Below, piece by piece: positions 1 to 64,000 of a stretch of DNA of 64,000 nt. Each line of letters starts with the position of its first letter. Positions within the stretch are counted from its first letter, which is position 1. A program made the translations under genes and the position numbers. The notes beneath the pieces were generated by a model. It was not told the DNA's origin and ran no database searches. It was given only the letters and a program-made list of their open reading frames with translations. The stretch is from NCBI RefSeq assembly GCF_004310395.1, contig NZ_BFAX01000002.1, forward strand, positions 124,001 to 188,000, read 5' to 3'. The stretch is from Methanofervidicoccus abyssi (lineage in GTDB: Archaea; AGJL01; Methanococci; Methanococcales; Methanococcaceae).

Positions 1-253
1 TTTTTCGCATTATAACATAGGGTATATCTGTATATAAAGAAAGTGTAGTTGCTAAGGGTATGCCCATAGCCTCTGCTGTGACGATCTTATCCACATCTTC
101 AAAATCACAGACTTCTATAATACAAGTCGCCACCTCCCTAAGTATATGAGGATCTACAAGAGGTATACCGTCTGATATTGGATGTACGAAGTAATGATAA
201 TCACCCCTCTTTATAACGGGAGAAGATTTCAACGTCTCTATCAACATTTTCAT
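1..253 (-). CDS. hpt: Hypoxanthine/guanine phosphoribosyltransferase, partial (3' end outside window)
   Basis: N-terminal part (about 84 residues) of an archaeal purine phosphoribosyltransferase, a cytosolic salvage enzyme joining hypoxanthine or guanine to PRPP. The N-terminus carries the archaeal Hpt signature ETLKSSP, then KRGDY and [10 protein letters not shown]; the chain leaves the window after IPYVIMRK, before the PRPP loop. The start is ATG at 253; a second ATG at 247 is equally possible because the AGAGGT-like ribosome binding site serves both. It begins only five bases after the stop of the Mrp-type ATPase, so the two are probably cotranscribed. The family call is by recognition of the conserved N-terminus. 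Confidence 0.85.
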
Positions 254-258
254 ATTTT

Positions 259-1113
259 TTACCTCTCTACCTTTTTAACGATCCTTTCAACTATCTTTTT
301 AAACTCTTTGGAAGCCGGACAGTCCAGGAGTACCATAGGTACCCCTCTATCTGATGCCTCCCTTGCCTTTATATCTAATGGTATTCTCCCTAAAAAGTCT
401 ATACCTAACTCCTTAGCTGCCTTCTCTCCTCCCCCCCTTCCAAATATATCCACTATTTTTTTGCAGTAAGGACATACAAACCCTGCCATATTTTCTATTA
501 ACCCCAATATTGGGATATTCAACATCTTAGCCATACCTACAGATCTCTTTGCATCTAAGAGGGCAACTTCCTCAGGTGTTGTAACTATAATTACCCCATC
601 GATATCAGGAATGGATTGCATTATAGTAAGTTGAACATCTCCAGTCCCTGGAGGTGTATCTATAAGTAGATAATCCAGATCCCCCCATACTACATCACTT
701 AGGAACTGTCTAATTGCACCACTTATCTTAGGACCTCTCCAGATCACGGGAGTATCCTTATTTGGTAAGAAGTAACTTATAGAGACAACCTTTATCCCTT
801 CAGGTGTTATAATGGGATATATACCATTCTCATCTGCGTAGGGTTGAACGTCTTCTACACCTAACATCTTAGGAATATTTGGACCATGTATATCTCCGTC
901 TAAGATACCTACCTTTTTCCCCATGGAGTTCAATGCAGTGGCTAAATTTACAGTTACAGTGGATTTCCCAACACCTCCTTTACCACTTAATACTCCTATC
1001 TTGTACTTTATTTTACTCATGTTTTTCCTTATTTTTTCATCCTGTATCTCCAATATTCTCCTGCTACAACTATCTCTTGATGGACATGTGTCATGTTTTC
1101 CATCACATTCCAC
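259..1113 (-). CDS. Mrp/Nbp35-family iron-sulfur cluster carrier ATPase
   Basis: Cytosolic P-loop ATPase of the Mrp/ApbC/Nbp35 family, thought to carry and transfer Fe-S clusters. It has a Cys-rich N-terminus ([11 protein letters not shown]), a deviant Walker [11 protein letters not shown] at about residues 43-52, a DTPPGTGD switch motif and a C-terminal CPYC pair that in this family bridges a cluster in the dimer. The GTG at 1113 is preferred because GAGGTGGT sits just upstream; an ATG at 1131 is in frame but has no ribosome binding site. Length matches the Methanocaldococcus homologue. It is followed by hpt after five bases. Confidence 0.9.
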
Positions 1114-1200
1114 TTTAACCACCTCTTTCATTTCTGTAACAACATCTAATTACTTCAGTTAATTCTTGTAATATAACTATCTTTATCATTATTAACTTAA

Positions 1201-2460
1201 TTAACTTAAAATTATTCTCCCCTCTATCATTAAAGAAGGAGATATCAACCTTCCCCTCTGAGATACATCATCCATAGGTATGGCATCTTTAAGTATTTCA
1301 AATATATTTCCAGATAACATCCCTTTCTTTACAGGTATCCGCTCTCCATCCTTAACTATATAACTATTGGATATCTCAACTGAGAAATCTCCAGTTATAG
1401 GGTTAGATGTGTGACATCCAATAAGTTCATTTACATGCAAGTATTCGTTATAGTTGTCCAACATGTCTACAGGAGTTATTATTATATTGGAAGGGGACAC
1501 GGTAGGTAAAGTGTCGTAATCCCTAACACCATGTCCAGTAGATTCCCTATTTTCTTTATTTGCCCTTTTTATATCGTAGAGATACCCTTTTAAAATCCCA
1601 TTCTCCACTAAAACTGTCCTCCGACGAGGAGTGCCTTCTCCATCTACCTTACTGGAGTATAACCCTCCATCTAAGGTACCATCATCCACTATAGTAATAT
1701 GTTCCCCCATTACTTTTTCTCCAATTTTGTCTCTCAGGATAGACCTATTTCTCTGGACATTCTCGGCACTGAAGGAAGGTAGTAAGGTATAGGTTAGTAG
1801 GGAGTTTAGCACCCTTGGTGTTAGGAGTATCTTACCTTTATATGGGATCTTGATACTTTTAGGTAGTGATAGAAGATCTTTAACATATTCTCCCAGTTCT
1901 TCCACGTTGAATCTATAGGTTCTACTTAGGTAATCGTAGGCCGTTTCACCATCCTTTATCCCAGAGATTGAAGCTGAGTAGTATGTAAATTCTTCCTCAA
2001 CATCTAAACCTTTAGAGTTTATCACCCTAGTATATAGATAGGAACTCTCTACAGAACCTCCAGTAACTGTGATACCTCCTTCAAGGAGTATGTCTCTCAT
2101 AGTTTTGAGATCTTCCAGGAGATCTTCCTCATCTATATTTAAAATCTCTCTATGGAAGAGACCTTTGGGATTTGGGATACCTCCTTTAGGTTCTGGGATA
2201 GATGAGTATTTATCAAATACAAGGTTCTCCATAGCCCTGTAGATTACCTCTTCTCCTTCTTCTGTGGAGTAGGCAAATCCAACTTTGCCCTCCTTCAACA
2301 CTCTTACACCTATCCCAAAACTTCTATCCTCCTGGAAAGAGTCTAAACTGTCTCCATCTAATTCGCAGTTTAAATTTTCAGATCTTGAAATAAAAATATC
2401 TACCTCAAAACCTTCTTTTTCCCCTATTTTTAATATCTTATCTATGAAATACTCCTCCAA
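1201..2460 (-). CDS. TldE/PmbA-like metalloprotease-family protein
   Basis: Member of the TldD/PmbA (peptidase U62) family. The C-terminal half shows family patterns (GTPRRRTVLVENG, TGDFSVEISNSYIVKDGE, KKGMLSGN) but no HExxxH zinc motif, so this is the non-catalytic TldE/PmbA type that normally works with a TldD protease; no tldD lies in the window. Bacterial TldDE processes peptides such as microcin; the archaeal substrate is unknown. The TTG at 2460 is preferred because AAAGGTGGTG precedes it at normal distance; in-frame GTG codons at 2469 and 2466 lie inside that ribosome binding site. Confidence 0.85.
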   Translation of the reverse strand: MEEYFIDKILKIGEKEGFEVDIFISRSENLNCELDGDSLDSFQEDRSFGIGVRVLKEGKVGFAYSTEEGEEVIYRAMENLVFDKYSSIPEPKGGIPNPKGLFHREILNIDEEDLLEDLKTMRDILLEGGITVTGGSVESSYLYTRVINSKGLDVEEEFTYYSASISGIKDGETAYDYLSRTYRFNVEELGEYVKDLLSLPKSIKIPYKGKILLTPRVLNSLLTYTLLPSFSAENVQRNRSILRDKIGEKVMGEHITIVDDGTLDGGLYSSKVDGEGTPRRRTVLVENGILKGYLYDIKRANKENRESTGHGVRDYDTLPTVSPSNIIITPVDMLDNYNEYLHVNELIGCHTSNPITGDFSVEISNSYIVKDGERIPVKKGMLSGNIFEILKDAIPMDDVSQRGRLISPSLMIEGRIILS

Positions 2461-2596
2461 TAACACCACCTTTAATAGTTAATCTCTAATAATTATTCTT
2501 TAACTAAAATATAATATAGCTATAAAAAACTTTCTTGAAAATATCCATAAGTTCTTGGAAAGGGCTAAATTCCTATGGTGGTAGAATCCTATGCTC

Positions 2597-3163
2597 CTAA
2601 GAAAGGGAACTATGGGATTTCTTAGTTCTTCCAGTATTTAGAAGCGTTTCCTGGAAATATATCCCATCATGTCCAGTGATTATATGTTTCCCTAAGGATT
2701 TAATCCTCCTCAACGTATTAAGAGCCAACTCCCTATCAACATTTATTCCCGGTGCAACCTCCTTAATTATATTATCCTTCAAAGGGGCGGCGTCTCCAAC
2801 TACTATGTAATCTCCATATACAACAGATATACTGTCCCATGTATGTCCAGGTGTCTCTAGGATTTCTATCTCCTTATCCTTCAGAGACCTGTAGTTCTTA
2901 TAGTTAATAACTTCTGCACTTTTGAATAGGTCGTTATTTTCTATATGATCCCAGTGTCTGTGAGTATTTATCACTATGTCTATATCCCTAGGAGACATAT
3001 TTAATTTTTCTAAACCTTTTATTATTACATCCCTTTTATCCCTAGAAGATGTATCTACTACTATACAGTATCTCTCTGTTTTGATAAGAGTTACAGAAGA
3101 AGATGCTTCCAATATTCTACTATCTGCTCTTACTAGTTTACCCTCGTAGAGCAACTTTAACAT
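2597..3163 (-). CDS. Metallo-beta-lactamase fold hydrolase
   Basis: Cytosolic 188-residue metallo-hydrolase of the MBL superfamily (MBLAC1/glyoxalase II-like branch). Metal ligands are visible in order: THRHWDH at 67-73, the GHT histidine at 107, the VVGD aspartate at 124 and the TGHD histidine at 165, so the dinuclear site is probably intact. The substrate cannot be inferred. It is isolated, with AT-rich spacers on both sides and purT divergent upstream. The tail after residue 175 is short and polar. Confidence 0.8.
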   Translation of the reverse strand: MLKLLYEGKLVRADSRILEASSSVTLIKTERYCIVVDTSSRDKRDVIIKGLEKLNMSPRDIDIVINTHRHWDHIENNDLFKSAEVINYKNYRSLKDKEIEILETPGHTWDSISVVYGDYIVVGDAAPLKDNIIKEVAPGINVDRELALNTLRRIKSLGKHIITGHDGIYFQETLLNTGRTKKSHSSLS

Positions 3164-3292
3164 CCTATCACTGAGATTGTTTTATATAATCGTAAAATAA
3201 TTATTATAAAAATGATAATAAAAAATAAAGGAGTTAAAAATAATTTTCCCATATAAGATTTTAACTTTTTAAATAATAATAATGGTGAAATC

Positions 3293-4465
3293 GTGAGAGT
3301 AGGTACTCCTCTATTCTCAAATGCAACCAAGATACTGTTACTAGGTGGAGGGGAGTTAGGAAAAGAAATTGTTATAGAAGGACAGAGGTTAGGTTTAGAG
3401 TGTGTTGTTGTAGATAGGTATCAGCATGCACCCGCAATGCAGGTTGCCCATAGAAGTTATGTAGTAGATATGAAGGACGGAAATAGTCTAAGGGCTATAA
3501 TCGAGAGAGAGACTCCAGATTACATCATTCCAGAAATAGAAGCTATAGATACAGAAGTCCTTGTAGAGATGGAGGAGTTTGGATATAAAGTAGTTCCCAA
3601 TGCCGATGCAACGAGGATAACGATGAACAGGGAGTATATACGTAGATTAGCATCTGAAAAACTTAAGTTTAAAACTGCAGATTACAGATTTGCAGAATCC
3701 TTGGAGGAGTTAAAGGAGGCTGTAAATGAACTGGGGACTCCATGTGTTGTTAAACCTATTATGTCTTCTTCGGGAAAGGGGCAGAGTATAATAAGAAATA
3801 AAGAAGATATTGAGAGAGCCTGGAAGCACGCCCAGGTTTCTGCAAGGGGTGTAGGTTCTAAGGTAATAGTTGAAGAGTTTATAGATTTCGACTACGAGAT
3901 AACGCTTTTAACTGCAAAAACTGAAGATGGTATAAAGTTCTGTCCCCCTATAGGTCATATACAGATAGATGGAGATTATCATGAGAGTTGGCAACCTCAT
4001 CCTATGGGAGAGAAAACCTTAAAGGAAGCCCAGAGAATAGCCTACGAGATCGTTAGCATGTTAGGTGGCAGGGGAATATATGGAGTGGAACTCTTTATTA
4101 GAGGAGATGAGATTATATTCAGTGAGGTTTCTCCAAGGCCCCATGATACAGGCATGGTAACTATGATAACCCAGAATATGAGCCAATTTGAAATACACCT
4201 CAGGTGTCTCTTGGGATTACCTGTAGATGTGGAGATGGTAGTAACTGCAGGGGCCAGTCACGTTATTAAGTCCAACATAGATAAGTGGGCTCCCCAGTAC
4301 GATGTAAGTGATGCTCTAAAGGTTCCAAATACGAAGTTAAGATTATTTGGTAAACCTGTGGCAAGGGTTGGAAGGAGAATGGGTGTTGCACTGGCATACG
4401 GTGAGAGTATAGAGGTTGCAAGAGAGAGAGCTAAGAGATGTGCCCATGCTGTTAAGGTATTTTAA
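3293..4465 (+). CDS. purT: Formate-dependent phosphoribosylglycinamide formyltransferase
   Basis: ATP-grasp enzyme of purine synthesis that formylates GAR with formate and ATP (step 3), avoiding folate. The N-terminal preATP-grasp region ([13 protein letters not shown]), central ATP-grasp ([12 protein letters not shown]) and C-terminal [13 protein letters not shown] are all typical of PurT, and 390 residues is full family length. Methanogens lacking 10-formyl-THF are expected to use this form. The start is GTG at 3293, preceded by GGTGAAA. No operon partner; purC-purS lie 55 kb away. Confidence 0.95.
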
Positions 4466-4606
4466 AAAAAATTTTTTAATAATTATTTTTATCAAGGCTT
4501 TTTCGAAAGTTGTTATTTAGTAGTTTTGTTGTTTGTTTATGACCATACTATAAAAAAATACTAAGATTTTTTTAATGGAAGCCAGAGTACAAAATTAATA
4601 AAACAC

Positions 4607-5755
4607 TTACCTCAGTTCCAGTACTTTCTTCTTTTCAGCCTCGGCACAGGACAAACAGAGTAGACACATTACACAGTATCCCTTCAAGGGTATCTTTCCC
4701 TTCGTTAATTTCAAAGTTTTCATTGGACAAACTTTTACACAGTTACCACATTTTATACATAGGTAGGGACTGTACTCTATTCTGTTGTACTCTTTTCCTC
4801 CATGGTTTATCTTGCCTAATTTTAACGCTCCACTTGGACATGCGACAGTACATGCTCCACAAACTATACACATCTTCACAGTTTTAGTTTTCTTATCTAC
4901 TACAATTGCATCAGTTGGACACACCTTAGCACACTTCTCCAGTATATCGTAATCTTCCTCAATGATCACCAAACCTTCCTCTGTAATTGGATGTGCTGAT
5001 TCAAACTTTACCTCCAAGGTAATGGCATCTACGGGACAGGCCTTTGCACATAACTTACATGCTGGACAGGCCTTTGGAACTTCCACTATATTTTTTTCCC
5101 TATTGTATTTTATCATATCTCCTGGACATATCTCGACACATACTGTACATCCTATACATTTACTCTCATCTACTTCAAATTTCAATATCTCTTTTCTCCT
5201 CTTCTTTGGTATTCTACCAGAGACATAGATGGCATTCCATGGACAAGTTTGGGCACATATAGAACAATATATACACTTATCTTTGTCGACAACAGCCTTA
5301 CCATTTTCTATTTTTATAGCCTCTACAGGACATACTGGAATACAAATCTCACAACCCACACAATCGTCAGTAACTACTATTGGCTCATTAGGTATTTTAA
5401 CCTCTTTTTTAGGTTTTTCAACTACCCCAGGTATGGAGATAATCTCTATTGGACATGTATCAACACATCTTTTGCATAAAATACAGTGCCCCTTTGAATA
5501 AGGATATCTATCATCAACCTTTTTTATCTTCGTTGGACATGCCTCTGCACAATCTCCACACTTTATACACTTTGAAGGATTGTAAGATATGGCACCATTA
5601 GACTCGTAGAGCGCTCCAGTTGGACATGCCTTAACACAGTTCATACATAGGATACAGGTTTTAAAGGGTGCTATCTCTATGGCTTCTGTAGGACAGACAG
5701 CGGTACAAGCGTTACATACTAAACAGAGATCCTCCTGAATTTTTATTCCCCCCAT
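4607..5755 (-). CDS. vhuB: Polyferredoxin of the F420-non-reducing hydrogenase (VhuB/MvhB type)
   Basis: 382-residue polyferredoxin built from tandem bacterial-type ferredoxin repeats. Ten complete CxxCxxCxxxCP motifs are visible. One repeat near residue 275 keeps only CAKVCP, and the last ([10 protein letters not shown]) is unconventional, so about eleven or twelve [4Fe-4S] clusters are plausible, as in the family. It is the last gene of the hdrA-vhuDGAUB operon and probably accepts electrons from the hydrogenase. The spacer between it and vhuU holds the vhuU SECIS hairpin. ATG start. Confidence 0.92.
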
Positions 5756-5927
5756 AGTATCTCCTATACTCTTTACTCTTTAAATTTTAATCAAATAATA
5801 AATAATCAAATAATAAGCATACTTGTAAACTTGTAATATTAATTGATATACTTTATAAAAATAATTTAATGGCTTATTAGAATATCTGATAGTCATTGAA
5901 CAACATGAAGAATAAAGAACAACAACT

Positions 5928-5969
5928 GTTTCCTACAACCTCCCCCAAGGGGTTCGGTATGTAGGAAAC
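5928..5969 (-). promoter_or_regulatory. SECIS element of vhuU
   Basis: Perfect 10-bp stem (arms 5960-5969 and 5928-5937) enclosing the archaeal SECIS pattern: a GAA bulge, CCCC-TT-GGGG apical stem and an opposed GA. Archaeal SECIS elements normally sit in the 3'UTR. Here the first stem base is the G of the vhuU TAG stop codon, so the element abuts the reading frame, about 75 nt from the Sec UGA. Confidence 0.88.
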
Positions 5970-6106
5970 TATTCCTCCTTCTTTATCTCAAATACTAACT
6001 CCTTCTTTTCATTCATAACTATTACATGGGCAGCACATGAGTATCAGGGATCGTAGGCCCTCAGGACAACCTCCAAGAGGTTTAACTTTTTTTCATCGAT
6101 CTCCAT
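5969..6106 (-). CDS. vhuU: F420-non-reducing hydrogenase selenopolypeptide VhuU (45 aa, Sec21)
   Basis: Tiny selenoprotein carrying the C-terminal part of the NiFe hydrogenase large subunit. It reads MEIDEKKLNLLEVVLRAYDP, then UGA (6044-6046, Sec21), then YSCAAHVIV; this is the DPCxxCAAH nickel-ligand motif with the first Cys replaced by Sec. Translation ends at TAG 5969-5971. In most organisms this segment is fused to the large subunit; a separate VhuU is a known Methanococcales feature. Processing after the His of CAAH would be expected. It lies 15 nt downstream of vhuA. In a standard-code reading it would be missed. Confidence 0.93.
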
Positions 6107-6121
6107 ATTTTACCACCTTAA

Positions 6122-7381
6122 TTACTTTTTGAATACTTCTATTGCAGCTTGTTGGATGGCCTTCTCCATTGTAGGTACGTTATGTGTTGATGCCACTATC
6201 ATATTTGCCTTTATAACGATTCCGTTCTCATCTGTTTCATAGTGATGTATTAAAACACCTCTTGGAGCTTCTACAACACCAACTCCACTACCTGCTTTCG
6301 GTTCTACCTCTGCTCTTATATCTGTAGATGTGATCTCGTTATCTTCCAATAACTCCTTAATTCTCTCACATGATGCAAGTATTTCTATAAGTCTCGCATG
6401 ATGGTAGGCTAAGGATTGATTGGCGGGACTTCCAAACATGTCTATAAATTCCTTTCTGGCCTCTTCAGCCAAAGGTGTAGGGATACTATCACATACATTC
6501 ATCATTGCCAGAGGTCCAACTCTATAGATTCCCTCTGGGTATCCTACCTTTTTGTAGTATGGGTATTTTACATAACTATGTGATACAATGTGTTCTCCTA
6601 TGTAATCCTGATATTCAGAGAATGGAAATTCTACCTTCTCACTACCATCTGGAGATAGAAACCTTAAGACTCCATCGTAGAAGGAGTGTTTTCCATCTTT
6701 GACTATTCCAAGATACCAAGTATCAATTACTCCCAGGGACTTTACCATATTTATATACTGCTCATTTAGTGATTTGATCAACTCTACACCTTCCTTGGCG
6801 TACTCTATCATGGTGTCGATTTCCTTTAGGAATGCATCCCTACTTTCTTCACTTAGAGTTGTAGATATACCTCCTGGGATACCTGTAACTGGATGTATAG
6901 GTTTCCCTCCAACTTTTTCTACTATACTCTGGCCAAATTTTCTCAATGCTATAGCCTTTTTAGCTACCTCTGGAGATTTTTCTATAATTCCTACAATGTT
7001 TCTAACCTTGGGATCTGCATCTGGGCCTAGTATAAAATCTGGTGCTGCCAGATAGTAGAAATGTAGTGCATGACTGTGGATCATGTTTCCTAGTAACATC
7101 AATTCTCTAAGTTTCTTTGCAGTATCTGGTATCTCAACATCCCAGGCAGCATCAACTGCCTTAACACTTGCTAAGTGGTGAGGTGTCTGACATATCCCAC
7201 AAATCCTAGGTACGATCCTAGGCACTTCTTCAGCAGGTCTTCCTACTACAAACTGTTCAAATCCTCTTATTGCAGTTATATGTAATTTAACATCAACTGG
7301 TTTTCCAGACTCATCTAGGATAATGGTGACTTTACCATGTCCTTCAAGACGACTTAGAGGTTCTATAGTGATCTTGCCCAT
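6122..7381 (-). CDS. vhuA: F420-non-reducing hydrogenase large subunit VhuA
   Basis: NiFe hydrogenase large subunit (419 aa) that oxidises H2 and feeds electrons through VhuG and VhuD to heterodisulfide reductase. The N-terminal nickel ligands are in RICGIC (Cys61, Cys64) after the RLEGHG motif at 11-16. The C-terminal nickel motif is absent because it is encoded separately by vhuU immediately downstream. ATG start; 15 nt separates its start from the vhuG stop. The selenium-dependent vhu rather than the cysteine vhc isoenzyme is inferred from the VhuU Sec codon. Confidence 0.95.
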   Translation of the reverse strand: MGKITIEPLSRLEGHGKVTIILDESGKPVDVKLHITAIRGFEQFVVGRPAEEVPRIVPRICGICQTPHHLASVKAVDAAWDVEIPDTAKKLRELMLLGNMIHSHALHFYYLAAPDFILGPDADPKVRNIVGIIEKSPEVAKKAIALRKFGQSIVEKVGGKPIHPVTGIPGGISTTLSEESRDAFLKEIDTMIEYAKEGVELIKSLNEQYINMVKSLGVIDTWYLGIVKDGKHSFYDGVLRFLSPDGSEKVEFPFSEYQDYIGEHIVSHSYVKYPYYKKVGYPEGIYRVGPLAMMNVCDSIPTPLAEEARKEFIDMFGSPANQSLAYHHARLIEILASCERIKELLEDNEITSTDIRAEVEPKAGSGVGVVEAPRGVLIHHYETDENGIVIKANMIVASTHNVPTMEKAIQQAAIEVFKK

Positions 7382-7396
7382 GTTATGTCACCATCT

Positions 7397-8263
7397 TTAC
7401 TTGTGGATCTTCTTAGGTATTAATGCTGCAGCCATGGAGAACCTGTAGAACAGCCCTAACTTGTCGGGGAGTTTCAGAGCTGCATCACCTGTAACTGCAT
7501 AGGCATTTGCAGCTGCAGCCCCCTGATCAAGGACAGCATCTGTTTTTCCATAGCATCCTCTACAGGGAACATTTACAGATGGGCATTTTGCCCCACATCC
7601 TGCCCTTGTAGCCATTCCTAAACATGGATAGCCTTGTTCAAAGAGACACTTTTTGCTATCTGGTATACCTTCAAAGGTTCTCTTAAATTCCTTAGGATAG
7701 GTACCTTCCTTTACCCTTGGACATTCATCACAAACTATCTTCATAGATATCTTAGGTTTCTTTCCCTCCAACAGTGCTGTTATTAACTCTAGGTTATGTT
7801 CAGGTTTTGGAGGACATCCTGGTAGTATAAGATCTACATCTATAAAGTGGGAGACTGGATATACCCTATCAAGTAGTTTTGGGATATCTTCTCCTGGTAC
7901 CTCTCCAGGGTTATCTACGGTATCTGTGGAAAATACCTCTTTAAGTAGTTCCTCAGTGGGATACAGGTTACCTAAGGCTGGTATTCCTCCGTAGGCTGCA
8001 CAGGTCCCCCATGCTACAACAACCTTCGACCTCTCTCTAATCTCTTCTAGGAGATGTTTATCATGTTCGTTTCTAATACCTCCCTCTATCAGGAATAAGT
8101 CTATACCTTCTGGTATCTCTTTTATATCTGCCACTATAGGTCCAAATAGGATCTCTACGTTTGGAAATACCTCGAGAAGTTGCTCGTGGAGGTCTAACAG
8201 GGACATATGACAACCAGAACATCCACATAGTTGGATCATACCTAACTTCGCCTTATTTCCCAT
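7397..8263 (-). CDS. vhuG: F420-non-reducing hydrogenase small subunit VhuG
   Basis: 288-residue Fe-S small subunit of the NiFe hydrogenase. Proximal cluster ligands start in LCGCSGCH (Cys13-Cys18), with further family cysteines in WGTCAAYGG, LPGCPPKPEHN and the C-terminal GCGAKCPSVNVPCRGCYG block. It relays electrons from VhuA to VhuD. The ATG follows GGGTGATTGG at normal spacing. No twin-arginine signal is present, consistent with a cytoplasmic enzyme complexed with Hdr. Confidence 0.95.
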   Translation of the reverse strand: MGNKAKLGMIQLCGCSGCHMSLLDLHEQLLEVFPNVEILFGPIVADIKEIPEGIDLFLIEGGIRNEHDKHLLEEIRERSKVVVAWGTCAAYGGIPALGNLYPTEELLKEVFSTDTVDNPGEVPGEDIPKLLDRVYPVSHFIDVDLILPGCPPKPEHNLELITALLEGKKPKISMKIVCDECPRVKEGTYPKEFKRTFEGIPDSKKCLFEQGYPCLGMATRAGCGAKCPSVNVPCRGCYGKTDAVLDQGAAAANAYAVTGDAALKLPDKLGLFYRFSMAAALIPKKIHK

Positions 8264-8305
8264 CCAATCACCCTGTTAAAGTAGTAATTAGATACCAACT
8301 ACTAG

Positions 8306-8327
8306 CCACCTCCTGCTTAGGAGGCGG
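8306..8327 (-). other. Second 3'UTR hairpin behind the vhuD SECIS
   Basis: An 8-bp GC-rich hairpin (arms 8306-8313 and 8320-8327, 6-nt loop, one G-T pair) lies three bases beyond the vhuD SECIS and 42 bases before vhuG. It has no GAA/A internal loop, so it is not itself a canonical SECIS. It could be a processing site or an mRNA stabiliser in the operon; the function is unknown. Confidence 0.5.
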
Positions 8328-8330
8328 TCC

Positions 8331-8360
8331 TTCCGTAGGTCCTCTCGGTTCCCTACGGAA
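8331..8360 (-). promoter_or_regulatory. SECIS element of vhuD
   Basis: 9-bp perfect stem (TTCCGTAGG with CCTACGGAA) closing on GAA-CC-GAGA-GG-A, the archaeal SECIS consensus. It lies 20 nt after the vhuD stop codon and must serve two UGA codons located about 240 and 390 nt upstream. Confidence 0.88.
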
Positions 8361-8380
8361 TTCATCCCTTTTTAACTAAC

Positions 8381-8794
8381 TTACCTGCACTGGCCCTTTA
8401 AAGGATTAGGCCCCAACCTGTTTATCCTCTCAGTCATGGTATTAACAGCCTCCACGAACTTGGCAGCATCTGCCGCGCTCATGAGGAATATATCTATCCT
8501 ATCTCCCCCTATCCCCAGTTCCTCCAGTATTTCCTTTGTAAGTTTTACCCTATCCATCGCCCTGAAGTTCCCACTTTCATAGACACACTCATTAGGTTTT
8601 CACCCAACAACCATGACTCCATCAGCGCCCTTTTGGAAGGCTCTTAAGGCGTAGGATATATCAAATCTGCCAGTGCAGGGTATTCTTATAATTCTAACAT
8701 ATGCAGGATACTGCATCTTACTAGTTCCAGCGAGATCTGCAGCTCCATATCCTCATTGATAACATGCAAATGCTATTATAACTGGAGTGTCCAT
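8381..8794 (-). CDS. vhuD: Hydrogenase/heterodisulfide reductase linker subunit VhuD with two selenocysteines (137 aa)
   Basis: Small iron-sulfur protein linking the hydrogenase to HdrA in the electron-bifurcating complex (MvhD family). Reading through two UGA codons gives one continuous chain: MDTPVIIAFACYQ-Sec14-GYGAADLAG and VMVVG-Sec65-KPNEC. Both positions are cysteine cluster ligands in non-selenium MvhD. The UGA codons are at 8753-8755 and 8600-8602. The ATG at 8794 follows GGTGAAAAG, and the TAA is at 8381-8383. Two Sec residues are known for Methanococcales VhuD. A standard-code reading breaks it into fragments. A local 6-bp hairpin (8701-8716) lies 36 nt after the first UGA. Confidence 0.93.
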
Positions 8795-8859
8795 CTTTTC
8801 ACCTTAAAAAAATGATGTGGTTATAAAGTGTAATAAAATGGACCACTTAGCCCCAATCA

Positions 8860-8890
8860 GCCCCATCCTGGCAGCGCCTTCGGATGGGAC
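8860..8890 (-). promoter_or_regulatory. SECIS element of hdrA
   Basis: Stem TCCCATCC with GGATGGGG (arms 8882-8889 and 8861-8868, one terminal wobble) closing on GAA-GGC-GCT-GCC-A, which matches the archaeal SECIS pattern. It lies 57 nt after the hdrA stop. Immediately upstream is the 22-nt segment complementary to the region just after the hdrA UGA. Confidence 0.87.
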
Positions 8891-8909
8891 TTCATCTTTT
8901 TTATCTCTC

Positions 8910-8931
8910 TAGCAAACCACCCTAACGTTGA
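8910..8931 (-). promoter_or_regulatory. 3'UTR segment complementary to hdrA coding region after the Sec codon
   Basis: These 22 bases are the exact reverse complement of 10287-10308 inside hdrA. In the transcript the segment starts 17 nt after the stop and ends 19 nt before the SECIS stem. Pairing would fold the SECIS back to within tens of nucleotides of the UGA at 10334-10336. That the repeat exists is seen directly; the pairing is inferred. Confidence 0.8.
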
Positions 8932-8947
8932 TTTATTGGCTGTCCCC

Positions 8948-10924
8948 CTATTGATTCAACATATTATGGGTATCTAAGATTCCATCTATTGCAGATATAA
9001 CCTGTTCATCTCTGTAGTACCTCAACTGCAGGGCCCCACTTGGACAGGTAGCACAGCAAGAACCACAGCCTTTACATGCAATGTCATTTACTTCAGCCAC
9101 TTTATGTCCATCAACTTCCTTATAGGAGATTGCATTGTATGGACATACTTGGGCACAGATCTCACATCCTCCACAGATCTCCTTATTTACTATTGCTCTT
9201 ATCATCTCTATCTCGAACTTACCCTTTGCCATCGGTATTGCCACGGCACTAGCTGCACCTTTAGCCTGGGCTACTGTATCTGGGATATCCTTAGGACCTT
9301 GGGCCACTCCTGCTATAGCTATACCATCTACCTTGGTGTTAACTGGTGCCAACTTTGGATGTAGTTCCTTGAAGAATCCATCTGGACTGATATCCAATCC
9401 TAACATCTTTGCTACGTTCTTAGTGTCTGGTCTTGGTACAAGTCCAGCAGATAGTACCACGAGATCAGCTTCTATCTCTACTATCTCCCCCATCAATGTA
9501 TCCTCTACTCGAACTGTGAGGTTCTTTGTCTCTGGATCTTCAATAACACAGGCTGGTCTTCCCCTTATGAACTTAACCCCGAACTGTTCCTGAGCTCTCT
9601 GGTAATACTCTTCGTATCCCTTTCCAAAGGATCTTATATCCATGTAGCAAATGTAAACCTCTGCATCTGGCTCGTGCATCTTTATCAGTTGCGCATTCTT
9701 CAGGGCGAACATGCAGCAAATCCTTGAACAGTATGGATTGCCAACCTTCAGATCCCTGGAACCTACACACTGTATAAATACTACTCTGTGTGGGTGCTCT
9801 CCATCACTTGGCCTTATTACATGCCCTCCTGTGGGCCCTGCAGGGTTGATCATCCTCTCCAATTCTAAGGTGGTTATCACGTTGTCGTAAACTCCATACC
9901 CATATTCCTCTTTTAGGGATGCATCGAACTCGTTGAACCCTGTAGCCACAATTATTGTACCAACCTTTAACTTGATCTCCTCTGGTTTCTGGTTGAAATC
10001 TATTGCTCCTGGTCCACAGACACTTTCACACAGCCTACAGTCGATACAGTACTCCTTATCTATTGTATATATCAGGGGGACAGCCTGGGCAAATGGTACG
10101 TATATAGCCTTCCTGGTACCTATTCCTAAGTCAAATTCGTTAGGTACTTCGATAGGACATACTTTGGCACAGGCTCCACATCCTGTACACTTGGACTCAT
10201 CTACGTACCTTGGTTTTTTCTCTATGGTTACTTCGAAGTTACCGATGTATCCAGAGACGTTCTTTATCTCTGCGTAGGTGATTATTTCAACGTTAGGGTG
10301 GTTTGCTACTGTAACCATCTTAGGTGCCAAAATTCAAAGAGCACAATCATCTGTTGGGAATGTCTTGGCCAATTGGGCCATTCTACCTCCAATAGATGTT
10401 TCCTTCTCTACAATATACACCTTATATCCTTGATCCCCTAAATCTAGGGCAGCCTGAATTCCTGCAATACCTCCTCCAATGATAAGACAAGATCTATCTA
10501 CTTCCACAACCTTCTGAGGTACATCTTCCAACCTTTTAGCCCTCTCCACACCACCTGCAACTAATTCCATCGCTTTCTTTGTAGCTGCCTCTCTATCTCC
10601 TAAATGGACGAAAGAATCTTGTTCTCTGATATTTACGAACTCCAGATAGTAAGGAGAAAGCCCTGCTTCAGCGATACAGGCTCTAAAGGTAGGCTCGTGG
10701 ATCTTAGGAGTACATGCTGCAACAACCACTCTGTTTAACTTGTATTCTTTAATTGCATTTTTAATCATTTTCTGTCCCGGATCGGAACAGTAGAAGGGAT
10801 ATGTATTTGCATACACTACTCCATCAAGCTTTGAGGCGAACTCCTTCACCGCCTCACAATCTACAACGCCGTTAATATTGGCACCACAGTAGCAGATAAA
10901 AACCCCTATCCTGGGGCTTTCCAT
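8948..10924 (-). CDS. hdrA: Heterodisulfide reductase subunit A, selenoprotein (658 aa, Sec197)
   Basis: Flavin- and Fe-S-containing subunit that bifurcates electrons from the hydrogenase between ferredoxin and CoM-S-S-CoB. Visible are the N-terminal FICYCG region, a Rossmann GGGIAG at 150-155 for FAD, TDDCAL-Sec197-ILAPKM, two ferredoxin motifs at about 246-257 and 293-303, and two C-terminal motifs ([24 protein letters not shown]). The in-frame UGA is at 10334-10336; cysteine occupies this place in non-selenium HdrA. The ATG is preceded by GGAGGTGAATCT. It is first in the operon with vhuDGAUB. hdrB and hdrC are not in the window. It would appear split in a standard-code reading. Confidence 0.95.
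10287..10308 (-). promoter_or_regulatory. Coding segment complementary to the hdrA 3'UTR
   Basis: 22 bases in hdrA that encode VANHPNVE, starting 25 nt after the Sec UGA. They are exactly complementary to 3'UTR bases 8910-8931. At this distance a duplex would sit just ahead of a ribosome whose A site holds the UGA. Confidence 0.8.
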
Positions 10925-11602
10925 AGATTCACCTCCAAAAGTTAAATAATAACGAAAATATTATTATATATTAAAGTATTATAAAAATATATTGTTTAAC
11001 GCATTTAATAAGTTTTATTAGATATGCTATTAATCAATTTACTATTTTGAATCATTAATTACATTAGATTGACATTATAAAACCATTAAACATTCCAAAA
11101 TATTTCTATAAACACCGGATACAAAGATATTAAGGAATCCCTGCTGTAATATCAACAGTTGTATGAGAATATTCAGAATATTATTTTCTTAATCTTCTCC
11201 CTTTAAAATCTTGTATTTGGGTTTATTATTTTTTTATTTTTTAAAACCTTTTCTTATTTTTTGTAATTGTTATAATCCTTACATTTTCATCATCATTATT
11301 AAACCAAGAACATAATTTTTAAAGTATAAAAATAATAACTAAGAAAAAAATAGAAAAAGATAGGAAGAGATTTAACAGGAATTTCACGTACTTTTCCACT
11401 ATATCATATAATCTGGGGAATAAGAACTTATTTTGCTTTTTTTATTTTTATATTCATTGTCTTATTTTTCTTTAATTATCTTTTTATTATTTTTTATAAT
11501 AATTTTTATTATATGTTATTTTAAACTATCACTTTGATAGCGAGTGGGTTTATTATATTATTATTGAAATAACACTATCCTCATATTTCATCAAAAAAAA
11601 AA
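10925..11602. other. Long AT-rich spacer with hdrA promoter candidate and repeat copy
   Basis: There is no gene in 678 bases. On the minus strand a TATA-like AATATATAAT near 10960-10970 is a promoter candidate for hdrA. Bases 11111-11260 resemble 14259-14395 (a shared tract containing ATATCAACAGTTG followed by TTGTATTTG and T-rich runs) and form part of a degenerate repeat family. The rest is A/T homopolymer-rich. Confidence 0.6.
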
Positions 11603-12478
<876 letters not shown>

Positions 12479-12629
12479 TTATACTTTATAATAACTAAAT
12501 AAGAACCTCAGGTGATTATAGACTTTACAGAGATACTGTATATATGAAAGAACATTTAAAACTTTACTCCTGATCTCACTTGAAAACAGGTGAAAAAGAA
12601 ACTTAGGTTGAGCACCTTATCATTGATAA

Positions 12630-13268
12630 CTACTTCACATACTTTAAAATTTCCCTTAGATCCCTTCTATCTATGACAACATCGGCGTTTTTCTTCAGAA
12701 CTTCCTTAGCACAGAATGCTATTCTAAAACCAGCTTTCTTGAACATACCTATATCGTTTGCACCATCTCCTACAACTACAGTATCCTTTAAATCTATATT
12801 TTCTCTCCTTGCAATCTCTTCTAAGATCTCTCCCTTTGCAGTAGGACTCATCACCCTACCTCTTACCTCACCAGTCAACTTTTCATCCTTAACTATAAGT
12901 TCGTTAGAATATGCATAGTCTAAATTTAGATCCTTCTTTATCCTCTCTGTAACGATGTTAAATCCCCCGCTTATTACACCTACAACATATCCCCTATTTT
13001 TAAGTTCTTCTATAGCCTCCCTTGCACCTTTGGTTATTTTCAATTTTGAAACTAATTCCTTTACACTGTCTATCGGTAATCCTTTTAGGAGTGCCACTCT
13101 CTTCCTTAAGGATTCCTCAAAGTCTATCTTTCCATTCATAGCATCCTTGGTGATTTTTTTTACCTCTTCCTCTACACCAACCAGTTTAGCTAATTCATCT
13201 ATCGTTTCTTCCTCTATTAAAGTACTGTCTAAATCAAAGAGTACAAGGCCCTTTTTATTTTTTCTCAT
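12630..13268 (-). CDS. serB: Phosphoserine phosphatase
   Basis: HAD-superfamily phosphatase making serine from phosphoserine. The nucleophile motif is FDLDSTL (Asp12, Asp14), followed by SGGFN and the C-terminal GDGANDIGM metal-binding loop. At 212 residues it equals the Methanocaldococcus SerB. The ATG at 13268 is preferred because GGTGGTGTG directly precedes it; an upstream in-frame ATG at 13310 would add 14 hydrophobic residues with no ribosome binding site. Confidence 0.93.
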   Translation of the reverse strand: MRKNKKGLVLFDLDSTLIEEETIDELAKLVGVEEEVKKITKDAMNGKIDFEESLRKRVALLKGLPIDSVKELVSKLKITKGAREAIEELKNRGYVVGVISGGFNIVTERIKKDLNLDYAYSNELIVKDEKLTGEVRGRVMSPTAKGEILEEIARRENIDLKDTVVVGDGANDIGMFKKAGFRIAFCAKEVLKKNADVVIDRRDLREILKYVK

Positions 13269-13410
13269 CACACCACCAATATCAAAAATATATATTTGAA
13301 TAATTTGCACTATAATTTTTTAAATATTTTATAGTTCCACAACCATTAATTATCTCAATAAATTTTGAGAGATTTTATGTGTTTGACTACTAAAATTTTT
13401 GAAAGATAGC

Positions 13411-14157
13411 ATGTTGAGATATCAGAAGATCGGCGATATAGTATTGGTAAAGAGAGATCTATCCCAGGAAGAGATGGAGTATATACTAAATAAAACGAGG
13501 TGTAAAACTATAGTGAAGTACGAAGGTATATCAGGGGATCTTAGGAAACCAAAGATTAAAATAATATACGGTAGTGAAACTGAAACTATTCATAAGGAAT
13601 ATGGCTGTCTATTTAAATTGGATGTATCAAAGGTTATGTGGAGTATGGGAAATATAGAAGAAAGGAAAAGAATGGCACATATATCACATCCAAGGGAGAT
13701 AGTAGTAGACATGTTTGCAGGAATAGGTTACTTTTCCATACCTATGGCCAAATACTCTAAACCTAAGAAGATTTACGGGGTAGAAATAAATCCAGATGCC
13801 TACTACTATTTAAGGGAGAATATCAAGTTGAATAAGTTGAAGAATGTTGAGCCTATTTTGGGAGATAACAGAGTTTTGAACTTAGAAAATATTGCAGATA
13901 GGATAATAATGGGATATATACTAAAAACCAGGTTTTTCTTAGATAAAGCTTTTCAACTTCTAAAAGAGGAAGGAGGGGTCATACATTATCACGATACCTT
14001 ACCTGAAAAGGCTCTATACTCAGAAGGTGTTTATAATATAATGAAGACTGCTGAGGCTTACGGCTATAAACTCACCTATTATGATATACGTAAGATAAAA
14101 AAATACGCCCCAGGGGTATGGCATATAGTGATAGATGCCAAGGTAGAGGGATGTTAA
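13411..14157 (+). CDS. taw2: tRNA(Phe) 4-demethylwyosine aminocarboxypropyltransferase
   Basis: Taw2/TYW2 transfers the 3-amino-3-carboxypropyl group of SAM to 4-demethylwyosine at position 37 of tRNA-Phe. The class I SAM motif DMFAGIG (100-106), IYGVEINPDA and the short N-terminal domain are those of the Trm5/TYW2 group; the length of 248 suits Taw2 rather than the longer Trm5. The ATG at 13411 is preferred over an in-frame TTG at 13399; the ribosome binding site is weak. The preceding pathway enzyme, taw1, is at 45366-46322. Confidence 0.85.
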   Translation: MLRYQKIGDIVLVKRDLSQEEMEYILNKTRCKTIVKYEGISGDLRKPKIKIIYGSETETIHKEYGCLFKLDVSKVMWSMGNIEERKRMAHISHPREIVVDMFAGIGYFSIPMAKYSKPKKIYGVEINPDAYYYLRENIKLNKLKNVEPILGDNRVLNLENIADRIIMGYILKTRFFLDKAFQLLKEEGGVIHYHDTLPEKALYSEGVYNIMKTAEAYGYKLTYYDIRKIKKYAPGVWHIVIDAKVEGC

Positions 14158-14637
14158 TCTCTCTTTGAACAAATAATTTTCTTCTTAGTTTAGTCTTAAT
14201 ACCTTAATTCCTATCGTGGTAATTAAAAAAATTAAGAATAATAACATTTTATTTCCCTAAACACTGGGAGTATAAAGATATTATTGATATTATTACTGTG
14301 ATATCAACAGTTGGAAATATTCTAGAAATTATTTTTTCCGACATTCTTCTTTTTAAATTTTGTATTTGTATTTGGATTTTTTATTTTTAAACTTTTTATT
14401 TTTTATTTATATTATCTTTATAATACTATCTCTTATTATTTTTAATGAGAACTAGAATAAAAAGAAAGTATAAACAAGGTATATCCTATCTATCCCTCAA
14501 CATTGGTTTTTTCTTTAATTTACTACTTTAATGAGAACCAAGTTTCACTTTATATTGCTGCTTCTACTTACGATAAGAAGATTTTATATTATGAAGTGAC
14601 ATATTTAGACACTTTACCTCATTCTCAAGATGAGCTT
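14158..14637. other. AT-rich spacer with dispersed-repeat copies
   Basis: 480 bases without a convincing gene. Bases 14259-14395 match 11111-11260. Bases 14461-14477 (AAGAAAGTATAAACAA) match 49589-49605 with one difference. A 63-codon open frame at 14503-14694 overlaps the nuclease gene end and has no ribosome binding site. Confidence 0.55.
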
Positions 14638-15201
14638 TTAGCTGTAGTTCCACAATCCTATCTTATGTTTCTTAGCATACTTTTCATACTCTAAGTACCT
14701 ATCTAATAGTTCAAATTTAGAACGGTATACTCTGGCATAACCGTATATTATTAAACTCTTACCAAGATCTTTACCATCGACAAATATATATGCTAAATAT
14801 CTACCATATTCATCTCTCTTTGGAGATATCCTATCAAATACTACAACAACTTCTTTATTTTTCAACGTATTTTCTACATACTCTTTTGCCCTGTAACCCC
14901 AGAGTTTTAAGTAAGTTGTATTGGTTATTGGAGTTCCATTGTAGGTGTAGTACTCGTAGGGATTGTTTTTACGATGTATTTCAGGAGTATCTACTCCCAA
15001 GATCCTTATTTTATATACACTTCCATTTTTACACCTTACCCATATGGTATCTCCATCTACAACTTTAAAAACTTCTCCTACAAAGTGTTCATGATTTTCT
15101 ATAAATTGATTAGTATCAAAGTAATCTTTCTGAAAGGTAGTGGATAGACATCCTGAAATCACTACAGTAATCACTAATAGAGTGACAATATTAATTCTAA
15201 T
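14638..15201 (-). CDS. Thermonuclease-like (SNase) lipoprotein, possible ATT start
   Basis: Staphylococcal-nuclease fold protein with VDGDTIWV, the catalytic-type Arg in KIRILGVDTPE, the pair FDRISPKRDEYGR and the terminal HKIGLWNYS. The N-terminus ends in a lipobox (VISGC), so it is probably exported and lipid-anchored, degrading extracellular nucleic acid. The nearest standard start is GTG at 15174, giving a stunted signal MITVVISGC with no ribosome binding site. GGTGAAAC ends just before an in-frame ATT at 15201 which would give a normal signal, (M)RINIVTLLVITVVISGC. It lies 16 nt behind the small ferredoxin, probably cotranscribed. Confidence 0.75.
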   Translation of the reverse strand: MRINIVTLLVITVVISGCLSTTFQKDYFDTNQFIENHEHFVGEVFKVVDGDTIWVRCKNGSVYKIRILGVDTPEIHRKNNPYEYYTYNGTPITNTTYLKLWGYRAKEYVENTLKNKEVVVVFDRISPKRDEYGRYLAYIFVDGKDLGKSLIIYGYARVYRSKFELLDRYLEYEKYAKKHKIGLWNYS

Positions 15202-15217
15202 AGTTTCACCTTTTACA

Positions 15218-15379
15218 TCATTTATCTAAAATAGCATCTATTGGACAGTATCTAATACATACCTTACAATCCCTACATATATTCTTATCTATAATAGCCT
15301 TTCCATAGGTACTAATCGCTCCAAAGGGACAGAATGGAACACAGTTACCACATCCGACACACCTATCTAATATTTTCAT
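15218..15379 (-). CDS. 2[4Fe-4S] ferredoxin (53 aa)
   Basis: Small soluble electron carrier too short for many gene callers. Two complete cluster motifs: Cys7, 10, 13, 17 (CVGCGNCVPFCP) and Cys35, 38, 41, 45 (CRDCKVCIRYCP). The ATG at 15379 is preceded by GGTGATAATTT; the stop is TGA at 15218-15220. The following nuclease gene begins within about 16 nt. In methanogens such ferredoxins serve formylmethanofuran dehydrogenase, Hdr and other oxidoreductases; the partner here is not indicated. Confidence 0.92.
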   Translation of the reverse strand: MKILDRCVGCGNCVPFCPFGAISTYGKAIIDKNICRDCKVCIRYCPIDAILDK

Positions 15380-15912
15380 AAATTATCACCGGTTTTAACT
15401 TTTGATAATTTAATACTTAAACTAAAACATAGAAACAGAGATCTTATATAAAAAAGATTAGAAATCCAGATTCTATCAAAAAAGGATAAATAATTATAAT
15501 AAAAATTTAAGATGAAAAAATTGACAAAAAATTGTTTTTAAAATAAAAACTCCATTCAACACAAAATATAAATATATCTTTTCTACTCCTAAACCTTAGA
15601 AAGAAGATATATAATTCTAAAGTAAAATCTCCTGTATCTTCCTGATTTACCACCGAGAACTAAGTAATGAGAATGTGTTTTTGTTACCCTATATTTTTTT
15701 TGGTCGGGCTTTTTTAAATTTTTATTATTTATTTTTATTATTTTTAAGTTGTTATACTTAGAATATAGCTCTAAACTTTAAAAATAATAACAATAACAAT
15801 AACAAAAAAATTTAATAAAAATAAAAATTCAAGAAAGGTAATTAACAGAAATCTCCCTTTATAATTATTCTTTTTATTATTTCATTGTTATTTTAAAAAT
15901 TAAAAAATAGAG
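15380..15912. other. AT-rich spacer, no gene seen
   Basis: 533 bases of low-complexity A/T sequence with poly-T and poly-A runs. No coding, tRNA or C/D box pattern was found. Around 15580-15660 there is a tract resembling other long spacers of the window (weak match). Confidence 0.5.
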
Positions 15913-16101
15913 CTATTTTATCCTAACTTTGTTAACCTTCTTGGACTGCCAAGAGTACCTCCTTATTCTCTTACTGGCTCCAAAACCACAGGCTGCACAG
16001 ACCTTCTTTCGAACATGGTAGGCCCTTCTACCACATCTTCTACATCTTATATGGTAAGATCCTTTGTTACGTTTTCCCATCGAAGGAGTACCTTTACCCA
16101 T
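15913..16101 (-). CDS. rpl37e: Ribosomal protein L37e (eL37)
   Basis: 62-residue zinc-binding protein of the large subunit. The four zinc cysteines are Cys20, Cys23, Cys35 and Cys38, in a basic chain ending KVNKVRIK, typical of archaeal L37e. The ATG follows AAGGTGAAGTACT. It is downstream of the LSm gene with a short spacer, as in many archaea where lsm and rpl37e form an operon. Confidence 0.96.
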
Positions 16102-16134
16102 AGTACTTCACCTTATTTCTACTTAGATTTCTAC

Positions 16135-16350
16135 CTAAAGGGATACAAACTGTATATTATCTCCTCTGATCACAATCATTTGGAACTCTCTATCTTCCTT
16201 ATTAAACTTTGCATTTTCAAGGACTATGTTTATATGTATATCGTATGCTTTCAATATCCCTTTTACTACACTACCATCTTTTAGATAAACAGTTACATTT
16301 GTATTAATAGCCTTACCTAAGATATCCAAAGGTCTTTGAGTATTTATCAT
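16135..16350 (-). CDS. Sm-like archaeal RNA-binding protein (LSm)
   Basis: 71-residue Sm fold protein forming ring oligomers that bind U-rich RNA. The Sm1 block (VTVYLKDGSVVKGILKAYDIHINIVLENA) is followed by Sm2 (IVIRGDNIQFVSL). Located directly upstream of rpl37e, the conserved archaeal pairing. Preceded by AAAGGTGGTAAA at proper spacing to the ATG. Confidence 0.95.
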   Translation of the reverse strand: MINTQRPLDILGKAINTNVTVYLKDGSVVKGILKAYDIHINIVLENAKFNKEDREFQMIVIRGDNIQFVSL

Positions 16351-16373
16351 TTTACCACCTTTTAAATTTTTAT

Positions 16374-16568
16374 TTATTGACTTCCTTTAGTTTTGAGTTC
16401 GTGATATACATACGTCCATTTAAGTTTTCTAGGATCTCTACCAAGTTTATAGTTTTTCTCACACTTTGAAGAACAGAAGAATAGTACAGAACCATCCTTC
16501 TTTACGTATCTCTTCCCAGTGCCAGGTTCTATTTTCCCACCACAGAAACTACACCTTTTCCACTCCAT
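16374..16568 (-). CDS. rpl24e: Ribosomal protein L24e (eL24)
   Basis: 64-residue zinc-ribbon protein of the large subunit. Cys6 and Cys9 plus Cys32 and Cys36 form the zinc site, and [12 protein letters not shown] is the family signature. It lies between S28e and LSm in the minus-strand ribosomal cluster, with an intergenic distance of 17-23 nt on either side, indicating an operon. Confidence 0.95.
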
Positions 16569-16585
16569 AAAACTTCACCTATCTT

Positions 16586-16816
16586 TTATCTCTTTTTACC
16601 CAGTGGTTTAGCCTCTCTCTCAGTTTCCCTGAGCATTATTATATCTCCCACTTTGATAGGCCCTTTAACATTTCTCGTTAAGATACGGCCTGTATCTCTA
16701 CCTCCCAGTATTTTACATCTTACCTGGATTATCTCCCCAGTAACCCCTGTTCTCCCAATTATTTGAATAACTTCTGCTGCTATAGCCTCTTTATAGATCA
16801 TCTCGTCATCAGACAT
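16586..16816 (-). CDS. rps28e: Ribosomal protein S28e (eS28)
   Basis: 76-residue small-subunit protein with an OB fold. The signature [19 protein letters not shown] and the terminal RETEREAK are typical; the C-terminus ends PLGKKR. It follows L7Ae and precedes L24e, the conserved archaeal order L7Ae-S28e-L24e. Confidence 0.96.
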
Positions 16817-16839
16817 ATTACCACCTTAAAAGGACATAT

Positions 16840-17193
16840 TTACTTCTTTAATGCCTTTATCTTCTCTATTAGTTCCTTTAACTCTTCAGAATCGCCCTCT
16901 TCAATAATAGCAACTGAAGATGCTGCCACCTCTATACCTGCAGCTTTACCTAACTCCTCCTTTGTAGATACGTAGGTGTATGGAATATTCTTCTCTTCAC
17001 ATAGATATGGAATATGTGCAACTATCTCTTCTGGTTGAACATCCTTAGCCAAAATTACTAATTTAGCTTTACCTCTTTCAACAGCTTTTGTAACTTCATT
17101 TGCTCCTTTTCTGATTTTTTTAGCTTTGGTTATTAATTCGAGAGTTTTCTCCTCTATCTCCTGTGGCACATCGAATTTTACATAAATAGCCAT
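16840..17193 (-). CDS. rpl7ae: Ribosomal protein L7Ae, K-turn binding protein
   Basis: 117-residue kink-turn binder that is part of the 50S subunit, of C/D and H/ACA box RNPs and of archaeal RNase P. The core [25 protein letters not shown] and the loop [12 protein letters not shown] are those of archaeal L7Ae. It heads the L7Ae-S28e-L24e-LSm-L37e operon. As a C/D box RNP protein it would act on the guide RNAs found at 29737-29800 and 62993-63050. Confidence 0.96.
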
Positions 17194-17486
17194 ATATCTC
17201 CCTCCTTGTCTTTTTTAAAAATACGTTTTTCGTCCATATTCGCCCACTCATATCATCATGGTTTAAAAAGAGTGGTTACTACTCTATTCTATAAAGTTAT
17301 ATTTATAGATTGTGGTTAGAGATATGGATAAATATATTTCTTATATATCTTCTTTAATTTTTTAATTTTTTTAATAGTCACTAAGAAAATTAATAGTTAC
17401 ATAAAATTAATATAATAAAAAGACATAAATATTAACGACAGAAAAATAGTACAATACAGAAACTGTTCACTCATGGGGTGATCCCT

Positions 17487-18794
17487 TTGGTTGAGATAGT
17501 AAAAAATGTTGTATGTCCCTTCTGTGGCTGTCTCTGTGACGATATCGAAATTATGATAGAGGATGGCCACATCGTGGGGACAAGAAATGCCTGTAGAATA
17601 GGCCATGCAAAGTTTATGCACTTTGAAGGATCTGTAAGATATACGGAACCTATGATAAGGGAAAATAAAAAGGATAATTTCAAAAAAACAGACTACGATA
17701 CTGCAATTGAAGAGTCTGCAAGATTACTGGTAGAATCAAAACTCCCATTATTGTACGGATTCTCCTCTATAAGTTGTGAAGCACAGCGTGAAGCAATATT
17801 AATAGGGGAGAAAATTGGAGCTATCGTAGATAATACAGCAACTGTTTGACATGGACCTTCTCTCCTGGCAGTGCAGGATGTAGGATACCCTGTTTGTACC
17901 CTTGGAGAGATTAAAAACAGAGCTGATTTAGTAATATTCTGGGGATGCAATCCAATGCATGCCCATCCAAGGCATATGGGTAGATACTCAGTATTTGCAA
18001 GGGGATTCTTCAGGGAGAGGGGAAGGAGAGATAGGACAATAGTAGTGGTAGATCCAAGAAAAACACATACTGCAAAGTTAGCAGATCTCCACCTACAGGT
18101 AGAGCCTAACAAGGACTACGAGTTGATAAGTGCCATGAGAGCTGTCGTCAAGGGACACGAGTTAAATGTAGACAAGGTTGCAGGGATACCAGTTGATATT
18201 ATCTATGAAACGGTAGAGGCCTGTAAAAAGGCTCAGTTTGGTCAGTTATTCTTTGGTATGGGAGTAACAATGAGTAGAGGTAAACATAGGATTATAGACA
18301 ATGCCATCTGTCTGGTTATAGATTTAAACGCCTACACAAAATTTGGACTGATGCCAATGAGAGGACACTACAACGTAAATGGATTCAACCAGGTAATGTC
18401 TTGGTTAACAGGGTATCCTTATGCAGTGGATTTCAGTAGAGGTTACCCAAGGTACAACCCAGGAGAGACAAGTACAGTCGATCTCTTAGTTAGAGGAGAA
18501 GTTGACGTAATGATGAATATTGCATCAGATCCAGGGGCACACTTCCCACAGAAGGCAGTAGAACATATGGCCAAGATACCTTTAATATGTATAGAGCCTC
18601 ATCAAACACCTACAACTGAACTGTCTAACATTATAATACCAACTGCCTTTACAGGAGTTGAAATTGGAGGAGTTGCATATAGAATGGACGGAGTCCCATT
18701 AGAGCTTAAGAAGGTTATAGATCCTCCAGAAGGGGTTCTTACAGATGAAGAAGTCTTCAAGATCATGAGCAAGAAGATAAATGAGATGTTGTAA
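17487..18794 (+). CDS. fwdB: Formylmethanofuran dehydrogenase subunit B, selenoprotein (435 aa, Sec121)
   Basis: Catalytic subunit reducing CO2 on methanofuran with a tungsten or molybdenum pterin cofactor, the first step of methanogenesis. The N-terminal cluster motif is [10 protein letters not shown] (from Cys10). NTATV-Sec121-HGPSLLAV places the metal-ligand Sec at UGA 17847-17849; other forms have Cys. The C-terminal half reads [11 protein letters not shown] and EPHQTPTTE as in the molybdopterin oxidoreductase fold. The TTG at 17487 is preferred because GGGGTGATCCC precedes it; an in-frame GTG at 17478 lies inside that site. Other fwd subunits are not adjacent. A standard-code reading splits it at the UGA. 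Confidence 0.94.
17873..17890 (+). promoter_or_regulatory. Coding segment complementary to the fwdB 3'UTR
   Basis: GCAGGATGTAGGATACCC, inside the codons for VQDVGYP, begins 23 nt after the Sec UGA and is exactly complementary to 18809-18826 in the 3'UTR. Same geometry as in hdrA. Confidence 0.8.
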
Positions 18795-18808
18795 AATTTG
18801 ATATTACT

Positions 18809-18826
18809 GGGTATCCTACATCCTGC
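18809..18826 (+). promoter_or_regulatory. fwdB 3'UTR segment complementary to coding region after the Sec codon
   Basis: GGGTATCCTACATCCTGC starts 14 nt after the TAA stop and ends 17 nt before the SECIS stem. It is the perfect reverse complement of 17873-17890. Pairing would bring the SECIS next to the UGA, 995 nt away in linear sequence. Confidence 0.8.
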
Positions 18827-18843
18827 GGAGATGTTATCTAAGT

Positions 18844-18878
18844 GTTTGAAGGGGAACCCTTATGGGGACCCTTCAAAC
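18844..18878 (+). promoter_or_regulatory. SECIS element of fwdB
   Basis: 10-bp perfect stem GTTTGAAGGG with CCCTTCAAAC closing on GAA-CCC-TTAT-GGG-GA, an excellent match to the archaeal SECIS pattern. It lies 49 nt after the fwdB stop. Confidence 0.9.
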
Positions 18879-19058
18879 CCTATTAACTCTTTTTCTTAAA
18901 ATAATGTTAAGCTCAAAAAAAGAATGGTAAAGAGTAACAATTGTTATAATAAACATATCAAAATATTAAATTGTAAAATTTTTTTATAGATTATAATAAT
19001 ATAAAAAAGATTATAATAGGTTAGAAATTTTATACCTTAAACTTTTTTAAAAGTTAAT

Positions 19059-19484
19059 TTAATTTCCAAGAGCCCTATCTATAATAATATCCACTAATCT
19101 ATCATCTGGCCCTATAGGTTCTCTGTATACTATTTCCACATTCTCCGGAATCTCTAAAGATTCTTCATGATGATGATGGTGATGATGGTGTTCATGGTGG
19201 TGAGAGTTCTCTTCTTCTCCATTGTATATACCTAAGATCTTAGGAATATCCCTCTTTGTATGGTTCCCATGAGCTAGAAACACAGGCACCACAATTATCT
19301 TCTTAGCACCTTTTTCTATTACCTTTTTAATTGCCTGTGGTATTGTTGGTTCATTAAACTCCATCATACCTACTTCTACAATAGGATATATATTTCTCTT
19401 TCTTATTTTCTCTGCGATTTTATTAATTACTTCCTTTGAGTAGGGTAATCTACTACCATGACCTATTAAAACTAACGCCTCCAT
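19059..19484 (-). CDS. cfbA: Sirohydrochlorin nickel/cobalt chelatase (CfbA/CbiX small type) with His-rich loop
   Basis: Short-form CbiX chelatase (141 aa). In methanogens this family inserts Ni2+ into sirohydrochlorin for coenzyme F430 and can insert Co2+ for cobamides. The metal-ligand histidines are in LIGHGSR (His9) and FLAHGNHTKRDIP (His72, His75). A His-rich loop, HHHEHHHHHHHH, occupies 95-106 and may store metal. The ATG at 19484 follows GATGAGGTGTAGT; upstream in-frame starts lack a site. Monocistronic, pointing toward fwdB. Confidence 0.88.
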   Translation of the reverse strand: MEALVLIGHGSRLPYSKEVINKIAEKIRKRNIYPIVEVGMMEFNEPTIPQAIKKVIEKGAKKIIVVPVFLAHGNHTKRDIPKILGIYNGEEENSHHHEHHHHHHHHEESLEIPENVEIVYREPIGPDDRLVDIIIDRALGN

Positions 19485-19672
19485 ACTACACCTCATCATA
19501 CTTTTTTCAATAATATTCATACTAATCATCTATAAGTTATATATATGTTTTTCCATATTAGCTAAAATTATTTTACTTTAAGAAAATTACTTACCACAAT
19601 GTTTAAATAGAAATATTCTTCAATATATAAAAACACCCTGATTATTAACAAAGGAGTAAAAAGGTGTCAAAC

Positions 19673-19924
19673 ATGGAGGAGAGGATATATACTATACCCT
19701 TAAGAGATGTTACCAATAGATCCATATCTACAAAAAGAGCTCCAAGGGCTATAAAAAAAATAAGAGAGTTCTTAAAGAGACATACTAAGTGTGAGATAGT
19801 TAAACTGGATAGATCTATAAATGAGAAGATATGGGAGAGAGGCATATCTAAAATCCCTCCAAGGGTAAGAGTTAAAGTAATTAAAGAAGATGACAACGTA
19901 GTAAGAGCTGTACTGGTAGAATAA
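19673..19924 (+). CDS. rpl31e: Ribosomal protein L31e (eL31)
   Basis: About 83 residues, large-subunit protein. Family signatures are [21 protein letters not shown] and the terminal [11 protein letters not shown]. The ATG at 19673 is preferred with AAGGTG six bases ahead; a GTG at 19664 lies inside that site. First gene of the L31e-aIF6-LX operon. Confidence 0.95.
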
Positions 19925-19947
19925 GATCCTAACACTCTGTGATGGCT

Positions 19948-20634
19948 ATGAAAATAATAAAAGAATATTTTTCAGGGATACCTACCTTGGGGGTACTCTC
20001 CCTTGTCACAGAGTTATTTGGGCTCTTTCCTTACTTTGTTGAAGAGAAATCTTTAGAGAGATACTCTCGTATATTAAAGGTACCTGTTAAAGCTTTGAAT
20101 ATTGGAAACAGTTCTCTAATAGGCTCTCTCTCTGTGGCAAATTCCTACGGTATAGTACTCTCTCCCCTAGCTTTAAAGGAGGAGATAGAAATACTAAAGA
20201 GATTTTTAAGGGAAAACGATATCGACATTGTCGTTGAAAAAGTGGAAACAAAGACCACCGCCTTTGGTAATCTTATAGCTACCAACGACAGGGGATGCAT
20301 AATATCTAACGAATTGAAGGAGTATAGAAAGAAGATAGAAGATATATTGAATGTGGAAGTAGTACCCAGGGATGTTGCAGGGTTAAGTACTGTAGGTTCC
20401 AACTTAGTTATTACAAACAAAGGCGGTTTAGTTCATCCAAATACCTCAGAGGAAGAGATAAAAAGGTTGAAGGAAGTCTTCAAGGTGGATATATTGGAGA
20501 GAGGTACTGCCAACAAAGGTAACTTCTCAGTAGGTGCCTTTATAGTTGCGAATTCAAAGGGTGCTATAGTAGGTGGAGATACAACAGGACCTGAGATGCT
20601 AAAGATAGAGGAAGCTCTCGATCTAATAGAGTAA
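19948..20634 (+). CDS. eif6: Translation initiation factor 6 (aIF6)
   Basis: Ribosome anti-association factor binding the 50S subunit, a five-fold pseudo-symmetric pentein. Repeats are visible as recurring IGxxxVANSYG and TNKGGLVHPN-type motifs through about 228 residues. The ATG at 19948 is taken, with GTGATG serving as ribosome binding site; ATG 19942 and GTG 19939 are in-frame alternatives. Between L31e and LX, the conserved archaeal order. Confidence 0.95.
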   Translation: MKIIKEYFSGIPTLGVLSLVTELFGLFPYFVEEKSLERYSRILKVPVKALNIGNSSLIGSLSVANSYGIVLSPLALKEEIEILKRFLRENDIDIVVEKVETKTTAFGNLIATNDRGCIISNELKEYRKKIEDILNVEVVPRDVAGLSTVGSNLVITNKGGLVHPNTSEEEIKRLKEVFKVDILERGTANKGNFSVGAFIVANSKGAIVGGDTTGPEMLKIEEALDLIE

Positions 20635-20647
20635 TGAGGTGGTAGGA

Positions 20648-20878
20648 ATGATAAAGATCTACAGGATAAGTGGTAAAATACTCAGTAAAGAAGAACCTAT
20701 GTTCTTTAGAAAGGAATACAGGGCTCTAAAGAAGGAGGATGCTCTAGAGTATCTATACTCCGAGATGGGAAGTAAACACCATGTAAAGAGAACCCTTATT
20801 AAAATTGAGAAAATCGAGGAGATCTCTGAAGATGAGGTTACAGATCCAATACTTCAGAGTATAATAAGGATGTATTAA
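20648..20878 (+). CDS. rpl18a: Ribosomal protein LX (L18a/L20a type)
   Basis: 76-residue archaeal large-subunit protein. The opening MIKIYRISGKI and the ALEYLYSEMGSKHHVKRTLIKIEKIEEI core are diagnostic of LX. The ATG at 20648 follows TGAGGTGGTAGGA, whose first bases overlap the aIF6 stop region, indicating coupled translation. The spacer after it (20879-21163) is AT-rich with no gene seen. Confidence 0.94.
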   Translation: MIKIYRISGKILSKEEPMFFRKEYRALKKEDALEYLYSEMGSKHHVKRTLIKIEKIEEISEDEVTDPILQSIIRMY

Positions 20879-21163
20879 TTAGATTCTCTAATGTAAAAGA
20901 AAAAGATACAAATCATAGTGTAATAAAAAGGATTTAAACGGATAATATCTTATCTGTCCTGTTTAGCTTTACTACATTATTATTTTTTCTATAGTTGTAA
21001 ATTTATCGTTGTTATAATACTAATTTTTATTATAAGGGTTTTATTATTTTTTTAATTATTACTTAATAATAATTTTAATAACTCAATTATAATATAGATA
21101 GAAACTAAGATTTTTTATAACAGTAATAACAACTTTTTTACATCAAACAATAGGGTGAAGTTT

Positions 21164-21826
21164 ATGCACTTTGTAAGTGTTTTAGACGTTGAAAAGGATC
21201 TCTTAAAGGCTAATAAGAGACTTGCAGATAAAAATAGGGCACTTTTAGATAAATATAACGTAACTGCCTTTGACTTCATGGGTGCCATAGGTAGTGGAAA
21301 GACATTACTTATAGAGAGGCTAATTGAAAGGTTAAAAGATAGATACAGTATAGGATGTATTGCAGGGGATGTCATAGCCAAGTACGATGCAGAAAGGTTT
21401 AAGAAACATGGGGTGGAGGTTGTTCCCCTGAACACTGGAAAGGAGTGTCACTTAGACGCCCATTTAGTAAGTCACGCCTTAGAGGATCTCAACTTAGAGA
21501 AGTTAGATATACTCTTTATAGAGAATGTGGGGAATTTGATATGTCCTACAGATTTCGACCTCGGTACTCATAAGAGGGTGATTGTTATAAGTGTTACAGA
21601 AGGAGACGATACTGTTAAAAAACACCCAATGATATTTAAAACTGCAGATCTAACTGTTATAAATAAGATAGATGTTGCAGAAGCTGTAGGAGTAGATCCC
21701 TTGAAGATGAAAAGGGACGCTGAAAGTATAAACGATAAGATGGAAGTAGTACTTACATCCCTTAAGACTAACGAGGGGTTAGATAAGGTGGTTGATTTTA
21801 TAGTTAGAGCCAGGGAGAAAGGTTAA
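21164..21826 (+). CDS. hypB: Hydrogenase nickel incorporation GTPase HypB
   Basis: GTPase delivering nickel to NiFe hydrogenases such as Vhu. P-loop GAIGSGKT is at 40-47; the metal-binding ligands Cys95-His96 in KECHLDAH and Cys127 in NLICPTD match the archaeal HypB zinc/nickel site; the G4 motif is NKID. The N-terminal His-rich stretch of some bacteria is absent, as usual for methanococci. The ATG at 21164 follows AGGGTGA; an in-frame GTG at 21155 is inside that site. argS follows after 17 nt. Confidence 0.95.
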
Positions 21827-21843
21827 AGTATCTAAGTGATACC

Positions 21844-23577
21844 ATGATAGAGGTAGAAAATGCTATAATAGACGCCATACACAGAAAGATCCAGGAAATA
21901 TATGGAGAAAACATTGGAGATATACAGTTAGATGAGCCACCTTCATTGGAGTTAGGGGACTATTCAACGAATATATCATTCAGACTGGCAAGGATACTTA
22001 GGAAACCTCCAAAGGTTATTGCAGAGGAGTTGGGAGAGGTATTGAAGTCTGAAAATATTCCTTATGTTAGCGATGTGAGAGCAGTTAATGGTTATATAAA
22101 CTTCTTTTTAGATTATAGAATGTATTCCAGGGATGGTATAGATAGGATACTGAAGGAGAGGGAGAACTTCGGTAAGGGTAAGAAAAAAGGTAAAAAGGTT
22201 ATTCTCGAACACACCTCTGCAAATCCCAACGGTCCCCTCCATATAGGCCATGGTAGAAACGCCATAATAGGAGACAGTTTAGGGAGAATCTTGGAGTTTA
22301 TAGGTTATGATGTAGAAACTCATTACTATGTAAATGACATGGGAAGGCAGGAGGCTGTTGTTGTCTTTGGTTTAGAGAGATTTGAGATAGATAGAGATAA
22401 GAAACCAGATCATGCTATCGGAGAGATCTACATAAAGGCAAATAGACTCTTAGAAGAGAATCCTCAATTAGAGAAAGAGATAGGAAAAATAATGAAGGAA
22501 TACGAAGAATCCTTGGAGGGTAAAGAAAATAGTCCTATAGTAGAAAAGTTCCAGTGGGCTGTAAATTATGCCTTAGAAGGTATTAGGAAAACTTTAGATA
22601 ATCTCAATATCGAGCATGATATATTTGTATGGGAGAGTGAATATGTAAGAAATGGAATGGTAAAGGAAGTTATAAGAAGATTAATGAAGACTGGTAAGGT
22701 AATAAAAGAAGACGTTTATAAACTTGATCTGTCAGATTTTGGAATAGAAAAGAAACTTGTATTGATGAGATTAGATGGGACTACTCTCTACTCTACAAGG
22801 GATATAGCCTACCATCTGGACAAGATGTCAAGATGTGATATAGGTATAAATGTCTTAGGTGCAGATCACAAACTTACTGCCAATATAGTAAATGTCTCTT
22901 TAAAATTATTGAATTCTAAGACTCCAAAAGTGATATTTTACGAGTTTATATCTCTGCCGGAGGGATCCATGAGCACAAGGAGAGGTAGATTTGTAAGTTT
23001 AGATGAACTCTTCGAGGAGGCCAGGAAGAGGGCTACTGAGGAGGTTAAAAGGAGAGGTATTGCCAAAGATGAGAAAGAGATAAAAGAGATAGGTCATAAA
23101 ATCGCTGTAGGGGCGGTTAGGTATAACATAGTAAGGGTATCCCCAGAGAAACCTATGGTATTTAAATGGGAGGAAGCTTTAGACTTTGAAAAGGTTGGAT
23201 GTCCCGTTATACAATATGCCCATGCTAGATGCTGTAGGATATTAGAACATGTCAGGGAAATGGATAAGGTAGAGGACAGAGATCCCAAGGAGCTCTTCAA
23301 CTACGAGATGAAGGATCAGGAGAAGGTACTCATAAAAACCCTTCTGAAGTTTCCAAAGATACTTGAAATATCTGGAGAGTCTTTGAAACCTCAAACCCTA
23401 GCCCACTATATGTTAGATGTTGCCCAGAGGTTCAACAGTTTCTACGGAAACTGTCCAATACTGAAGGAGAAAAATGAGGATATACTGTACTCCAGGTTGA
23501 AGGTTGTAGAATCTACAAAAATAGTTATAGAAAACGGTCTTGGATTGTTAGGGATAGAGTGTCCAGGAAAGATGTAA
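21844..23577 (+). CDS. argS: Arginyl-tRNA synthetase
   Basis: Class I synthetase of 577 residues, full length. The additional N-terminal Add-1 domain ([14 protein letters not shown]), HIGH at 133-136 after TSANPNGP, and a KMSKS-loop substitute (SMSTRRG near 375-380) are present, as is typical of ArgRS; the C-terminal anticodon domain ends [13 protein letters not shown]. Probably transcribed with hypB. Spacer 23578-23804 behind it is AT-rich. Confidence 0.96.
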
Positions 23578-23804
23578 ATTGATTTATTAGAAAAATTAAG
23601 CTTATAAAAATTATAAAAAAATAAAAATTAAAGAATATATAAGTGGAAAAACAAAAAACACAACTATTCTATGGAGATCTGGCAAAATAATAACCTAATA
23701 AGAATTTATACAGATAAAAAAGTAATTGGAGAAATAAGTATTTCTATCCAATCCCTTTTTTATTTTTTTATTTTTATTTTAATATCTTATTATTATCTTA
23801 CTTT

Positions 23805-23960
23805 TTAAGCTTTAAGCTTATTTCTTCTCCAATATCTCATCTTTGGGTGGGATCTTACCTTACCTTTCGTTTTTAACATTACAAATAGAGGAACTCTCCT
23901 GTTCTGTTTTAAAGCCTTGGCAAGCCTCAACTTTTTTCCAAGTGGTTTTATGGATCCCAT
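23805..23960 (-). CDS. rpl39e: Ribosomal protein L39e (eL39)
   Basis: 51-residue basic protein lining the exit tunnel. The chain begins [20 protein letters not shown] and ends in the signature [10 protein letters not shown] with a final Ala. It is often missed because of its size. The ATG at 23960 directly follows the stop of the PP-loop gene, whose last codons GGTGAT form the ribosome binding site, so the genes are translationally coupled. Confidence 0.95.
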
Positions 23961-24560
23961 TTATACATCACCTCTTTTTAATCCTATAACCCTGGATTGA
24001 ACATGTTTGGGGAAGTAATCTCTAGGATCTTTACCTTTGGCCCTTATCAAGGCTCTTATCTCAATTTCATAATCAGACTTCAATACACTGTCACTCTCTC
24101 CCTGGGAGAGTATAAAGTATCTATCTACAAGGTATTTTATAGTTTTATGTCCAAAGCCCATAAGAGGGTTTAAATACTCTATACCTTTTCTCATCTCTAT
24201 GCTCTGTATCTCGGAGTGAGATAACTTCGGCACTCTGTCATCCCTTCTAACACCATCTGCTATAACCTTATACTTATCTGCCAATATCTCTATAACCATT
24301 TTATGGAGATACTGGATACCTCTGGCAGGGTAGCCGTCTCTGAGGATAATCTCTACAGATCTCTCGATAATCTCTCTATCTAACAACTCCACTTTATGGG
24401 GGATATTCAATATATCTGCAGTCTCCTGGGCATACCTGTAGGAGTCCAACACTCCGAAATTTACAGTAACAAGTTCAACTTCATAACCTAACTTCTTCAA
24501 AAGTAATGCTGACAATGAACTGTCCTTTCCTCCACTGAATAAGACGTAGGCCTTTTTCAT
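23961..24560 (-). CDS. PP-loop ATP pyrophosphatase family protein
   Basis: Adenine nucleotide alpha-hydrolase fold protein (199 aa) with the PP-loop FSGGKDSS at 8-15 and a second conserved block DGVRRDDRVPKLSHSEIQS. It resembles tRNA-thiolation or asparagine synthetase-type PPases but the exact substrate is unknown; the position within a ribosomal protein operon (S19e-PDCD5-this-L39e) suggests an RNA or translation-related task. ATG start. Confidence 0.8.
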   Translation of the reverse strand: MKKAYVLFSGGKDSSLSALLLKKLGYEVELVTVNFGVLDSYRYAQETADILNIPHKVELLDREIIERSVEIILRDGYPARGIQYLHKMVIEILADKYKVIADGVRRDDRVPKLSHSEIQSIEMRKGIEYLNPLMGFGHKTIKYLVDRYFILSQGESDSVLKSDYEIEIRALIRAKGKDPRDYFPKHVQSRVIGLKRGDV

Positions 24561-24574
24561 ACATGGATACCTTT

Positions 24575-24925
24575 TTATTTTCTAATGAATTTTATCTCCC
24601 TCTTTTTAGACCTATTCATCTCGTAGAGTTTTTCTAGAAGTGATTTCAACACTTCATCAGAGATAGGCACCTGGATCCTTCCCATCTGTGCCAACTGGAT
24701 AAGCTGAAGTTCCACCTGGGCAGCAAGTTCAGGTTTTGCCAGTCTCAACCTAGCTAATCTAGCCCTTGCAGGTTCTGTAAGTATCTGTTTTAATATCTTT
24801 CTCTTCTGTATCTCGTACTGTTGTTGAAGCTGGAGGGCCTGTTGCTCTTCCTCAGTCATCCTACTGGCAGCAGCCCTTCTCTGGAGTTCTAATAATTTTC
24901 TCCTTCTTATCTCTTCAATATCCAT
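24575..24925 (-). CDS. PDCD5-family DNA-binding protein
   Basis: 116-residue helical protein of the PDCD5/TFAR19 family, conserved in archaea and eukaryotes, with nucleic acid binding proposed. The core LKQILTEPARARLARLRLAKPELA and IQVPISDEVLKSLLEK are characteristic; a Gln-rich coiled helix occupies about 25-45. Sits directly downstream of rps19e as in other euryarchaeota. Confidence 0.92.
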   Translation of the reverse strand: MDIEEIRRRKLLELQRRAAASRMTEEEQQALQLQQQYEIQKRKILKQILTEPARARLARLRLAKPELAAQVELQLIQLAQMGRIQVPISDEVLKSLLEKLYEMNRSKKREIKFIRK

Positions 24926-24961
24926 AATATCCCCTTATTAATTATTTAGAAAGGGAAGTAT

Positions 24962-25384
24962 CTATTCTACAATTTCATCCATAACCTCTTTTGCCGTATT
25001 ATCCAGTAAGGACTGTCCTTTAGGAGTGATTACTCTACCTTCTTTAGTTTTTGTTACAAGATCTAATCTCTCCAGCGCCTGTAGTGCTTTCCTTATAATA
25101 TTTCCACTGGCTTTGACAAACCTTTCAGGTTTATGTCCTCTGTTTTTCCTACCACCGTATGCAGTCCTCAGTCTCTCTACCCCTACAGGGCCGTTTATGT
25201 ATATCTTCCTGAGGATGGAGGCACATCTTATATACCACCAGTCTGGATCATGTGGCCTTCTCTCCTTATGAGCTCCAGTTTTCACAAAGTCTACCCACTC
25301 AGGTCTGTCTATGTTCATCTCTTTCAACTTCTTTGCCACTTTTTCAATAAGTTTTGATGGAGGCACATCGTACACCGTTGTCAT
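24962..25384 (-). CDS. rps19e: Ribosomal protein S19e (eS19)
   Basis: 140-residue small-subunit protein. The motifs [33 protein letters not shown] and [14 protein letters not shown] (given here as family landmarks) are intact in the N-terminal half, followed by a winged-helix end. First gene of the S19e-PDCD5-PPloop-L39e operon; preceded by a 297-bp AT-rich spacer containing one copy of the TTCCGAATACTGAAGAAG motif at 25611-25630. Confidence 0.95.
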
Positions 25385-25681
25385 ATTTTACACCTCAAAA
25401 TTTTTATTTATTTTTATTTTTTTATTTATTTTATTATTTTATAATTATTATAAAAGAGTAAGATATTGAGCAAGTTCTTATATTATAAAGCAGTAGTATA
25501 TAATATTTACTAATAATATTTACTAAGTTGACATGCTATTTTATCGGTAGATTCTGGATCTTTTATTAAAAAAATTAAAAAATAGAATTAGTAAAACATA
25601 CAGCCTTTATTTTCCGAATACTGAAGAAGTAGAGTGGGAGTTCTGTTAAATCTTTTTTAAGTATTTTTTATTTTAGCATCC

Positions 25682-26062
25682 TTAAGATCCCTTAAATTTC
25701 TTAGCAAATTTCAAATTTTCAAACTCCTTTATATACTTCGACTTCTTACTCTTTTTGCTGGTGTATTTTTTCCACCCCTCCCTTGGTCTAAACAACGTTA
25801 TTACATTCCCAACTAAACTTACAATCTCTGCATCTGTCTCTAAAGCCAGTTTTCTAGCAATATCTTCCCGAGTATCTTTCTCCAGTGCTACCCTTCTAAT
25901 TTTAACCTTGATAAGCCCCTTATCCTTTATCTGCCTCTTTACCTCGTTAATAACTTTGTCAACTCCCTCTTTACCTATCCATACTACAGGAGATAATAAA
26001 TGAGATCGAGCTCTCAGTATCTTTCTAGCCTTTGAAGTTAGTCTCTTATTATTGCCTACCAT
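25682..26062 (-). CDS. CRM-domain (YhbY-like) RNA-binding protein
   Basis: 126 residues. The CRM/YhbY domain spans about 5-98 (LTSKARKILRARSHLLSP, GKEGV, GLIKVKIRR and VGNVITLFRPRE), associated with pre-50S ribosomes. A lysine-rich tail of about 25 residues follows. Divergent from the marker protein 3 gene, sharing an 84-bp promoter region. Confidence 0.85.
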   Translation of the reverse strand: MVGNNKRLTSKARKILRARSHLLSPVVWIGKEGVDKVINEVKRQIKDKGLIKVKIRRVALEKDTREDIARKLALETDAEIVSLVGNVITLFRPREGWKKYTSKKSKKSKYIKEFENLKFAKKFKGS

Positions 26063-26146
26063 AATAATCCCCTATGATTTTTATAGTAATTATTACAATA
26101 ATCATTCTAAATATCAACTATATAAAATTATTAGGAGAGGATTCTC

Positions 26147-27664
26147 ATGGTAAAAGTATTTGTAAATAACAAAGAAAAGGAGGGAAAATTCCTTAAAGAT
26201 GTAATTGAAGGAGAACCCTATATAGAGGGCAGTAATATAGTGATAGTAAAAGGAGTAAAAAGAGAATTAATAAAATCTAAGAAATACAGGATTGTCACAA
26301 CTAAGGGAGTAATGATAGTAGGTATAACTGAAGACTCAAAGGTTGTAGATTTTTGGAATAAAAACTATAAAAAATTTGTCAATAAGGGTGTTAGATGGAG
26401 AGGCGTATTCGATGTTGCATTTGGGCCTATAACCATAGATCTGGATATGAGTAACAAAGCTGAGAAATTTAAGAAGTGGGATGTAATATTGAGTATATCT
26501 GGATTTGATAAGAGTGAGGGACATTTAGTATTTATTAAAAGGGATACTACGGAGGTTTACGGTATTGAGAATCCAAAGATAGGAATACTTATAGGTGGTA
26601 AGAGGGTTCTATCCCAACTAACTCCAGAAGACAGGATACTATCTATAGAACCTCTAAGGGAATCAAAGGAGATGATAGATTATTTAACAACGAAGGATTT
26701 AGATATGGAACTTGAGGAGGGCTGGAAGATATGGACCTACTGTGAAGGTCAGTTAGATGGACCTCCTGAGACTGTTGAGCATGTCCTAGCACTTGTAGAA
26801 GATGGTTACTTCGAGATCGGAGAAAGTACAAATACCTATATTGCAGACTGTAGGTTACAGAGTCTTGAGATAGGAGGGGAGAGTACAGAGGATAGATTTA
26901 GAGGTGCTATTACAGTTAGAAATAGTGGGGAAGGTGTTGGCAAGGTGTATATTTACAGGGAGGGGAGGACGTCATCAGTATTCCACACCGTAGTAGGTAG
27001 GATAACAAGAGGTATAGAGCTGGTGGATTTTTCAGATGAAGGTATTATAACTGTTAAGTTGAAACCTGAGAGGTTAAACGTCGTAGGGAAGACCCAGAGT
27101 GAGGCAGGTGAGGTATTTAGGAGATATGGTATAGAGCATAAGAGGGAGGGAGATACTGAAGATAATGCCATAATAGTTGAGCAGAAACCGGAATTTACCT
27201 TAGAGGTACTTAGATCTAAGAAGGTAGTAACTAAGGGGTTATCTCCAGATAAACTACTCTATATTGAGATATTTGATAATGAGGCTCCAAGGACTGCCTG
27301 GTACTTCAGAAAAACCACGGGACTCACCACAAAGAGGATTGGTAAGTTAAAGGTGTATTTTAAGGTAGGAGATATGGTGATGTTTGAGAGGAACGAGAGG
27401 TATGCCCGTAAGTTACTACCCGAGAATACTCCATTAGACAGAGTAGAAAGAGGTTATATAGGAGTAACTAACATGGTGAAGAGATACACGGGATATATTG
27501 GTATTAGATTAAGTCCAAATGATAAATACGGCCCTACAGGAGAAACATTTGAAGGTAGTAACATCGTAGGTAGGGTAGTCCAGAATATAGAGATACTTAA
27601 AAAGGTAAAGGTGGGGGATGAAATCTATTTGTTTGAGGTTAGGAATGGTGCATCTAAATCATAA
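26147..27664 (+). CDS. Methanogenesis marker protein 3 (UPF0288)
   Basis: 505-residue protein of the UPF0288/methanogenesis marker 3 family, found in methanogens and some methanotrophic archaea; the biochemical role is not established. Landmarks recognised are GEPYIEGSNIVI near the N-terminus, EGWKIWTYCEGQLDGPPETVEHVL mid-protein and the C-terminal GYIGIRLSPNDKYGPTGETFEGSN. No membrane segments. The ATG is preceded by AGGAGAGGATTCTC. A hairpin terminator candidate lies 100 nt downstream. Confidence 0.8.
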   Translation: MVKVFVNNKEKEGKFLKDVIEGEPYIEGSNIVIVKGVKRELIKSKKYRIVTTKGVMIVGITEDSKVVDFWNKNYKKFVNKGVRWRGVFDVAFGPITIDLDMSNKAEKFKKWDVILSISGFDKSEGHLVFIKRDTTEVYGIENPKIGILIGGKRVLSQLTPEDRILSIEPLRESKEMIDYLTTKDLDMELEEGWKIWTYCEGQLDGPPETVEHVLALVEDGYFEIGESTNTYIADCRLQSLEIGGESTEDRFRGAITVRNSGEGVGKVYIYREGRTSSVFHTVVGRITRGIELVDFSDEGIITVKLKPERLNVVGKTQSEAGEVFRRYGIEHKREGDTEDNAIIVEQKPEFTLEVLRSKKVVTKGLSPDKLLYIEIFDNEAPRTAWYFRKTTGLTTKRIGKLKVYFKVGDMVMFERNERYARKLLPENTPLDRVERGYIGVTNMVKRYTGYIGIRLSPNDKYGPTGETFEGSNIVGRVVQNIEILKKVKVGDEIYLFEVRNGASKS

Positions 27665-27765
27665 AAATAATAATAATTTTAATAATTAAAATCATAAAAA
27701 ATAAAAAGTGAATCTTACAGTATCCTCCGAAACCCTAAGCATTTAGATGGGATAGTATTTCTGCC

Positions 27766-27795
27766 ATCTTTCTTCTTTAAGAAAGATTTTTTATT
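27766..27795 (+). terminator. Hairpin-T-run terminator candidate after the marker 3 gene
   Basis: Perfect 9-bp stem ATCTTTCTT with AAGAAAGAT (27766-27774 and 27779-27787), 4-nt loop CTTT, followed at once by a run of T. It lies between the marker 3 gene and aksA. Archaea mostly terminate at T-runs; the stem may add stability. Confidence 0.5.
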
Positions 27796-27892
27796 AACTT
27801 TGTATATCTATTTTAGCCAGCATCTAACAACACTATTTAGTGGTAAGAATTGAAATTGTTGAAATCTTATCTAATAAACTTAGGTGGAGGTT

Positions 27893-29086
27893 ATGAAGTG
27901 GAAAGAGACGTGCCCCTACAATCCCAAGTTAAACATTGACGTTGAAGAGTTATATATATACGATACTACATTGAGGGATGGGGAACAGACGCCAGGTGTA
28001 TGTTTCAGTAGGGAGGAGAAGTTAAATATTGCAAGAAAGTTGGATGAGTTGGGAATTAAACAGATAGAAGCTGGTTTCCCTGCAGTATCTGATAGGGAGA
28101 GGGAAACTGTAAAGGAGATAGCAAATGAAGGACTTAACGCCGATGTACTGGCCCTTTCAAGGGCTCTGAGGGAAGACATAGATAGGGCACTCTACTGTGA
28201 TGTAGATGGTGTTATAGTATTTATTGCTACATCTCCATTACATCTGAAGTACAAACTTTGTAGGACGTTGGAGGAAGTAGAAAAGATGGGAATGGATGCA
28301 ATAGAATACGCTAAAGATCATGGCCTCTTTGTGGCATTTTCTGCAGAGGATGCTACGAGGACTCCTTTAGAGGATCTTTTGAGAATCCACAGGAATGCGG
28401 AAGAGCACGGTGCAGATAGAGTCCATATAGCAGACACCACAGGAGTAGGTACACCTCAATCTATATACTATATATGTTCGGAGTTAAGGAGACATCTGAA
28501 GAAAGCTCATATTGGGGTGCACTGTCATAACGACTTTGGTTTTGCAGTAATAAATTCTATATATGGAGTTATGGGAGGGGCGAGGGCTATCTCCACCACA
28601 GTAAATGGTATTGGAGAGAGGGCTGGAAATGCCCCCCTGGAGGAAGTTATTATGGCTTTAATGGTACTTTACGATGTTGACCTGGGATTGAATATCTCTA
28701 TTTTAAAGGAGCTTTCAGAACTTGTTGAGAAATACTCTAAGATACCTGTACCAGTTAATAAGCCCATAGTTGGGGATAGGGTATTTTACCATGAAAGTGG
28801 TATTCATGTAGATGGAGTGCTTGCAAATCCTTTTACATATGAACCTTTTCTCCCTGAGAAGATAGGTCATAGGAGGGAGATAGTCTTTGGAAAACACTCT
28901 GGAGGCAGGGGAGTACGTGCCAAGTTGAAGAAGATGGGTATTGAGGTGGTATCAGATGATGATCTCTTGGAGATCGTTAAGAGGATAAAAGAAACAAGGG
29001 AAAAAGGCACTGAGATAGACGATAGAGTGTTTAGAAGTATTGTGGAAGATGTAATAAAAAATAAAAAAAATGAGGGTTCTAAATGA
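27893..29086 (+). CDS. aksA: Homocitrate synthase family enzyme AksA (coenzyme B pathway)
   Basis: Condenses 2-oxoglutarate (and homologues) with acetyl-CoA in the chain-elongation route to 7-mercaptoheptanoyl threonine phosphate. It is a DRE-TIM metallolyase: YDTTLRDGEQTPG near residue 25, AFSAEDATRT, the metal ligands in GVHCHNDFG and the terminal GKHSGGRG. The YNPKL opening matches archaeal AksA rather than LeuA or CimA, though specificity among these is not proven by motifs. The ATG at 27893 follows GGTGGAGGTT. hacB, a partner in the same pathway, is at 33909-34397. Confidence 0.87.
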   Translation: MKWKETCPYNPKLNIDVEELYIYDTTLRDGEQTPGVCFSREEKLNIARKLDELGIKQIEAGFPAVSDRERETVKEIANEGLNADVLALSRALREDIDRALYCDVDGVIVFIATSPLHLKYKLCRTLEEVEKMGMDAIEYAKDHGLFVAFSAEDATRTPLEDLLRIHRNAEEHGADRVHIADTTGVGTPQSIYYICSELRRHLKKAHIGVHCHNDFGFAVINSIYGVMGGARAISTTVNGIGERAGNAPLEEVIMALMVLYDVDLGLNISILKELSELVEKYSKIPVPVNKPIVGDRVFYHESGIHVDGVLANPFTYEPFLPEKIGHRREIVFGKHSGGRGVRAKLKKMGIEVVSDDDLLEIVKRIKETREKGTEIDDRVFRSIVEDVIKNKKNEGSK

Positions 29087-29640
29087 GAAAGTTTATAATT
29101 TTGTTTCTTATATTTGGAGTAATGGTAAGTTTATGTATGTGTATTGACAGTACCTGGAAACACAGGCCTGAGAATACTTACGTGGTGAATTTAACCATAG
29201 AAGGACAACCAATTCAACTTGTTTTAAGGACAACTGTAAGGGAAGCCCTATCTACAGAGTTGATAAACACCAACGATAGTGATATTGTGAAGAGTTATTT
29301 AAGTCATAAAATAATTTACATAGAGTACAACAAGTCCCTTCCCCTCGAGGAGGGAAAACTATCTGTAATAGACCTATCTCTGAAGTTGGGCTTTTTAAAT
29401 CCACTGTATAGGCACGTTATTGTAGATGATAGCGTATTTAAAAACGAGAGTGAAAAAGAGAAGGTTATAAATAGTAATATCACTTTAATACTGAAAGTAA
29501 TCAGAGGAAACAGAAGTGCAACAATAGAGAAAGTAGATAATAGAACATACATAATAGAGGGTAATTCATTGAAGGAGTTAGATAAGGCTGTGTCCAGGTT
29601 TGTACTGGCGATATATAAAGGTGTTGCAGAAAAAAGTTAA
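29083..29640 (+). CDS. Uncharacterised archaeal lipoprotein
   Basis: 185 residues, not recognised. A basic start (MRK), a hydrophobic segment and the lipobox-like LCMC with Cys20 indicate export and lipid anchoring. The remainder is soluble, with several N-x-S/T sequons that could be glycosylated at the cell surface. The ATG overlaps the last four bases of aksA, so it is translationally coupled to it, although an extracytoplasmic protein has no obvious role in coenzyme B synthesis. Confidence 0.7.
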   Translation: MRKFIILFLIFGVMVSLCMCIDSTWKHRPENTYVVNLTIEGQPIQLVLRTTVREALSTELINTNDSDIVKSYLSHKIIYIEYNKSLPLEEGKLSVIDLSLKLGFLNPLYRHVIVDDSVFKNESEKEKVINSNITLILKVIRGNRSATIEKVDNRTYIIEGNSLKELDKAVSRFVLAIYKGVAEKS

Positions 29641-29736
29641 ATGAAGTTAGAACCCTTTAATTCTTCTAGTATTCAATAAACCCTACTTTTTAATTTTAAT
29701 ATATATAGTTTTTGAATTATATTATAGTAATAATTT

Positions 29737-29800
29737 TTAGGATTCAGATCGGGTAAGTATCATCATATTTTCAGATAACCCTCTTCTCATCATCATCCTA
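29737..29800 (-). ncRNA. C/D box guide RNA (2'-O-methylation guide)
   Basis: Complete C/D box architecture on the minus strand: C box ATGATGA, 12-nt guide GAAGAGGGTTAT, D' CTGA, AAA, C' ATGATGA, 12-nt guide TACTTACCCGAT, D CTGA, with a terminal stem TAGGAT/ATCCTA. The two spacings of exactly 12 nt are the archaeal norm. Predicted target stretches are ATAACCCTCTTC and ATCGGGTAAGTA, with the methylated base opposite the fifth guide nucleotide from each D box (C and G respectively). L7Ae, encoded at 16840-17193, is the expected binding protein. The target RNA was not identified by eye. Confidence 0.9.
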
Positions 29801-29823
29801 AGAGAGCTATAAAAGGGGAAAAA

Positions 29824-30129
29824 ATGAAGAATCTTAAAGAGAGACTTAGAAATATAAGGAAGGAGATAGATGAGATAGACGAGAAACTTGTATATCTGAT
29901 ATCTAAGAGGACTGAGTACGCAAGAGAAATTGCCCATTTAAAAATGGAGTTAAACTATCCTATAAACGATGAAAAGAGAGAGATGGAGATTAAAGAGAGG
30001 ATATATAAACTGTGTAAGAAGTACAATTTAGACTTTGAGATAGTGTGGAATGTGATGGGCATACTTATGGAATACAGTAAGATAGTTCAAAGAGAAGAAA
30101 TTAACAGTAAAAACAGTAAAAAATTATAA
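29824..30129 (+). CDS. aroQ: Chorismate mutase (AroQ type)
   Basis: All-helical AroQ-class enzyme converting chorismate to prephenate for Phe and Tyr synthesis. The opening RLRNIRKEIDEIDEKLVYLISKR (a family landmark, RxxID.ID..L..L...R) and the conserved Lys in AHLKME are present; 101 residues is normal for a stand-alone archaeal mutase. The ATG follows AAAAGGGGAAAAA. The start is 24 nt from the oppositely directed C/D RNA. Confidence 0.9.
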   Translation: MKNLKERLRNIRKEIDEIDEKLVYLISKRTEYAREIAHLKMELNYPINDEKREMEIKERIYKLCKKYNLDFEIVWNVMGILMEYSKIVQREEINSKNSKKL

Positions 30130-30155
30130 AAAAATAAAAAAAATTTTAAAGGATT

Positions 30156-31844
30156 TTAGTAGTTCTCTATGAGGTACAGTGCAGCTTCTCTTGTTTTCTC
30201 TCTGTCTCCTCCTGCTACTACTAGTATCCTGTTGTCTACTACCTGTAGTGTTGCTGGACTATCATTGGTTATATCTATCTTACCTTCCTTCTGTAATTCT
30301 TCACTTAGTTTGTTTGCAACTGGACCTCCTACGAGTATAAGGTACTTGTCAGTGTCTAAGGATGCTTCAGTGTCTAATTTTGCTACTGGTGTTTTTACTG
30401 GTACTACTCTCTGACCTTCTGCTTTAATGTCCTTTAACTCTAGGGTTGTACCTAATACCTCAGTTTTTTCACCTATATTTAAGGATACTTCCTTAGATAT
30501 ATCCATCTTGTACCTTGCAAACAGTTTACCTGATTCATCATCATCGGTGAATTCCAGTGTGGCATAGTCGTTTGCAAAGTCTACTGTACTTCCACTATCT
30601 AAGTTATCGTATTTATCTCCGTCGTATTTCAATGCAAGACCGTAGACTTTATTGCCACCTACTTCTAAGTATTTCGTTTTAGCTAATGGATCTGATTCTT
30701 TGGAAAAATCATTATCAACAAGTTTAAGACTATAACCCACCGTACTATTACCCTCCCTTGTTATTGCATAAAGTTTCCAGTCATTTACAAATTCTTTTCC
30801 TAATTCATACTCTTTTACATCCTTTGTAATTATTACGGATGCGTATCCCTCGGTTTCCGCTATATTTTTGTATGCATTGTATACAATTACACCTATATCT
30901 TTGTATCTTAATACAAATGGGATGCTGTCATCCTTGGTTGCTACTACTTTACCATCCTTTATAATCTCAACATTAACTTTTACCTCATTATTATTAACTG
31001 TCTGTAATACACTCTCAATTTTTACTTGGTATCCATTGCCTAAATCATAGGTCTCTCCTTCCTCCATATTTCCTGAATAGGCTTCCTTACCTAAGTATAT
31101 TTTTTTATCGTTGTCGTCGACGTCTACTATTCTGTAATTTTCACCTAAGAGAGGTATTTCCATACCTATGTAAAGTGGTTGTAATTCATCTACAGTATAT
31201 TTTCCATCTTTAAACATCAATGCACCATATACTAAATCTCCTTTATCGATCTCGTAGTTATCCTTATCTACCCTTTTGACTGACGCTAATAAGAACTCCA
31301 TGGCATCTGCACTATGGTCACTACTGACGTCATCTGGATCTGCGTCAGTGTCTCTTATTAAGGTGCTTAGTCTTGGGAGTTTCTGTACTTTACTTCCGGT
31401 AGTAACATTTGCCTTATCATCTACAAGATTATCAAGAATATCTGCATCCCCTAAATTATCTGTATAACTTCTTTTAGGTGTTGTGAATATTAAAAAATAA
31501 TTACCATTGTCATTTTTATATACATCATTTAGATCGTCTGATAGTGTAGTATCTGCACTTGTATCTAAGCATAAATCTGCTGATCCATCCTCAATAGATA
31601 CATCCTTGTAGCACATTGAACCTATTTTAGCAGCTATATCTGCTGCTGATACCACATCCATTGCAGCAGCTTTGGAACCTACAACTATATCTACATTTGG
31701 TTCTCCATCTTTAACTACGTTCTTCATGAACTCTTTAATATCTCCTACGGTTACAACATTTGCTGCTACTCCACTTGCCAAGGCACTTGCTACCATGGCA
31801 CCTCCTACTGCAATAGCAGTTATCTTTTTTAAACTCATAGCCAT
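30156..31844 (-). CDS. slp: S-layer surface protein
   Basis: 562-residue precursor of the cell-surface lattice protein. The signal peptide MAMSLKKITAIAVGGAMVASALASGVAA is the typical Methanococcales S-layer leader, cleaved after the final Ala. The mature part is strongly acidic, poor in Cys, rich in Asp, Lys and Val, and ends with the C-terminal NRILVVAGGDREKTREAALYLIENY characteristic of the group. The ATG at 31844 is preceded by GAGGTGGTTGAAGT. It has its own strong promoter candidate at 31940-31975 and a leader of about 80 nt. aroQ converges on it. Confidence 0.93.
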   Translation of the reverse strand: MAMSLKKITAIAVGGAMVASALASGVAANVVTVGDIKEFMKNVVKDGEPNVDIVVGSKAAAMDVVSAADIAAKIGSMCYKDVSIEDGSADLCLDTSADTTLSDDLNDVYKNDNGNYFLIFTTPKRSYTDNLGDADILDNLVDDKANVTTGSKVQKLPRLSTLIRDTDADPDDVSSDHSADAMEFLLASVKRVDKDNYEIDKGDLVYGALMFKDGKYTVDELQPLYIGMEIPLLGENYRIVDVDDNDKKIYLGKEAYSGNMEEGETYDLGNGYQVKIESVLQTVNNNEVKVNVEIIKDGKVVATKDDSIPFVLRYKDIGVIVYNAYKNIAETEGYASVIITKDVKEYELGKEFVNDWKLYAITREGNSTVGYSLKLVDNDFSKESDPLAKTKYLEVGGNKVYGLALKYDGDKYDNLDSGSTVDFANDYATLEFTDDDESGKLFARYKMDISKEVSLNIGEKTEVLGTTLELKDIKAEGQRVVPVKTPVAKLDTEASLDTDKYLILVGGPVANKLSEELQKEGKIDITNDSPATLQVVDNRILVVAGGDREKTREAALYLIENY

Positions 31845-31939
31845 ACTTCAACCACCTCTATATTATATTATTATTAATTATATTATTTTTTTATTTGGTT
31901 TATTTTTTGTAGGTTGTGTCCTTTGACGATCATTACTGT

Positions 31940-31975
31940 AGCATTTCTTATATATATACTTTACCACTCGAAATA
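31940..31975 (-). promoter_or_regulatory. S-layer gene promoter candidate
   Basis: On the minus strand GTAAAG is followed by TATATATAAG, a strong archaeal BRE/TATA pair. Transcription would start near 31922-31928, giving a leader of about 80 nt before the S-layer ATG, reasonable for a very highly expressed gene. Confidence 0.55.
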
Positions 31976-32132
31976 TTTGTAAAAACAATTTCATCGAAAA
32001 ATAAAAGATATAATAATATAATTCCAAAAAATAATACATCACAACAAATATTTTAAGAAAATATCCAGTTGCAAATATTTACAACTTTTTTAATCCTATA
32101 ATAAAATGTTTCCATATATCCTAATATTAAAT

Positions 32133-33908
32133 TCAATCGATGTAGTAGTACTCTCCTATCTCCTTCTGATACCTGTCCATCTGACTACCTTCCTTATTCA
32201 CCCTTGGCCTTCCAGTGTCAGGATCCCTCCTAAATGTAATTCCCATCTCTTTAAGGAACATATTAGCCCCTGTCCTCTTATCCAGTGGAGCACTACCTCT
32301 ACCATATACTCCAGCCTCTCCACTGAACACCATAAACCTATCTGATATGTAATCCTGGAAAAGTATATCATGATCCACAACGAAAACCCCTGCTTCTTTC
32401 TCCTCTCCTATCCTCCTTATAATCTTAGATACCGCCAACCTCTGCTCTACATCTAAAAAGGCAGAAGGCTCATCAATTAAATATATATCCGCATCTCTCA
32501 TAAGGGCAGATGCTATTGCAACCCTCTGAAGTTCCCCACCAGAGAGATCTTCAATGTAGAAATCCATAATCCTGTCTATACCCAAGGGCTTTATGATCTC
32601 AGATTTATAAAATGAAGAGTCTATATTTCCAATACTCCGTAAATACTCCTCAACAGTTCCATCGTACTCTATCGATATATACTGGGGTTTATAAGAGATC
32701 CTCAGATCTCCCATAGATACCTGTCCCTCATCACATTTAATCTCTCCTGCAAGTATCTTCACAAAGGTAGTTTTACCTATACCATTTGGCCCAAGAATCC
32801 CTATAACCTCTCCCCTGTATATACTACCCCCCTCAACTCTCAAATTAAAATCCCCCAAGGTTTTTACTATATCACTGTATTCCAAAAGTAGTGGCCTCTC
32901 CCTGTAATCCATAGGTGGCCTCCTCTCAAATAACACAGGCTCCTTTCTAAACCTTATATTCTCATCCTTGAGATAACCCTCTAGATAGGCGTTTATACCT
33001 ACTCTTGTGCTCTTAGGATGGGAAACTACCCCGTAGGCAGATGGGACTCCATACACTATATGCACGAGATCAGATAAGTAATCCAAAACTATCAGATCAT
33101 GTTCAACTACCACTACCTTCTTCTTCTCAGATAACCTCCTTATCAATCTCGCACAGTTGAACCTTTGTCGTATATCCAGCCAGGATGTAGGTTCATCGAA
33201 GTAGTATATGGTACCATCCCTTAGACACGCCCCTGCAATTGCAACCCTCTGAAGTTCCCCACCACTTAATTTATCCAGAGATCTGTTTAAAACATTCTTC
33301 AACTCCAAGACCTCAACCACTTCCTCAAACATCCCCTTCTCATCAACCTTCTTCAAAAGTTCCCCTACGGTGCCCTTTACAACCTTTGGTAGCATATCCA
33401 CGTATTGAGGTTTATAGACAGGTTTTATTTTACCATCTTTGAGATCCTTAAAGTATTTCTGAAGTTCAGTACCAGAAAAATACTTTATCACCTTATCGTA
33501 GGAAGGTTCCTCCTCCAAGTTGTTCAAGTTAGGTATAAGATTACCACTTAGAATAGAGAGTATTGTAGATTTACCTACTCCATTTGGCCCGAGGATACCA
33601 ACAACTCCATCTCTAGGTACCACTAAACCGTAGAGCCTAAACCTGTTTTTACCGTAGGAATGCACGATTTTATCCTCTGTAAGTTCCTCTGGAAGTCCTA
33701 TAATTGCAATAGCCCCAAAGGGACACCTCTTTACACATATTCCACAACCACTGCAAAGTTCCTCTGAGATAACAGGCTTTCCAGTATTCTCATCTATAAT
33801 AACAGTCTCCTCCCCCATCCTAACCCCAGGACAGTACTTTATACACTCCAAGGAACACTTCTTAGGTTGACACCTGTCGTAATCCACTATAGCCAACCTA
33901 CTTCCCAT
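32133..33908 (-). CDS. ABCE1/Rli1 ribosome recycling ATPase
   Basis: 591-residue twin-ABC Fe-S protein that splits ribosomes after termination. The N-terminal clusters are at Cys13, 18, 22, 26 and Cys52, 55, 58, 62. Two nucleotide-binding domains follow with Walker A GPNGVGKST and GPNGIGKTT and two LSGGELQR signatures. No membrane domain. The ATG at 33908 directly follows the hacB stop; the ribosome binding site GAGGTGATTAG overlaps the hacB end, so the genes are coupled. Confidence 0.96.
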   Translation of the reverse strand: MGSRLAIVDYDRCQPKKCSLECIKYCPGVRMGEETVIIDENTGKPVISEELCSGCGICVKRCPFGAIAIIGLPEELTEDKIVHSYGKNRFRLYGLVVPRDGVVGILGPNGVGKSTILSILSGNLIPNLNNLEEEPSYDKVIKYFSGTELQKYFKDLKDGKIKPVYKPQYVDMLPKVVKGTVGELLKKVDEKGMFEEVVEVLELKNVLNRSLDKLSGGELQRVAIAGACLRDGTIYYFDEPTSWLDIRQRFNCARLIRRLSEKKKVVVVEHDLIVLDYLSDLVHIVYGVPSAYGVVSHPKSTRVGINAYLEGYLKDENIRFRKEPVLFERRPPMDYRERPLLLEYSDIVKTLGDFNLRVEGGSIYRGEVIGILGPNGIGKTTFVKILAGEIKCDEGQVSMGDLRISYKPQYISIEYDGTVEEYLRSIGNIDSSFYKSEIIKPLGIDRIMDFYIEDLSGGELQRVAIASALMRDADIYLIDEPSAFLDVEQRLAVSKIIRRIGEEKEAGVFVVDHDILFQDYISDRFMVFSGEAGVYGRGSAPLDKRTGANMFLKEMGITFRRDPDTGRPRVNKEGSQMDRYQKEIGEYYYID

Positions 33909-34397
33909 CTAATCACCTCTCCTCAACTTTGCATATTTCACCAGCCCTCCAGTCTTTAGGATCTCCCAGGCTATGCCTGTAGGGACCTCACAGGGCAACT
34001 CCTTATTATTCACCTTTATCATCTTCCTATCCAAATTTATCTCTAAAATATCCCCATCCTTAACAACCTCCTTTATACCCCTACATACAACAGGAATAAG
34101 TCCAATATTTACAGCGTTCCTGTAAAATATCCTTGCAAAACTCTCTGCAACTACAGCCTTAATACCACAGTATTTTATAGAGATAGGAGCCTGCTCCCTA
34201 CTACTTCCACATCCAAAATTCTCTCCAGCAACTATTATATCCCCTTCTTTAACTTTCTTTGAAAAATCCTTATCAATACCGTACATACAGTAGGAAGCAA
34301 GTTCGTAGGGATTTGTAGTTCTAAGATAAGGACCAGGGATTATCCTATCAGTATCTATATCGTCACCAAATAGATGCACTCTACCTCTTATTATCAT
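33909..34397 (-). CDS. hacB: Homoaconitase small subunit HacB (methanogen type)
   Basis: Small swivelling subunit (162 aa) of the isopropylmalate isomerase/homoaconitase family. The substrate-specificity loop reads YLRT at 24-27, the form found in methanogen homoaconitase that handles the tricarboxylates leading to coenzyme B, whereas LeuD has [18 protein letters not shown] is intact. The large subunit HacA is not adjacent. It functions after AksA. Upstream spacer 34398-34691 is AT-rich and holds no gene. Confidence 0.88.
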
Positions 34398-34691
34398 CTT
34401 ATTCCTCTGGAGTATTTTTTGTAATATCTCAATTATATACTACAAGCATCCAACATTTTAAATAAATCATTTAATAAAAAATAAATTATAATAATAAAAA
34501 TTATGGTAATATTATAAAAAGAGATATCTACTCCCAGGTACTGGAAGATAATAACGGTGAGGTTCGCTTTATTATATCTTATTATTATAATGATTCTTAA
34601 TGGTTTGTATTTCTTAATATAAATAGTAGTGTTATTTTTTATTATAACCATAATCTCAATTTTTTAATTGCTACTTTAATACGTGATAGGT

Positions 34692-35810
34692 ATGTTCTGG
34701 GATAATTTAGACAAAGTAAAGGATTGCGATTTTTTTCAGGAGATCGAAGACAGGGTTAATCTAAAACTGATAAAATACTTCTTAAAGTATATCTTCCAGG
34801 GAGATAAATCATATCAAGAACTACTAAACACTATCTTCAGAAATAAAGAAGAAAGAGAAAAGAAAGACGTACTTATTAAATATCTCACCTTTATAATAGT
34901 AGCTAATACAAGGTACTATAATCTATACATTAAAAACTACGGAGAGAGATACTTTAAAGAGGTCCTGGACAAACTTCCCAATAAGATACCTGTCTGGGAG
35001 TTTATAAAGGTGAGTGCTCTCTCCAGGAACAATGATTTAAAACTCGAAAGATTAGATTTAGAAAAGGGATTAGTTAATATTTACCCTGTAAAGAAAACCT
35101 ACAGTATAGAAATAATAAGGGTAAAACTAAGGGAGATGGTAGAGAAGATAAGAGCAAAAAAAGATATAGATATTCTAGAAAACAAGAATATCGAGGAAAT
35201 AGTAAGATTTATTGGGGAAATGGTTAAGTTCAGAGATATAGGGGGCATGAGAACTGTAGAATACAAAGGTGAAATACCTTTAGAATGGCATCCTCCCTGT
35301 ATAAGGAGAATACTGGAAGATATCCTCAGTGGAGGTTCTCCTTCTCACTATGCAAGAAGGAGTTTTGTAGTTTACTGGTTCTGTGCAAAATTCAATCCAA
35401 ACCTTAGACCTCTCAACAGAAATGGAGAGTTGATAAATATCGGTGCTGTAGATATTGCAAAGAGTGAAGAAGCTGTAGAGAACTTTATAGAAGAGATGTT
35501 AAGGATATTCAGCAACGTAGAAGACTTCAACCCCGAAAAAACCAGATACTACATAAGTCACAACATAGGCTACAAGGTTGCAGATCACCTCACCCACTGT
35601 GAATATTGTAAGAATTGGAGAGAAGATGGAGGCAAAGGGCTTAGTTACTACTGTAGCCCAGATGATATCTGTAGTATGAGGAAAAATGGAAAACCTGTTG
35701 TAATACATCCCTTAGATTACCTCTGTTACAACATTACCAGACACCTAAGAGATAACAAAAGACAGAAAAGGATCGATTACAATCGTAGTTTCCATCAAGA
35801 TAATAGTTAA
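34692..35810 (+). CDS. priL: DNA primase large subunit PriL
   Basis: Regulatory, Fe-S-containing subunit of the archaeal/eukaryotic primase. Cluster ligands are suggested by WHPPCIRRIL, HCEYCKNW and YYCSPDDIC in the C-terminal third. About 372 residues. The ATG at 34692 is chosen because GTGATAGGT is an apt ribosome binding site overlapping an in-frame GTG at 34683. The catalytic PriS is not adjacent; the archaeal DnaG is at 60554-61846. Confidence 0.9.
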   Translation: MFWDNLDKVKDCDFFQEIEDRVNLKLIKYFLKYIFQGDKSYQELLNTIFRNKEEREKKDVLIKYLTFIIVANTRYYNLYIKNYGERYFKEVLDKLPNKIPVWEFIKVSALSRNNDLKLERLDLEKGLVNIYPVKKTYSIEIIRVKLREMVEKIRAKKDIDILENKNIEEIVRFIGEMVKFRDIGGMRTVEYKGEIPLEWHPPCIRRILEDILSGGSPSHYARRSFVVYWFCAKFNPNLRPLNRNGELINIGAVDIAKSEEAVENFIEEMLRIFSNVEDFNPEKTRYYISHNIGYKVADHLTHCEYCKNWREDGGKGLSYYCSPDDICSMRKNGKPVVIHPLDYLCYNITRHLRDNKRQKRIDYNRSFHQDNS

Positions 35811-36019
35811 AAAAATTAATAATAAAAATTTATGAAAAATTATAAACAGATTATATCATCCCTAAATATTGAAGGGAAGAAATCCTCTATTTTTATATTA
35901 TTTTATTTTTTTATTATTTTATCTTTAATCACTTTTATAGAATTAAAGTTTTAATAAGATAAAAATTATATTAATTAATTGGAGTTTATATAAGCACTAC
36001 AAAAACCTGAGATGAAACT

Positions 36020-37933
36020 ATGAACATTATAATAGATGTCAAAAATAAAAAGTATGATACTGTAAAGGGAGACTTCTTTCCACTGAGTTGGGGGATCTAC
36101 ATCCACCATAAATACGAAACCTGGAAGTATCCTCCCTACCATGAGAAGAATATATTAACCTTTGGAAGAGGTGCTTTACCTATAATAGGTGGAAATAGAT
36201 TAATATTTACCTTCAGATCTCCTCTATGGGATGGCTTCCACTTTTCAGCAATGGGTGGGGCAGGATATACACTTAAATTCACAGGGTTGAAGAACGTTGC
36301 TATTATTGGTAGGTGTGATAAACCTAGTCTCCTTGTCATAGAGGGAGATGGAGAAAGTGTGAAGATCGATTTTATAGATATGGAATCTTACTTGGAGGAA
36401 TATACTAACATCTACCATTTAAACGAATATATATTGGAGAGATTCAGCGAGAAGAACTACAGGGCTCTCATAGTTGGACCTGCAGGAATAAACACCAATA
36501 TGGGTGCAATATTTTCCCAGACCGTAAAAGATGGGAAACTCCTTGAAGGTTCAGAAGACTGGGCTGGAAGGGGAGGACCTGGTTCTGTTCTCTTCAGAGC
36601 CCATAATATCTTGGGTATTGTGTATTATGGAGATAAGGACAGCATAAAAGAGGAGTTAAAAAAAGAGAGGGAGTTGGGGAGAAAACTTAGAAAGATAGTT
36701 GAGGAGTACTACAACAAACCCTATATGAAGGTTGTCTTAGAAAATACCAAGAAATACAGGTATAACGAGGAGACGAACACTGGAGGAACCTTTGGAAATA
36801 ACTACCTCTATCTCTTAGATACTACACCTATCTTCAACTGGAGGATGCCCTATATACCAAAACATATTAGAATGGAGTTTCACAAAAAGATATTGAAATA
36901 CTTCGTAGAGAAGTTTAACAGAGAGGCGATTGAACCGAGAAATTGGACAACCTGTGGAGAACCTTGTCCTGTCCAATGTAAGAAGTACAGAAAAGGTTTA
37001 AAAGTAGATTACGAACCTTATGAAGCAGGTGGGCCTCTCTTAGGGATCTTTGATATCTATGTCACTGATAAGGTAGTGCATACTATAGACTCCTTAGGTT
37101 TTGACGCCATAGAGTGTGGAAATTTAATAGCCTGGGTTTTTGAACTTCTCCATGTAGGATTACTGAAACCTGAAGAAGTAGGTATAGATAAACCTGTATT
37201 TGATATATCTCAGTATAGAAGTGAGGAAGATATACTAAAAAACTCCCAGTATAACGGAGAGTTGGCAGTTAAACTTGCAGAGATTGTAGCTTTCAATAAA
37301 AATGAGATGGGAAAAATACTGGCGTTAGGTATAAGGAAAGCTTCTAAAATACTTAACGAGATGTTTAATGGAAGATTAGAAAATAATAAGACCTTTAAGA
37401 GATTCAACGACTATGGAGTATATGTACCCTTTGGAGATGAAGGGGGGATAACTCCAACTATGTACTGGGCAATTGGAAACTTCATGCCTTACCTCATACA
37501 GGGAAGATACCTTACCTACTACAAATCTGGTGTATTTGTAGAACCTGAGGAACTGGCTAGGTTGAGTGTGGAGAGGGTTATAGAAGAAATTACCTTAGAT
37601 AACTTGGGAATATGTAGATTCCATAGAAGATGGTGTGCTCCACTCTTGGACACCTTAGTAAGGGAGGCTACAGGGGAGGATATAAAAAGAGTCTCCTATA
37701 AATTAATAAAGGACATATGGATATACAATAAAAAGTTAGGAGGTTATCCACCATATATTGAGAGCCAGAGGATTAAAGATCTAATAGTAAGTGGAGCTGA
37801 AGAGTTTGGAAACGAGAAATGGGCCTCTTACTTTGAGGTTGAGGGAGAATATAAACTGAAAGAGTACATAAGGAAGGTACTTGACGAGTACTGTAGATTA
37901 CTTGGAATAGATTGGAGGTTGGAAAATAGATAA
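36020..37933 (+). CDS. Aldehyde:ferredoxin oxidoreductase family tungstoenzyme
   Basis: 637-residue member of the AOR family, oxidising aldehydes to acids with ferredoxin, using a tungsten bis-pterin cofactor and one [4Fe-4S] cluster. The cluster motif CGEPCPVQC lies near residues 311-319, with a fourth Cys in LGICRFHRRWC near 530. N-terminal GGAGYTLKFTGLKN and GGPGSVLFRAHN are family features. The physiological aldehyde is unknown. It is followed after about 24 nt by afpA, which may be its electron partner. Confidence 0.9.
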   Translation: MNIIIDVKNKKYDTVKGDFFPLSWGIYIHHKYETWKYPPYHEKNILTFGRGALPIIGGNRLIFTFRSPLWDGFHFSAMGGAGYTLKFTGLKNVAIIGRCDKPSLLVIEGDGESVKIDFIDMESYLEEYTNIYHLNEYILERFSEKNYRALIVGPAGINTNMGAIFSQTVKDGKLLEGSEDWAGRGGPGSVLFRAHNILGIVYYGDKDSIKEELKKERELGRKLRKIVEEYYNKPYMKVVLENTKKYRYNEETNTGGTFGNNYLYLLDTTPIFNWRMPYIPKHIRMEFHKKILKYFVEKFNREAIEPRNWTTCGEPCPVQCKKYRKGLKVDYEPYEAGGPLLGIFDIYVTDKVVHTIDSLGFDAIECGNLIAWVFELLHVGLLKPEEVGIDKPVFDISQYRSEEDILKNSQYNGELAVKLAEIVAFNKNEMGKILALGIRKASKILNEMFNGRLENNKTFKRFNDYGVYVPFGDEGGITPTMYWAIGNFMPYLIQGRYLTYYKSGVFVEPEELARLSVERVIEEITLDNLGICRFHRRWCAPLLDTLVREATGEDIKRVSYKLIKDIWIYNKKLGGYPPYIESQRIKDLIVSGAEEFGNEKWASYFEVEGEYKLKEYIRKVLDEYCRLLGIDWRLENR

Positions 37934-37957
37934 GAATTACTACATAAAGTGATAATT

Positions 37958-38503
37958 ATGATAAAGATCGCATGGGGCATTACAGGTTGTGGAGATAAGA
38001 TAGATAAGGTAATAGATACAATGATAACCTTGAAAAATGAGTTTAAGGTAGATATAGATGTTTACGCTTCTAAAAGTGCAAAAACGGTATTGAAATGGTA
38101 TAAACTATGGGATAAGTTGATAACAGAATTTCAGGATATAAGAGTAGAGATGGATGCTAATGCTCCATTCTTGGCTGGAAAACTACAAACTGGAAAATAC
38201 GATATATTTATAGTGGCACCGGCAACTGCAAACACTGTGGCAAAGATTGTCCACTGTATAGCAGATACGCTTATTACAAACTCAGTTTCTCAGGCAATTA
38301 AAGCAAGAGTACCAGTTTATATATATCCGCCAGATAATAAAGTAGGAGAGTTGGAAACCATTATTCCTGGAGGAAAAACCTTGAAGTTATATATAAGGAA
38401 AGAAGATGTAGAGAATGTTGATAGATTAAGAAAAATGGAAGGTATTACAGTCCTTGACACTGTAGAAGATATTAAGAAGGCCATTTTAAATTTTAAACAG
38501 TAG
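37958..38503 (+). CDS. afpA: Archaeoflavoprotein AfpA
   Basis: 181-residue flavoprotein of the Rossmann-like flavoprotein (PPC decarboxylase/DmrX-like) fold, resembling Archaeoglobus AfpA which passes electrons from ferredoxin. Signatures are GITGCGDKI at the N-terminus, APFLAGKLQTGKYDIFIVAPATANTVAKI, and the surrounding dinucleotide-binding pattern. The ATG at 37958 follows AAGTGATAATT, with a GTG at 37949 inside that site. Likely cotranscribed with the upstream tungstoenzyme. Confidence 0.85.
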   Translation: MIKIAWGITGCGDKIDKVIDTMITLKNEFKVDIDVYASKSAKTVLKWYKLWDKLITEFQDIRVEMDANAPFLAGKLQTGKYDIFIVAPATANTVAKIVHCIADTLITNSVSQAIKARVPVYIYPPDNKVGELETIIPGGKTLKLYIRKEDVENVDRLRKMEGITVLDTVEDIKKAILNFKQ

Positions 38504-38785
38504 TGTGTTGAAAAAATGATTATAAATTAAAATTTATTTTTTTAATATAATTATTTAATATAATTATTATTGTTTTCATTATTCTTTTAATCTCCATTTT
38601 AATTAAGAACTGTTTTTCACTGGTTTTTTACTTTTAATCTACTTTTTCAGATAATCAACAATAATTTAGATATACCATAACTTAAGTTAAAGTTAAAAAA
38701 TAGATATGAAAAATAAATAAAAATAAAATAAATAAAAATTGGGATAATGTTCTAAATAACAACATTACACGATAACTGTGAAACC

Positions 38786-39862
38786 ATGGTAAAGGTTAGA
38801 TTACGAGATTTTGTAGAAACTGAAATTGGATTCTTCGCAGTAAATACCTACGACCATCCTAAGGATATGGTTTTTGCCTTTCTGAGATATTTAAACATAG
38901 ATTTAGTAGGTAAGGAAATTATAGATAAATATAATTTAAATAGAGAAGATATAAGGGAGTTAGATGGGAAAAAATATATTAAAATATCAGATACTAGAAA
39001 AACTTATGACATACTGAGAGATATATATCCAGAATACCTCTACTACGACGATAGAAGGGATGTCCTACTACATGCAGTTAGTAAAGATAAGATAATAAGG
39101 ATATTAAAACCCCAAGAGAGATTGGAGGAGATACTCAACAACTCTCAAAGCCCCCTTGAAGAAAAATGTAAAACCCTTGCCAATATATTCTATCAGTGTG
39201 GTTTAAGTTATAAATATATGGGAGTATCTGGATCTACTTTGCTAAGGTTAAACTGTGAAAACTCAGATATAGACTTTGTAATATACGGTATGAGGAACCA
39301 TAGGAGAGCAAGGGAGATACTAAGATCTATCTTTGAAGATGAGAAGTACAGTAGATACAGGGAGATTGTAAAACCTCTTTCAGAAAAACATTGGAGGAAG
39401 GTGTATAAAAAGAGAATAAAGGATAACACGATCACCTACGAGGAGTTTTTGCGACATGAGATAAGAAAGTACAACAGAGGAGTAATTGGAGGTACAACCT
39501 TTGATATACTTGCAACTAGAGACTGGGATGAGATAGAGAGTAACTGGGATGCTATCTACAGAAACCTGGGATCTGTTGAAATAGAAGCTCTTGTAGTTAA
39601 CGACGACTACATATTTGACAGTCCTGGAATCTACAAGGTGAAAGATGTTAAAATATTGAAAGGTGGAGGTGAACATCTGGCATCCACTATTAGAGAAGTT
39701 GTATCTTATACACATACCTACGCAGGTCAGGCATTCAAAGGGGAGAGGATAGTTGCTAAAGGAAAGTTAGAGAAGGTGGTAACCAGTAAGGAAGAATATA
39801 TGAGAGTGGTAGTGGGTACTTCCAGGGAAGCATTTAACGAGTATATAAAAGTAATCGAGTAA
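38786..39862 (+). CDS. Predicted nucleotidyltransferase (COG2413 type)
   Basis: 358 residues. A nucleotidyltransferase signature is visible: GVSGSTLLRL with Gly149-Ser150 followed by NSDIDF with Asp161 and Asp163. The substrate is not known. No neighbour gives a functional clue, though cofE follows after 57 nt. ATG start. A 282-bp AT-rich spacer precedes it with no gene seen. Confidence 0.75.
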   Translation: MVKVRLRDFVETEIGFFAVNTYDHPKDMVFAFLRYLNIDLVGKEIIDKYNLNREDIRELDGKKYIKISDTRKTYDILRDIYPEYLYYDDRRDVLLHAVSKDKIIRILKPQERLEEILNNSQSPLEEKCKTLANIFYQCGLSYKYMGVSGSTLLRLNCENSDIDFVIYGMRNHRRAREILRSIFEDEKYSRYREIVKPLSEKHWRKVYKKRIKDNTITYEEFLRHEIRKYNRGVIGGTTFDILATRDWDEIESNWDAIYRNLGSVEIEALVVNDDYIFDSPGIYKVKDVKILKGGGEHLASTIREVVSYTHTYAGQAFKGERIVAKGKLEKVVTSKEEYMRVVVGTSREAFNEYIKVIE

Positions 39863-39919
39863 TAACATTCTCTCCTATTTTTATTAAGAAACATATATAG
39901 GTAATATTGGGATCCTATT

Positions 39920-40690
39920 ATGGTTGAGAAGTATATAAAAGAGAAGAGAAGGATGGAACTTATAGGCCTTGAAATACCTGTGATATCTGAAGATGACAAC
40001 CTGGGGATAGAGTACCTTGCAGATCTTATATCATCCTACCCCCTGAAGGATGGTGATATTGTAGTGGTAGCAGAAACTCTTATATCAAAACTTGAGAGAA
40101 ACGTTATAAAAAAGGAAGATGTTAAACCAACGCCTTTAGCCTACAAGTTGGCAGAGAAGTTGGGGAAGTCCCCAGAAGTTGTTCAGGTGATATTAGATCA
40201 ATCTAAGGAGATAGTAAAGATAGGAAATGGGTTCATCATTACAGAAACTAAACATGGATTTGTATGTGCTAACAGTGGAGTAGATGAAAGTAACGTTAAA
40301 GATGCAATAAAACCCCTTCCAGAGGATCCAGATAGAAGTGCCTCGTTACTTAGGAAGATGATAGAGAGAAAGACTGGGAAAAAGATAGGGGTTATAATAA
40401 GTGACAGTATGGGGAGGCCCTTCAGGAGAGGTTCCTGTGGTGTAGCCATAGGAGTTAGTGGTGTCTGCGCACTCTGGGATAGAAGGGGGGAGAGGGATCT
40501 ATTCAACAAAACTTTAAAGAGTACAGAGGTTGCCATAGGGGATGAGTTGGCATCTGCAGCCTCGATACTTATGGGAGAGTCTAATGAAGGAATACCTGTG
40601 GTGATAATAAGAAACGCCCCAGTACCATTTACAGATGGAATGGGAAAGGATCTAATAAGGCGTAAGGAAGAGGATGTCTTCAGGAATTAG
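39920..40690 (+). CDS. cofE: Coenzyme F420-0:L-glutamate ligase
   Basis: GTP-dependent ligase adding glutamates to F420-0. Family landmarks: EIPVISEDDNLG, VVAETLISKLE, TKHGFVCANSGVDESN, SDSMGRPFRRGSCGVAIG and the ending RNAPVPFTDGMGKDLIR. 256 residues from ATG 39920; no clear ribosome binding site, and a second in-frame ATG at 39953 gives MELIGLEIP, which matches the usual CofE start better. hxlB follows after eight bases. Confidence 0.93.
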   Translation: MVEKYIKEKRRMELIGLEIPVISEDDNLGIEYLADLISSYPLKDGDIVVVAETLISKLERNVIKKEDVKPTPLAYKLAEKLGKSPEVVQVILDQSKEIVKIGNGFIITETKHGFVCANSGVDESNVKDAIKPLPEDPDRSASLLRKMIERKTGKKIGVIISDSMGRPFRRGSCGVAIGVSGVCALWDRRGERDLFNKTLKSTEVAIGDELASAASILMGESNEGIPVVIIRNAPVPFTDGMGKDLIRRKEEDVFRN

Positions 40691-40698
40691 GTGATATC

Positions 40699-41235
40699 TT
40701 GCTTGGGGATTATATAGAGGAAGTAATATTACATTTAAAGAAGTTGAAAAATATCAACTGGAATAGTGTAAAACAACTGGTAGATGAAATTGCCTTCTCC
40801 AACTCTAAGATATTTACCTATGGAGTTGGTAGAAGTGGATACGTAGCCCAGGCCTTCACTATGAGGTTAATGCACTTAGGATTTAACGCCTACTTCGTTG
40901 GGGAACCTAACTGTCCTTCTATCGGAGATGGAGATATTCTTGTGGTAATATCAGGTAGTGGGAGGACTTATTCAGTAGTTAATATGGTTAAGAAAGTAAG
41001 AAAAGAAGGTGTAAATGTTAAGATTGTTTCTATTGGGTATGAAGGAGAAATAGGAAAGATGTCAGATATCCATATAGATGTGAATATTGGGGAATTTAAT
41101 AGAGAGTACTTCCCAATGGGCACCCTCTTTGAGGAACTTGCCTTTATACTGTTAGATGGAATAATATACCTCTTGAAGAGGAAGTTAAATATATCCGAAG
41201 AGAACATGAAGAGAAGACATTGTAATTTGTTGTAA
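40699..41235 (+). CDS. hxlB: 6-phospho-3-hexuloisomerase
   Basis: SIS-domain isomerase (178 aa) interconverting hexulose 6-phosphate and fructose 6-phosphate; in methanogens it acts in the reverse ribulose monophosphate route that supplies pentoses. The motifs TYGVGRSGYVAQAF and VVISGSGRTYSVVN are diagnostic. The TTG at 40699 is supported by GGTGATATC, which overlaps the cofE stop. Operon with cofE. Confidence 0.9.
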   Translation: MLGDYIEEVILHLKKLKNINWNSVKQLVDEIAFSNSKIFTYGVGRSGYVAQAFTMRLMHLGFNAYFVGEPNCPSIGDGDILVVISGSGRTYSVVNMVKKVRKEGVNVKIVSIGYEGEIGKMSDIHIDVNIGEFNREYFPMGTLFEELAFILLDGIIYLLKRKLNISEENMKRRHCNLL

Positions 41236-41774
41236 AAAAAGATAATGTTGTAAAAAAGATAAAATGTTTTATCTTAAATATAACCCTGAACAAAATTATA
41301 AAATAAATCATCATTTATTATCTCCTTTTTTAGTCTATGGATTTATAGTTATTAATTAAAATGACAAAAGTGTAGATACTAAAAGAATACCAACAGTATT
41401 GTTAAAAGGTAATAATACTCAATATCCCTGTTATAAACCTTACTCTTCTTCCAATATTCAGGGGTAATAACTAAAACTTAACAACAAATCCAGTGTTCTA
41501 AATAAAATACTAGGATTAATAATAATATAATCTTAAAAAACTGTTAAACTTTATAATAAAGAATTAAATACAGATGGAAAAAACAAATTTCTCTCAAAAC
41601 CAGAAAATAATAATAAAGAATGAGAACAGATGAAAAAGTAAAATAAGTTTTTATCCCTGGATTATATTGTGTACTGGGGAAGTAATACAGGATTTTATAT
41701 TAAACCTTCTTTTTTAAGAGATTTTTATTTTTTTATTTTATTATTCTTTTTTATTGAGATTCTTGAAGTTGTTA
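41236..41774. other. AT-rich spacer with repeat-like motif, no gene seen
   Basis: 539 bases between convergent hxlB and the RaSEA gene. Bases 41444-41466 hold an inverted copy of the recurring motif (CCTGAATATTGGAAGAAGA on the minus strand). Remaining sequence is poly-A/T. No RNA gene was recognised. Confidence 0.55.
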
Positions 41775-42890
41775 TTAATTTAAAAATTTCTGTTTATTTT
41801 TATTACTGTATTTTATGTTAATATCTCCCAAAGGTACTATATTCCTCTCTTCAAACTCTAAAAACCTCTCCCAGTGATCTTTGCAGCAGTCCATCTCTAA
41901 AACCCTTTTTATATCTGAGAGATCCTGCCTCAATGTAAAGTTCTCGAGTATTCTTTTAATATATTCGTTACATTTACACTTTAACAGATTATGGGCTCCT
42001 CTATTGGAAGGTATTCCCGAAGTATCGCAGATCACTATAGTATCTGGATTTTTCCTCTTAACCTCGTATATTATCTCTAGGACACTCCATAAAAAAGGAG
42101 GTCTGTACTGTCCTTTCTTCCAGAGAATCTCCATCAAAGTACCTTTATGAACAGTTGCTGGACAGTAAGATATCCTACTAAACCCTAACTCTAAGCATTT
42201 ATTACCTGAGTATATTCCATCTTCTATTGCATCCCTCTCAGTTATAAAGAGTGGTTTTATCAGTAAATAAGCCTTTAAATCTATAGAATACTCCTTAGCC
42301 AACTCTAAAGTATCTAAGATATCTCTGTTACATACACCCTTGTTTATAGAGTGCTTCCTTATCTCCTCGTTAAATGTCTCAACCCCTACTCCAATCTCCA
42401 TATTTACACTACCTAAGCACTCCTTAACCTCCTCTAATGTATCCTCTCTTATGTACTCTATCCTGGATTCTATTACAACCTCTTTAATATCTAACTCCCC
42501 TATCTTACTTAATATATATCTTCTCGCCTCTTTTGGCACCTCTCTCTCATTCAGGAAACTCCCAGATGTAAATATCTTTATACAGATATTCTTGGGATCA
42601 TTTTCTATCTCCTTATAATACTTTTCTATGGCGTAGTTGAACTGATTTATTATATTCTCAGCAGTTATCTCTCCAGGAGAACCATCCATAAGATAACCAC
42701 ACATAGTACAGCCCCCATACTCATAGGCCCATCTACATCCAGGTGTATTAAGTATTACCGTTATACACTTTCCAATCTTTCCATTAGATAGAATATCATC
42801 CCCCATCCAGGTAGTTACAGGAAAATTTGGATCCCTATCCTTTCTCTTTTTAAGGTATCTCCTTCTCAACTCCTTTAAAAACTCCATCAT
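41775..42890 (-). CDS. Archaeosine biosynthesis radical SAM protein RaSEA
   Basis: 371-residue radical SAM enzyme, homologous to the lyase that together with ArcS converts preQ0-lysine in tRNA position 15 to archaeosine. Cysteines in GCRWAYEYGGCTMCGY (Cys52, Cys61, Cys64) are the radical SAM cluster; a second Cys group (CKCNEY, DCCKDHW) is in the C-terminal part. Third gene of a radical SAM-coaBC-RaSEA operon; the ATG at 42890 immediately follows the coaBC stop, whose region supplies the ribosome binding site. Confidence 0.82.
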   Translation of the reverse strand: MMEFLKELRRRYLKKRKDRDPNFPVTTWMGDDILSNGKIGKCITVILNTPGCRWAYEYGGCTMCGYLMDGSPGEITAENIINQFNYAIEKYYKEIENDPKNICIKIFTSGSFLNEREVPKEARRYILSKIGELDIKEVVIESRIEYIREDTLEEVKECLGSVNMEIGVGVETFNEEIRKHSINKGVCNRDILDTLELAKEYSIDLKAYLLIKPLFITERDAIEDGIYSGNKCLELGFSRISYCPATVHKGTLMEILWKKGQYRPPFLWSVLEIIYEVKRKNPDTIVICDTSGIPSNRGAHNLLKCKCNEYIKRILENFTLRQDLSDIKRVLEMDCCKDHWERFLEFEERNIVPLGDINIKYSNKNKQKFLN

Positions 42891-44087
42891 CTATTTCACC
42901 ACTTCTTTAATAATTTTCTCCATAATCTCATATTTCTTACCTTTAAACTCCTTCAATACACCTTCTTTACCTATCAGTACTACCTCGTTGTAGTCGTCAC
43001 CGAAGTAATGCCTCGCAAGATCGTTCACTACTATGTAATCTAAGTCATACTCTTTTAATTTCTCTTTACCTATATCAACAAGTTCCTCTCTACTTACACC
43101 GTATTCAGCCTTAAATCCAACTATGGTTTTTTCAGGGAATGCCTTCCTAAGTTCCCTAATTACCTTTACATTCTTCTTCAATTTAATGGTAATATCTCTA
43201 TCTGATCTAATCTTCCCATCGAAGGACACCTCTGGGATAAAGTCAGATATAGCTGCACAGGAGATAATAATATCAGCATCCCTTCCTACTTCCAAGGCTT
43301 TATCCAACATCTCCCTCGAAGTTATTCCCTTATAGGATTTAACGTAGTAAGGAGGTTCCATTCCAAGGGCATATATCACTTCTACATGGTGTCCTTCCCT
43401 ACAAGCAGTTTCTGCAAGGTAGTAGCCAGTTTTTCCAGAAGATAGGTTGGTGATAACCCTAACCTTATCTATAAACTCGGCAGTACCTCCAGTGAGTATT
43501 AAAATCCTCTTACCTCCCTTTCTTCTCCTGAACTCTTCTTTTAATATCTCCATAACTTTCAAGACAACATCCTCTACAGGTGGCACCTTGGCTTTTCCTT
43601 CCTCCATCTTTGGAGGTATTATATAAACCAGTTTCTTTCTCTTCAACTTCTCCATATGCTCTCTTACATTCTGGAGCATATTCCTATGCATCCCTGGAAC
43701 TATAAAGAGAGGTTTATTCTCTATAAACATCATTGCAGTTGTATTTACTATATTGTCTCCAATACTGAGAGATATCTTACTTAGAGTGTTTGCAGTGGTG
43801 GGATATATCACCATGGCATCACAGAGGTTGTAGAAGGTTACATGCTCCACAAGCCCTGTAATGTTGTAACATACCTTCTTTCCAGAGGCAAATTCCAATG
43901 CATACTCCCCTACTATCTTCTTAGACTCCTCAGTGGCAACTGTATAAACTTCTGCACCATGTCTTATAAACTCTCTTATCAATTTAGGTGTCTCTATGGC
44001 TCCTATGGAAGACGTTACACCAACAAGTATCTTCTTTCCCTCCAATATCCTGGATTTTGAACATCTAAGACCCTCTGTGGGATCCAT
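42891..44087 (-). CDS. coaBC: Phosphopantothenoylcysteine decarboxylase/synthetase
   Basis: Bifunctional coenzyme A biosynthesis enzyme of 398 residues. The N-terminal flavoprotein CoaC domain (LVGVTSSIGAIETPK, YPTTANTLSKIS, PGMHRNM) is joined to the C-terminal CoaB synthetase (LTGGTAEFID, ITNLSSGKTGYYLAE, VNDLARHYFG). It lies four bases downstream of the radical SAM gene. Confidence 0.94.
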   Translation of the reverse strand: MDPTEGLRCSKSRILEGKKILVGVTSSIGAIETPKLIREFIRHGAEVYTVATEESKKIVGEYALEFASGKKVCYNITGLVEHVTFYNLCDAMVIYPTTANTLSKISLSIGDNIVNTTAMMFIENKPLFIVPGMHRNMLQNVREHMEKLKRKKLVYIIPPKMEEGKAKVPPVEDVVLKVMEILKEEFRRRKGGKRILILTGGTAEFIDKVRVITNLSSGKTGYYLAETACREGHHVEVIYALGMEPPYYVKSYKGITSREMLDKALEVGRDADIIISCAAISDFIPEVSFDGKIRSDRDITIKLKKNVKVIRELRKAFPEKTIVGFKAEYGVSREELVDIGKEKLKEYDLDYIVVNDLARHYFGDDYNEVVLIGKEGVLKEFKGKKYEIMEKIIKEVVK

Positions 44088-44091
44088 AGTA

Positions 44092-45264
44092 TCACATCCT
44101 TCTTATATCTTTTAAACTCCTCCTCTCTACAACTAAGGGTATCCTCTCAACCTCTAATCCATCAACTGTAGGATACCTTTCGGAGATATATGCACTGAAT
44201 TTAAATCTGTATCTATTCTCCTTCAGTATCTCTATAATCTCCTCCAATACGTAGGGATTCAGATAGATACTTTTTTTATCCAAGTCTATCTCATAGGGCT
44301 CCTCGTTGTATTCAAGTATCTCCAGTAAATCCTTAACATCCCTGAGATTTCTAAATGAGACTATTCCTCTAACCAGAAGTCCTTCCTCTGTAATTACTTC
44401 ATAATCCTTTGCAACATTTTTTGCCCTTTTCAGTAATCTGTTCTTCATCTGTATTCCATCCTTCAATACAGAAGGACAGTAATGTACCCTTAAGTTAGAT
44501 CCCTTACTTCTAAAGTACTCTACTACCTTTTTGGCAGTTTCTTCACTTCCAAGTATTTCAGAGGAGTAGTCATTTTTCTCCACAAACCCCATACTCCTAA
44601 GGGACTGATAGTTAGTCTCGGAGTATTCCAACTGATTAATATTTAAGAACTTAATCCCAGCCTTCTCTATAGCCTCTCCAAGCTGAATGATCTCCTTCTC
44701 GTAGTTTGGGATAGAAGGTATCTCCACAACAACAACCTTTATATATTCCATACAGAGTTTTAAAGTATCTACTAAATATTTTAAATATTCCTCCCTTTTT
44801 TCTTTACTCTCTCTGTAATACTCATTGAAGTACTTTGTAGGATGTATCCTTATCTCGTCCAATCCAGTTTCTTTAAGTGCCCTAAGTTTATTCTCATCTA
44901 TATAGGTAGGTGTTGTGTAGAGGTGTATATGGAAGGATGTACCAAATCTACTTTTAAGTGCTTTTATATACTTACAGGTTCTATCTAACCTTAGGAGGGG
45001 ATTACCGCCAGTAATACCTGCTCCTCTACTTCCACATAGAATACACTCTTCTATACACTCTTCGATAGATGTGATTTTTCTCTCATTGGCATAGATAACA
45101 TCTTTTCCTTTTCTCTTTTCAGATATTGGACAGTAGTAGCAGTTCTCATCACATATACCTGTTATAAATAGGACTAACTTTTCACCTTTGATACACTGTT
45201 GACATCCTAAGGGAAGGTTATCCATGTCTTTTAATAGGGTGTTTTCTAACTCTTCAATGTCCAT
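44092..45264 (-). CDS. Uncharacterised radical SAM protein (COG2108 type)
   Basis: 390 residues. The radical SAM cluster is CDENCYYC (Cys38, Cys42, Cys45), preceded by an extra CxxC at 21-24. The ITGGNPLLR and IRIHPTKY strands fit a pyruvate formate-lyase-activase-like TIM barrel. It is common in methanogens; the substrate is unknown. First gene in the operon with coaBC and the RaSEA gene. Confidence 0.8.
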   Translation of the reverse strand: MDIEELENTLLKDMDNLPLGCQQCIKGEKLVLFITGICDENCYYCPISEKRKGKDVIYANERKITSIEECIEECILCGSRGAGITGGNPLLRLDRTCKYIKALKSRFGTSFHIHLYTTPTYIDENKLRALKETGLDEIRIHPTKYFNEYYRESKEKREEYLKYLVDTLKLCMEYIKVVVVEIPSIPNYEKEIIQLGEAIEKAGIKFLNINQLEYSETNYQSLRSMGFVEKNDYSSEILGSEETAKKVVEYFRSKGSNLRVHYCPSVLKDGIQMKNRLLKRAKNVAKDYEVITEEGLLVRGIVSFRNLRDVKDLLEILEYNEEPYEIDLDKKSIYLNPYVLEEIIEILKENRYRFKFSAYISERYPTVDGLEVERIPLVVERRSLKDIRRM

Positions 45265-45365
45265 GTTATCCCTTTTTTAAAATAAAAATTTTAATAAAAA
45301 TCATAAATAGAGATAAATCAGTTAATCATTATTTATTCAATACCATCAATAAGAGAATTAGTACT

Positions 45366-46322
45366 TTATTTTATAAATCTCTCAATCTTTCTATCCTCAT
45401 TAACAAGTAAAACAACCCTACTATCGTAAGAATCATCTGCCACTTTATAGTGGGAGAGTTCTTCCACCTTTCTACTAAGTTCCAGTATTTCCTCATGTTT
45501 CAACATATGATCCAAGGTCAATCTCTTCCTGGAGTATCCCACATTCATGTATGACTTCAACTCTATGAAATGCACATCTGCCATCTCGTAGAGATGTATA
45601 AACTTCTCAATGTTGGTGTTGTAATCCCTTATAAGCGTAGTCCTTATACATGTCCTTCCCTTGTACCTTAATATATCCAAGGTATCCAATATACTCTGCC
45701 AGTACTCCTCCTTTCCCCTACATATAGTCTTATAACTCTCTAAATCGTAGGCGTCAAGGGAAATATACAGTTGTGTAGGATTTATCTCCTGGATAACTTC
45801 AGTTAGAATACCATTAGATACTACAAAAGTAGAGAAGCCCTTCCTGTGAAAGAGATTTATCAGTTCACCTAAGTAGGGATAGAGAGTAGGTTCCCCAGAT
45901 AAGGATATAGCAACATGTTTTGGATGTAGTAACTCTTTAAATTTCTTTTTACCTATTCTATCTAAGATGCCCTTATACCCCATTACAACCTTTCTGTGCA
46001 TCTGAAGGATGTCTTCTAAAACCTCTTCAGGTTCCTTCCATTTTACCTCGGGATATGACAGCTGAGAGACTCCTATATCCGAAGGTAAAACCCTCCAACA
46101 GAATACACAACTCTGCTGACACCAGATCACTGAAGGAGTGCACTGGATACATCTGTGGGTTTCTATACCGTAGAATTTTGACTTATAACAGTTCTTATTT
46201 TCTAAGAGTGATTTCTTAACCCAGCCACACAGTTTAACTGCACTGTGATCTTTTATCTGATAACGTTGTTTCCTCAGAATTCGATATACCTCTTCAGGGA
46301 TAGGTGTATTGTAGGTAGTCAT
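45366..46322 (-). CDS. taw1: tRNA 4-demethylwyosine synthase
   Basis: Radical SAM enzyme (318 aa) forming the tricyclic imidazopurine of wyosine at G37 of tRNA-Phe. The SAM cluster is CQQSCVFC (Cys68, 72, 75); Cys32, Cys45 and Cys58, spaced 13 apart, match the second pyruvate-binding cluster of archaeal Taw1. ISLSGEPTLYP is the GGE-like motif. taw2, the next enzyme, is at 13411-14157. The ATG has GGTGATATT upstream. Confidence 0.95.
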   Translation of the reverse strand: MTTYNTPIPEEVYRILRKQRYQIKDHSAVKLCGWVKKSLLENKNCYKSKFYGIETHRCIQCTPSVIWCQQSCVFCWRVLPSDIGVSQLSYPEVKWKEPEEVLEDILQMHRKVVMGYKGILDRIGKKKFKELLHPKHVAISLSGEPTLYPYLGELINLFHRKGFSTFVVSNGILTEVIQEINPTQLYISLDAYDLESYKTICRGKEEYWQSILDTLDILRYKGRTCIRTTLIRDYNTNIEKFIHLYEMADVHFIELKSYMNVGYSRKRLTLDHMLKHEEILELSRKVEELSHYKVADDSYDSRVVLLVNEDRKIERFIK

Positions 46323-47004
46323 AATATCACCATGAAAATATATTTTTATTCCTGGTTAATATAAATCCAGCATATAACATTTCAACTCAATAAAAATAAT
46401 AATAAAAAAATTAAAATTAAAAATAATAAGGTAAAAAAATAACAGAAAAAGAAGATAAAAAACTCCCATTTGTATTAAATTTTCCTTAGAATGTCCTGGA
46501 TTTTTAAAGATTGAAATTTCTCCTCATTAGGAATCATTCTGTTTTTCCAGTACTGAGATTTCAAGAGGGACAGTATAAAGTAAATCTTACCGTTATTCCT
46601 TAGAACGCCTTAGAACAAAAGAAGTTGTTTGATATCCTGTTAAACCCAGATCCCATCCAAAGAAAAATAAAACCACTTAACCATATTCCTTATCTCAGGG
46701 ATTTTTCTAAACTGGGATAAATAAGAAAAAATTATCCCATGATATTAAGAATCTCCAACAGACATGGTTAGAAGATATTAAAAAGAATTTCTTTGTTTCA
46801 ATGTTCAGAAGTAGAGAAGATATATTATTATGTTTTAGAATAAAAAGGTTTTATTTTTTTAATCTTTTTTGTTTAATTTTTTATAATTTAATATAATTAT
46901 TTTATTTAATAATTATTTTATTTACGAACACTGATTTATTATTATTTTTTTATCGAGATCCCTATGATTGTTGTTTGTTGTAAAACCCTTTATTTTTCAT
47001 TTTC
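46323..47004. other. Long AT-rich spacer with several repeat-like motifs
   Basis: 682 bases without a convincing gene. Short tracts near 46544-46565 and 46797-46820 resemble the recurring CCNAATAYTGAAGAAG motif of other spacers. A T-rich stretch at 46850-46930 could end the taw1-side sequences. No tRNA or C/D box pattern. Confidence 0.5.
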
Positions 47005-47655
47005 CTAAAGAAACAGTCTCCTAACGTAGTCTACAGAATCTTTCTTAGCCAAAACTATAACCCTGTTTTTAGGTTTTAACATAGTATTTCCATCTGGTAT
47101 CTTTAATTCATTGTCTTCATAGACAGCAATTATAAGGTAATCTCTATTCTTTTCCAAATCTCTTATACATTTATTGGCAACCTTTGAGTTCTCTCCGATA
47201 ATTAACTCTAAGATCTCCGCATCCCCTCTTCCTATCACTGCCAGATCCACTATACCAGGTAAGTCTATAAGTTTTTCTATATAGTTTGCAGCCACAAGTT
47301 CAGGGCTTACTACAACATCTATATTTAGATTTTCAAATACTTCTTTATATTCAGGATCCCTAACTCTCACGATAGTCTTTGAGACGCCGTAATTCTTAGC
47401 CAGTAATGCACTCATGAGGTTTATCTCCTGTTGCCCAGTGACTGCTATATAGATATCTGCACTTTCAATATCTGCACTTTCTAAGGTTTTGACACGGGTG
47501 CAATCCCCATTTATTACCAGGGCATCTATCTCGGAGACTACTTCTTCACATACCTCCTTAGATATATCTATGAGTACTAAGTCGTGATTTTTTTCAGCGA
47601 GGGATTTCGCCAGTGTATATCCTACCCTTCCTATACCTGCAATTACAATATACAT
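47005..47655 (-). CDS. trkA: TrkA-like potassium uptake regulatory subunit (RCK domain)
   Basis: 216-residue cytoplasmic NAD-binding regulator of K+ channels/transporters. The N-terminal Rossmann motif IAGIGRVGYTLAK and NGDCTRVKTLESADI are followed by a C-terminal TrkA-C domain (GNTMLKPKNRVIVLAKKDSV). The partner membrane protein is not adjacent. Last gene of the cofD-dtdA-trkA operon, 13 nt after dtdA. Confidence 0.92.
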   Translation of the reverse strand: MYIVIAGIGRVGYTLAKSLAEKNHDLVLIDISKEVCEEVVSEIDALVINGDCTRVKTLESADIESADIYIAVTGQQEINLMSALLAKNYGVSKTIVRVRDPEYKEVFENLNIDVVVSPELVAANYIEKLIDLPGIVDLAVIGRGDAEILELIIGENSKVANKCIRDLEKNRDYLIIAVYEDNELKIPDGNTMLKPKNRVIVLAKKDSVDYVRRLFL

Positions 47656-47668
47656 AGTATATCCCTAT

Positions 47669-48469
47669 TTAAACCTTCTTCCAGAAGATGTTATTATCTT
47701 CAAAAAACTTAATATATCTTTTTTTATCTTCCCCTCTAAGGCCCTTCCAGTCCAGGATTACATAGTCGAAATCTTGTTTTTCTATTAACTGGTTTAGAAT
47801 CTTATCTGAAACCTTTGCATACTTTGGAACTATGTAGCCTACGTAGTATCTCCCTTCTAACACCAACTTTGTAAACTTTGGGGCGTAGTGCCCACCACCA
47901 AAGGCAATTACCTTATCTAAAAGATCATATCTCTTGGATGCAAGTTGATGGACGGTATCCATTATAGCCCTTCCAATTATCTCTCCCCCTTCTTTTATCT
48001 TCCACTCTCTCTCTGTACTCCCTATCTCCACAAATACAGTGGGAGCGGCTATATCTGAAGGGCCGTGATGGACACCTTCAAAGGAAACTTGGAAATTTAG
48101 ATGTTTATATCTTTCCTCTTTACTGTATCTAGAGATATTCCTCAGGAGGAGAGAGTTTAGGATACTATCACAGGGGCATACCTCTTCTGGATTGCCACCA
48201 AAGAGGTTATCCACGGTTAGGTTTCCAGGGATATGAACTGTTAAAGTGGGTGGTGGATTTTCCCCACTACTTCTATGTTTCGATAGGAAGATGTAGTAGT
48301 CAAATCCCTTTGGGATATCTTCCTGACTAAGTGCTGTAAGATCCTCCTCTGTTTCAAGGTAGGAGATGTTTTTTCTAATATTGTTATTCTCTTCTAATAT
48401 AGTATCTAAATTCTCCTTGATATTCATCCCTGCAGGATCCTTGGTGGAGTAGATTAGTAAGTATCTCAT
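47669..48469 (-). CDS. dtdA: D-aminoacyl-tRNA deacylase (archaeal DtdA/GEK1)
   Basis: Recycles D-amino acids mischarged on tRNA. 266 residues with family landmarks [36 protein letters not shown] and VGYIVPKYA. Zinc-dependent in known examples; the conserved His residues in HHGP and GGHYAPKF are intact. Located between cofD and trkA. Confidence 0.93.
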
Positions 48470-48478
48470 AATCTCCCA

Positions 48479-49435
48479 TTAACCTTTTCTATACTCTTCT
48501 AATATCCTCTTAGCCAAGTTTATCTTATCTTCCATATTCTTAAGTATAATGTTTGTTGCCACTATGTTACACTCTATACCTTCCTTTTTCTCTTCCAGAT
48601 TATCTCTATCGTCTATTATGAAGGTATCTACTAGATCCTCGTAGAACTTATACACCCCATAGATATTAACAGGATAACCCTTAGCCTCCATTAGAACACC
48701 TGCCGGTCCACTAACTGCCCTATTCCCCACTATAGGTGATACTACAAATATCCTTTTACTCTTAAGTGCTCTCCTAATATCCCTTATACTGAGTATTGGG
48801 CCTATGGAAGTTATAGGGTTAGAAGGCCCAATAATCACTAAGTCTGAATTCTCTATAGACTCCAACGCTCCATCTACCCCCCTGGCATACTGTGAATTCT
48901 CATAGAATACATCTAACACCTTAGCCTTACCTCTCTTCTTTATCCAGAAGTCGTGAAACTTCAGAAGTATCTTCTCCTTTCTATCTCCAACATCTTCTTC
49001 AACGAGTATCTTTGTTTCCACCCTGTCATCTGTCATTGGAAATACCTTACCTTTAATATTCAACAATTTTCTCTCCATATCTACAACCTTGGAGAGGGGA
49101 TAACCTCTCCTTAAAAAGTAAGTCTTATGGATCTTCAGAGCTCTGTCTCTGTCTCCAATCCTCAGGAATTCAGAGAAATCCTCAGATTCATACATCTTTA
49201 AAGTTTCATGTGTGATAAAAGTATCGTCCTTAACCCCATACCACGTTTCTTCGTTTATCAGATCTGAAAATGTGTACAATACAGTGTCTATATCTGGAGA
49301 TATGTAAAGATCACCAACCCATATGTCTTCCCCAGTATTTACAATTACAGAAATGTTTTCCTCATCAACTATTCTCTTTAATCCCTGCAGAAGTTTAGGA
49401 GTACCTGTACCTCCTGATAGTAGAGTTATCTTCAT
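48479..49435 (-). CDS. cofD: 2-phospho-L-lactate transferase CofD
   Basis: Transfers the lactyl phosphate from its guanosine (or analogous) donor to Fo to form F420-0. 318 residues; signatures SGGTGTPKLLQGL, VNTGEDIWVGDLYISPDIDTVLYT, GDRDRA and IGPSNPITSIGPIL are intact. First gene of a minus-strand operon with dtdA and trkA (9-13 nt spacing). cofE, the next step, is at 39920-40690. Confidence 0.95.
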   Translation of the reverse strand: MKITLLSGGTGTPKLLQGLKRIVDEENISVIVNTGEDIWVGDLYISPDIDTVLYTFSDLINEETWYGVKDDTFITHETLKMYESEDFSEFLRIGDRDRALKIHKTYFLRRGYPLSKVVDMERKLLNIKGKVFPMTDDRVETKILVEEDVGDRKEKILLKFHDFWIKKRGKAKVLDVFYENSQYARGVDGALESIENSDLVIIGPSNPITSIGPILSIRDIRRALKSKRIFVVSPIVGNRAVSGPAGVLMEAKGYPVNIYGVYKFYEDLVDTFIIDDRDNLEEKKEGIECNIVATNIILKNMEDKINLAKRILEEYRKG

Positions 49436-50150
49436 GATTCCCTCCGTCTATTCTGTTATACAATTCCATAAATCCAATTTACTCTTTGTTATTAATATAT
49501 TATATATTAAACAATCCTTTTCATCGACTGATAGTTTAAAAAATATAATTATGATAAAATATAAGGTAAAAAAATAATAAATTATTAAAAAGAAAGTGTA
49601 AACAAATATATCTACTTCCTAAGATTGAAGAAAAAAACGATCCACTGGGATTTTTAATATAACTTCTTTATTGGTATTCAGGAAAGGTCTTGGAATACAA
49701 ATTCATACTCCCTATTTACTAATTACTTTTTACCTTTATTTTTTAATTATTACTTTAATAGGAACGAAGGTAATTTATTATTTTTTATCTTTTAATGAAA
49801 GTTAGGGTTTTAATATACTAAACTTCAAAAACTTCTCGAATATCTTAAACATATCAAATACTATTTTCTACTATAAGGAGTAATAAAGATATAAAAAAAT
49901 TAATAGAATGAAAAAAGTGTAAAAACTCTTAAAGAGATGGATTAACTGAAAATCCTTTTCTGCTTTTCCAGAACTTCTATTCTAAGGGACAAATAATAAA
50001 AATCCGATAAAGGGACAGAAAGAGAATCATTTATTTTTAAAACTATCTTTTCCGTTATTTTATATTTTTTAATATTTTATATTATTTTTATTATCATTTT
50101 TCTACATAAATTTTTATTAGGCATGTTGTAATTATGTTATATTAAAAAAA
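49436..50150. other. Longest spacer of the window (715 bp), repeat-rich
   Basis: No gene seen. Contains AAGAAAGTGTAAACAA at 49589-49605 (one mismatch from 14461-14477), followed by the CTTCCTAAGATTGAAGAA motif (49614-49635) and an inverted copy at 49661-49690. Further degenerate pieces lie near 49910-49980. Confidence 0.55.
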
Positions 50151-51752
50151 TCATAATCCCATATCCTCTTTCTCCTCTTCAGTGAGTATTTTAACAATTT
50201 CTTCTGGTTTTCCTATCTTAACGATCTTCCCATCCCTCATAAGTGCGGCCCTATCACATACATTCAATACAAAGTCCATATCGTGGGATACTATAATATA
50301 GGTCTGTTCCAACTCCTTTCTCGATTTGTGGATGGATTCTGCCACCATATTTCTTGTAAATGGATCCATGGTCCCGGTGGGCTCATCCAATATCACAACC
50401 CTTGGCTCTTTTATAAGTACCTGGGCAAGGGCTACCCTGTGTCTCTCTCCAACACTTAACTCCTTAGGATATTTATCTAATATCTTTTCCGCCTCCTCTT
50501 CAGTAAAACCTACAGATATTAACGTATGTAGTGCCTTCATCCTTGCAAATTCTCCAGGGAGTTCTAAACCTATGGCTTCCGTAAGGTTGTAGAGCACAGT
50601 TCTATATGGATACAGTGCATACTCCTGGAATAACATACTTATATACCTTTTTGCCCTTCCCCTATACATAGGCCCAGGTTTTGTCATATCTATCCATTCC
50701 TCTCCTAACCTAAATAGATACTTCCCCCTCGATGGAGGTATAACTCCTCCTATTATCTTAGCCAACGTTGTCTTTCCAGCCCCACTGGTTCCCACTATAC
50801 CAAATATCTCTTTCTCGTATATGTCCAAAGAGACTCCATTTACTGCATGTACTACCCCTCTATCAACGGAGCAGTATCTCTTCTCTATATTCTCCAGTAC
50901 AATCTGTTTCTCCTTTATCTCCACTTCCATCTCCAATTTTTTGAATTCCTTGAAAGATGACATAAATTCCTCTACAACCTCCTTACTATCCCCTACCTTC
51001 TTAACCTCTCCATTCTCCAACCATATAACCCTATTCGAAAGTTGGGCAACTACCTCTGGCCAGTGGGAGGTTACTATCATACTTATGTTCTTTTTGACAA
51101 CTGCATTCTTCAGTGTTTCATGCACTAACTTGGCAGTTTTAGGATCTAAGGTTCCAGTAGGCTCATCTGCTAAGAATATCACAGGTTTCTTGGCGAGTTG
51201 TCTTGCAAGGACAACTCTCTGCTTTTCCCCTCCACTAAGATCCCTTGCAATATGGGTAATTCGATGTTCTAACTTTACCATCTTTATAAGTTTTAGAGCG
51301 ATTTCTACAGCCTCTTTTCCCTCAAAACCTGCAGAATACAAAGATTCTAAAATATTCTCAATTACACTTTTCTCTCCATACAATGCAAAGGTTCTCTGAA
51401 GCATTATAGCGATTTTCTTTTTCAGATTGTAGACACCTTCATCGTCTCCCCACAGATCTATGGAAGTTTTACTTAATGTCCCCTTTCCACATTTTTCACA
51501 CCTCTGGCCATCCTTAGAAGGTACATCTACTTCTCCACAGTTATCACACATTGTTACATAGTATATCACTTTACCCTCTGTAGGTTCGTACCCTTCCATA
51601 CCTCTTAACATATGGAGTAGTACAGATTTACCTGCACCACTTCTCCCCAATATACCTAAAACTTCACCTTCTTCAAGTGAGAAATTTATATTTTTCAATA
51701 CTAAGTTATCACCGAATCTCTTTGAGACGTTCTTAACTTCCAACAGTATCAT
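50151..51752 (-). CDS. atwA: Methyl-coenzyme M reductase activation component A2 (AtwA)
   Basis: Twin-ABC ATPase (533 aa) required for reductive activation of methyl-coenzyme M reductase. Walker A motifs are GRSGAGKS and GTSGAGKT; signatures are LSGGEKQR and LSVGERHR; a zinc-ribbon-like insert (CDNCGEV...CEKCGKG) in the first domain is specific to the family. The ATG at 51752 follows AAAGGTGGTAGG; in-frame starts further upstream overlap the DUF134 gene. Third in a conserved operon with the two genes upstream. Confidence 0.93.
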   Translation of the reverse strand: MILLEVKNVSKRFGDNLVLKNINFSLEEGEVLGILGRSGAGKSVLLHMLRGMEGYEPTEGKVIYYVTMCDNCGEVDVPSKDGQRCEKCGKGTLSKTSIDLWGDDEGVYNLKKKIAIMLQRTFALYGEKSVIENILESLYSAGFEGKEAVEIALKLIKMVKLEHRITHIARDLSGGEKQRVVLARQLAKKPVIFLADEPTGTLDPKTAKLVHETLKNAVVKKNISMIVTSHWPEVVAQLSNRVIWLENGEVKKVGDSKEVVEEFMSSFKEFKKLEMEVEIKEKQIVLENIEKRYCSVDRGVVHAVNGVSLDIYEKEIFGIVGTSGAGKTTLAKIIGGVIPPSRGKYLFRLGEEWIDMTKPGPMYRGRAKRYISMLFQEYALYPYRTVLYNLTEAIGLELPGEFARMKALHTLISVGFTEEEAEKILDKYPKELSVGERHRVALAQVLIKEPRVVILDEPTGTMDPFTRNMVAESIHKSRKELEQTYIIVSHDMDFVLNVCDRAALMRDGKIVKIGKPEEIVKILTEEEKEDMGL

Positions 51753-51765
51753 CCTACCACCTTTT

Positions 51766-52173
51766 TTATTGGTTGAATCTACGACAGTGATTTTTTGGTT
51801 TAAAGACACAGTGTCTCATCCTACCACCTAGTTTACATATACCACACTCCCTTAACCTGTAATTTCCCCCTTCTATTTTCAACACCTTACCGTTTATTAG
51901 AAAATCACTTATCTTCCTCCTAGCAGATTTTAGGATATCCCAGAAAACTCGCCTCGATATTCCCATCAACTCAGCTCCTTCTTCCTGGGAGAATCCTAAG
52001 TAATCCACCAACCTTATAGCCTCCAACTCTTCGTAGGTAAGTTTTATAATCTCATCATCACCTTCTCCAGATTCATCTATGACTCTAGGTGCAAATTCCC
52101 TAATATGTGGTATTTCAGAGATGAATCTTGGTATCCTTGGACGACCTTTCCTCCTTCTAAACCTCATAGCCAT
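51766..52173 (-). CDS. DUF134 family helix-turn-helix protein
   Basis: 135 residues. The HTH centre (LTYEELEAIRLVDYLGFSQEEGAELMGISRRVFWDIL as landmark, residues about 45-80) is typical of DUF134/UPF0251, a predicted DNA-binding family; the C-terminus has Cys in RECGICKLGG and HCVFKPKNHC that may hold metal. Genomic pairing with atwA and an MJ1244-like gene, as in Methanocaldococcus, suggests a role tied to methyl-coenzyme M reductase activation or its regulation, but this is inference. Confidence 0.85.
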   Translation of the reverse strand: MAMRFRRRKGRPRIPRFISEIPHIREFAPRVIDESGEGDDEIIKLTYEELEAIRLVDYLGFSQEEGAELMGISRRVFWDILKSARRKISDFLINGKVLKIEGGNYRLRECGICKLGGRMRHCVFKPKNHCRRFNQ

Positions 52174-52177
52174 CCCA

Positions 52178-52507
52178 TTATTTTACCATATTGACTTCGA
52201 TATTTTCAACAGGTACCTCTAGTATGGTGTATCTACAGTTTGAGAGTTTTTCGTGAATGTATCTCTTAATTATCTCTTTCTTTTTCTCACTAACTACAGT
52301 ACCTATCATTACAGCATTAAAGGATATGTCGTTAACTATCTTTATAGCCTTTTCAGGATCTTCATCTATTAAAAAACCTTTCCAATCTTGAGGAGATAAT
52401 CCTTTATATTCCATTAGAAAAAATCCTGATATACCTCCTTCAGATAGGGCGTTGATAACCTTCCCGATGTTTTCAGTTTCCACAAAGACATATAAAAGTA
52501 TCTTCAT
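52178..52507 (-). CDS. MJ1244-family small protein (P-II/GlnB-like fold)
   Basis: 109 residues, member of a methanogen family of unknown function whose sequence pattern (VETENIGKVINALSEGGISGFFLMEYKG) resembles the ferredoxin-like P-II fold. It starts the operon with the DUF134 gene and atwA, four bases upstream of the former. The fold suggests a small-molecule sensor; no ligand is indicated. ATG preceded by CGGTGATATT. Confidence 0.75.
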   Translation of the reverse strand: MKILLYVFVETENIGKVINALSEGGISGFFLMEYKGLSPQDWKGFLIDEDPEKAIKIVNDISFNAVMIGTVVSEKKKEIIKRYIHEKLSNCRYTILEVPVENIEVNMVK

Positions 52508-53143
52508 AATATCACCGTTATTACACCTATGGGTAAAATTAGTTAATATTATTAATTATATATAAACTTATAAAGTTTAGTAAAAGAAACGTCGAAGATA
52601 ACAATATTAGAATACTTACCAACCCTAAAATTCTTATAGTTTCCACCTTAAAATATCTCTTTCTCCCCTCCTCGAGAAGATCGACAAGTCAGTTTTAACT
52701 TTAATTACAATTTGTTATATAGTTGCTAAATTAAGAAGAATGTTCTTTTTTAAGCATTATGTTTTTATTTACTTTTATTATTTTTATAAATTTATTGTAT
52801 TTTTATCAGGATTTATATGGAAAATAAGATTAACAGGATCGGTACTTAAGGTTTTAATACTAATTCTTTATAGACAACATCCGATGATTAGGATACCCTG
52901 GATCAATTGAAATATTAAGCCGTAGCGAAATAGGAAGCTGGTGGAATAGTAGAAAGGGCTTTTACATTGTTGATCTCAATATTAACCTCAATAACAATAA
53001 CAATTTTATTATAGTTATTAAAAAAATGATAGTGCAGTGGCCCTTGGCCCTATTATTATCAATAATATTATTAACTTGAAATTATAGATTCTTTAATTCC
53101 GATATGTGTTATTTTTTGATAGCAAATTTTAATAGGGTTTATT
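52508..53143. other. Spacer with a start-less open frame
   Basis: 636 bases. An open frame with protein-like composition is described separately at 52888-53079; otherwise AT-rich with nothing recognisable. The piece 52880-52970 is less AT-rich than its surroundings. Confidence 0.5.
52888..53079 (+). pseudogene. Possible coding relic (no start codon)
   Basis: Open frame of 63 codons beginning after a TGA, first half reading LGYPGSIEILSRSEIGSWWN, with ordinary amino acid composition; the second half degenerates into Asn/Ile-rich low-complexity sequence. No ATG, GTG or TTG start precedes the protein-like part and no ribosome binding site is seen. It may be a decayed gene or chance; the family was not recognised. 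Confidence 0.3.
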
Positions 53144-53368
53144 ATGGAAAAGTTTATAAACGTTAAGGTCATTCCTAAAGCAAAAAGACAAAAGGTAGTA
53201 GAAGAGGGAGACATGTTAAAAATATATTTAAAATCTCCACCTGAAGATGGAAAAGCTAATAAGGAACTTATAGAAGTTTTGTCAAAACATTTCAAGGTTA
53301 GTAAAAGAAATATTGAGATAATTAGAGGGAAGTTTTCAAGAAATAAGATTATAAAAATTTTATTTTGA
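53144..53368 (+). CDS. DUF167 (UPF0235) family protein
   Basis: 74 residues of the small alpha/beta DUF167 family, found widely; function unknown. Landmarks IPKAKRQKV, LKSPPEDGKANKELIEVLSKHFKVSKRNIEIIRG are clear. The ribosome binding site is weak. It is flanked by two open fragments without starts (52888-53079 and 53426-53587), unlike other genes in the window. Confidence 0.85.
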   Translation: MEKFINVKVIPKAKRQKVVEEGDMLKIYLKSPPEDGKANKELIEVLSKHFKVSKRNIEIIRGKFSRNKIIKILF

Positions 53369-53425
53369 TAAAATTCCTCGGATAATATTGTATAGCTTTG
53401 GAAAAAATTTAGTCCATAAGCCTAA

Positions 53426-53587
53426 TGCAAAAATTATGACAAATTATTAGAAGAGATTTGCTACGATTTAGAGAAAAGAGATTTGAGATTGAGGGATATA
53501 AAGAGAATAGCTATCAATTCTATTAAAGATAAAAGTTATTTAGAATATTTTGAAGCTTCAACAATATTCCATCCTTCCCATGAATGA
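53426..53587 (+). pseudogene. Possible coding relic (no start codon)
   Basis: Open frame after a TAA, reading KLLEEICYDLEKRDLRLRDI and ending in FHPSHE before TGA at 53585-53587. Helical, charged composition looks protein-like. No start codon or ribosome binding site precedes it, so it is read as the remnant C-terminal part of a gene; the family is not recognised. It converges on the hcgG-like gene. Confidence 0.3.
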
Positions 53588-53610
53588 CTCCAAGCTGCAC
53601 TCATAATATT

Positions 53611-55149
53611 TTATATCAAACTTATTAAACTCTTTTTTCCGAATTTTCTTTTAATTCTCAGTATTATTTCAGGTATAAAAGAAGTTATATATGTTATATC
53701 CGCATTTTTCAAAACTTCTTCATCCTTTCCATTGCATCTGTAAGCTTCTATTCCAGTATCCCTAAGTATCTCTACAGTAACCTTCTCTACCCATGGATCT
53801 AGATCACTGATATACACCTCTTCAGGTTCTAAAACCTTGGACATTGCCCAGGCTATATATCTACCTCCCAGTAATCCTAACTTCTCAACTCTTTCAATAT
53901 CATCCAACGTTTTGTTGTATTCCTCCATCCTGTAGAGACCACTATTTCTAAATGCCATCCAATGAGCATCACCTATGAAGAACCCACCTAAGGTGTTGGG
54001 ATATATTATACTTTCCCCCCTATAGTTTAAAAACTTACACCCTCTTACTATGGCCTTTGATAGGGTGTTATCTAGTAGAGTGGTGCCCAGCTTATTACTT
54101 TCGATCTCCTCCTTTATTATACTCAGTACTCGAGGGAGTCCAAAGTTTCCCCTTTTAGCACTCCTTGGAGAGTAGCCACACATATAACCATGGTGGTTGT
54201 CTTTGAAACCACTGAGTATTACATTTAGTCCACTTCTAAGTCCTATCCTACATTCATCTTCGTAGGCTCCATTTGTGCCTACAACTCCTCCCTTAACAAG
54301 TATACGACTTACAGTGATCGCCTTTGCAAATGCTCTTAATCTATCCTTTGCACAGTTAAAGGGAGCTCCTTCGATGACAAACACATCCACATCCAACTGA
54401 ATACAGAACTTAATACCTTCTATCAGATCCTCATGTCCATCTCCAATATGGAAAATCCCCCCCAGTCCTTTACCATGTCTTTTACATGCCTCAGCCACAA
54501 TCTTCATCTCCTCCAAGGGAGGGGCATGTCCCCTTCCCCCCTGTTCCTCTACGACATTTATACACACTGTAGAAGCAAGTTCTATCAACTGGTGGAATTC
54601 GTGAGAGTATTTTTTCTCTTTCTCTATTAGTCTCTCATATATCCTGTTCCTTGGGCACTCTCTAAAGGGTCCTCCAAGGTAGTAGCACTCTCCATAACAG
54701 TGAGTTATTTCCTTCGGAAATCTCATAGGGCCATACATACCAAAGTGATCGAGATCTATAGGTACCTTCACCTTTTCATAGATCCTCTTAAAAACCTCTA
54801 ATGGAGATATACCTTCTCTCTCCCCTATATCCCCAAGAGCGTAGGCACATATATGGAGGGGAAAACCCATATAGTCTGTTAAGATACAGTTCTCTAAGAG
54901 TTCCCTCAGTGTCAATGAAGATGCACAGGGACCTACCCCAATCTCCACCAGATCACAACCTAAAGGAAACCTTCTAAGGTTATTCCCAAGTTTTTGGATA
55001 TCCTCTATACTTAGGTCGTCCACAGCATCTACTACTTCTATTATGTCACTCTCAGACAATTTTTCCTTCAGTATCTTTTTAATAACCTCTCTTCTTAACT
55101 CTAAAGATGCATCTAAACTGTTGACAGCCTCTTTTATTAAGTCCCTCAT
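53611..55149 (-). CDS. hcgG: HmdC/HcgG-like protein for Fe-hydrogenase cofactor biosynthesis
   Basis: 512-residue protein resembling the HmdC (HcgG) family that co-occurs with the iron-only hydrogenase Hmd and its guanylylpyridinol cofactor genes. Landmarks: CDLVEIGVGPCASSLTLREL, VPIDLDHFGMYGPMRFP, ITHCYGECYYLGGPF, EEQGGRGHAPPLEEM and GGFFIGDAHW. The C-terminal 90 residues look like a Rossmann domain (GLLGGRYIAWAMSK, VYISDLDPW). The function in the pathway is unsettled. hmd and the other hcg genes are not in the window. The recognition is from memory, so the subunit letter is less certain than the family. Confidence 0.7.
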   Translation of the reverse strand: MRDLIKEAVNSLDASLELRREVIKKILKEKLSESDIIEVVDAVDDLSIEDIQKLGNNLRRFPLGCDLVEIGVGPCASSLTLRELLENCILTDYMGFPLHICAYALGDIGEREGISPLEVFKRIYEKVKVPIDLDHFGMYGPMRFPKEITHCYGECYYLGGPFRECPRNRIYERLIEKEKKYSHEFHQLIELASTVCINVVEEQGGRGHAPPLEEMKIVAEACKRHGKGLGGIFHIGDGHEDLIEGIKFCIQLDVDVFVIEGAPFNCAKDRLRAFAKAITVSRILVKGGVVGTNGAYEDECRIGLRSGLNVILSGFKDNHHGYMCGYSPRSAKRGNFGLPRVLSIIKEEIESNKLGTTLLDNTLSKAIVRGCKFLNYRGESIIYPNTLGGFFIGDAHWMAFRNSGLYRMEEYNKTLDDIERVEKLGLLGGRYIAWAMSKVLEPEEVYISDLDPWVEKVTVEILRDTGIEAYRCNGKDEEVLKNADITYITSFIPEIILRIKRKFGKKSLISLI

Positions 55150-55457
55150 ATTAACACATCTTTACAATCTCTTATATTCCCGGATTTATTGTTTATTTTG
55201 TTACATTTTGATAAAGATTATAATAATAAATATAAAATAATAAAGAAGGCGAAATTCTTAAGAATAAGGATTAACAGAGGTTGGATGGAAATTTAAGATA
55301 TTACTGTATTTTTGTTTAAATATAACTTTTAAAATAATTATAAAAAACTATATATATTCCAATTGTAAATAAGATAATATTATTATATATTACTCTTTTA
55401 ATTCTTATTTTAATTATATTCTCTCTATTTTCTCTTATAATTTTTTAAGGTGGTAAA
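55150..55457. other. Divergent AT-rich promoter region, no gene seen
   Basis: 308 bases between the hcgG-like gene and rpo7. Composition is over 80 percent A/T by eye with several TATA-like stretches, so promoters for both directions are expected but cannot be fixed. Confidence 0.5.
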
Positions 55458-56015
55458 TTGTATAAAGTGGTAACTATCTCTGATGTTGTTAGAGTACCCC
55501 CAACTATGTTTGGAAATTCCCTTAAAGAGAGTATACACAATATACTAGTAGAAAAATACGAGGGAATTTTAGACAAAGATATAGGTCTTATCCTTTCCAT
55601 TGGTGATATAAAGGAAATAGGTGAAGGTAAAGTAATATACGGGGACGGTGCAGCCTATCATCCTGTAGTTTTTGATGCCTTATGCTATATACCTGAACTC
55701 TACGAAGTTGTGGAAGGAGAAGTTGTAGATGTTGTAGAGTTCGGTATATTCGTAAGATTAGGTCCCTTAGATGGCCTAGTTCATATATCCCAGATTATGG
55801 ATGATTACGTCTCTTACGATCCAAAAAATGAGATGATGGTAGGAAGAGATACTGGAAAGATTATAAAGAAAGGAGATATAGTGAGGGCAAGAATTATAGC
55901 GGTAAGTTTGAGGGAAACTAAAAAGAGGGGAAGTAAGATAGCCTTAACGATGAGACAGCCTGGACTGGGGAAGATAGAGTGGATAGAGGAAGAGAAGAAA
56001 AAGAAAAAAGGGTAA
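55458..56015 (+). CDS. rpo7: DNA-directed RNA polymerase subunit Rpo7 (RpoE')
   Basis: 185-residue stalk subunit of archaeal RNA polymerase. The N-terminal SHS2-like domain ([11 protein letters not shown]) and the C-terminal S1 domain ([28 protein letters not shown]) are complete, ending in a Lys-rich tail. The TTG at 55458 follows AAGGTGGTAAA. First gene of rpo7-spt4-DPCK-S24e-S27ae. Confidence 0.96.
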
Positions 56016-56034
56016 GGTGTAGGCAGGTGATCCA

Positions 56035-56211
56035 ATGAAAGCCTGTTTAAAGTGTAAGTACTTAACAGATAAGGACAGATGTCCCATATGTAACTCAGAG
56101 GTCTCTGAGAACTGGAGAGGGTTGTTGATAGTGCTAGATCCCCTTAGATCTGAAATAGCGAAAAAGGTTAAAATAGATATTAAAGGAAAGTATGCATTGA
56201 GTGTAAAATAG
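56035..56211 (+). CDS. spt4: Transcription elongation factor Spt4 (RpoE'', 58 aa)
   Basis: Zinc-finger partner of Spt5 that promotes processive transcription. Cys4, Cys7, Cys16 and Cys19 form the zinc site, then NSEVSENWRGLLIVLDPLRSE is the family core. The ATG at 56035 follows GCAGGTGATCCA; the stop is TAG at 56209-56211. The gene is short and easily missed. Confidence 0.95.
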   Translation: MKACLKCKYLTDKDRCPICNSEVSENWRGLLIVLDPLRSEIAKKVKIDIKGKYALSVK

Positions 56212-56224
56212 GGTAGGGAAACTC

Positions 56225-56701
56225 ATGTATATAATTACCCAGGAGTTGAGAGAGGTTCTCAAAAAACCCTTTGGAAAAATATATAAAGAATTACCTTATA
56301 TAAATGGAAAGGTTATTTCCATTGGAGATATCACTACCAAGAACCTCTTATCTAAGAATATCATACCTCATCTATCCATTTTTGACTTAAAAACTAGGAG
56401 AAATATACCAGTCTCTATAGAACATAGATTTAGTAGAGTTTTCCAGGTGAAAAATCCCCCAGGGTGTATATCTGACGAAGCTCTGGGGATTATTAGACAT
56501 CTCTCCAAGGTGGAGGAGGGAAATACTGCCATAAAGGTAGAAGGAGAAGAAGATCTCCTAGCACTACCTGTTATAAAGTACTTCCCCTATGGTACCTATG
56601 TACTCTATGGACAACCTAATATGGGTGTAGTAGTGCTAAGGGTAGATGAAGATTTAAAGAAGAGAGTTAATAAAATATTCTCGCTAATGATAAAGAAATA
56701 G
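56225..56701 (+). CDS. GTP-dependent dephospho-CoA kinase (DUF359/UPF0218)
   Basis: 158-residue archaeal enzyme of the PF04019 family, last step of coenzyme A synthesis. Landmarks: KVISIGDITTKNLL, SIEHRFSRVFQVKNPPGCISDEA and VEGEEDLLALPVI. It is unrelated to bacterial CoaE. It lies in the RNA polymerase/ribosomal operon, as is usual in Methanococcales. Confidence 0.88.
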   Translation: MYIITQELREVLKKPFGKIYKELPYINGKVISIGDITTKNLLSKNIIPHLSIFDLKTRRNIPVSIEHRFSRVFQVKNPPGCISDEALGIIRHLSKVEEGNTAIKVEGEEDLLALPVIKYFPYGTYVLYGQPNMGVVVLRVDEDLKKRVNKIFSLMIKK

Positions 56702-56715
56702 AATAAGGTGATAAG

Positions 56716-57027
56716 ATGGAGATCGAGATACTTTCTGAAAGGGAAAATCCTCTGTTGAATAGAAAGGAAATCAAGTTTTTAATAAGATACGAAGGCCCAA
56801 CACCTACAATAAAGGATATAAAGTTGAAAATAGCAGCGATGTACAACGTAGATAAAAATTTGGTGATCGTAGATAAGATAGATCAGGAATTTGGTATAAT
56901 GGAATCCAAATGCTATGTAAAGATATATTCCGATGAAAATACTATGAAAATAGTAGAGAAAAAATCTACATTGGAGAAGAATAAGATAGAAGAAGAAAAA
57001 GAAAGTGAAGGTGAAAACAATGGCTAA
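56716..57027 (+). CDS. rps24e: Ribosomal protein S24e (eS24)
   Basis: 103-residue small-subunit protein. [22 protein letters not shown] and the [19 protein letters not shown] core are family marks; the C-terminus is Glu-rich. The coding end overlaps the next gene by eight bases. ATG preceded by AAGGTGATAAG. Confidence 0.95.
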
Positions 57028-57202
57028 GCATCAAAATGTCCAGAAATATAAATATTACAAAATAGAAGATGGGAAGGTAATAAGGTTGAAGAAGACATGT
57101 CCAAGATGTGGTCCTGGGGTATTTATGGCAGAACACTTAAATAGATACTCCTGTGGAAGGTGTGGATACACAGAGTGGAAAAAACCAGAGAAGAAGAAAT
57201 AA
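57020..57202 (+). CDS. rps27ae: Ribosomal protein S27ae (eS31)
   Basis: 60-residue zinc-ribbon protein of the small subunit; CPRCGPG and [11 protein letters not shown] carry the zinc ligands. No ubiquitin fusion, as normal in archaea. The ATG at 57020 is chosen because GAAGGTGAAAACA precedes it; an in-frame ATG at 57005 lacks a site. Last gene of the operon, overlapping S24e by eight bases. Confidence 0.95.
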
Positions 57203-57293
57203 ATGTTAAATTTTTTATTTTTTAATAATAATTATTAAAATAAATATAATAATTAAATAAATATAAAATAAATTAGTATTCAAGGATAATATT

Positions 57294-57803
57294 ATGGAAG
57301 GAAGTTTGGCTATCTATAGGGGGCTTAGAGATAGTAATATAGACTTTATCACTGGCGTGCCCTGTGCCAATCTGAAGAATCTTATCTCCCTTGTAGAAAA
57401 AGATAATGATCTGACATACATACCTGCTACTAGAGAAGAAGAAGCGATTGGACTCTGTGCAGGGGCCCATCTTGCAGGTAGGAGATGTGCTGTTCTTATG
57501 CAGAACTCAGGTCTTGGAAACTCCATAAATAGTATAGGCTCTCTCTGTAAAATATATCAGATACCTATACTCTTTATAATAAGCCATAGAGGTGATCTAA
57601 AGGAGAAGATACCTGCCCAAATCCCTATGGGAAGATGGACTAAGAAACTACTGGATACTGTAGAGGTACCATACTACTGTCCAAAAACTCCAGAAGAGGC
57701 TTATAAGATCATCAAATACGGAGTAGATTACGCCCATGTTATAAGTTATCCTGTTGCAGTAATCTTTGATGCTCTATATTGGGAGTATGACAGTAAAGAA
57801 TAA
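57294..57803 (+). CDS. comD: Sulfopyruvate decarboxylase alpha subunit
   Basis: 169-residue TPP-dependent subunit converting sulfopyruvate to sulfoacetaldehyde in coenzyme M synthesis. ITGVPCANLKNLI, PATREEEAIGLCAGAHLAGRR and MQNSGLGNSINSIGSL are clear. The beta subunit ComE that completes the enzyme is not in the window, so it is encoded elsewhere. asd follows after 19 nt. Confidence 0.93.
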   Translation: MEGSLAIYRGLRDSNIDFITGVPCANLKNLISLVEKDNDLTYIPATREEEAIGLCAGAHLAGRRCAVLMQNSGLGNSINSIGSLCKIYQIPILFIISHRGDLKEKIPAQIPMGRWTKKLLDTVEVPYYCPKTPEEAYKIIKYGVDYAHVISYPVAVIFDALYWEYDSKE

Positions 57804-57822
57804 AATTTAATGGTGAATGGTT

Positions 57823-58869
57823 ATGAGAATAAAGGTAGGTGTCTTGGGGGCCACTGGAAGTGTTGGACAGAGGTTTGTCCAACTACTTAAGGACCACCCC
57901 TTTTTTGAGTTGGAGGTCCTTGCAGCTTCTGAGAGAAGTGCAGGTAAAAAATACTCTGAAGCATGTTATTGGTATCTTCCAGAATCTATACCTGAAGATA
58001 TTGGGGAAAAGTTAGTTGTCCCTACAGATCCAGATCATAAAGCATTTGAGGACGTGGATATTGTTTTTTCGGCCCTACCTTCAGATCTGGCAAAGGAGTT
58101 AGAGCCTGAGTTTGCCAAAAGAGGTAAGTTAGTATTTTCCAACGCCTCTGCTATGAGGATGGAGCAGGATGTCCCTTTAGTTGTGCCCGAGGTAAATCCT
58201 GAACATTTTGAGGTGTTGGAGATCCAGAGAGAAAATAGAGGATGGGATGGGGGTATAGTAACCAATCCCAACTGTTCCACAATCTGTGCTGTTATCACCT
58301 TGAAGCCTATAATGGATAAATTTGGAGTAGAGATGGTAAATATTACAACGATGCAGGCTGTTAGTGGAGCAGGATATTGGGGAGTTCCATCGATGGCCAT
58401 TTTGGACAACATAATACCTTATATCAAAAATGAAGAAGAAAAAATGGAGAGTGAAAGTTTAAAGATACTTGGGGATTTGAAGAATGGTAAATTCCACTAT
58501 GCCAGCTTCAAGATAGGAGTGTCCTGTAATAGGGTTCCTGTAATAGATGGCCATTTGGAGAGCATATTTGTTAAAACTGTAGAAGATGCAGAACCTGAAG
58601 AGATAGTAAAGGTTATGGATAACTTTGACCCTTTAAAGGACTACAACCTTCCAACCTATGCAAAACCTATAGTCATTAGAAAAGAGATAGATAGGCCCCA
58701 GCCAAGGTTGGACAGGGATAACGGTAGAGGTATGTCTATTACAGTAGGGAGAATTAGAAGGGATAATATATTTACAGTAAAATATACAGCCTTAGAGCAT
58801 AATACTATAAGAGGAGCTGCGGGAGCAAGTATATTGAACGCTGAGCTTTACATAAAGAAGTACCTTTAA
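57823..58869 (+). CDS. asd: Aspartate-semialdehyde dehydrogenase
   Basis: NADP-dependent enzyme of the aspartate family pathway (Lys, Thr, Met), archaeal/fungal type, about 348 residues. The N-terminal [14 protein letters not shown] binds NADP; the catalytic Cys151 is in [11 protein letters not shown]; a His in [14 protein letters not shown]. The ATG at 57823 is favoured since GGTGA precedes it by six bases; ATG 57817 is in frame. Probably cotranscribed with comD. Confidence 0.95.
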
Positions 58870-59226
58870 CTATTTTTTAAAAATATAAACAGATGGTATC
58901 TCTTCTCTATTCCTGAAATTGGAAATCCTACTGTTGATACCCATAGTTGTTATAAATAGATATACCAGAATTTTCGAAGTTTCATTTGGGACAGGGGATT
59001 TTTTATTTTTATGGAAATTTAAAGGGATAATTTCTTTTCTTCTGTAAATAACCCCAGATTGGGATAATAACGCCTGTAAGAAGAATTACTGTTAAGGTTA
59101 GTTTTAAATGGAATAGAAACTAAGTTTTTAATTCATCTTCTATAAATCCAAATATATTAATTATAGATATTTTTTTATAAAAAATCTAATAAAAAACGAC
59201 GATATAATATATAAAAGGTGAAAAGG
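58870..59226. other. AT-rich spacer with repeat-like tracts
   Basis: 357 bases, no gene seen. The tract near 58910-58945 (TTCCTGAAATTGGAAATCC and ACTGTTGATA, reverse complement of TATCAACAGT) resembles pieces of the repeats at 11111 and 14259. A TTTATA/ATATATAAAAGG stretch just before purC may be its promoter. Confidence 0.45.
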
Positions 59227-59955
59227 ATGGATATAGACGTCAAAGAGATACTTAAAAGGGAGCCACTTTACAGTGGTAAGGTAAAATCTATATATGAAAT
59301 CGATGAGGATAGTGTACTTATTGAGTTTAGAGACGATATAACTGCAGGAGATGGAAAGAAGAGAGATGTAAAGAAGGGAAAAGGACACCTTAACGCTCTC
59401 ATATCCTCCAAGCTGTTTGAGGTGCTGAATAAAGAGGACATACCTACCCACTACTTGGGATATATAGATCCTGTATATATGGTTGCCAAGAAGGTGGAGA
59501 TCATACCTATAGAGGTAATTGTAAGAAATATTGCGGCGGGAAGTCTATGTAAGAGGTACCCCTTCAAAGAAGGAGAGGAGTTAAAGAGGCCTATTGTACA
59601 GTTTGACTACAAGAGTGATGAATATGGAGACCCTATGTTAAACGAGGATATTGCTATTGCCTTAGGTTTAGCTACAGAGGAGGAGCTGAAAAAGTTGAGA
59701 GAGCTGGCTCTAAGGGTAAATGATACACTTAAGAGATTCTTCGATGAAAAGGGGATAATCCTTGTAGACTTTAAGATAGAAATAGGAAGGACAAAAGATG
59801 GACACCTCGTTGTTGCCGATGAGATAAGTCCAGATACTATGAGATTGTGGGACAAGGAGACCAAGGATGTTTTAGATAAGGATGTATTCAGAAAGGATTT
59901 GGGAGATGTTGTAAGTAAATACGAGATTGTAGCAAAGAGAATAGGGTGTATATAA
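59227..59955 (+). CDS. purC: Phosphoribosylaminoimidazole-succinocarboxamide synthase
   Basis: SAICAR synthetase (242 aa), purine pathway. Landmarks: SGKVKSIYEID, FRDDITAGDGKK, EVIVRNIAAGSLCKRY, and VVADEISPDTMRLWD. The ATG at 59227 follows AAAAGGTGAAAAGG; a GTG at 59218 lies inside that site. purS follows after 24 nt as an operon. Confidence 0.96.
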   Translation: MDIDVKEILKREPLYSGKVKSIYEIDEDSVLIEFRDDITAGDGKKRDVKKGKGHLNALISSKLFEVLNKEDIPTHYLGYIDPVYMVAKKVEIIPIEVIVRNIAAGSLCKRYPFKEGEELKRPIVQFDYKSDEYGDPMLNEDIAIALGLATEEELKKLRELALRVNDTLKRFFDEKGIILVDFKIEIGRTKDGHLVVADEISPDTMRLWDKETKDVLDKDVFRKDLGDVVSKYEIVAKRIGCI

Positions 59956-59979
59956 AAAGTTATAAGAGAGGTTGTTAGG

Positions 59980-60231
59980 ATGTACAGGGCGGTAGTAACT
60001 GTCAAGTTAAAAAAAGGTGTGTTGAATCCAGAAGGTAGGACTATACTAAGAGCTTTGAACTTCTTAGGATACAAGGAGGTAAAAGATGTAAATACCTTTA
60101 AGTGTATAGAACTCTTTATTGAAGATGAGGATAGGGATAAGGTGATGAAAAGGGTTGAAGAGATGTGTAAGAAATTACTCACAAACCCAGTGATTCACGA
60201 TTACGAGATTGAATTGGAGAAATTAGATTAA
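59980..60231 (+). CDS. purS: Phosphoribosylformylglycinamidine synthase subunit PurS
   Basis: 83-residue small subunit of the FGAM synthetase complex with PurL and PurQ, neither of which is in the window. The opening YRAVVTVKLKKGVLNPEGRTI and LNFLGYKEVKDVN are diagnostic. The ATG follows AGAGGTTGTTAGG. Second gene of purC-purS. Confidence 0.94.
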   Translation: MYRAVVTVKLKKGVLNPEGRTILRALNFLGYKEVKDVNTFKCIELFIEDEDRDKVMKRVEEMCKKLLTNPVIHDYEIELEKLD

Positions 60232-60553
60232 CTCTTTTATTTTATATTTACTTCTATACTTTTAAGGAGAAAATATCAGTGATTCCACCTTTTGGTTTTT
60301 AAGGTTTCTCAGGAAATAGGACGAGATCGATTTTTTACATGTTCAACAGCCAGGGATTTTTCTATTGATTTTTTGTTTAGATTATTTTTTTCTAATTTTG
60401 GACTTTATTCTCAACAACTTATGCCTACTTTAATTCCTATATTTGAATTTATGAGGATTATAATTAAAATAATTTTAAATAGATTGTTATAATTATAAGT
60501 TTTATATAAAATTTAAAAGGCGAGATGCTGTTGGCATCAAGGAGGGATGTTAT
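60232..60553. other. dnaG promoter region, no other gene seen
   Basis: 322 bases. A TATA box TTTATATAAAA at 60501-60511 would direct transcription from near 60530. A 5-bp hairpin GATGC-TGTTG-GCATC at 60524-60538 lies at that point, just before the ribosome binding site GGAGGG. A 66-codon open frame at 60292-60492 is AT-biased and unconvincing. Confidence 0.55.
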
Positions 60554-61846
60554 ATGGATTTTGGCACTACTAAGTATATTATATACGCTGAACTTGTTGC
60601 TGATGGGTACGTAGAAAAAAATGATATAATAGGTGCCATATTTGGACAGACTGAAGGGTTACTAGGTGGTGATTTAGATCTGAGAGATCTCCAGAAGAGT
60701 GGGAGAATTGGACGGATAGATGTGGAAGTTATCAACAACAACGACGGAAAATCCTATGCAAAAATTATCTTACCATCTAGTTTGGACAGGGTTGAGACAG
60801 CTATTATTGCTGCGACATTGGAGACGATAGATAAGGTAGGTCCTTGTTCGGCCAAATTAGAGGTGAAAGATATAAAAGATATCCGTCTTGAGAAACGTCA
60901 ATATATTACAAATAGGGCGAAGGAACTTTTAGAAATCCTTATGGATAGTATGGTAGATATTCACGACATATCTGAAGAGATCAGAGAATATATTAGAACC
61001 AGGGAGATAGTGGAATACGGTGAAGAGAAGTTGCCTGCAGGTCCTAATATAGACAGTTCAGATAGCATCATAATAGTGGAAGGGAGGGCAGATGTTTTAA
61101 ATCTACTGAGATGTGGGATCAAGAACGTGATAGCAGTTGGAGGTGTTTCTATACCTAAAACTATAGTAGAATTATCTAAGAAGAAGATTACTACCATATT
61201 TATCGATGGAGATAGAGGAGGGGAACTTATACTGAGAGAATCTCTCCAGAGGTGTGATATAGATTATATCGCAAGGGCTCCTAAAGGCAAAGAAGTGGAG
61301 GAACTCTCTAAAAAAGAAGTATTGAAATATTTAAAGTTAAAAGTACCGGTAGAGCAATATTTACAACAACTGAATAGGAACAATAACAACATGTACAAGG
61401 ATGTGACAGATGTCACGAAAGAAGAGGGAGGTACTAATACCATCTTGAGGGAGGTAAAAGATACCTTAAATGAAGCTTCTGATAAAGAAAGTACTGATAC
61501 TTTTAACAAAGAAGTATTAACTTATGAGATACTGAACAGTGGAGATCATGAATTACAGTTAAGGTATATCGTATCTTCCATTGACGAAATCAAAGGTACC
61601 AACAAGGTAAAGTTGATATCTTCAAATTTCGAGAAGGTGTTATCCATGGAAGAGTTGTCAGAGGATCTACTCAATAATGTTCGTTTCTTTATTTCAGATA
61701 CTCCAATAACTCAGAAAGTTATAGATAGATTTTTCAACAGTGTCAATTCTAACTTAGTTATAATTGGAAGGGAGATACATATAACTAAAAAACCATCTAA
61801 TTTAAAGATCTTGAGATACGAGGATCTATCTTCTTCCTCTTCCTGA
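60554..61846 (+). CDS. dnaG: Archaeal DnaG (Toprim-domain primase/exosome protein)
   Basis: 430-residue archaeal DnaG, associated with the exosome as an RNA-binding cap protein and reported to have primase activity. The Toprim domain lies around 170-250: IIIVEGRADVLNLLRCG, FIDGDRGGELI. The N-terminal DFGTTKYIIYAELVADGYVEK is the family start. A Ser/Glu-rich linker follows and the C-terminus ends SSSSS. The ATG at 60554 is preceded by AAGGAGGGATG. Confidence 0.93.
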   Translation: MDFGTTKYIIYAELVADGYVEKNDIIGAIFGQTEGLLGGDLDLRDLQKSGRIGRIDVEVINNNDGKSYAKIILPSSLDRVETAIIAATLETIDKVGPCSAKLEVKDIKDIRLEKRQYITNRAKELLEILMDSMVDIHDISEEIREYIRTREIVEYGEEKLPAGPNIDSSDSIIIVEGRADVLNLLRCGIKNVIAVGGVSIPKTIVELSKKKITTIFIDGDRGGELILRESLQRCDIDYIARAPKGKEVEELSKKEVLKYLKLKVPVEQYLQQLNRNNNNMYKDVTDVTKEEGGTNTILREVKDTLNEASDKESTDTFNKEVLTYEILNSGDHELQLRYIVSSIDEIKGTNKVKLISSNFEKVLSMEELSEDLLNNVRFFISDTPITQKVIDRFFNSVNSNLVIIGREIHITKKPSNLKILRYEDLSSSSS

Positions 61847-62193
61847 AGGAAAGAGATCAGATAGAGATCATTCTACCGTCCTACGAGGGCATAGGTACAG
61901 GGTTATTTATTTTCTTTTTTAAACAGGTTTCTACTTTTATATGCCATTCTTTTTTAGATAGTTTGACAATCTTAGAAATCTTTCTATATTTTGATTTTGT
62001 ATATGATTTTTCTTAAGTTTTTATAATAATATTATTTAAATATTAATTATTAGATCCCTGATAAGTTATTCAGTCCATATAATAATTTTTATACTTTGGG
62101 AGGAACTATAATTAAAATTAATTCAAGATAGTTATAAACGGTTAAAAAGATAAGATAAGAGATAAAAAACCTTCCTTCTTTTTAGGTGATTGT
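61847..62193. other. Spacer after dnaG, no gene seen
   Basis: 347 bases. Contains the hairpin described at 61874-61897; the rest is AT-rich with T-runs. The spacer end supplies GGTGATTGT as ribosome binding site of the UPF0058 gene. Confidence 0.5.
61874..61897 (+). terminator. Hairpin with downstream T-runs after dnaG
   Basis: Stem TACC..GGTA plus GTCCT/AGGGC around an ACG loop with a 3-nt bulge, followed by T-rich sequence from 61902. It may end the dnaG transcript. No GAA/A loop, so it is not a SECIS. Confidence 0.4.
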
Positions 62194-62511
62194 ATGCATA
62201 AAGACGAACTTATCCAACTACACCAACTTTTAGTGTATATGAGAAAGATATTGAAGAGAAAATACGGTGATTTAATTGATAGATATTTTACATCCTACGA
62301 CAACCTCAAAATATATCCCCATCACATACATAGGACGAAGTCTGAACATACTTATGCCATATTTCTATTGGCAAGTGGTATAGCCAAGGTGTTATCAGAC
62401 TATGGTAACGTCCCAAGGAGTGTATCTAGCAGGCTAAAGAGCACAGGAGAGAGAATAGAAAAAGAACTTATTAGGCAGAGAAGGATAGAAAATAAAATTA
62501 AAAAAATATAA
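62194..62511 (+). CDS. UPF0058 family protein
   Basis: 105-residue helical protein of the archaeal UPF0058 family, function unknown. The landmark stretch DELIQLHQLLVYMRKILKRKYG and HHIHRTKSEHTYAIFLLASGIA are family-specific. Followed after 11 nt by the UPF0179 gene, so an operon is likely. TTG/ATG choice is not an issue: ATG with GGTGATTGT. Confidence 0.85.
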   Translation: MHKDELIQLHQLLVYMRKILKRKYGDLIDRYFTSYDNLKIYPHHIHRTKSEHTYAIFLLASGIAKVLSDYGNVPRSVSSRLKSTGERIEKELIRQRRIENKIKKI

Positions 62512-62522
62512 TAGGGATTAGT

Positions 62523-62960
62523 ATGGAGAAAAAGATTACATTAATCGGAAGTAAATTGGCAAAGACTGGAAATGAATTCATCTATTGTGGAATGTTAAAG
62601 GAGTGTGAGAATTGTAAGTTTAAAAAAATCTGTCATGAGGGCATGGTTGTGGGGAGGAGGTATAGGATCCGTAGTGTCAGATCTACAGACCATCCATGTA
62701 AGATTCACGAATGTGGGGTTAAGGTTGTAGAGATCGAAGTATCCCGGGAAATACCTATGTTGATAGAATCGAGGAAAGCATTAGAAGGTTTAACTCTATC
62801 TGACAGTATAAAATGCAACAACATAACCTGTGAAAACTACCTTTTATGTAATCCAGAAGGACTACCCGAGAAGTTCAAAATAGTAAAGGTATTTAAAAAT
62901 AAGATAACCTGTCCCAGAGGATACTCCCTGAGGAAAGTAATCGTATCTCCAGTAGATTGA
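62523..62960 (+). CDS. UPF0179 family cysteine-rich protein
   Basis: 145 residues of the archaeal UPF0179 family, function unknown. Cysteines in CGMLKECENCKFKKICHEG, HPCKIHECGV, CNNITCENYLLCN and CPRGY could bind a metal or Fe-S cluster. Downstream is the minus-strand C/D box RNA, starting 32 nt behind its stop. Confidence 0.85.
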   Translation: MEKKITLIGSKLAKTGNEFIYCGMLKECENCKFKKICHEGMVVGRRYRIRSVRSTDHPCKIHECGVKVVEIEVSREIPMLIESRKALEGLTLSDSIKCNNITCENYLLCNPEGLPEKFKIVKVFKNKITCPRGYSLRKVIVSPVD

Positions 62961-62992
62961 AAGATTTTTATAAAAAGAGTAAAAATATATAA

Positions 62993-63050
62993 CTGCTCAG
63001 CTGTCCCCGATGTCATCACAGATCAGTGAAGTCGGCACTCATCATTGCAG
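62993..63050 (-). ncRNA. C/D box guide RNA (2'-O-methylation guide)
   Basis: 58-nt C/D RNA on the minus strand with every element in place: terminal CTGC, C box ATGATGA, 12-nt guide GTGCCGACTTCA, D' CTGA, TC, C' GTGATGA, 12-nt guide CATCGGGGACAG, D CTGA, terminal GCAG pairing with CTGC. Predicted targets are TGAAGTCGGCAC and CTGTCCCCGATG with methylation at G and C (opposite the fifth guide base). A TATA-like TATATAAT lies about 22 bases upstream (63065-63072). Target RNA not identified by eye. Confidence 0.93.
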
Positions 63051-63134
63051 TGGGATATCATATTATATAATGGTAGTAGTTATGTTATATTGTTGTTATT
63101 ATAAAATATTTTTTATCAATTATACGGTGATACT

Positions 63135-64000
63135 GTGGCGGTAAGGATAGCAGAAATAACTTGTGGTCCTGAGTACAGTGGAGTTCAGGTTGAAATTGAA
63201 AAGGCTGCAAAGGAGGTTGGAGGGGAGATAGTATTTCCCGAAGTAGATCTAGATTACATAGATAAAGTTAATGAAGAGTTAGGTTTTGAAGTAGCTTCTC
63301 CAAATTTAAAACTTATGTTTGCCAGAGCTATGTCTATAATAGAAGGAAACACAGATGTAGATGCTGTATTTATAGCTACATGCTTCAGATGTGCAGAAGG
63401 TGCCCTGGTGAGAAACGAGGTTAGAAGGCTTATCCAGGAGCACACAGACCTACCTGTTGTTATGTACTCTTTTACAGAGAGAACAAAGGCATCGGAGTTG
63501 TTGACAAGGATGGAGGCTTTAGTAACTATTGTAGAGAGGAAGACACTGTTAGTTAGAAAGAGACAGGAAGGTATAAGCCTAGGTATAGACAGTGGATCTA
63601 CAACTACAAAGGCTGTTGTGATGGTAGATAACGAGGTTGTTGGGAAGGGATGGATTTATACAAAGGATGTTATAGAGTCTGCAAAGGAGGCTGTGAATGA
63701 GGCTCTGAAAGAGGCTGGGCTAAAGATGGAAGACATTGAAACCATCGGAACTACAGGATATGGAAGACATACAGTAGGAGACTACTTCAAGGCAGATCTT
63801 ATACAGGAAGAATTAACAGTAAATTCCAAAGGTGCTGCCTTCTTAGCAGATAAACAGGAAGGGGAAGCAACAGTTATCGATATTGGAGGTATGGATAACA
63901 AGGCTATCTCCCTTAATAATGCCATACCAGACAGTTTCACCATGGGAGGTATCTGTGCAGGTGCCAGTGGAAGGTTCTTCGAGATAACTGCAAGGAGGTT
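63135..64000 (+). CDS. Methanogenesis marker protein 15 (BadF/HgdC-type activator ATPase), partial
   Basis: First 288 residues of a protein whose end lies beyond the window. The N-terminal region ([11 protein letters not shown]) has CFRC Cys83-Cys86, and an ASKHA ATPase begins at about residue 150 with [22 protein letters not shown] near the end is the Cys cluster-binding loop of HgdC activators. This combination is typical of methanogenesis marker 15. Such activators reduce partner enzymes by ATP-driven electron transfer; the partner in methanogens is unknown. The GTG at 63135 follows ACGGTGATACT. Confidence 0.85.

Follow-up and report, generated by a model that had tools for sequence, protein, structure and literature searches.

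Selenoprotein genes of Methanococcales carry covarying complementary arms that probably tether the SECIS to a distant selenocysteine codon

The DNA analysed here (the window) is a 64,000-nucleotide stretch of the Methanofervidicoccus abyssi contig NZ_BFAX01000002.1, positions 124,001 to 188,000. Among its genes are hdrA and fwdB, both with an in-frame selenocysteine (Sec) UGA codon and a SECIS past the stop codon, and vhuD, whose nearer UGA provided a control. The relevant features are as follows.

10334-10336, minus strand: Sec UGA codon of hdrA; at least 31 genomes of the order keep the in-frame TGA, and paralogues carry Cys there
10287-10308, minus strand: hdrA coding arm, +26 to +47 after the UGA, complementary to 8910-8931 at 22 of 22 positions
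8948-8950, minus strand: hdrA stop codon, TAG
8910-8931, minus strand: hdrA 3'UTR arm, nucleotides 17 to 38 past the stop, 18 nt ahead of the SECIS
8859-8891, minus strand: hdrA SECIS stem with GAA_A bulge (structure scan; same element in relatives)
10074-10085, minus strand: second hdrA coding arm, GGCTGTCCCCCT, about +249 to +260, complement of 8938-8949
8938-8949, minus strand: second hdrA 3' arm, overlapping the TAG stop codon
8331-8360, minus strand: vhuD SECIS (structure scan), nearer-UGA control without an arm
17847-17849, plus strand: Sec UGA codon of fwdB
17872-17890, plus strand: fwdB coding arm, +23 to +41 after the UGA
18809-18827, plus strand: fwdB 3'UTR arm, UTR nucleotides 15 to 33, 16 nt ahead of the SECIS
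18844-18878, plus strand: fwdB SECIS (structure scan)

An earlier sequence-only reading of the window had reported the perfect complementarity of the first hdrA arm pair, the placement of the coding arm 25 nt past the UGA and that of the 3'UTR arm 17 nt past the stop. All three were reproduced, while the gap between arm and SECIS, given there as 19 nt, proved to be one nucleotide shorter. A repeat search of window positions 1-12600 recovered the arms as a 22-nt pair separated by 1355 nt; of the 25 longest pairs, no other was 100% complementary. The duplex was predicted to pair with a probability of 0.96-0.99 from 37 to 80 °C. The hdrA SECIS stem is lengthened by outer AUGA/UGAU flanks. The second helix, of 12 bp, was absent from the earlier reading; it lies outside the first in nested order and is common to loci L009, L010 and L011. 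Other genera possess extra hdrA helices at +150 to +155 and +230 to +250 in its place.

The claim that fwdB shares the hdrA design also held, its duplex comprising 18 Watson-Crick pairs and one U-G pair. Both SECIS elements conform to the archaeal (euryarchaeal) type, with a GAA_A internal bulge set between two stems, adjacent G-C pairs and a position in the UTR of a UGA-containing gene. Rfam returned no match in the window at gathering thresholds and thus holds no usable SECIS model there. To gauge chance, each of the 72 open frames of at least 120 codons in the window was scored for ungapped complementarity against its own 160 nt downstream. The top scores belonged to hdrA (54.0) and fwdB (46.5), followed by a third frame at 30.5 and a median of 23.5; shuffled-UTR maxima of approximately 21-22 +/- 2 fell far below the arm scores. 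The likeness of hdrA and fwdB is thus very unlikely to be a product of chance, in agreement with the earlier reading. In the vhuD gene of the window (8380-8790, minus strand), an in-frame UGA occurs twice, at a spacing of 51 codons, with one SECIS for both; a second GC-rich hairpin (CCGCCTCC...GGAGGTGG) comes after this SECIS.

The search for arms across Sec-encoding genes that the earlier reading had called for was performed in 36 Methanococcales genomes from five genera. Two of the genus groups, g2 and g4, appear to be Methanococcus and Methanotorris, respectively. Loci of hdrA, fwdB, selD and fdhA were gathered together with fwuB and Cys paralogues. Four Sec families were found in which the UTR just ahead of the SECIS complements coding sequence past the UGA, with strong arms at 17 hdrA, 20 fwdB, 7 fwuB and 15 selD loci and uninterrupted runs of up to 29 pairs. 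The coding arm begins at +26 to +36 in hdrA (excepting one weak arm at +51, L031), +22 to +27 in fwdB, +28 to +32 in fwuB and +7 to +11 in selD; fwdB has an additional nested helix at +107. The selD UTR arm often reaches back over the stop and the final codons of the gene. At L099, L100, L111, L118, L124 and other selD loci, the 3' arm lies over these codons such that both partners are partly coding.

In 16 of 24 fdhA loci, arms in the 5'UTR pair at +26, +27 or +30, in agreement with the published description. Pairing of the 3' flank of the SECIS with the interval between UGA and arm, as occurs in fdhA, was not convincing in most loci. At hdrA loci L016 and L018 alone, a weak 9-bp complement joins this flank to coding sequence near +5, and would constitute a second, fdhA-like arm.

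Arms were confined to a particular class of gene. None was found past the Cys codon of 25 paralogues (13 hdrA-Cys and 12 fwdB-Cys genes), in fruA (19 loci) or vhuU (the window and 8 further records), in both of which the UGA lies 72-75 nt from the stop, or in vhuD, where it lies about 365-370 nt before the stop and a second UGA is often present. Thus, arms accompany a SECIS that is approximately 1 kb or more away or, as in fdhA, on the opposite side of the gene. This distribution bears on two further explanations. Pairing might protect the message or shape its 3' end, and long duplexes do alter mRNA levels: complementary flanks reduced bla mRNA about threefold (main text of PMC11881835). A general stability element does not account for the lack of such arms in Cys paralogues and other open frames of the window, or for a coding partner tied to the UGA, and we consider this explanation improbable. 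Alternatively, the 3'UTR arm could form part of a small antisense RNA regulating hdrA in trans, a role that a 22-nt perfect antisense stretch would fit. Against this stand the fixed spacing to the SECIS, the recurrence in four Sec families and the absence from Cys paralogues, which leave a trans-acting RNA more improbable still.

The sequence-only reading had proposed a general tether for selenoprotein genes with a distant UGA. Its recurrence with covariation and its absence from Cys and nearer-UGA genes support this, with qualifications. However, the selD gene of the window genome has its SECIS directly past the stop with the UGA about 990 nt away and no arm, and some hyperthermophilic hdrA and fwdB genes lack both an arm and a normal SECIS. 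Across the genus of the window, the selD SECIS lies a few nucleotides past the stop in most genomes, again without an arm. Armless hdrA homologues, named in the same reading as evidence that would count against it, occur in a few species, mostly those in which the hdrA SECIS is truncated. Five Methanocaldococcus hdrA genes (L015, L027, L028, L030 and L032) carry no arm. Their 3' hairpin is cut down to AUGA-stem-(U/A)GAU and the GAA_A bulge is missing. In the four of these five loci that were scanned, the vhuD SECIS lies 493-570 nt past the hdrA stop and may be shared by the two genes; sharing of a SECIS has been reported for Asgard hdrA/frhD (PMC11227280). Similarly, neither arm nor SECIS was found in the fwdB 3'UTR of three genomes (G003, G009 and G013). 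At fwdB loci L058, L062 and L066, a UGA is present but the 3'UTR holds no SECIS, and the closest SECIS to that of L058 and L062 lies about 1.65 kb upstream and probably belongs to vhuU. A search for 5' arms in the armless hdrA and fwdB genes returned none. Loss of the arm coincides with loss of the SECIS, a pattern that would be predicted for an arm acting in the service of the SECIS.

Covariation between the arms, a second check suggested by the earlier reading, was borne out in selD, fwdB and hdrA. The set comprised only loci with an arm, the register being fixed by the arm itself, and hence losses are undercounted. For selD, 93.5% of 294 cells were paired, and both sides had changed in 7 pairs (equalled in 3 of 500 shuffles; 0-1 in slid registers); the covariation score was 0.254 against 0.099 +/- 0.014 for shuffled and 0.006-0.069 for slid registers. 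In fwdB, 90.9% of cells were paired with both-side changes in 5 pairs (0 of 500 shuffles), and the score was 0.141 against 0.070 +/- 0.010 (slid 0.020-0.049). At fwdB position +30, U-A, A-U, G-C and C-G all occur with zero exceptions. Pairing in hdrA was 75.4%, measured across a fixed window that exceeds most helices in width; it fell to 68.9% when UTR arms were swapped between species, and none of 2000 permutations attained the higher value. On a tree of the three proteins, parsimony identified double substitutions that replaced one standard pair with a different one, 9 in selD, 6 in fwdB and 2 in hdrA, giving at least 17 pair-swapping events; broken pairs occurred mostly in genomes G023 and G033.

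The two arms have therefore changed in step, and the case that the duplex is under selection comes close to proof. Template switching can generate perfect inverted copies, and could in principle have produced the arms as a mutational by-product (an inverted duplication); chance and assembly error are the other trivial origins. Compensatory changes recur between independent lineages and between assemblies of differing origin, and shuffled scores never came near the real ones. This leaves these origins with a negligible probability; covariation across genera rules them out.

The geometry of the arms was also constrained. Between arm and SECIS, the gap was 18.7 +/- 1.6 nt (16-23) in hdrA and 14.0 +/- 2.9 nt in fwdB, whilst the distance from stop to arm ranged widely (57 +/- 39 nt, 17-136, in hdrA; 53 +/- 30 nt in fwdB). 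A steady gap alongside a variable stop-to-arm distance indicates that the position of the arm is set by the SECIS at one end of the pairing and by the UGA at the other. We defined the effective UGA-SECIS distance as the unpaired nucleotides past the UGA plus the arm-SECIS gap. This came to 49 +/- 5 nt for hdrA, 37 +/- 4 for fwdB, 53 +/- 11 for fwuB and 40 +/- 23 for selD, the last including two loci at 88 and 102. Linear distances of 984-1566 nt would thereby contract, if the arms are paired, to mostly 25-55 nt. In the window the values are 43 nt for hdrA and 38 nt for fwdB, which fits a placement near +43 of the kind described by Peiter et al.; the effective distance given for fdhA1 in the main text of that study is 43 nt (PMC11881835).

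The main rival to a tether is a roadblock, or anti-termination, function, whereby a duplex past the UGA slows the ribosome and allows Sec-tRNA to outcompete the release factor, with the closeness of the SECIS being incidental. Roadblock structures are usually spaced 5-9 nt from the codon on which they act. In every case the duplex lies shortly 3' of the UGA, and that of selD, at +7 to +11, is close enough for contact with the ribosome; its spacing leaves room for such a contribution. However, the duplexes of hdrA, fwdB, fwuB and fdhA start 22-36 nt away, beyond the usual range. A local hairpin would also suffice to slow the ribosome, yet the partner adjoins the SECIS at the fixed gap seen in hdrA, and genes with a nearer UGA have no arm. 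We therefore regard a roadblock as an unlikely basis for the arms.

Arm strength was related to growth temperature using 16S GC content as a proxy. At a 16S GC of at least 0.588, every genome for which data exist carries one or more arms; below 0.58, none has a strong arm in the tabulated genes. Spearman coefficients with 16S GC were 0.75 for selD, 0.48 for hdrA and 0.32 for fwdB (not significant), all confounded with phylogeny. Within the genus of the window, the low-GC members G022 and G029 lack a strong arm in the genes tabulated for them, G022 having a borderline 11-bp fwuB-type arm (L160). Methanococcus hdrA and fwdB arms span 9-11 bp overall: fwdB of three genomes (L063-L065) has 11 bp at +30, and hdrA (L033, L035 and L174) has 10-11 bp at +57/+58. 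Predicted duplex energies lay between -36 and -57 kcal/mol at 37 °C and weakened to between -12 and -20 at 85 °C. In folds of the whole UGA-to-SECIS interval at 80 °C, the arms were paired with a probability of 0.86-0.97, and the duplexes are thus predicted to be stable across 65-80 °C.

Taken together, these observations make it likely that the arms form a cis-acting, long-range RNA tether linking the SECIS to the distant Sec UGA, the selenoprotein mRNA of heat-loving methanogens probably folding back to carry its SECIS to the ribosome. The 3'UTR segment directly upstream of the SECIS would pair with coding sequence soon past the UGA and close a loop of 0.9-1.4 kb, which the extra nested helices of hdrA and fwdB would render compact. 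The SECIS, any factor bound to it and the Sec-tRNA elongation factor would consequently lie at the short effective distance calculated above. With the UGA positioned in the A site, the hdrA, fwdB or fwuB duplex, starting 22-36 nt downstream (save for the weak hdrA arm at +51), would sit just outside the ribosome; that of selD would begin at +7 to +11. Once Sec has been inserted, the elongating ribosome would melt the duplex, which may re-form behind it in readiness for the next ribosome. We infer that the duplex forms on translated mRNA in vivo and that, by bringing the SECIS effectively closer to the UGA, it improves Sec insertion; re-formation between ribosomes is likewise presumed.

Reporter data from mesophiles advise caution against calling the tether essential. 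A Methanococcus maripaludis reporter was recoded at 520-679 nt from the SECIS without a designed tether (PMC9622424), which counts against it, and complementary flanks in a mesophile reporter caused no significant change in activity, with an approximately 2-fold effect appearing only after mRNA normalisation (main text of PMC11881835). The weakness of this effect may reflect the short arms and a reporter only 520-679 nt from the SECIS. A broader reading, to which we lean by a small measure, is that archaeal Sec insertion is limited by a working distance of approximately 400-1000 nt, which Methanococcales bypass through a gene-independent, temperature-tuned fold-back from the 5' or 3' side; auxiliary helices would be nested with it, and compensatory evolution within coding sequence would maintain it in five families.

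The repositioning idea itself is not new. Peiter et al. (2025; PMC11881835, main text) reported that the 5'UTR SECIS of fdhA1 in Methanococcales is bordered by complementary flanks and proposed that they reposition the SECIS; these flanks lengthen in thermophiles. The arms described here likewise join SECIS-adjoining sequence to the open reading frame shortly 3' of the UGA, and are likewise longer in thermophiles, as judged by 16S GC and the short Methanococcus arms, a trend confounded with phylogeny. They differ in that the SECIS of hdrA, fwdB, fwuB and selD lies 3' of the stop, and in that one arm, on the 5' side of the SECIS, pairs together with nested helices, whereas both flanks pair in fdhA1. 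The main text of that study, as distinct from its supplements, describes fdhA1 alone, leaves hdrA unmentioned and describes no 3'UTR arm. Our literature search likewise turned up no account of arms in the 3'UTR, of hdrA, fwdB or selD arms, or of covariation. The fdhA1 precedent is therefore extended by the 3' placement, by four further families, by covariation and negative controls, and by a distance rule.

Two other recoding systems invite comparison. In eukaryotes, the SRE is a stem-loop just downstream of the Sec UGA, for example in SELENON, that assists recoding. It resembles the tether as an RNA structure immediately 3' of the UGA, but is a local hairpin with no 3'UTR partner and tethers nothing. 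The tombusvirus PRTE-DRTE interaction (PMC3234231) similarly pairs a structure at a recoded stop with a 3' element over kilobases (about 3.5 kb) and promotes recoding. It is nevertheless an unrelated viral system in which a eukaryotic ribosome performs readthrough without Sec or SECIS, and its partner is a 3'-terminal viral replication element rather than the neighbour of a SECIS in cellular methanogenesis genes.

According to the main text of PMC11881835, no protein that binds the SECIS is known from Archaea, and a selected RNA tether offers a concrete answer to how SECIS and ribosome make contact over more than 1 kb in long genes. The short Methanococcus arms lend themselves to genetic experiments in M. 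maripaludis, and the result specifies exact mutations for such a tractable host. The arm signature could aid the finding of SECIS elements and selenoprotein genes, and the tether could guide the design of selenoprotein expression in thermophiles. For the Methanococcales themselves, these genes illustrate clearly how coding sequence and a 3'UTR can evolve together.

Follow-up and report, generated by a model that had tools for sequence, protein, structure and literature searches.

In the window analysed (a 64,000-nt stretch of the Methanofervidicoccus abyssi genome), the Sec-containing fwdB gene carries one segment shortly after its in-frame UGA and another in the 3′UTR, on the 5′ side of the SECIS, that are exactly complementary to one another, and base pairing between the two very probably holds the SECIS next to the ribosome that decodes the UGA. 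The preliminary description of this DNA had proposed the pairing as a clamp that brings the SECIS close to the UGA. Compensatory changes in fwdB, hdrA and selD give the clamp and this placement strong support, as does its post-UGA position in several unrelated genes. Clamps of this kind appear to be in general use among selenoprotein mRNAs of Methanococcales in which the UGA is far from the SECIS. The features of fwdB are as follows.

17487..18794, + strand: fwdB, Sec-containing formylmethanofuran dehydrogenase subunit B; translation with UGA read as U, 435 aa
17847..17849, + strand: in-frame UGA (Sec codon) of fwdB, context TVUHGPS
17873..17890, + strand: fwdB clamp arm 1, codons QDVGYP of the coding region, +24 to +41 past the UGA; fully complementary to arm 2, with covariation
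18809..18826, + strand: fwdB clamp arm 2, 3′UTR, 5′ of the SECIS; complement of arm 1, supported by covariation and shuffles
18845..18878, + strand: fwdB SECIS with a GAA/A kink-turn-like motif; covariance model R1, E=3.1e-12, a match that is partly by construction because R1 was built from fwdB SECIS elements including the window copy

The fwdB frame is likely to start at the TTG at 17487 and ends with the TAA at 18792-18794, and its product is presumed to be subunit B on the basis of established knowledge of FwdB. The segments GCAGGATGTAGGATACCC (17873-17890) and GGGTATCCTACATCCTGC (18809-18826) are exact 18-nt reverse complements, as first described, and the pairing grows to 22 nt if G-U pairs and one mismatch are allowed. 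Arm 1 is separated from the UGA by 23 nt and arm 2 from the stop codon by 14 nt, the SECIS stem begins 18 nt past arm 2, and the predicted duplex energy of the two arms is -38.4 kcal/mol. The SECIS (TTTGAAGGGGAACCCTTATGGGGACCCTTCAAA) shows the stem, the GAA/A internal loop and the GC pairs above the loop that define Archaeal (Euryarchaeota) elements. Comparison of the stop-to-SECIS flank with the whole fwdB ORF gives 18 nt as the longest exact complement, whereas 1,500 dinucleotide shuffles yielded 13 nt at most, in agreement with the earlier judgement that an 18-mer has a very low probability of arising by chance. Shuffling also gave no more than 12 nt against the 60 nt following the UGA (5,000 shuffles), and the flank matched other 1,314-nt stretches of the window over 13 nt at most, setting aside its own reverse strand (a trivial self-match). 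Arm 1 has a second, internal complement of 13 nt at 18407-18419, which is within the chance range and lies in another GYP codon run. A second arm on the 3′ side of the fwdB SECIS is absent, the post-SECIS flank being no better than shuffles in 10 loci.

The comparison covered 36 Methanococcales genomes (a phylum-level search gave the same 36), and fwdB homologues are present in 34 of them. In Sec-type fwdB genes whose SECIS is in the 3′UTR, the sequence flanking it on the 5′ side is complementary to the coding region at approximately +17 to +49 after the UGA, and the gap between arm and SECIS is approximately 11-19 nt in loci outside Methanocaldococcaceae. The two arms change together: CAGGAAATAGG/CCTATTTCCTG in L005, AGGAGATAGG/CCTATCTCCT in L007, AGGAGGTAGG/CCTACCTCCT in L008, GCAGGACGTAGG/CCTACGTCCTGC in L014 and L019, and TAGAGGATATCCAGTT/AACTGGATATCCTCTA in the paralogue L083. 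In a gapless alignment of 24 cis and 3 trans rows, 89.9% of the cells pair, a percentage raised by the exclusion of rows without a detectable helix, compared with 30-43% when the partners are slid by 1-3 columns. Double changes occur at 7 of the 18 pairs, one of which shows UA, CG, GC and AU. The covariation score is 0.203 versus 0.080 +/- 0.008 for shuffled alignments, with none of 500 shuffles as high, although such shuffle-based scores, here and below, can be inflated by kinship among sequences.

Two comparisons had been named as checks in the preliminary description, namely covariation of the segments among related Sec-type fwdB genes and the state of Cys-type fwdB. Covariation is present in approximately 25 loci. 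The Cys-type genes comprise 11 records, corresponding to nine distinct loci (L020/L130 and L030/L127 are one gene each), and no matching arm was found in nine of the records, that is, in eight of the nine loci. The ninth (L020/L130, genome G019) is a TGT ortholog that still carries the SECIS and a 9-nt arm in its 3′UTR, and apparently represents a recent Sec-to-Cys change with a fossil SECIS. A second fwdB family (approximately 46% identical) has a post-UGA clamp of 17-19 bp in five loci; in its members L116-L119, which contain an in-frame TGA, no post-UGA clamp was found, and most of these have no SECIS close after the stop codon.

The window contains a further clamp, in hdrA on the opposite strand.

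8948..10926, - strand: hdrA (Sec), UGA at 10336-10334; recognised by the motif FPTDDCALU, its frame having 670 codons and being open up to 10960, with the first in-frame ATG being used as the 5′ end, which may differ
10287..10308, - strand: hdrA clamp arm, coding region, +26 to +47 after the UGA; 22-nt perfect complement of 8910-8931, with family covariation
8910..8931, - strand: hdrA clamp arm, 3′UTR, 5′ of the SECIS; complement of 10287-10308
8859..8891, - strand: hdrA SECIS, within a GATGA..CTGAT hairpin

The predicted duplex energy of the hdrA arms in the window is -40.1 kcal/mol, the clamp reaches up to 35 bp among relatives, and the covariation score of the family is 0.130 versus 0.075 when shuffled (0 of 500 shuffles as high). 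The GATGA..CTGAT frame of the SECIS hairpin (8859-8897, - strand, and the 3′UTRs of L184 and L187) resembles a kink-turn and is a possible L7Ae site. Additional complements were observed in two hdrA loci: L088 (G035) has a second, nested one of 20 nt between +234..253 and the 3′UTR beside its +30..54 clamp, and L081 has one of 17 nt at +250..266.

In selD, the covariation score is 0.339 versus 0.128 when shuffled (0 of 500), with 99.2% of the cells paired, again after exclusion of rows without a detectable helix. A 3′UTR arm forming a clamp of 14-22 bp is found in selD of Methanocaldococcaceae and genus g4. In the family to which the window belongs, the selD SECIS nearly abuts the stop codon and the arm resides inside the coding end, at approximately -55 to -40 from the stop (further upstream in L159), where it also co-changes with its partner (0 of 50 shuffles in 10 loci). 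The coding end of vhuD pairs with +46..61 after the second UGA (UGA2) in eight loci; in the vhuD locus L067 (G013), which has TGT as its second Sec codon, the 15-16-bp clamp after UGA2 is absent and an 8-bp match is present after UGA1. The published 5′UTR clamp of fdhA1 was recovered as a positive control, with none of 20 shuffles as good. The location of the second arm varies, being the 3′UTR (fwdB, hdrA and some selD), the coding end (other selD and vhuD), the 5′UTR (fdhA1, published) or, apparently, a separate RNA (in Methanocaldococcaceae).

In most genes with a clamp, the coding arm starts at 7-46 nt past the UGA, and where the ORF as a whole is scanned, its best complement sits just past the UGA, usually with none of 40 shuffles as good. 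The exceptions to this best site include fwdB L020, L021, L025, L026 and L029, hdrA L081, L088 and L092, and L116, L118 and L119 of the second fwdB family; some of these have no cis SECIS, and in others the match is outscored by a longer flank or a second site. Scanning of the UTR flanks of vhuU, fruA and hesB, in which the UGA is approximately 75-190 nt from the SECIS, detected no clamp or found the flank too short, and no clear clamp was seen in the tested regions of some other Sec genes, e.g. most vhuD genes in the window's family. The helix is 9-11 bp in the g2 genomes, presumed to be mesophilic Methanococcus, but in the other genera, presumed thermophiles, fwdB has mostly 17-26 bp and hdrA up to 35 bp, which would fit the trend published for fdhA1; hdrA and selD of the g2 genomes have approximately 7-11 bp or no clamp. 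Because R1 is too specific for the SECIS of most other genes, these were searched for by pattern scans and a Python finder. Two pattern matches were rejected, judging from their letters: GGAACCCCTACGGGACT, which lies within tRNA-like sequence, and GGAACCNATGGGACC, within apparent coding sequence.

In Methanocaldococcaceae, a SECIS is preceded by two guides, one for hdrA and one for fwdB, both on its 5′ side (GGGGTGGGCG..GCAACGCTAACCATCTTTGGGGTATCCTACATCCTGC..SECIS). The junction motif occurs once each in 13 of the 14 assemblies of the family and in no genome outside it among the 36; a Sec-fwdB contig is missing from the fourteenth assembly, G008. Pairing was examined in eight genomes: the first guide part forms 21-24 contiguous bp with hdrA at approximately +7..+30, and the second pairs with fwdB within +22..+43 over 17 or more contiguous Watson-Crick bp. 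Two changes in the hdrA guide of G003 are matched by compensatory changes in hdrA, and the fwdB guide of G009 matches the unusual GATTCA of that species' fwdB. Rfam scans of the fwdB 3′UTR and the guide element gave no relevant family. The element is embedded in the fwdB 3′UTR in ten assemblies (L010 and L011 being among the loci) and stands alone in G003, G009 and G013, as follows.

L046:2586-2685: stand-alone two-guide SECIS element
L065:2632-2725: stand-alone two-guide SECIS element
L165:3945-4047, - strand: stand-alone two-guide SECIS element

The element of G013 is at 315230, between two opposite-strand genes and 447 kb away from fwdB (at 762771); that of G009 is on a separate contig in a draft assembly; and that of G003 is 3.8 kb downstream of fwdB, past an opposite-strand ORF. 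The fwdB and hdrA genes of these three genomes keep the UGA, and no SECIS was detected beside either gene by a finder of imperfect sensitivity (the hdrA SECIS of G004 was missed). A cis SECIS was likewise not detected in hdrA of G008 and G014, where the GATGA..CTGAT hairpin remains but has lost the SECIS internal loop. By duplex energy with the guide, the site after the UGA ranks with the best windows of each target ORF; its lead is clear for the hdrA guide (-55 to -63, against no better than -43 at other sites), narrower for the fwdB guide and narrowest in G013. A scan of the whole collection with the 21-nt hdrA guide returned seven stretches, all of them hdrA antisense or guide elements. By eye, TATA-like boxes are present at approximately 30 nt upstream, and in most copies the SECIS is followed by T-rich stretches; the predicted folds of embedded and stand-alone copies differ. 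A repeated GATGTGGGGAGTTTCCGTTCCCCCCGA-like motif was also observed in intergenic regions of different genomes (L074 and L199), in one case, in G011, immediately before the guide element.

The stand-alone element suggests a candidate trans-acting SECIS guide RNA, which would be made as a separate transcript and be needed for Sec insertion; the putative RNA would be approximately 100-130 nt long and begin near GGGGUGGGCG. On balance, we favour the view that one Methanocaldococcaceae RNA with a SECIS and two antisense guides docks just past the UGAs of fwdB and hdrA and programs Sec in trans, the cis clamp of fwdB in the window being the intramolecular form. For hdrA, the chief alternative is that the gene shares a transcript with vhuD and uses the vhuD SECIS, which is the nearest downstream SECIS for the hdrA genes without one in cis and lies 490-577 nt past their stop codon.

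We infer that the helix forms in cells and raises Sec insertion. The fwdB arms would form a long-range helix in the mRNA, looping out approximately 900 nt of coding sequence. In genes with a 3′UTR SECIS, the arm lies 5′ of the SECIS, and a paired arm would therefore leave the SECIS at the helix end nearer the UGA; in fwdB, that end would be 23 nt from the UGA and 18 nt from the SECIS. SECIS-bound factors may thereby meet the ribosome arriving at the UGA, like those of a bacterial SECIS lying directly downstream of the UGA. Several points weigh against such tethering. In PMC11881835, a reporter with ORF-complementary flanks around a 5′UTR SECIS showed unchanged activity with three-fold less mRNA (approximately two-fold more activity per mRNA), and placement of a 5′ SECIS near the UGA was shown not to be required. 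The helix must also be unwound by translating ribosomes in every round, and, as described above, the clamp is not evident in all Sec genes.

Among other explanations of the pairing, the best placed, though unlikely, is that the helix is a roadblock or pause just past the UGA, which would let slow Sec-tRNA delivery compete with termination and make the SECIS placement incidental. The range of starts of the coding arm given above (+24 in fwdB) is a plausible leading-edge position, yet a local hairpin would suffice for a pause, whereas the partner arm adjoins the SECIS; moreover, the start distance varies widely, and a roadblock is compatible with tethering. We consider it improbable that the pairing serves mRNA stability or turnover, by shielding or as a target of double-strand nucleases, rather than recoding. 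The three-fold drop in reporter mRNA caused by a complementary flank (PMC11881835) fits this role, but the clamp occurs in Sec genes with a distant SECIS, no arm was detected in eight of nine Cys-fwdB loci and the ninth keeps its SECIS, and the vhuD helix follows UGA2 and is missing in the TGT locus.

A still smaller probability attaches to the 3′UTR arm being mainly a trans antisense regulator of paralogous mRNAs, such as Cys-type fwdB, upon a change in selenium. Methanococcus does switch between Sec and Cys isoforms with selenium, as stated in PMC11097638, and one of the two guides of the Methanocaldococcaceae element is complementary to hdrA. However, covariation ties the arms to the fwdB in cis (L005, L007, L008, L014, L080 and L083), several genomes contain only one fwdB match, and a SECIS is joined to both guides, which are aimed at post-UGA sites. 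Chance, or a remnant of an inverted duplication or template switch, is scarcely credible. Arm 1 partly spans GYP codons (GGATACCC), whose complement GGGTATCC is also GYP, so that short internal matches arise, but the 18 nt observed exceed the 13-nt maximum of the 1,500 shuffles, and compensatory changes in several gene families are not expected of an inert duplication.

Tethering of the SECIS would bear on the route from an archaeal SECIS, hundreds of nucleotides away, to the UGA-decoding ribosome, which is counted as an open question because archaea have no known SECIS-binding factor (PMC11881835). A widespread, covarying clamp offers a physical answer that is testable gene by gene; it predicts the position of the SECIS in the clamped form and would account for nucleotide constraint just past the UGA. 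If the trans form is true, it would represent a natural RNA-guided stop-codon recoding system, which would be new biology, and possibly a tool to place selenocysteine at chosen UGA codons.

The closest known system is fdhA1, in which the flanks of a 5′UTR SECIS are complementary to the ORF (RNA Biol 2025; PMC11881835), with a longer helix in thermophiles; the same paper calls fwdB fwuB. As in fdhA1, the SECIS of fwdB would be set downstream of the UGA through pairing with the coding sequence, the flank complements the ORF 3′ of the Sec UGA, and the arrangement is conserved across Methanococcales with compensatory change (fwdB, hdrA and selD). Both flanks pair in fdhA1 (7 + 10 nt in M. maripaludis), whereas fwdB is a one-flank variant in which only the 5′ flank pairs; its SECIS (18845-18878) follows the stop codon at 18794 rather than residing in the 5′UTR, and the clamp extends to hdrA, selD, the second fwdB family and vhuD. 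The preliminary description knew of no such clamp in archaeal selenoprotein mRNAs, which is only partly right in view of fdhA1: a clamp of fwdB or of any 3′UTR SECIS is not mentioned in the available text of PMC11881835. The literature searched, with most subscription journals outside its coverage, contained no report of a 3′UTR SECIS clamp or a natural SECIS guide RNA.

The clamped SECIS would lie within tens of nucleotides downstream of the UGA, as does the bSECIS, for which the distance from the UGA to the apical loop is 16-37 nt (PMC13188914). Unlike the bSECIS, it would owe this proximity to long-range pairing, not contiguity, and it has the archaeal GAA/A motif. The guide RNAs of C/D and H/ACA sRNPs are structured, may carry two guides and recruit machinery to a target through their antisense guides. 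The Methanocaldococcaceae element would likewise be a structured RNA with two antisense guides, but it would direct UGA decoding on an mRNA, not RNA modification, and the SECIS replaces the C/D or ACA boxes. Antisense tethering, or SECIS capture, has been proposed for viral mRNAs by Taylor and co-workers (PMC11510084), and the candidate trans form resembles it in that a SECIS on one RNA would serve a UGA on another through complementarity beside the UGA. SECIS capture is a virus-host mRNA hypothesis, without a covariation basis in the text available, whereas the bispecific element of guides and SECIS in Methanocaldococcaceae shows covariation with two host mRNAs.
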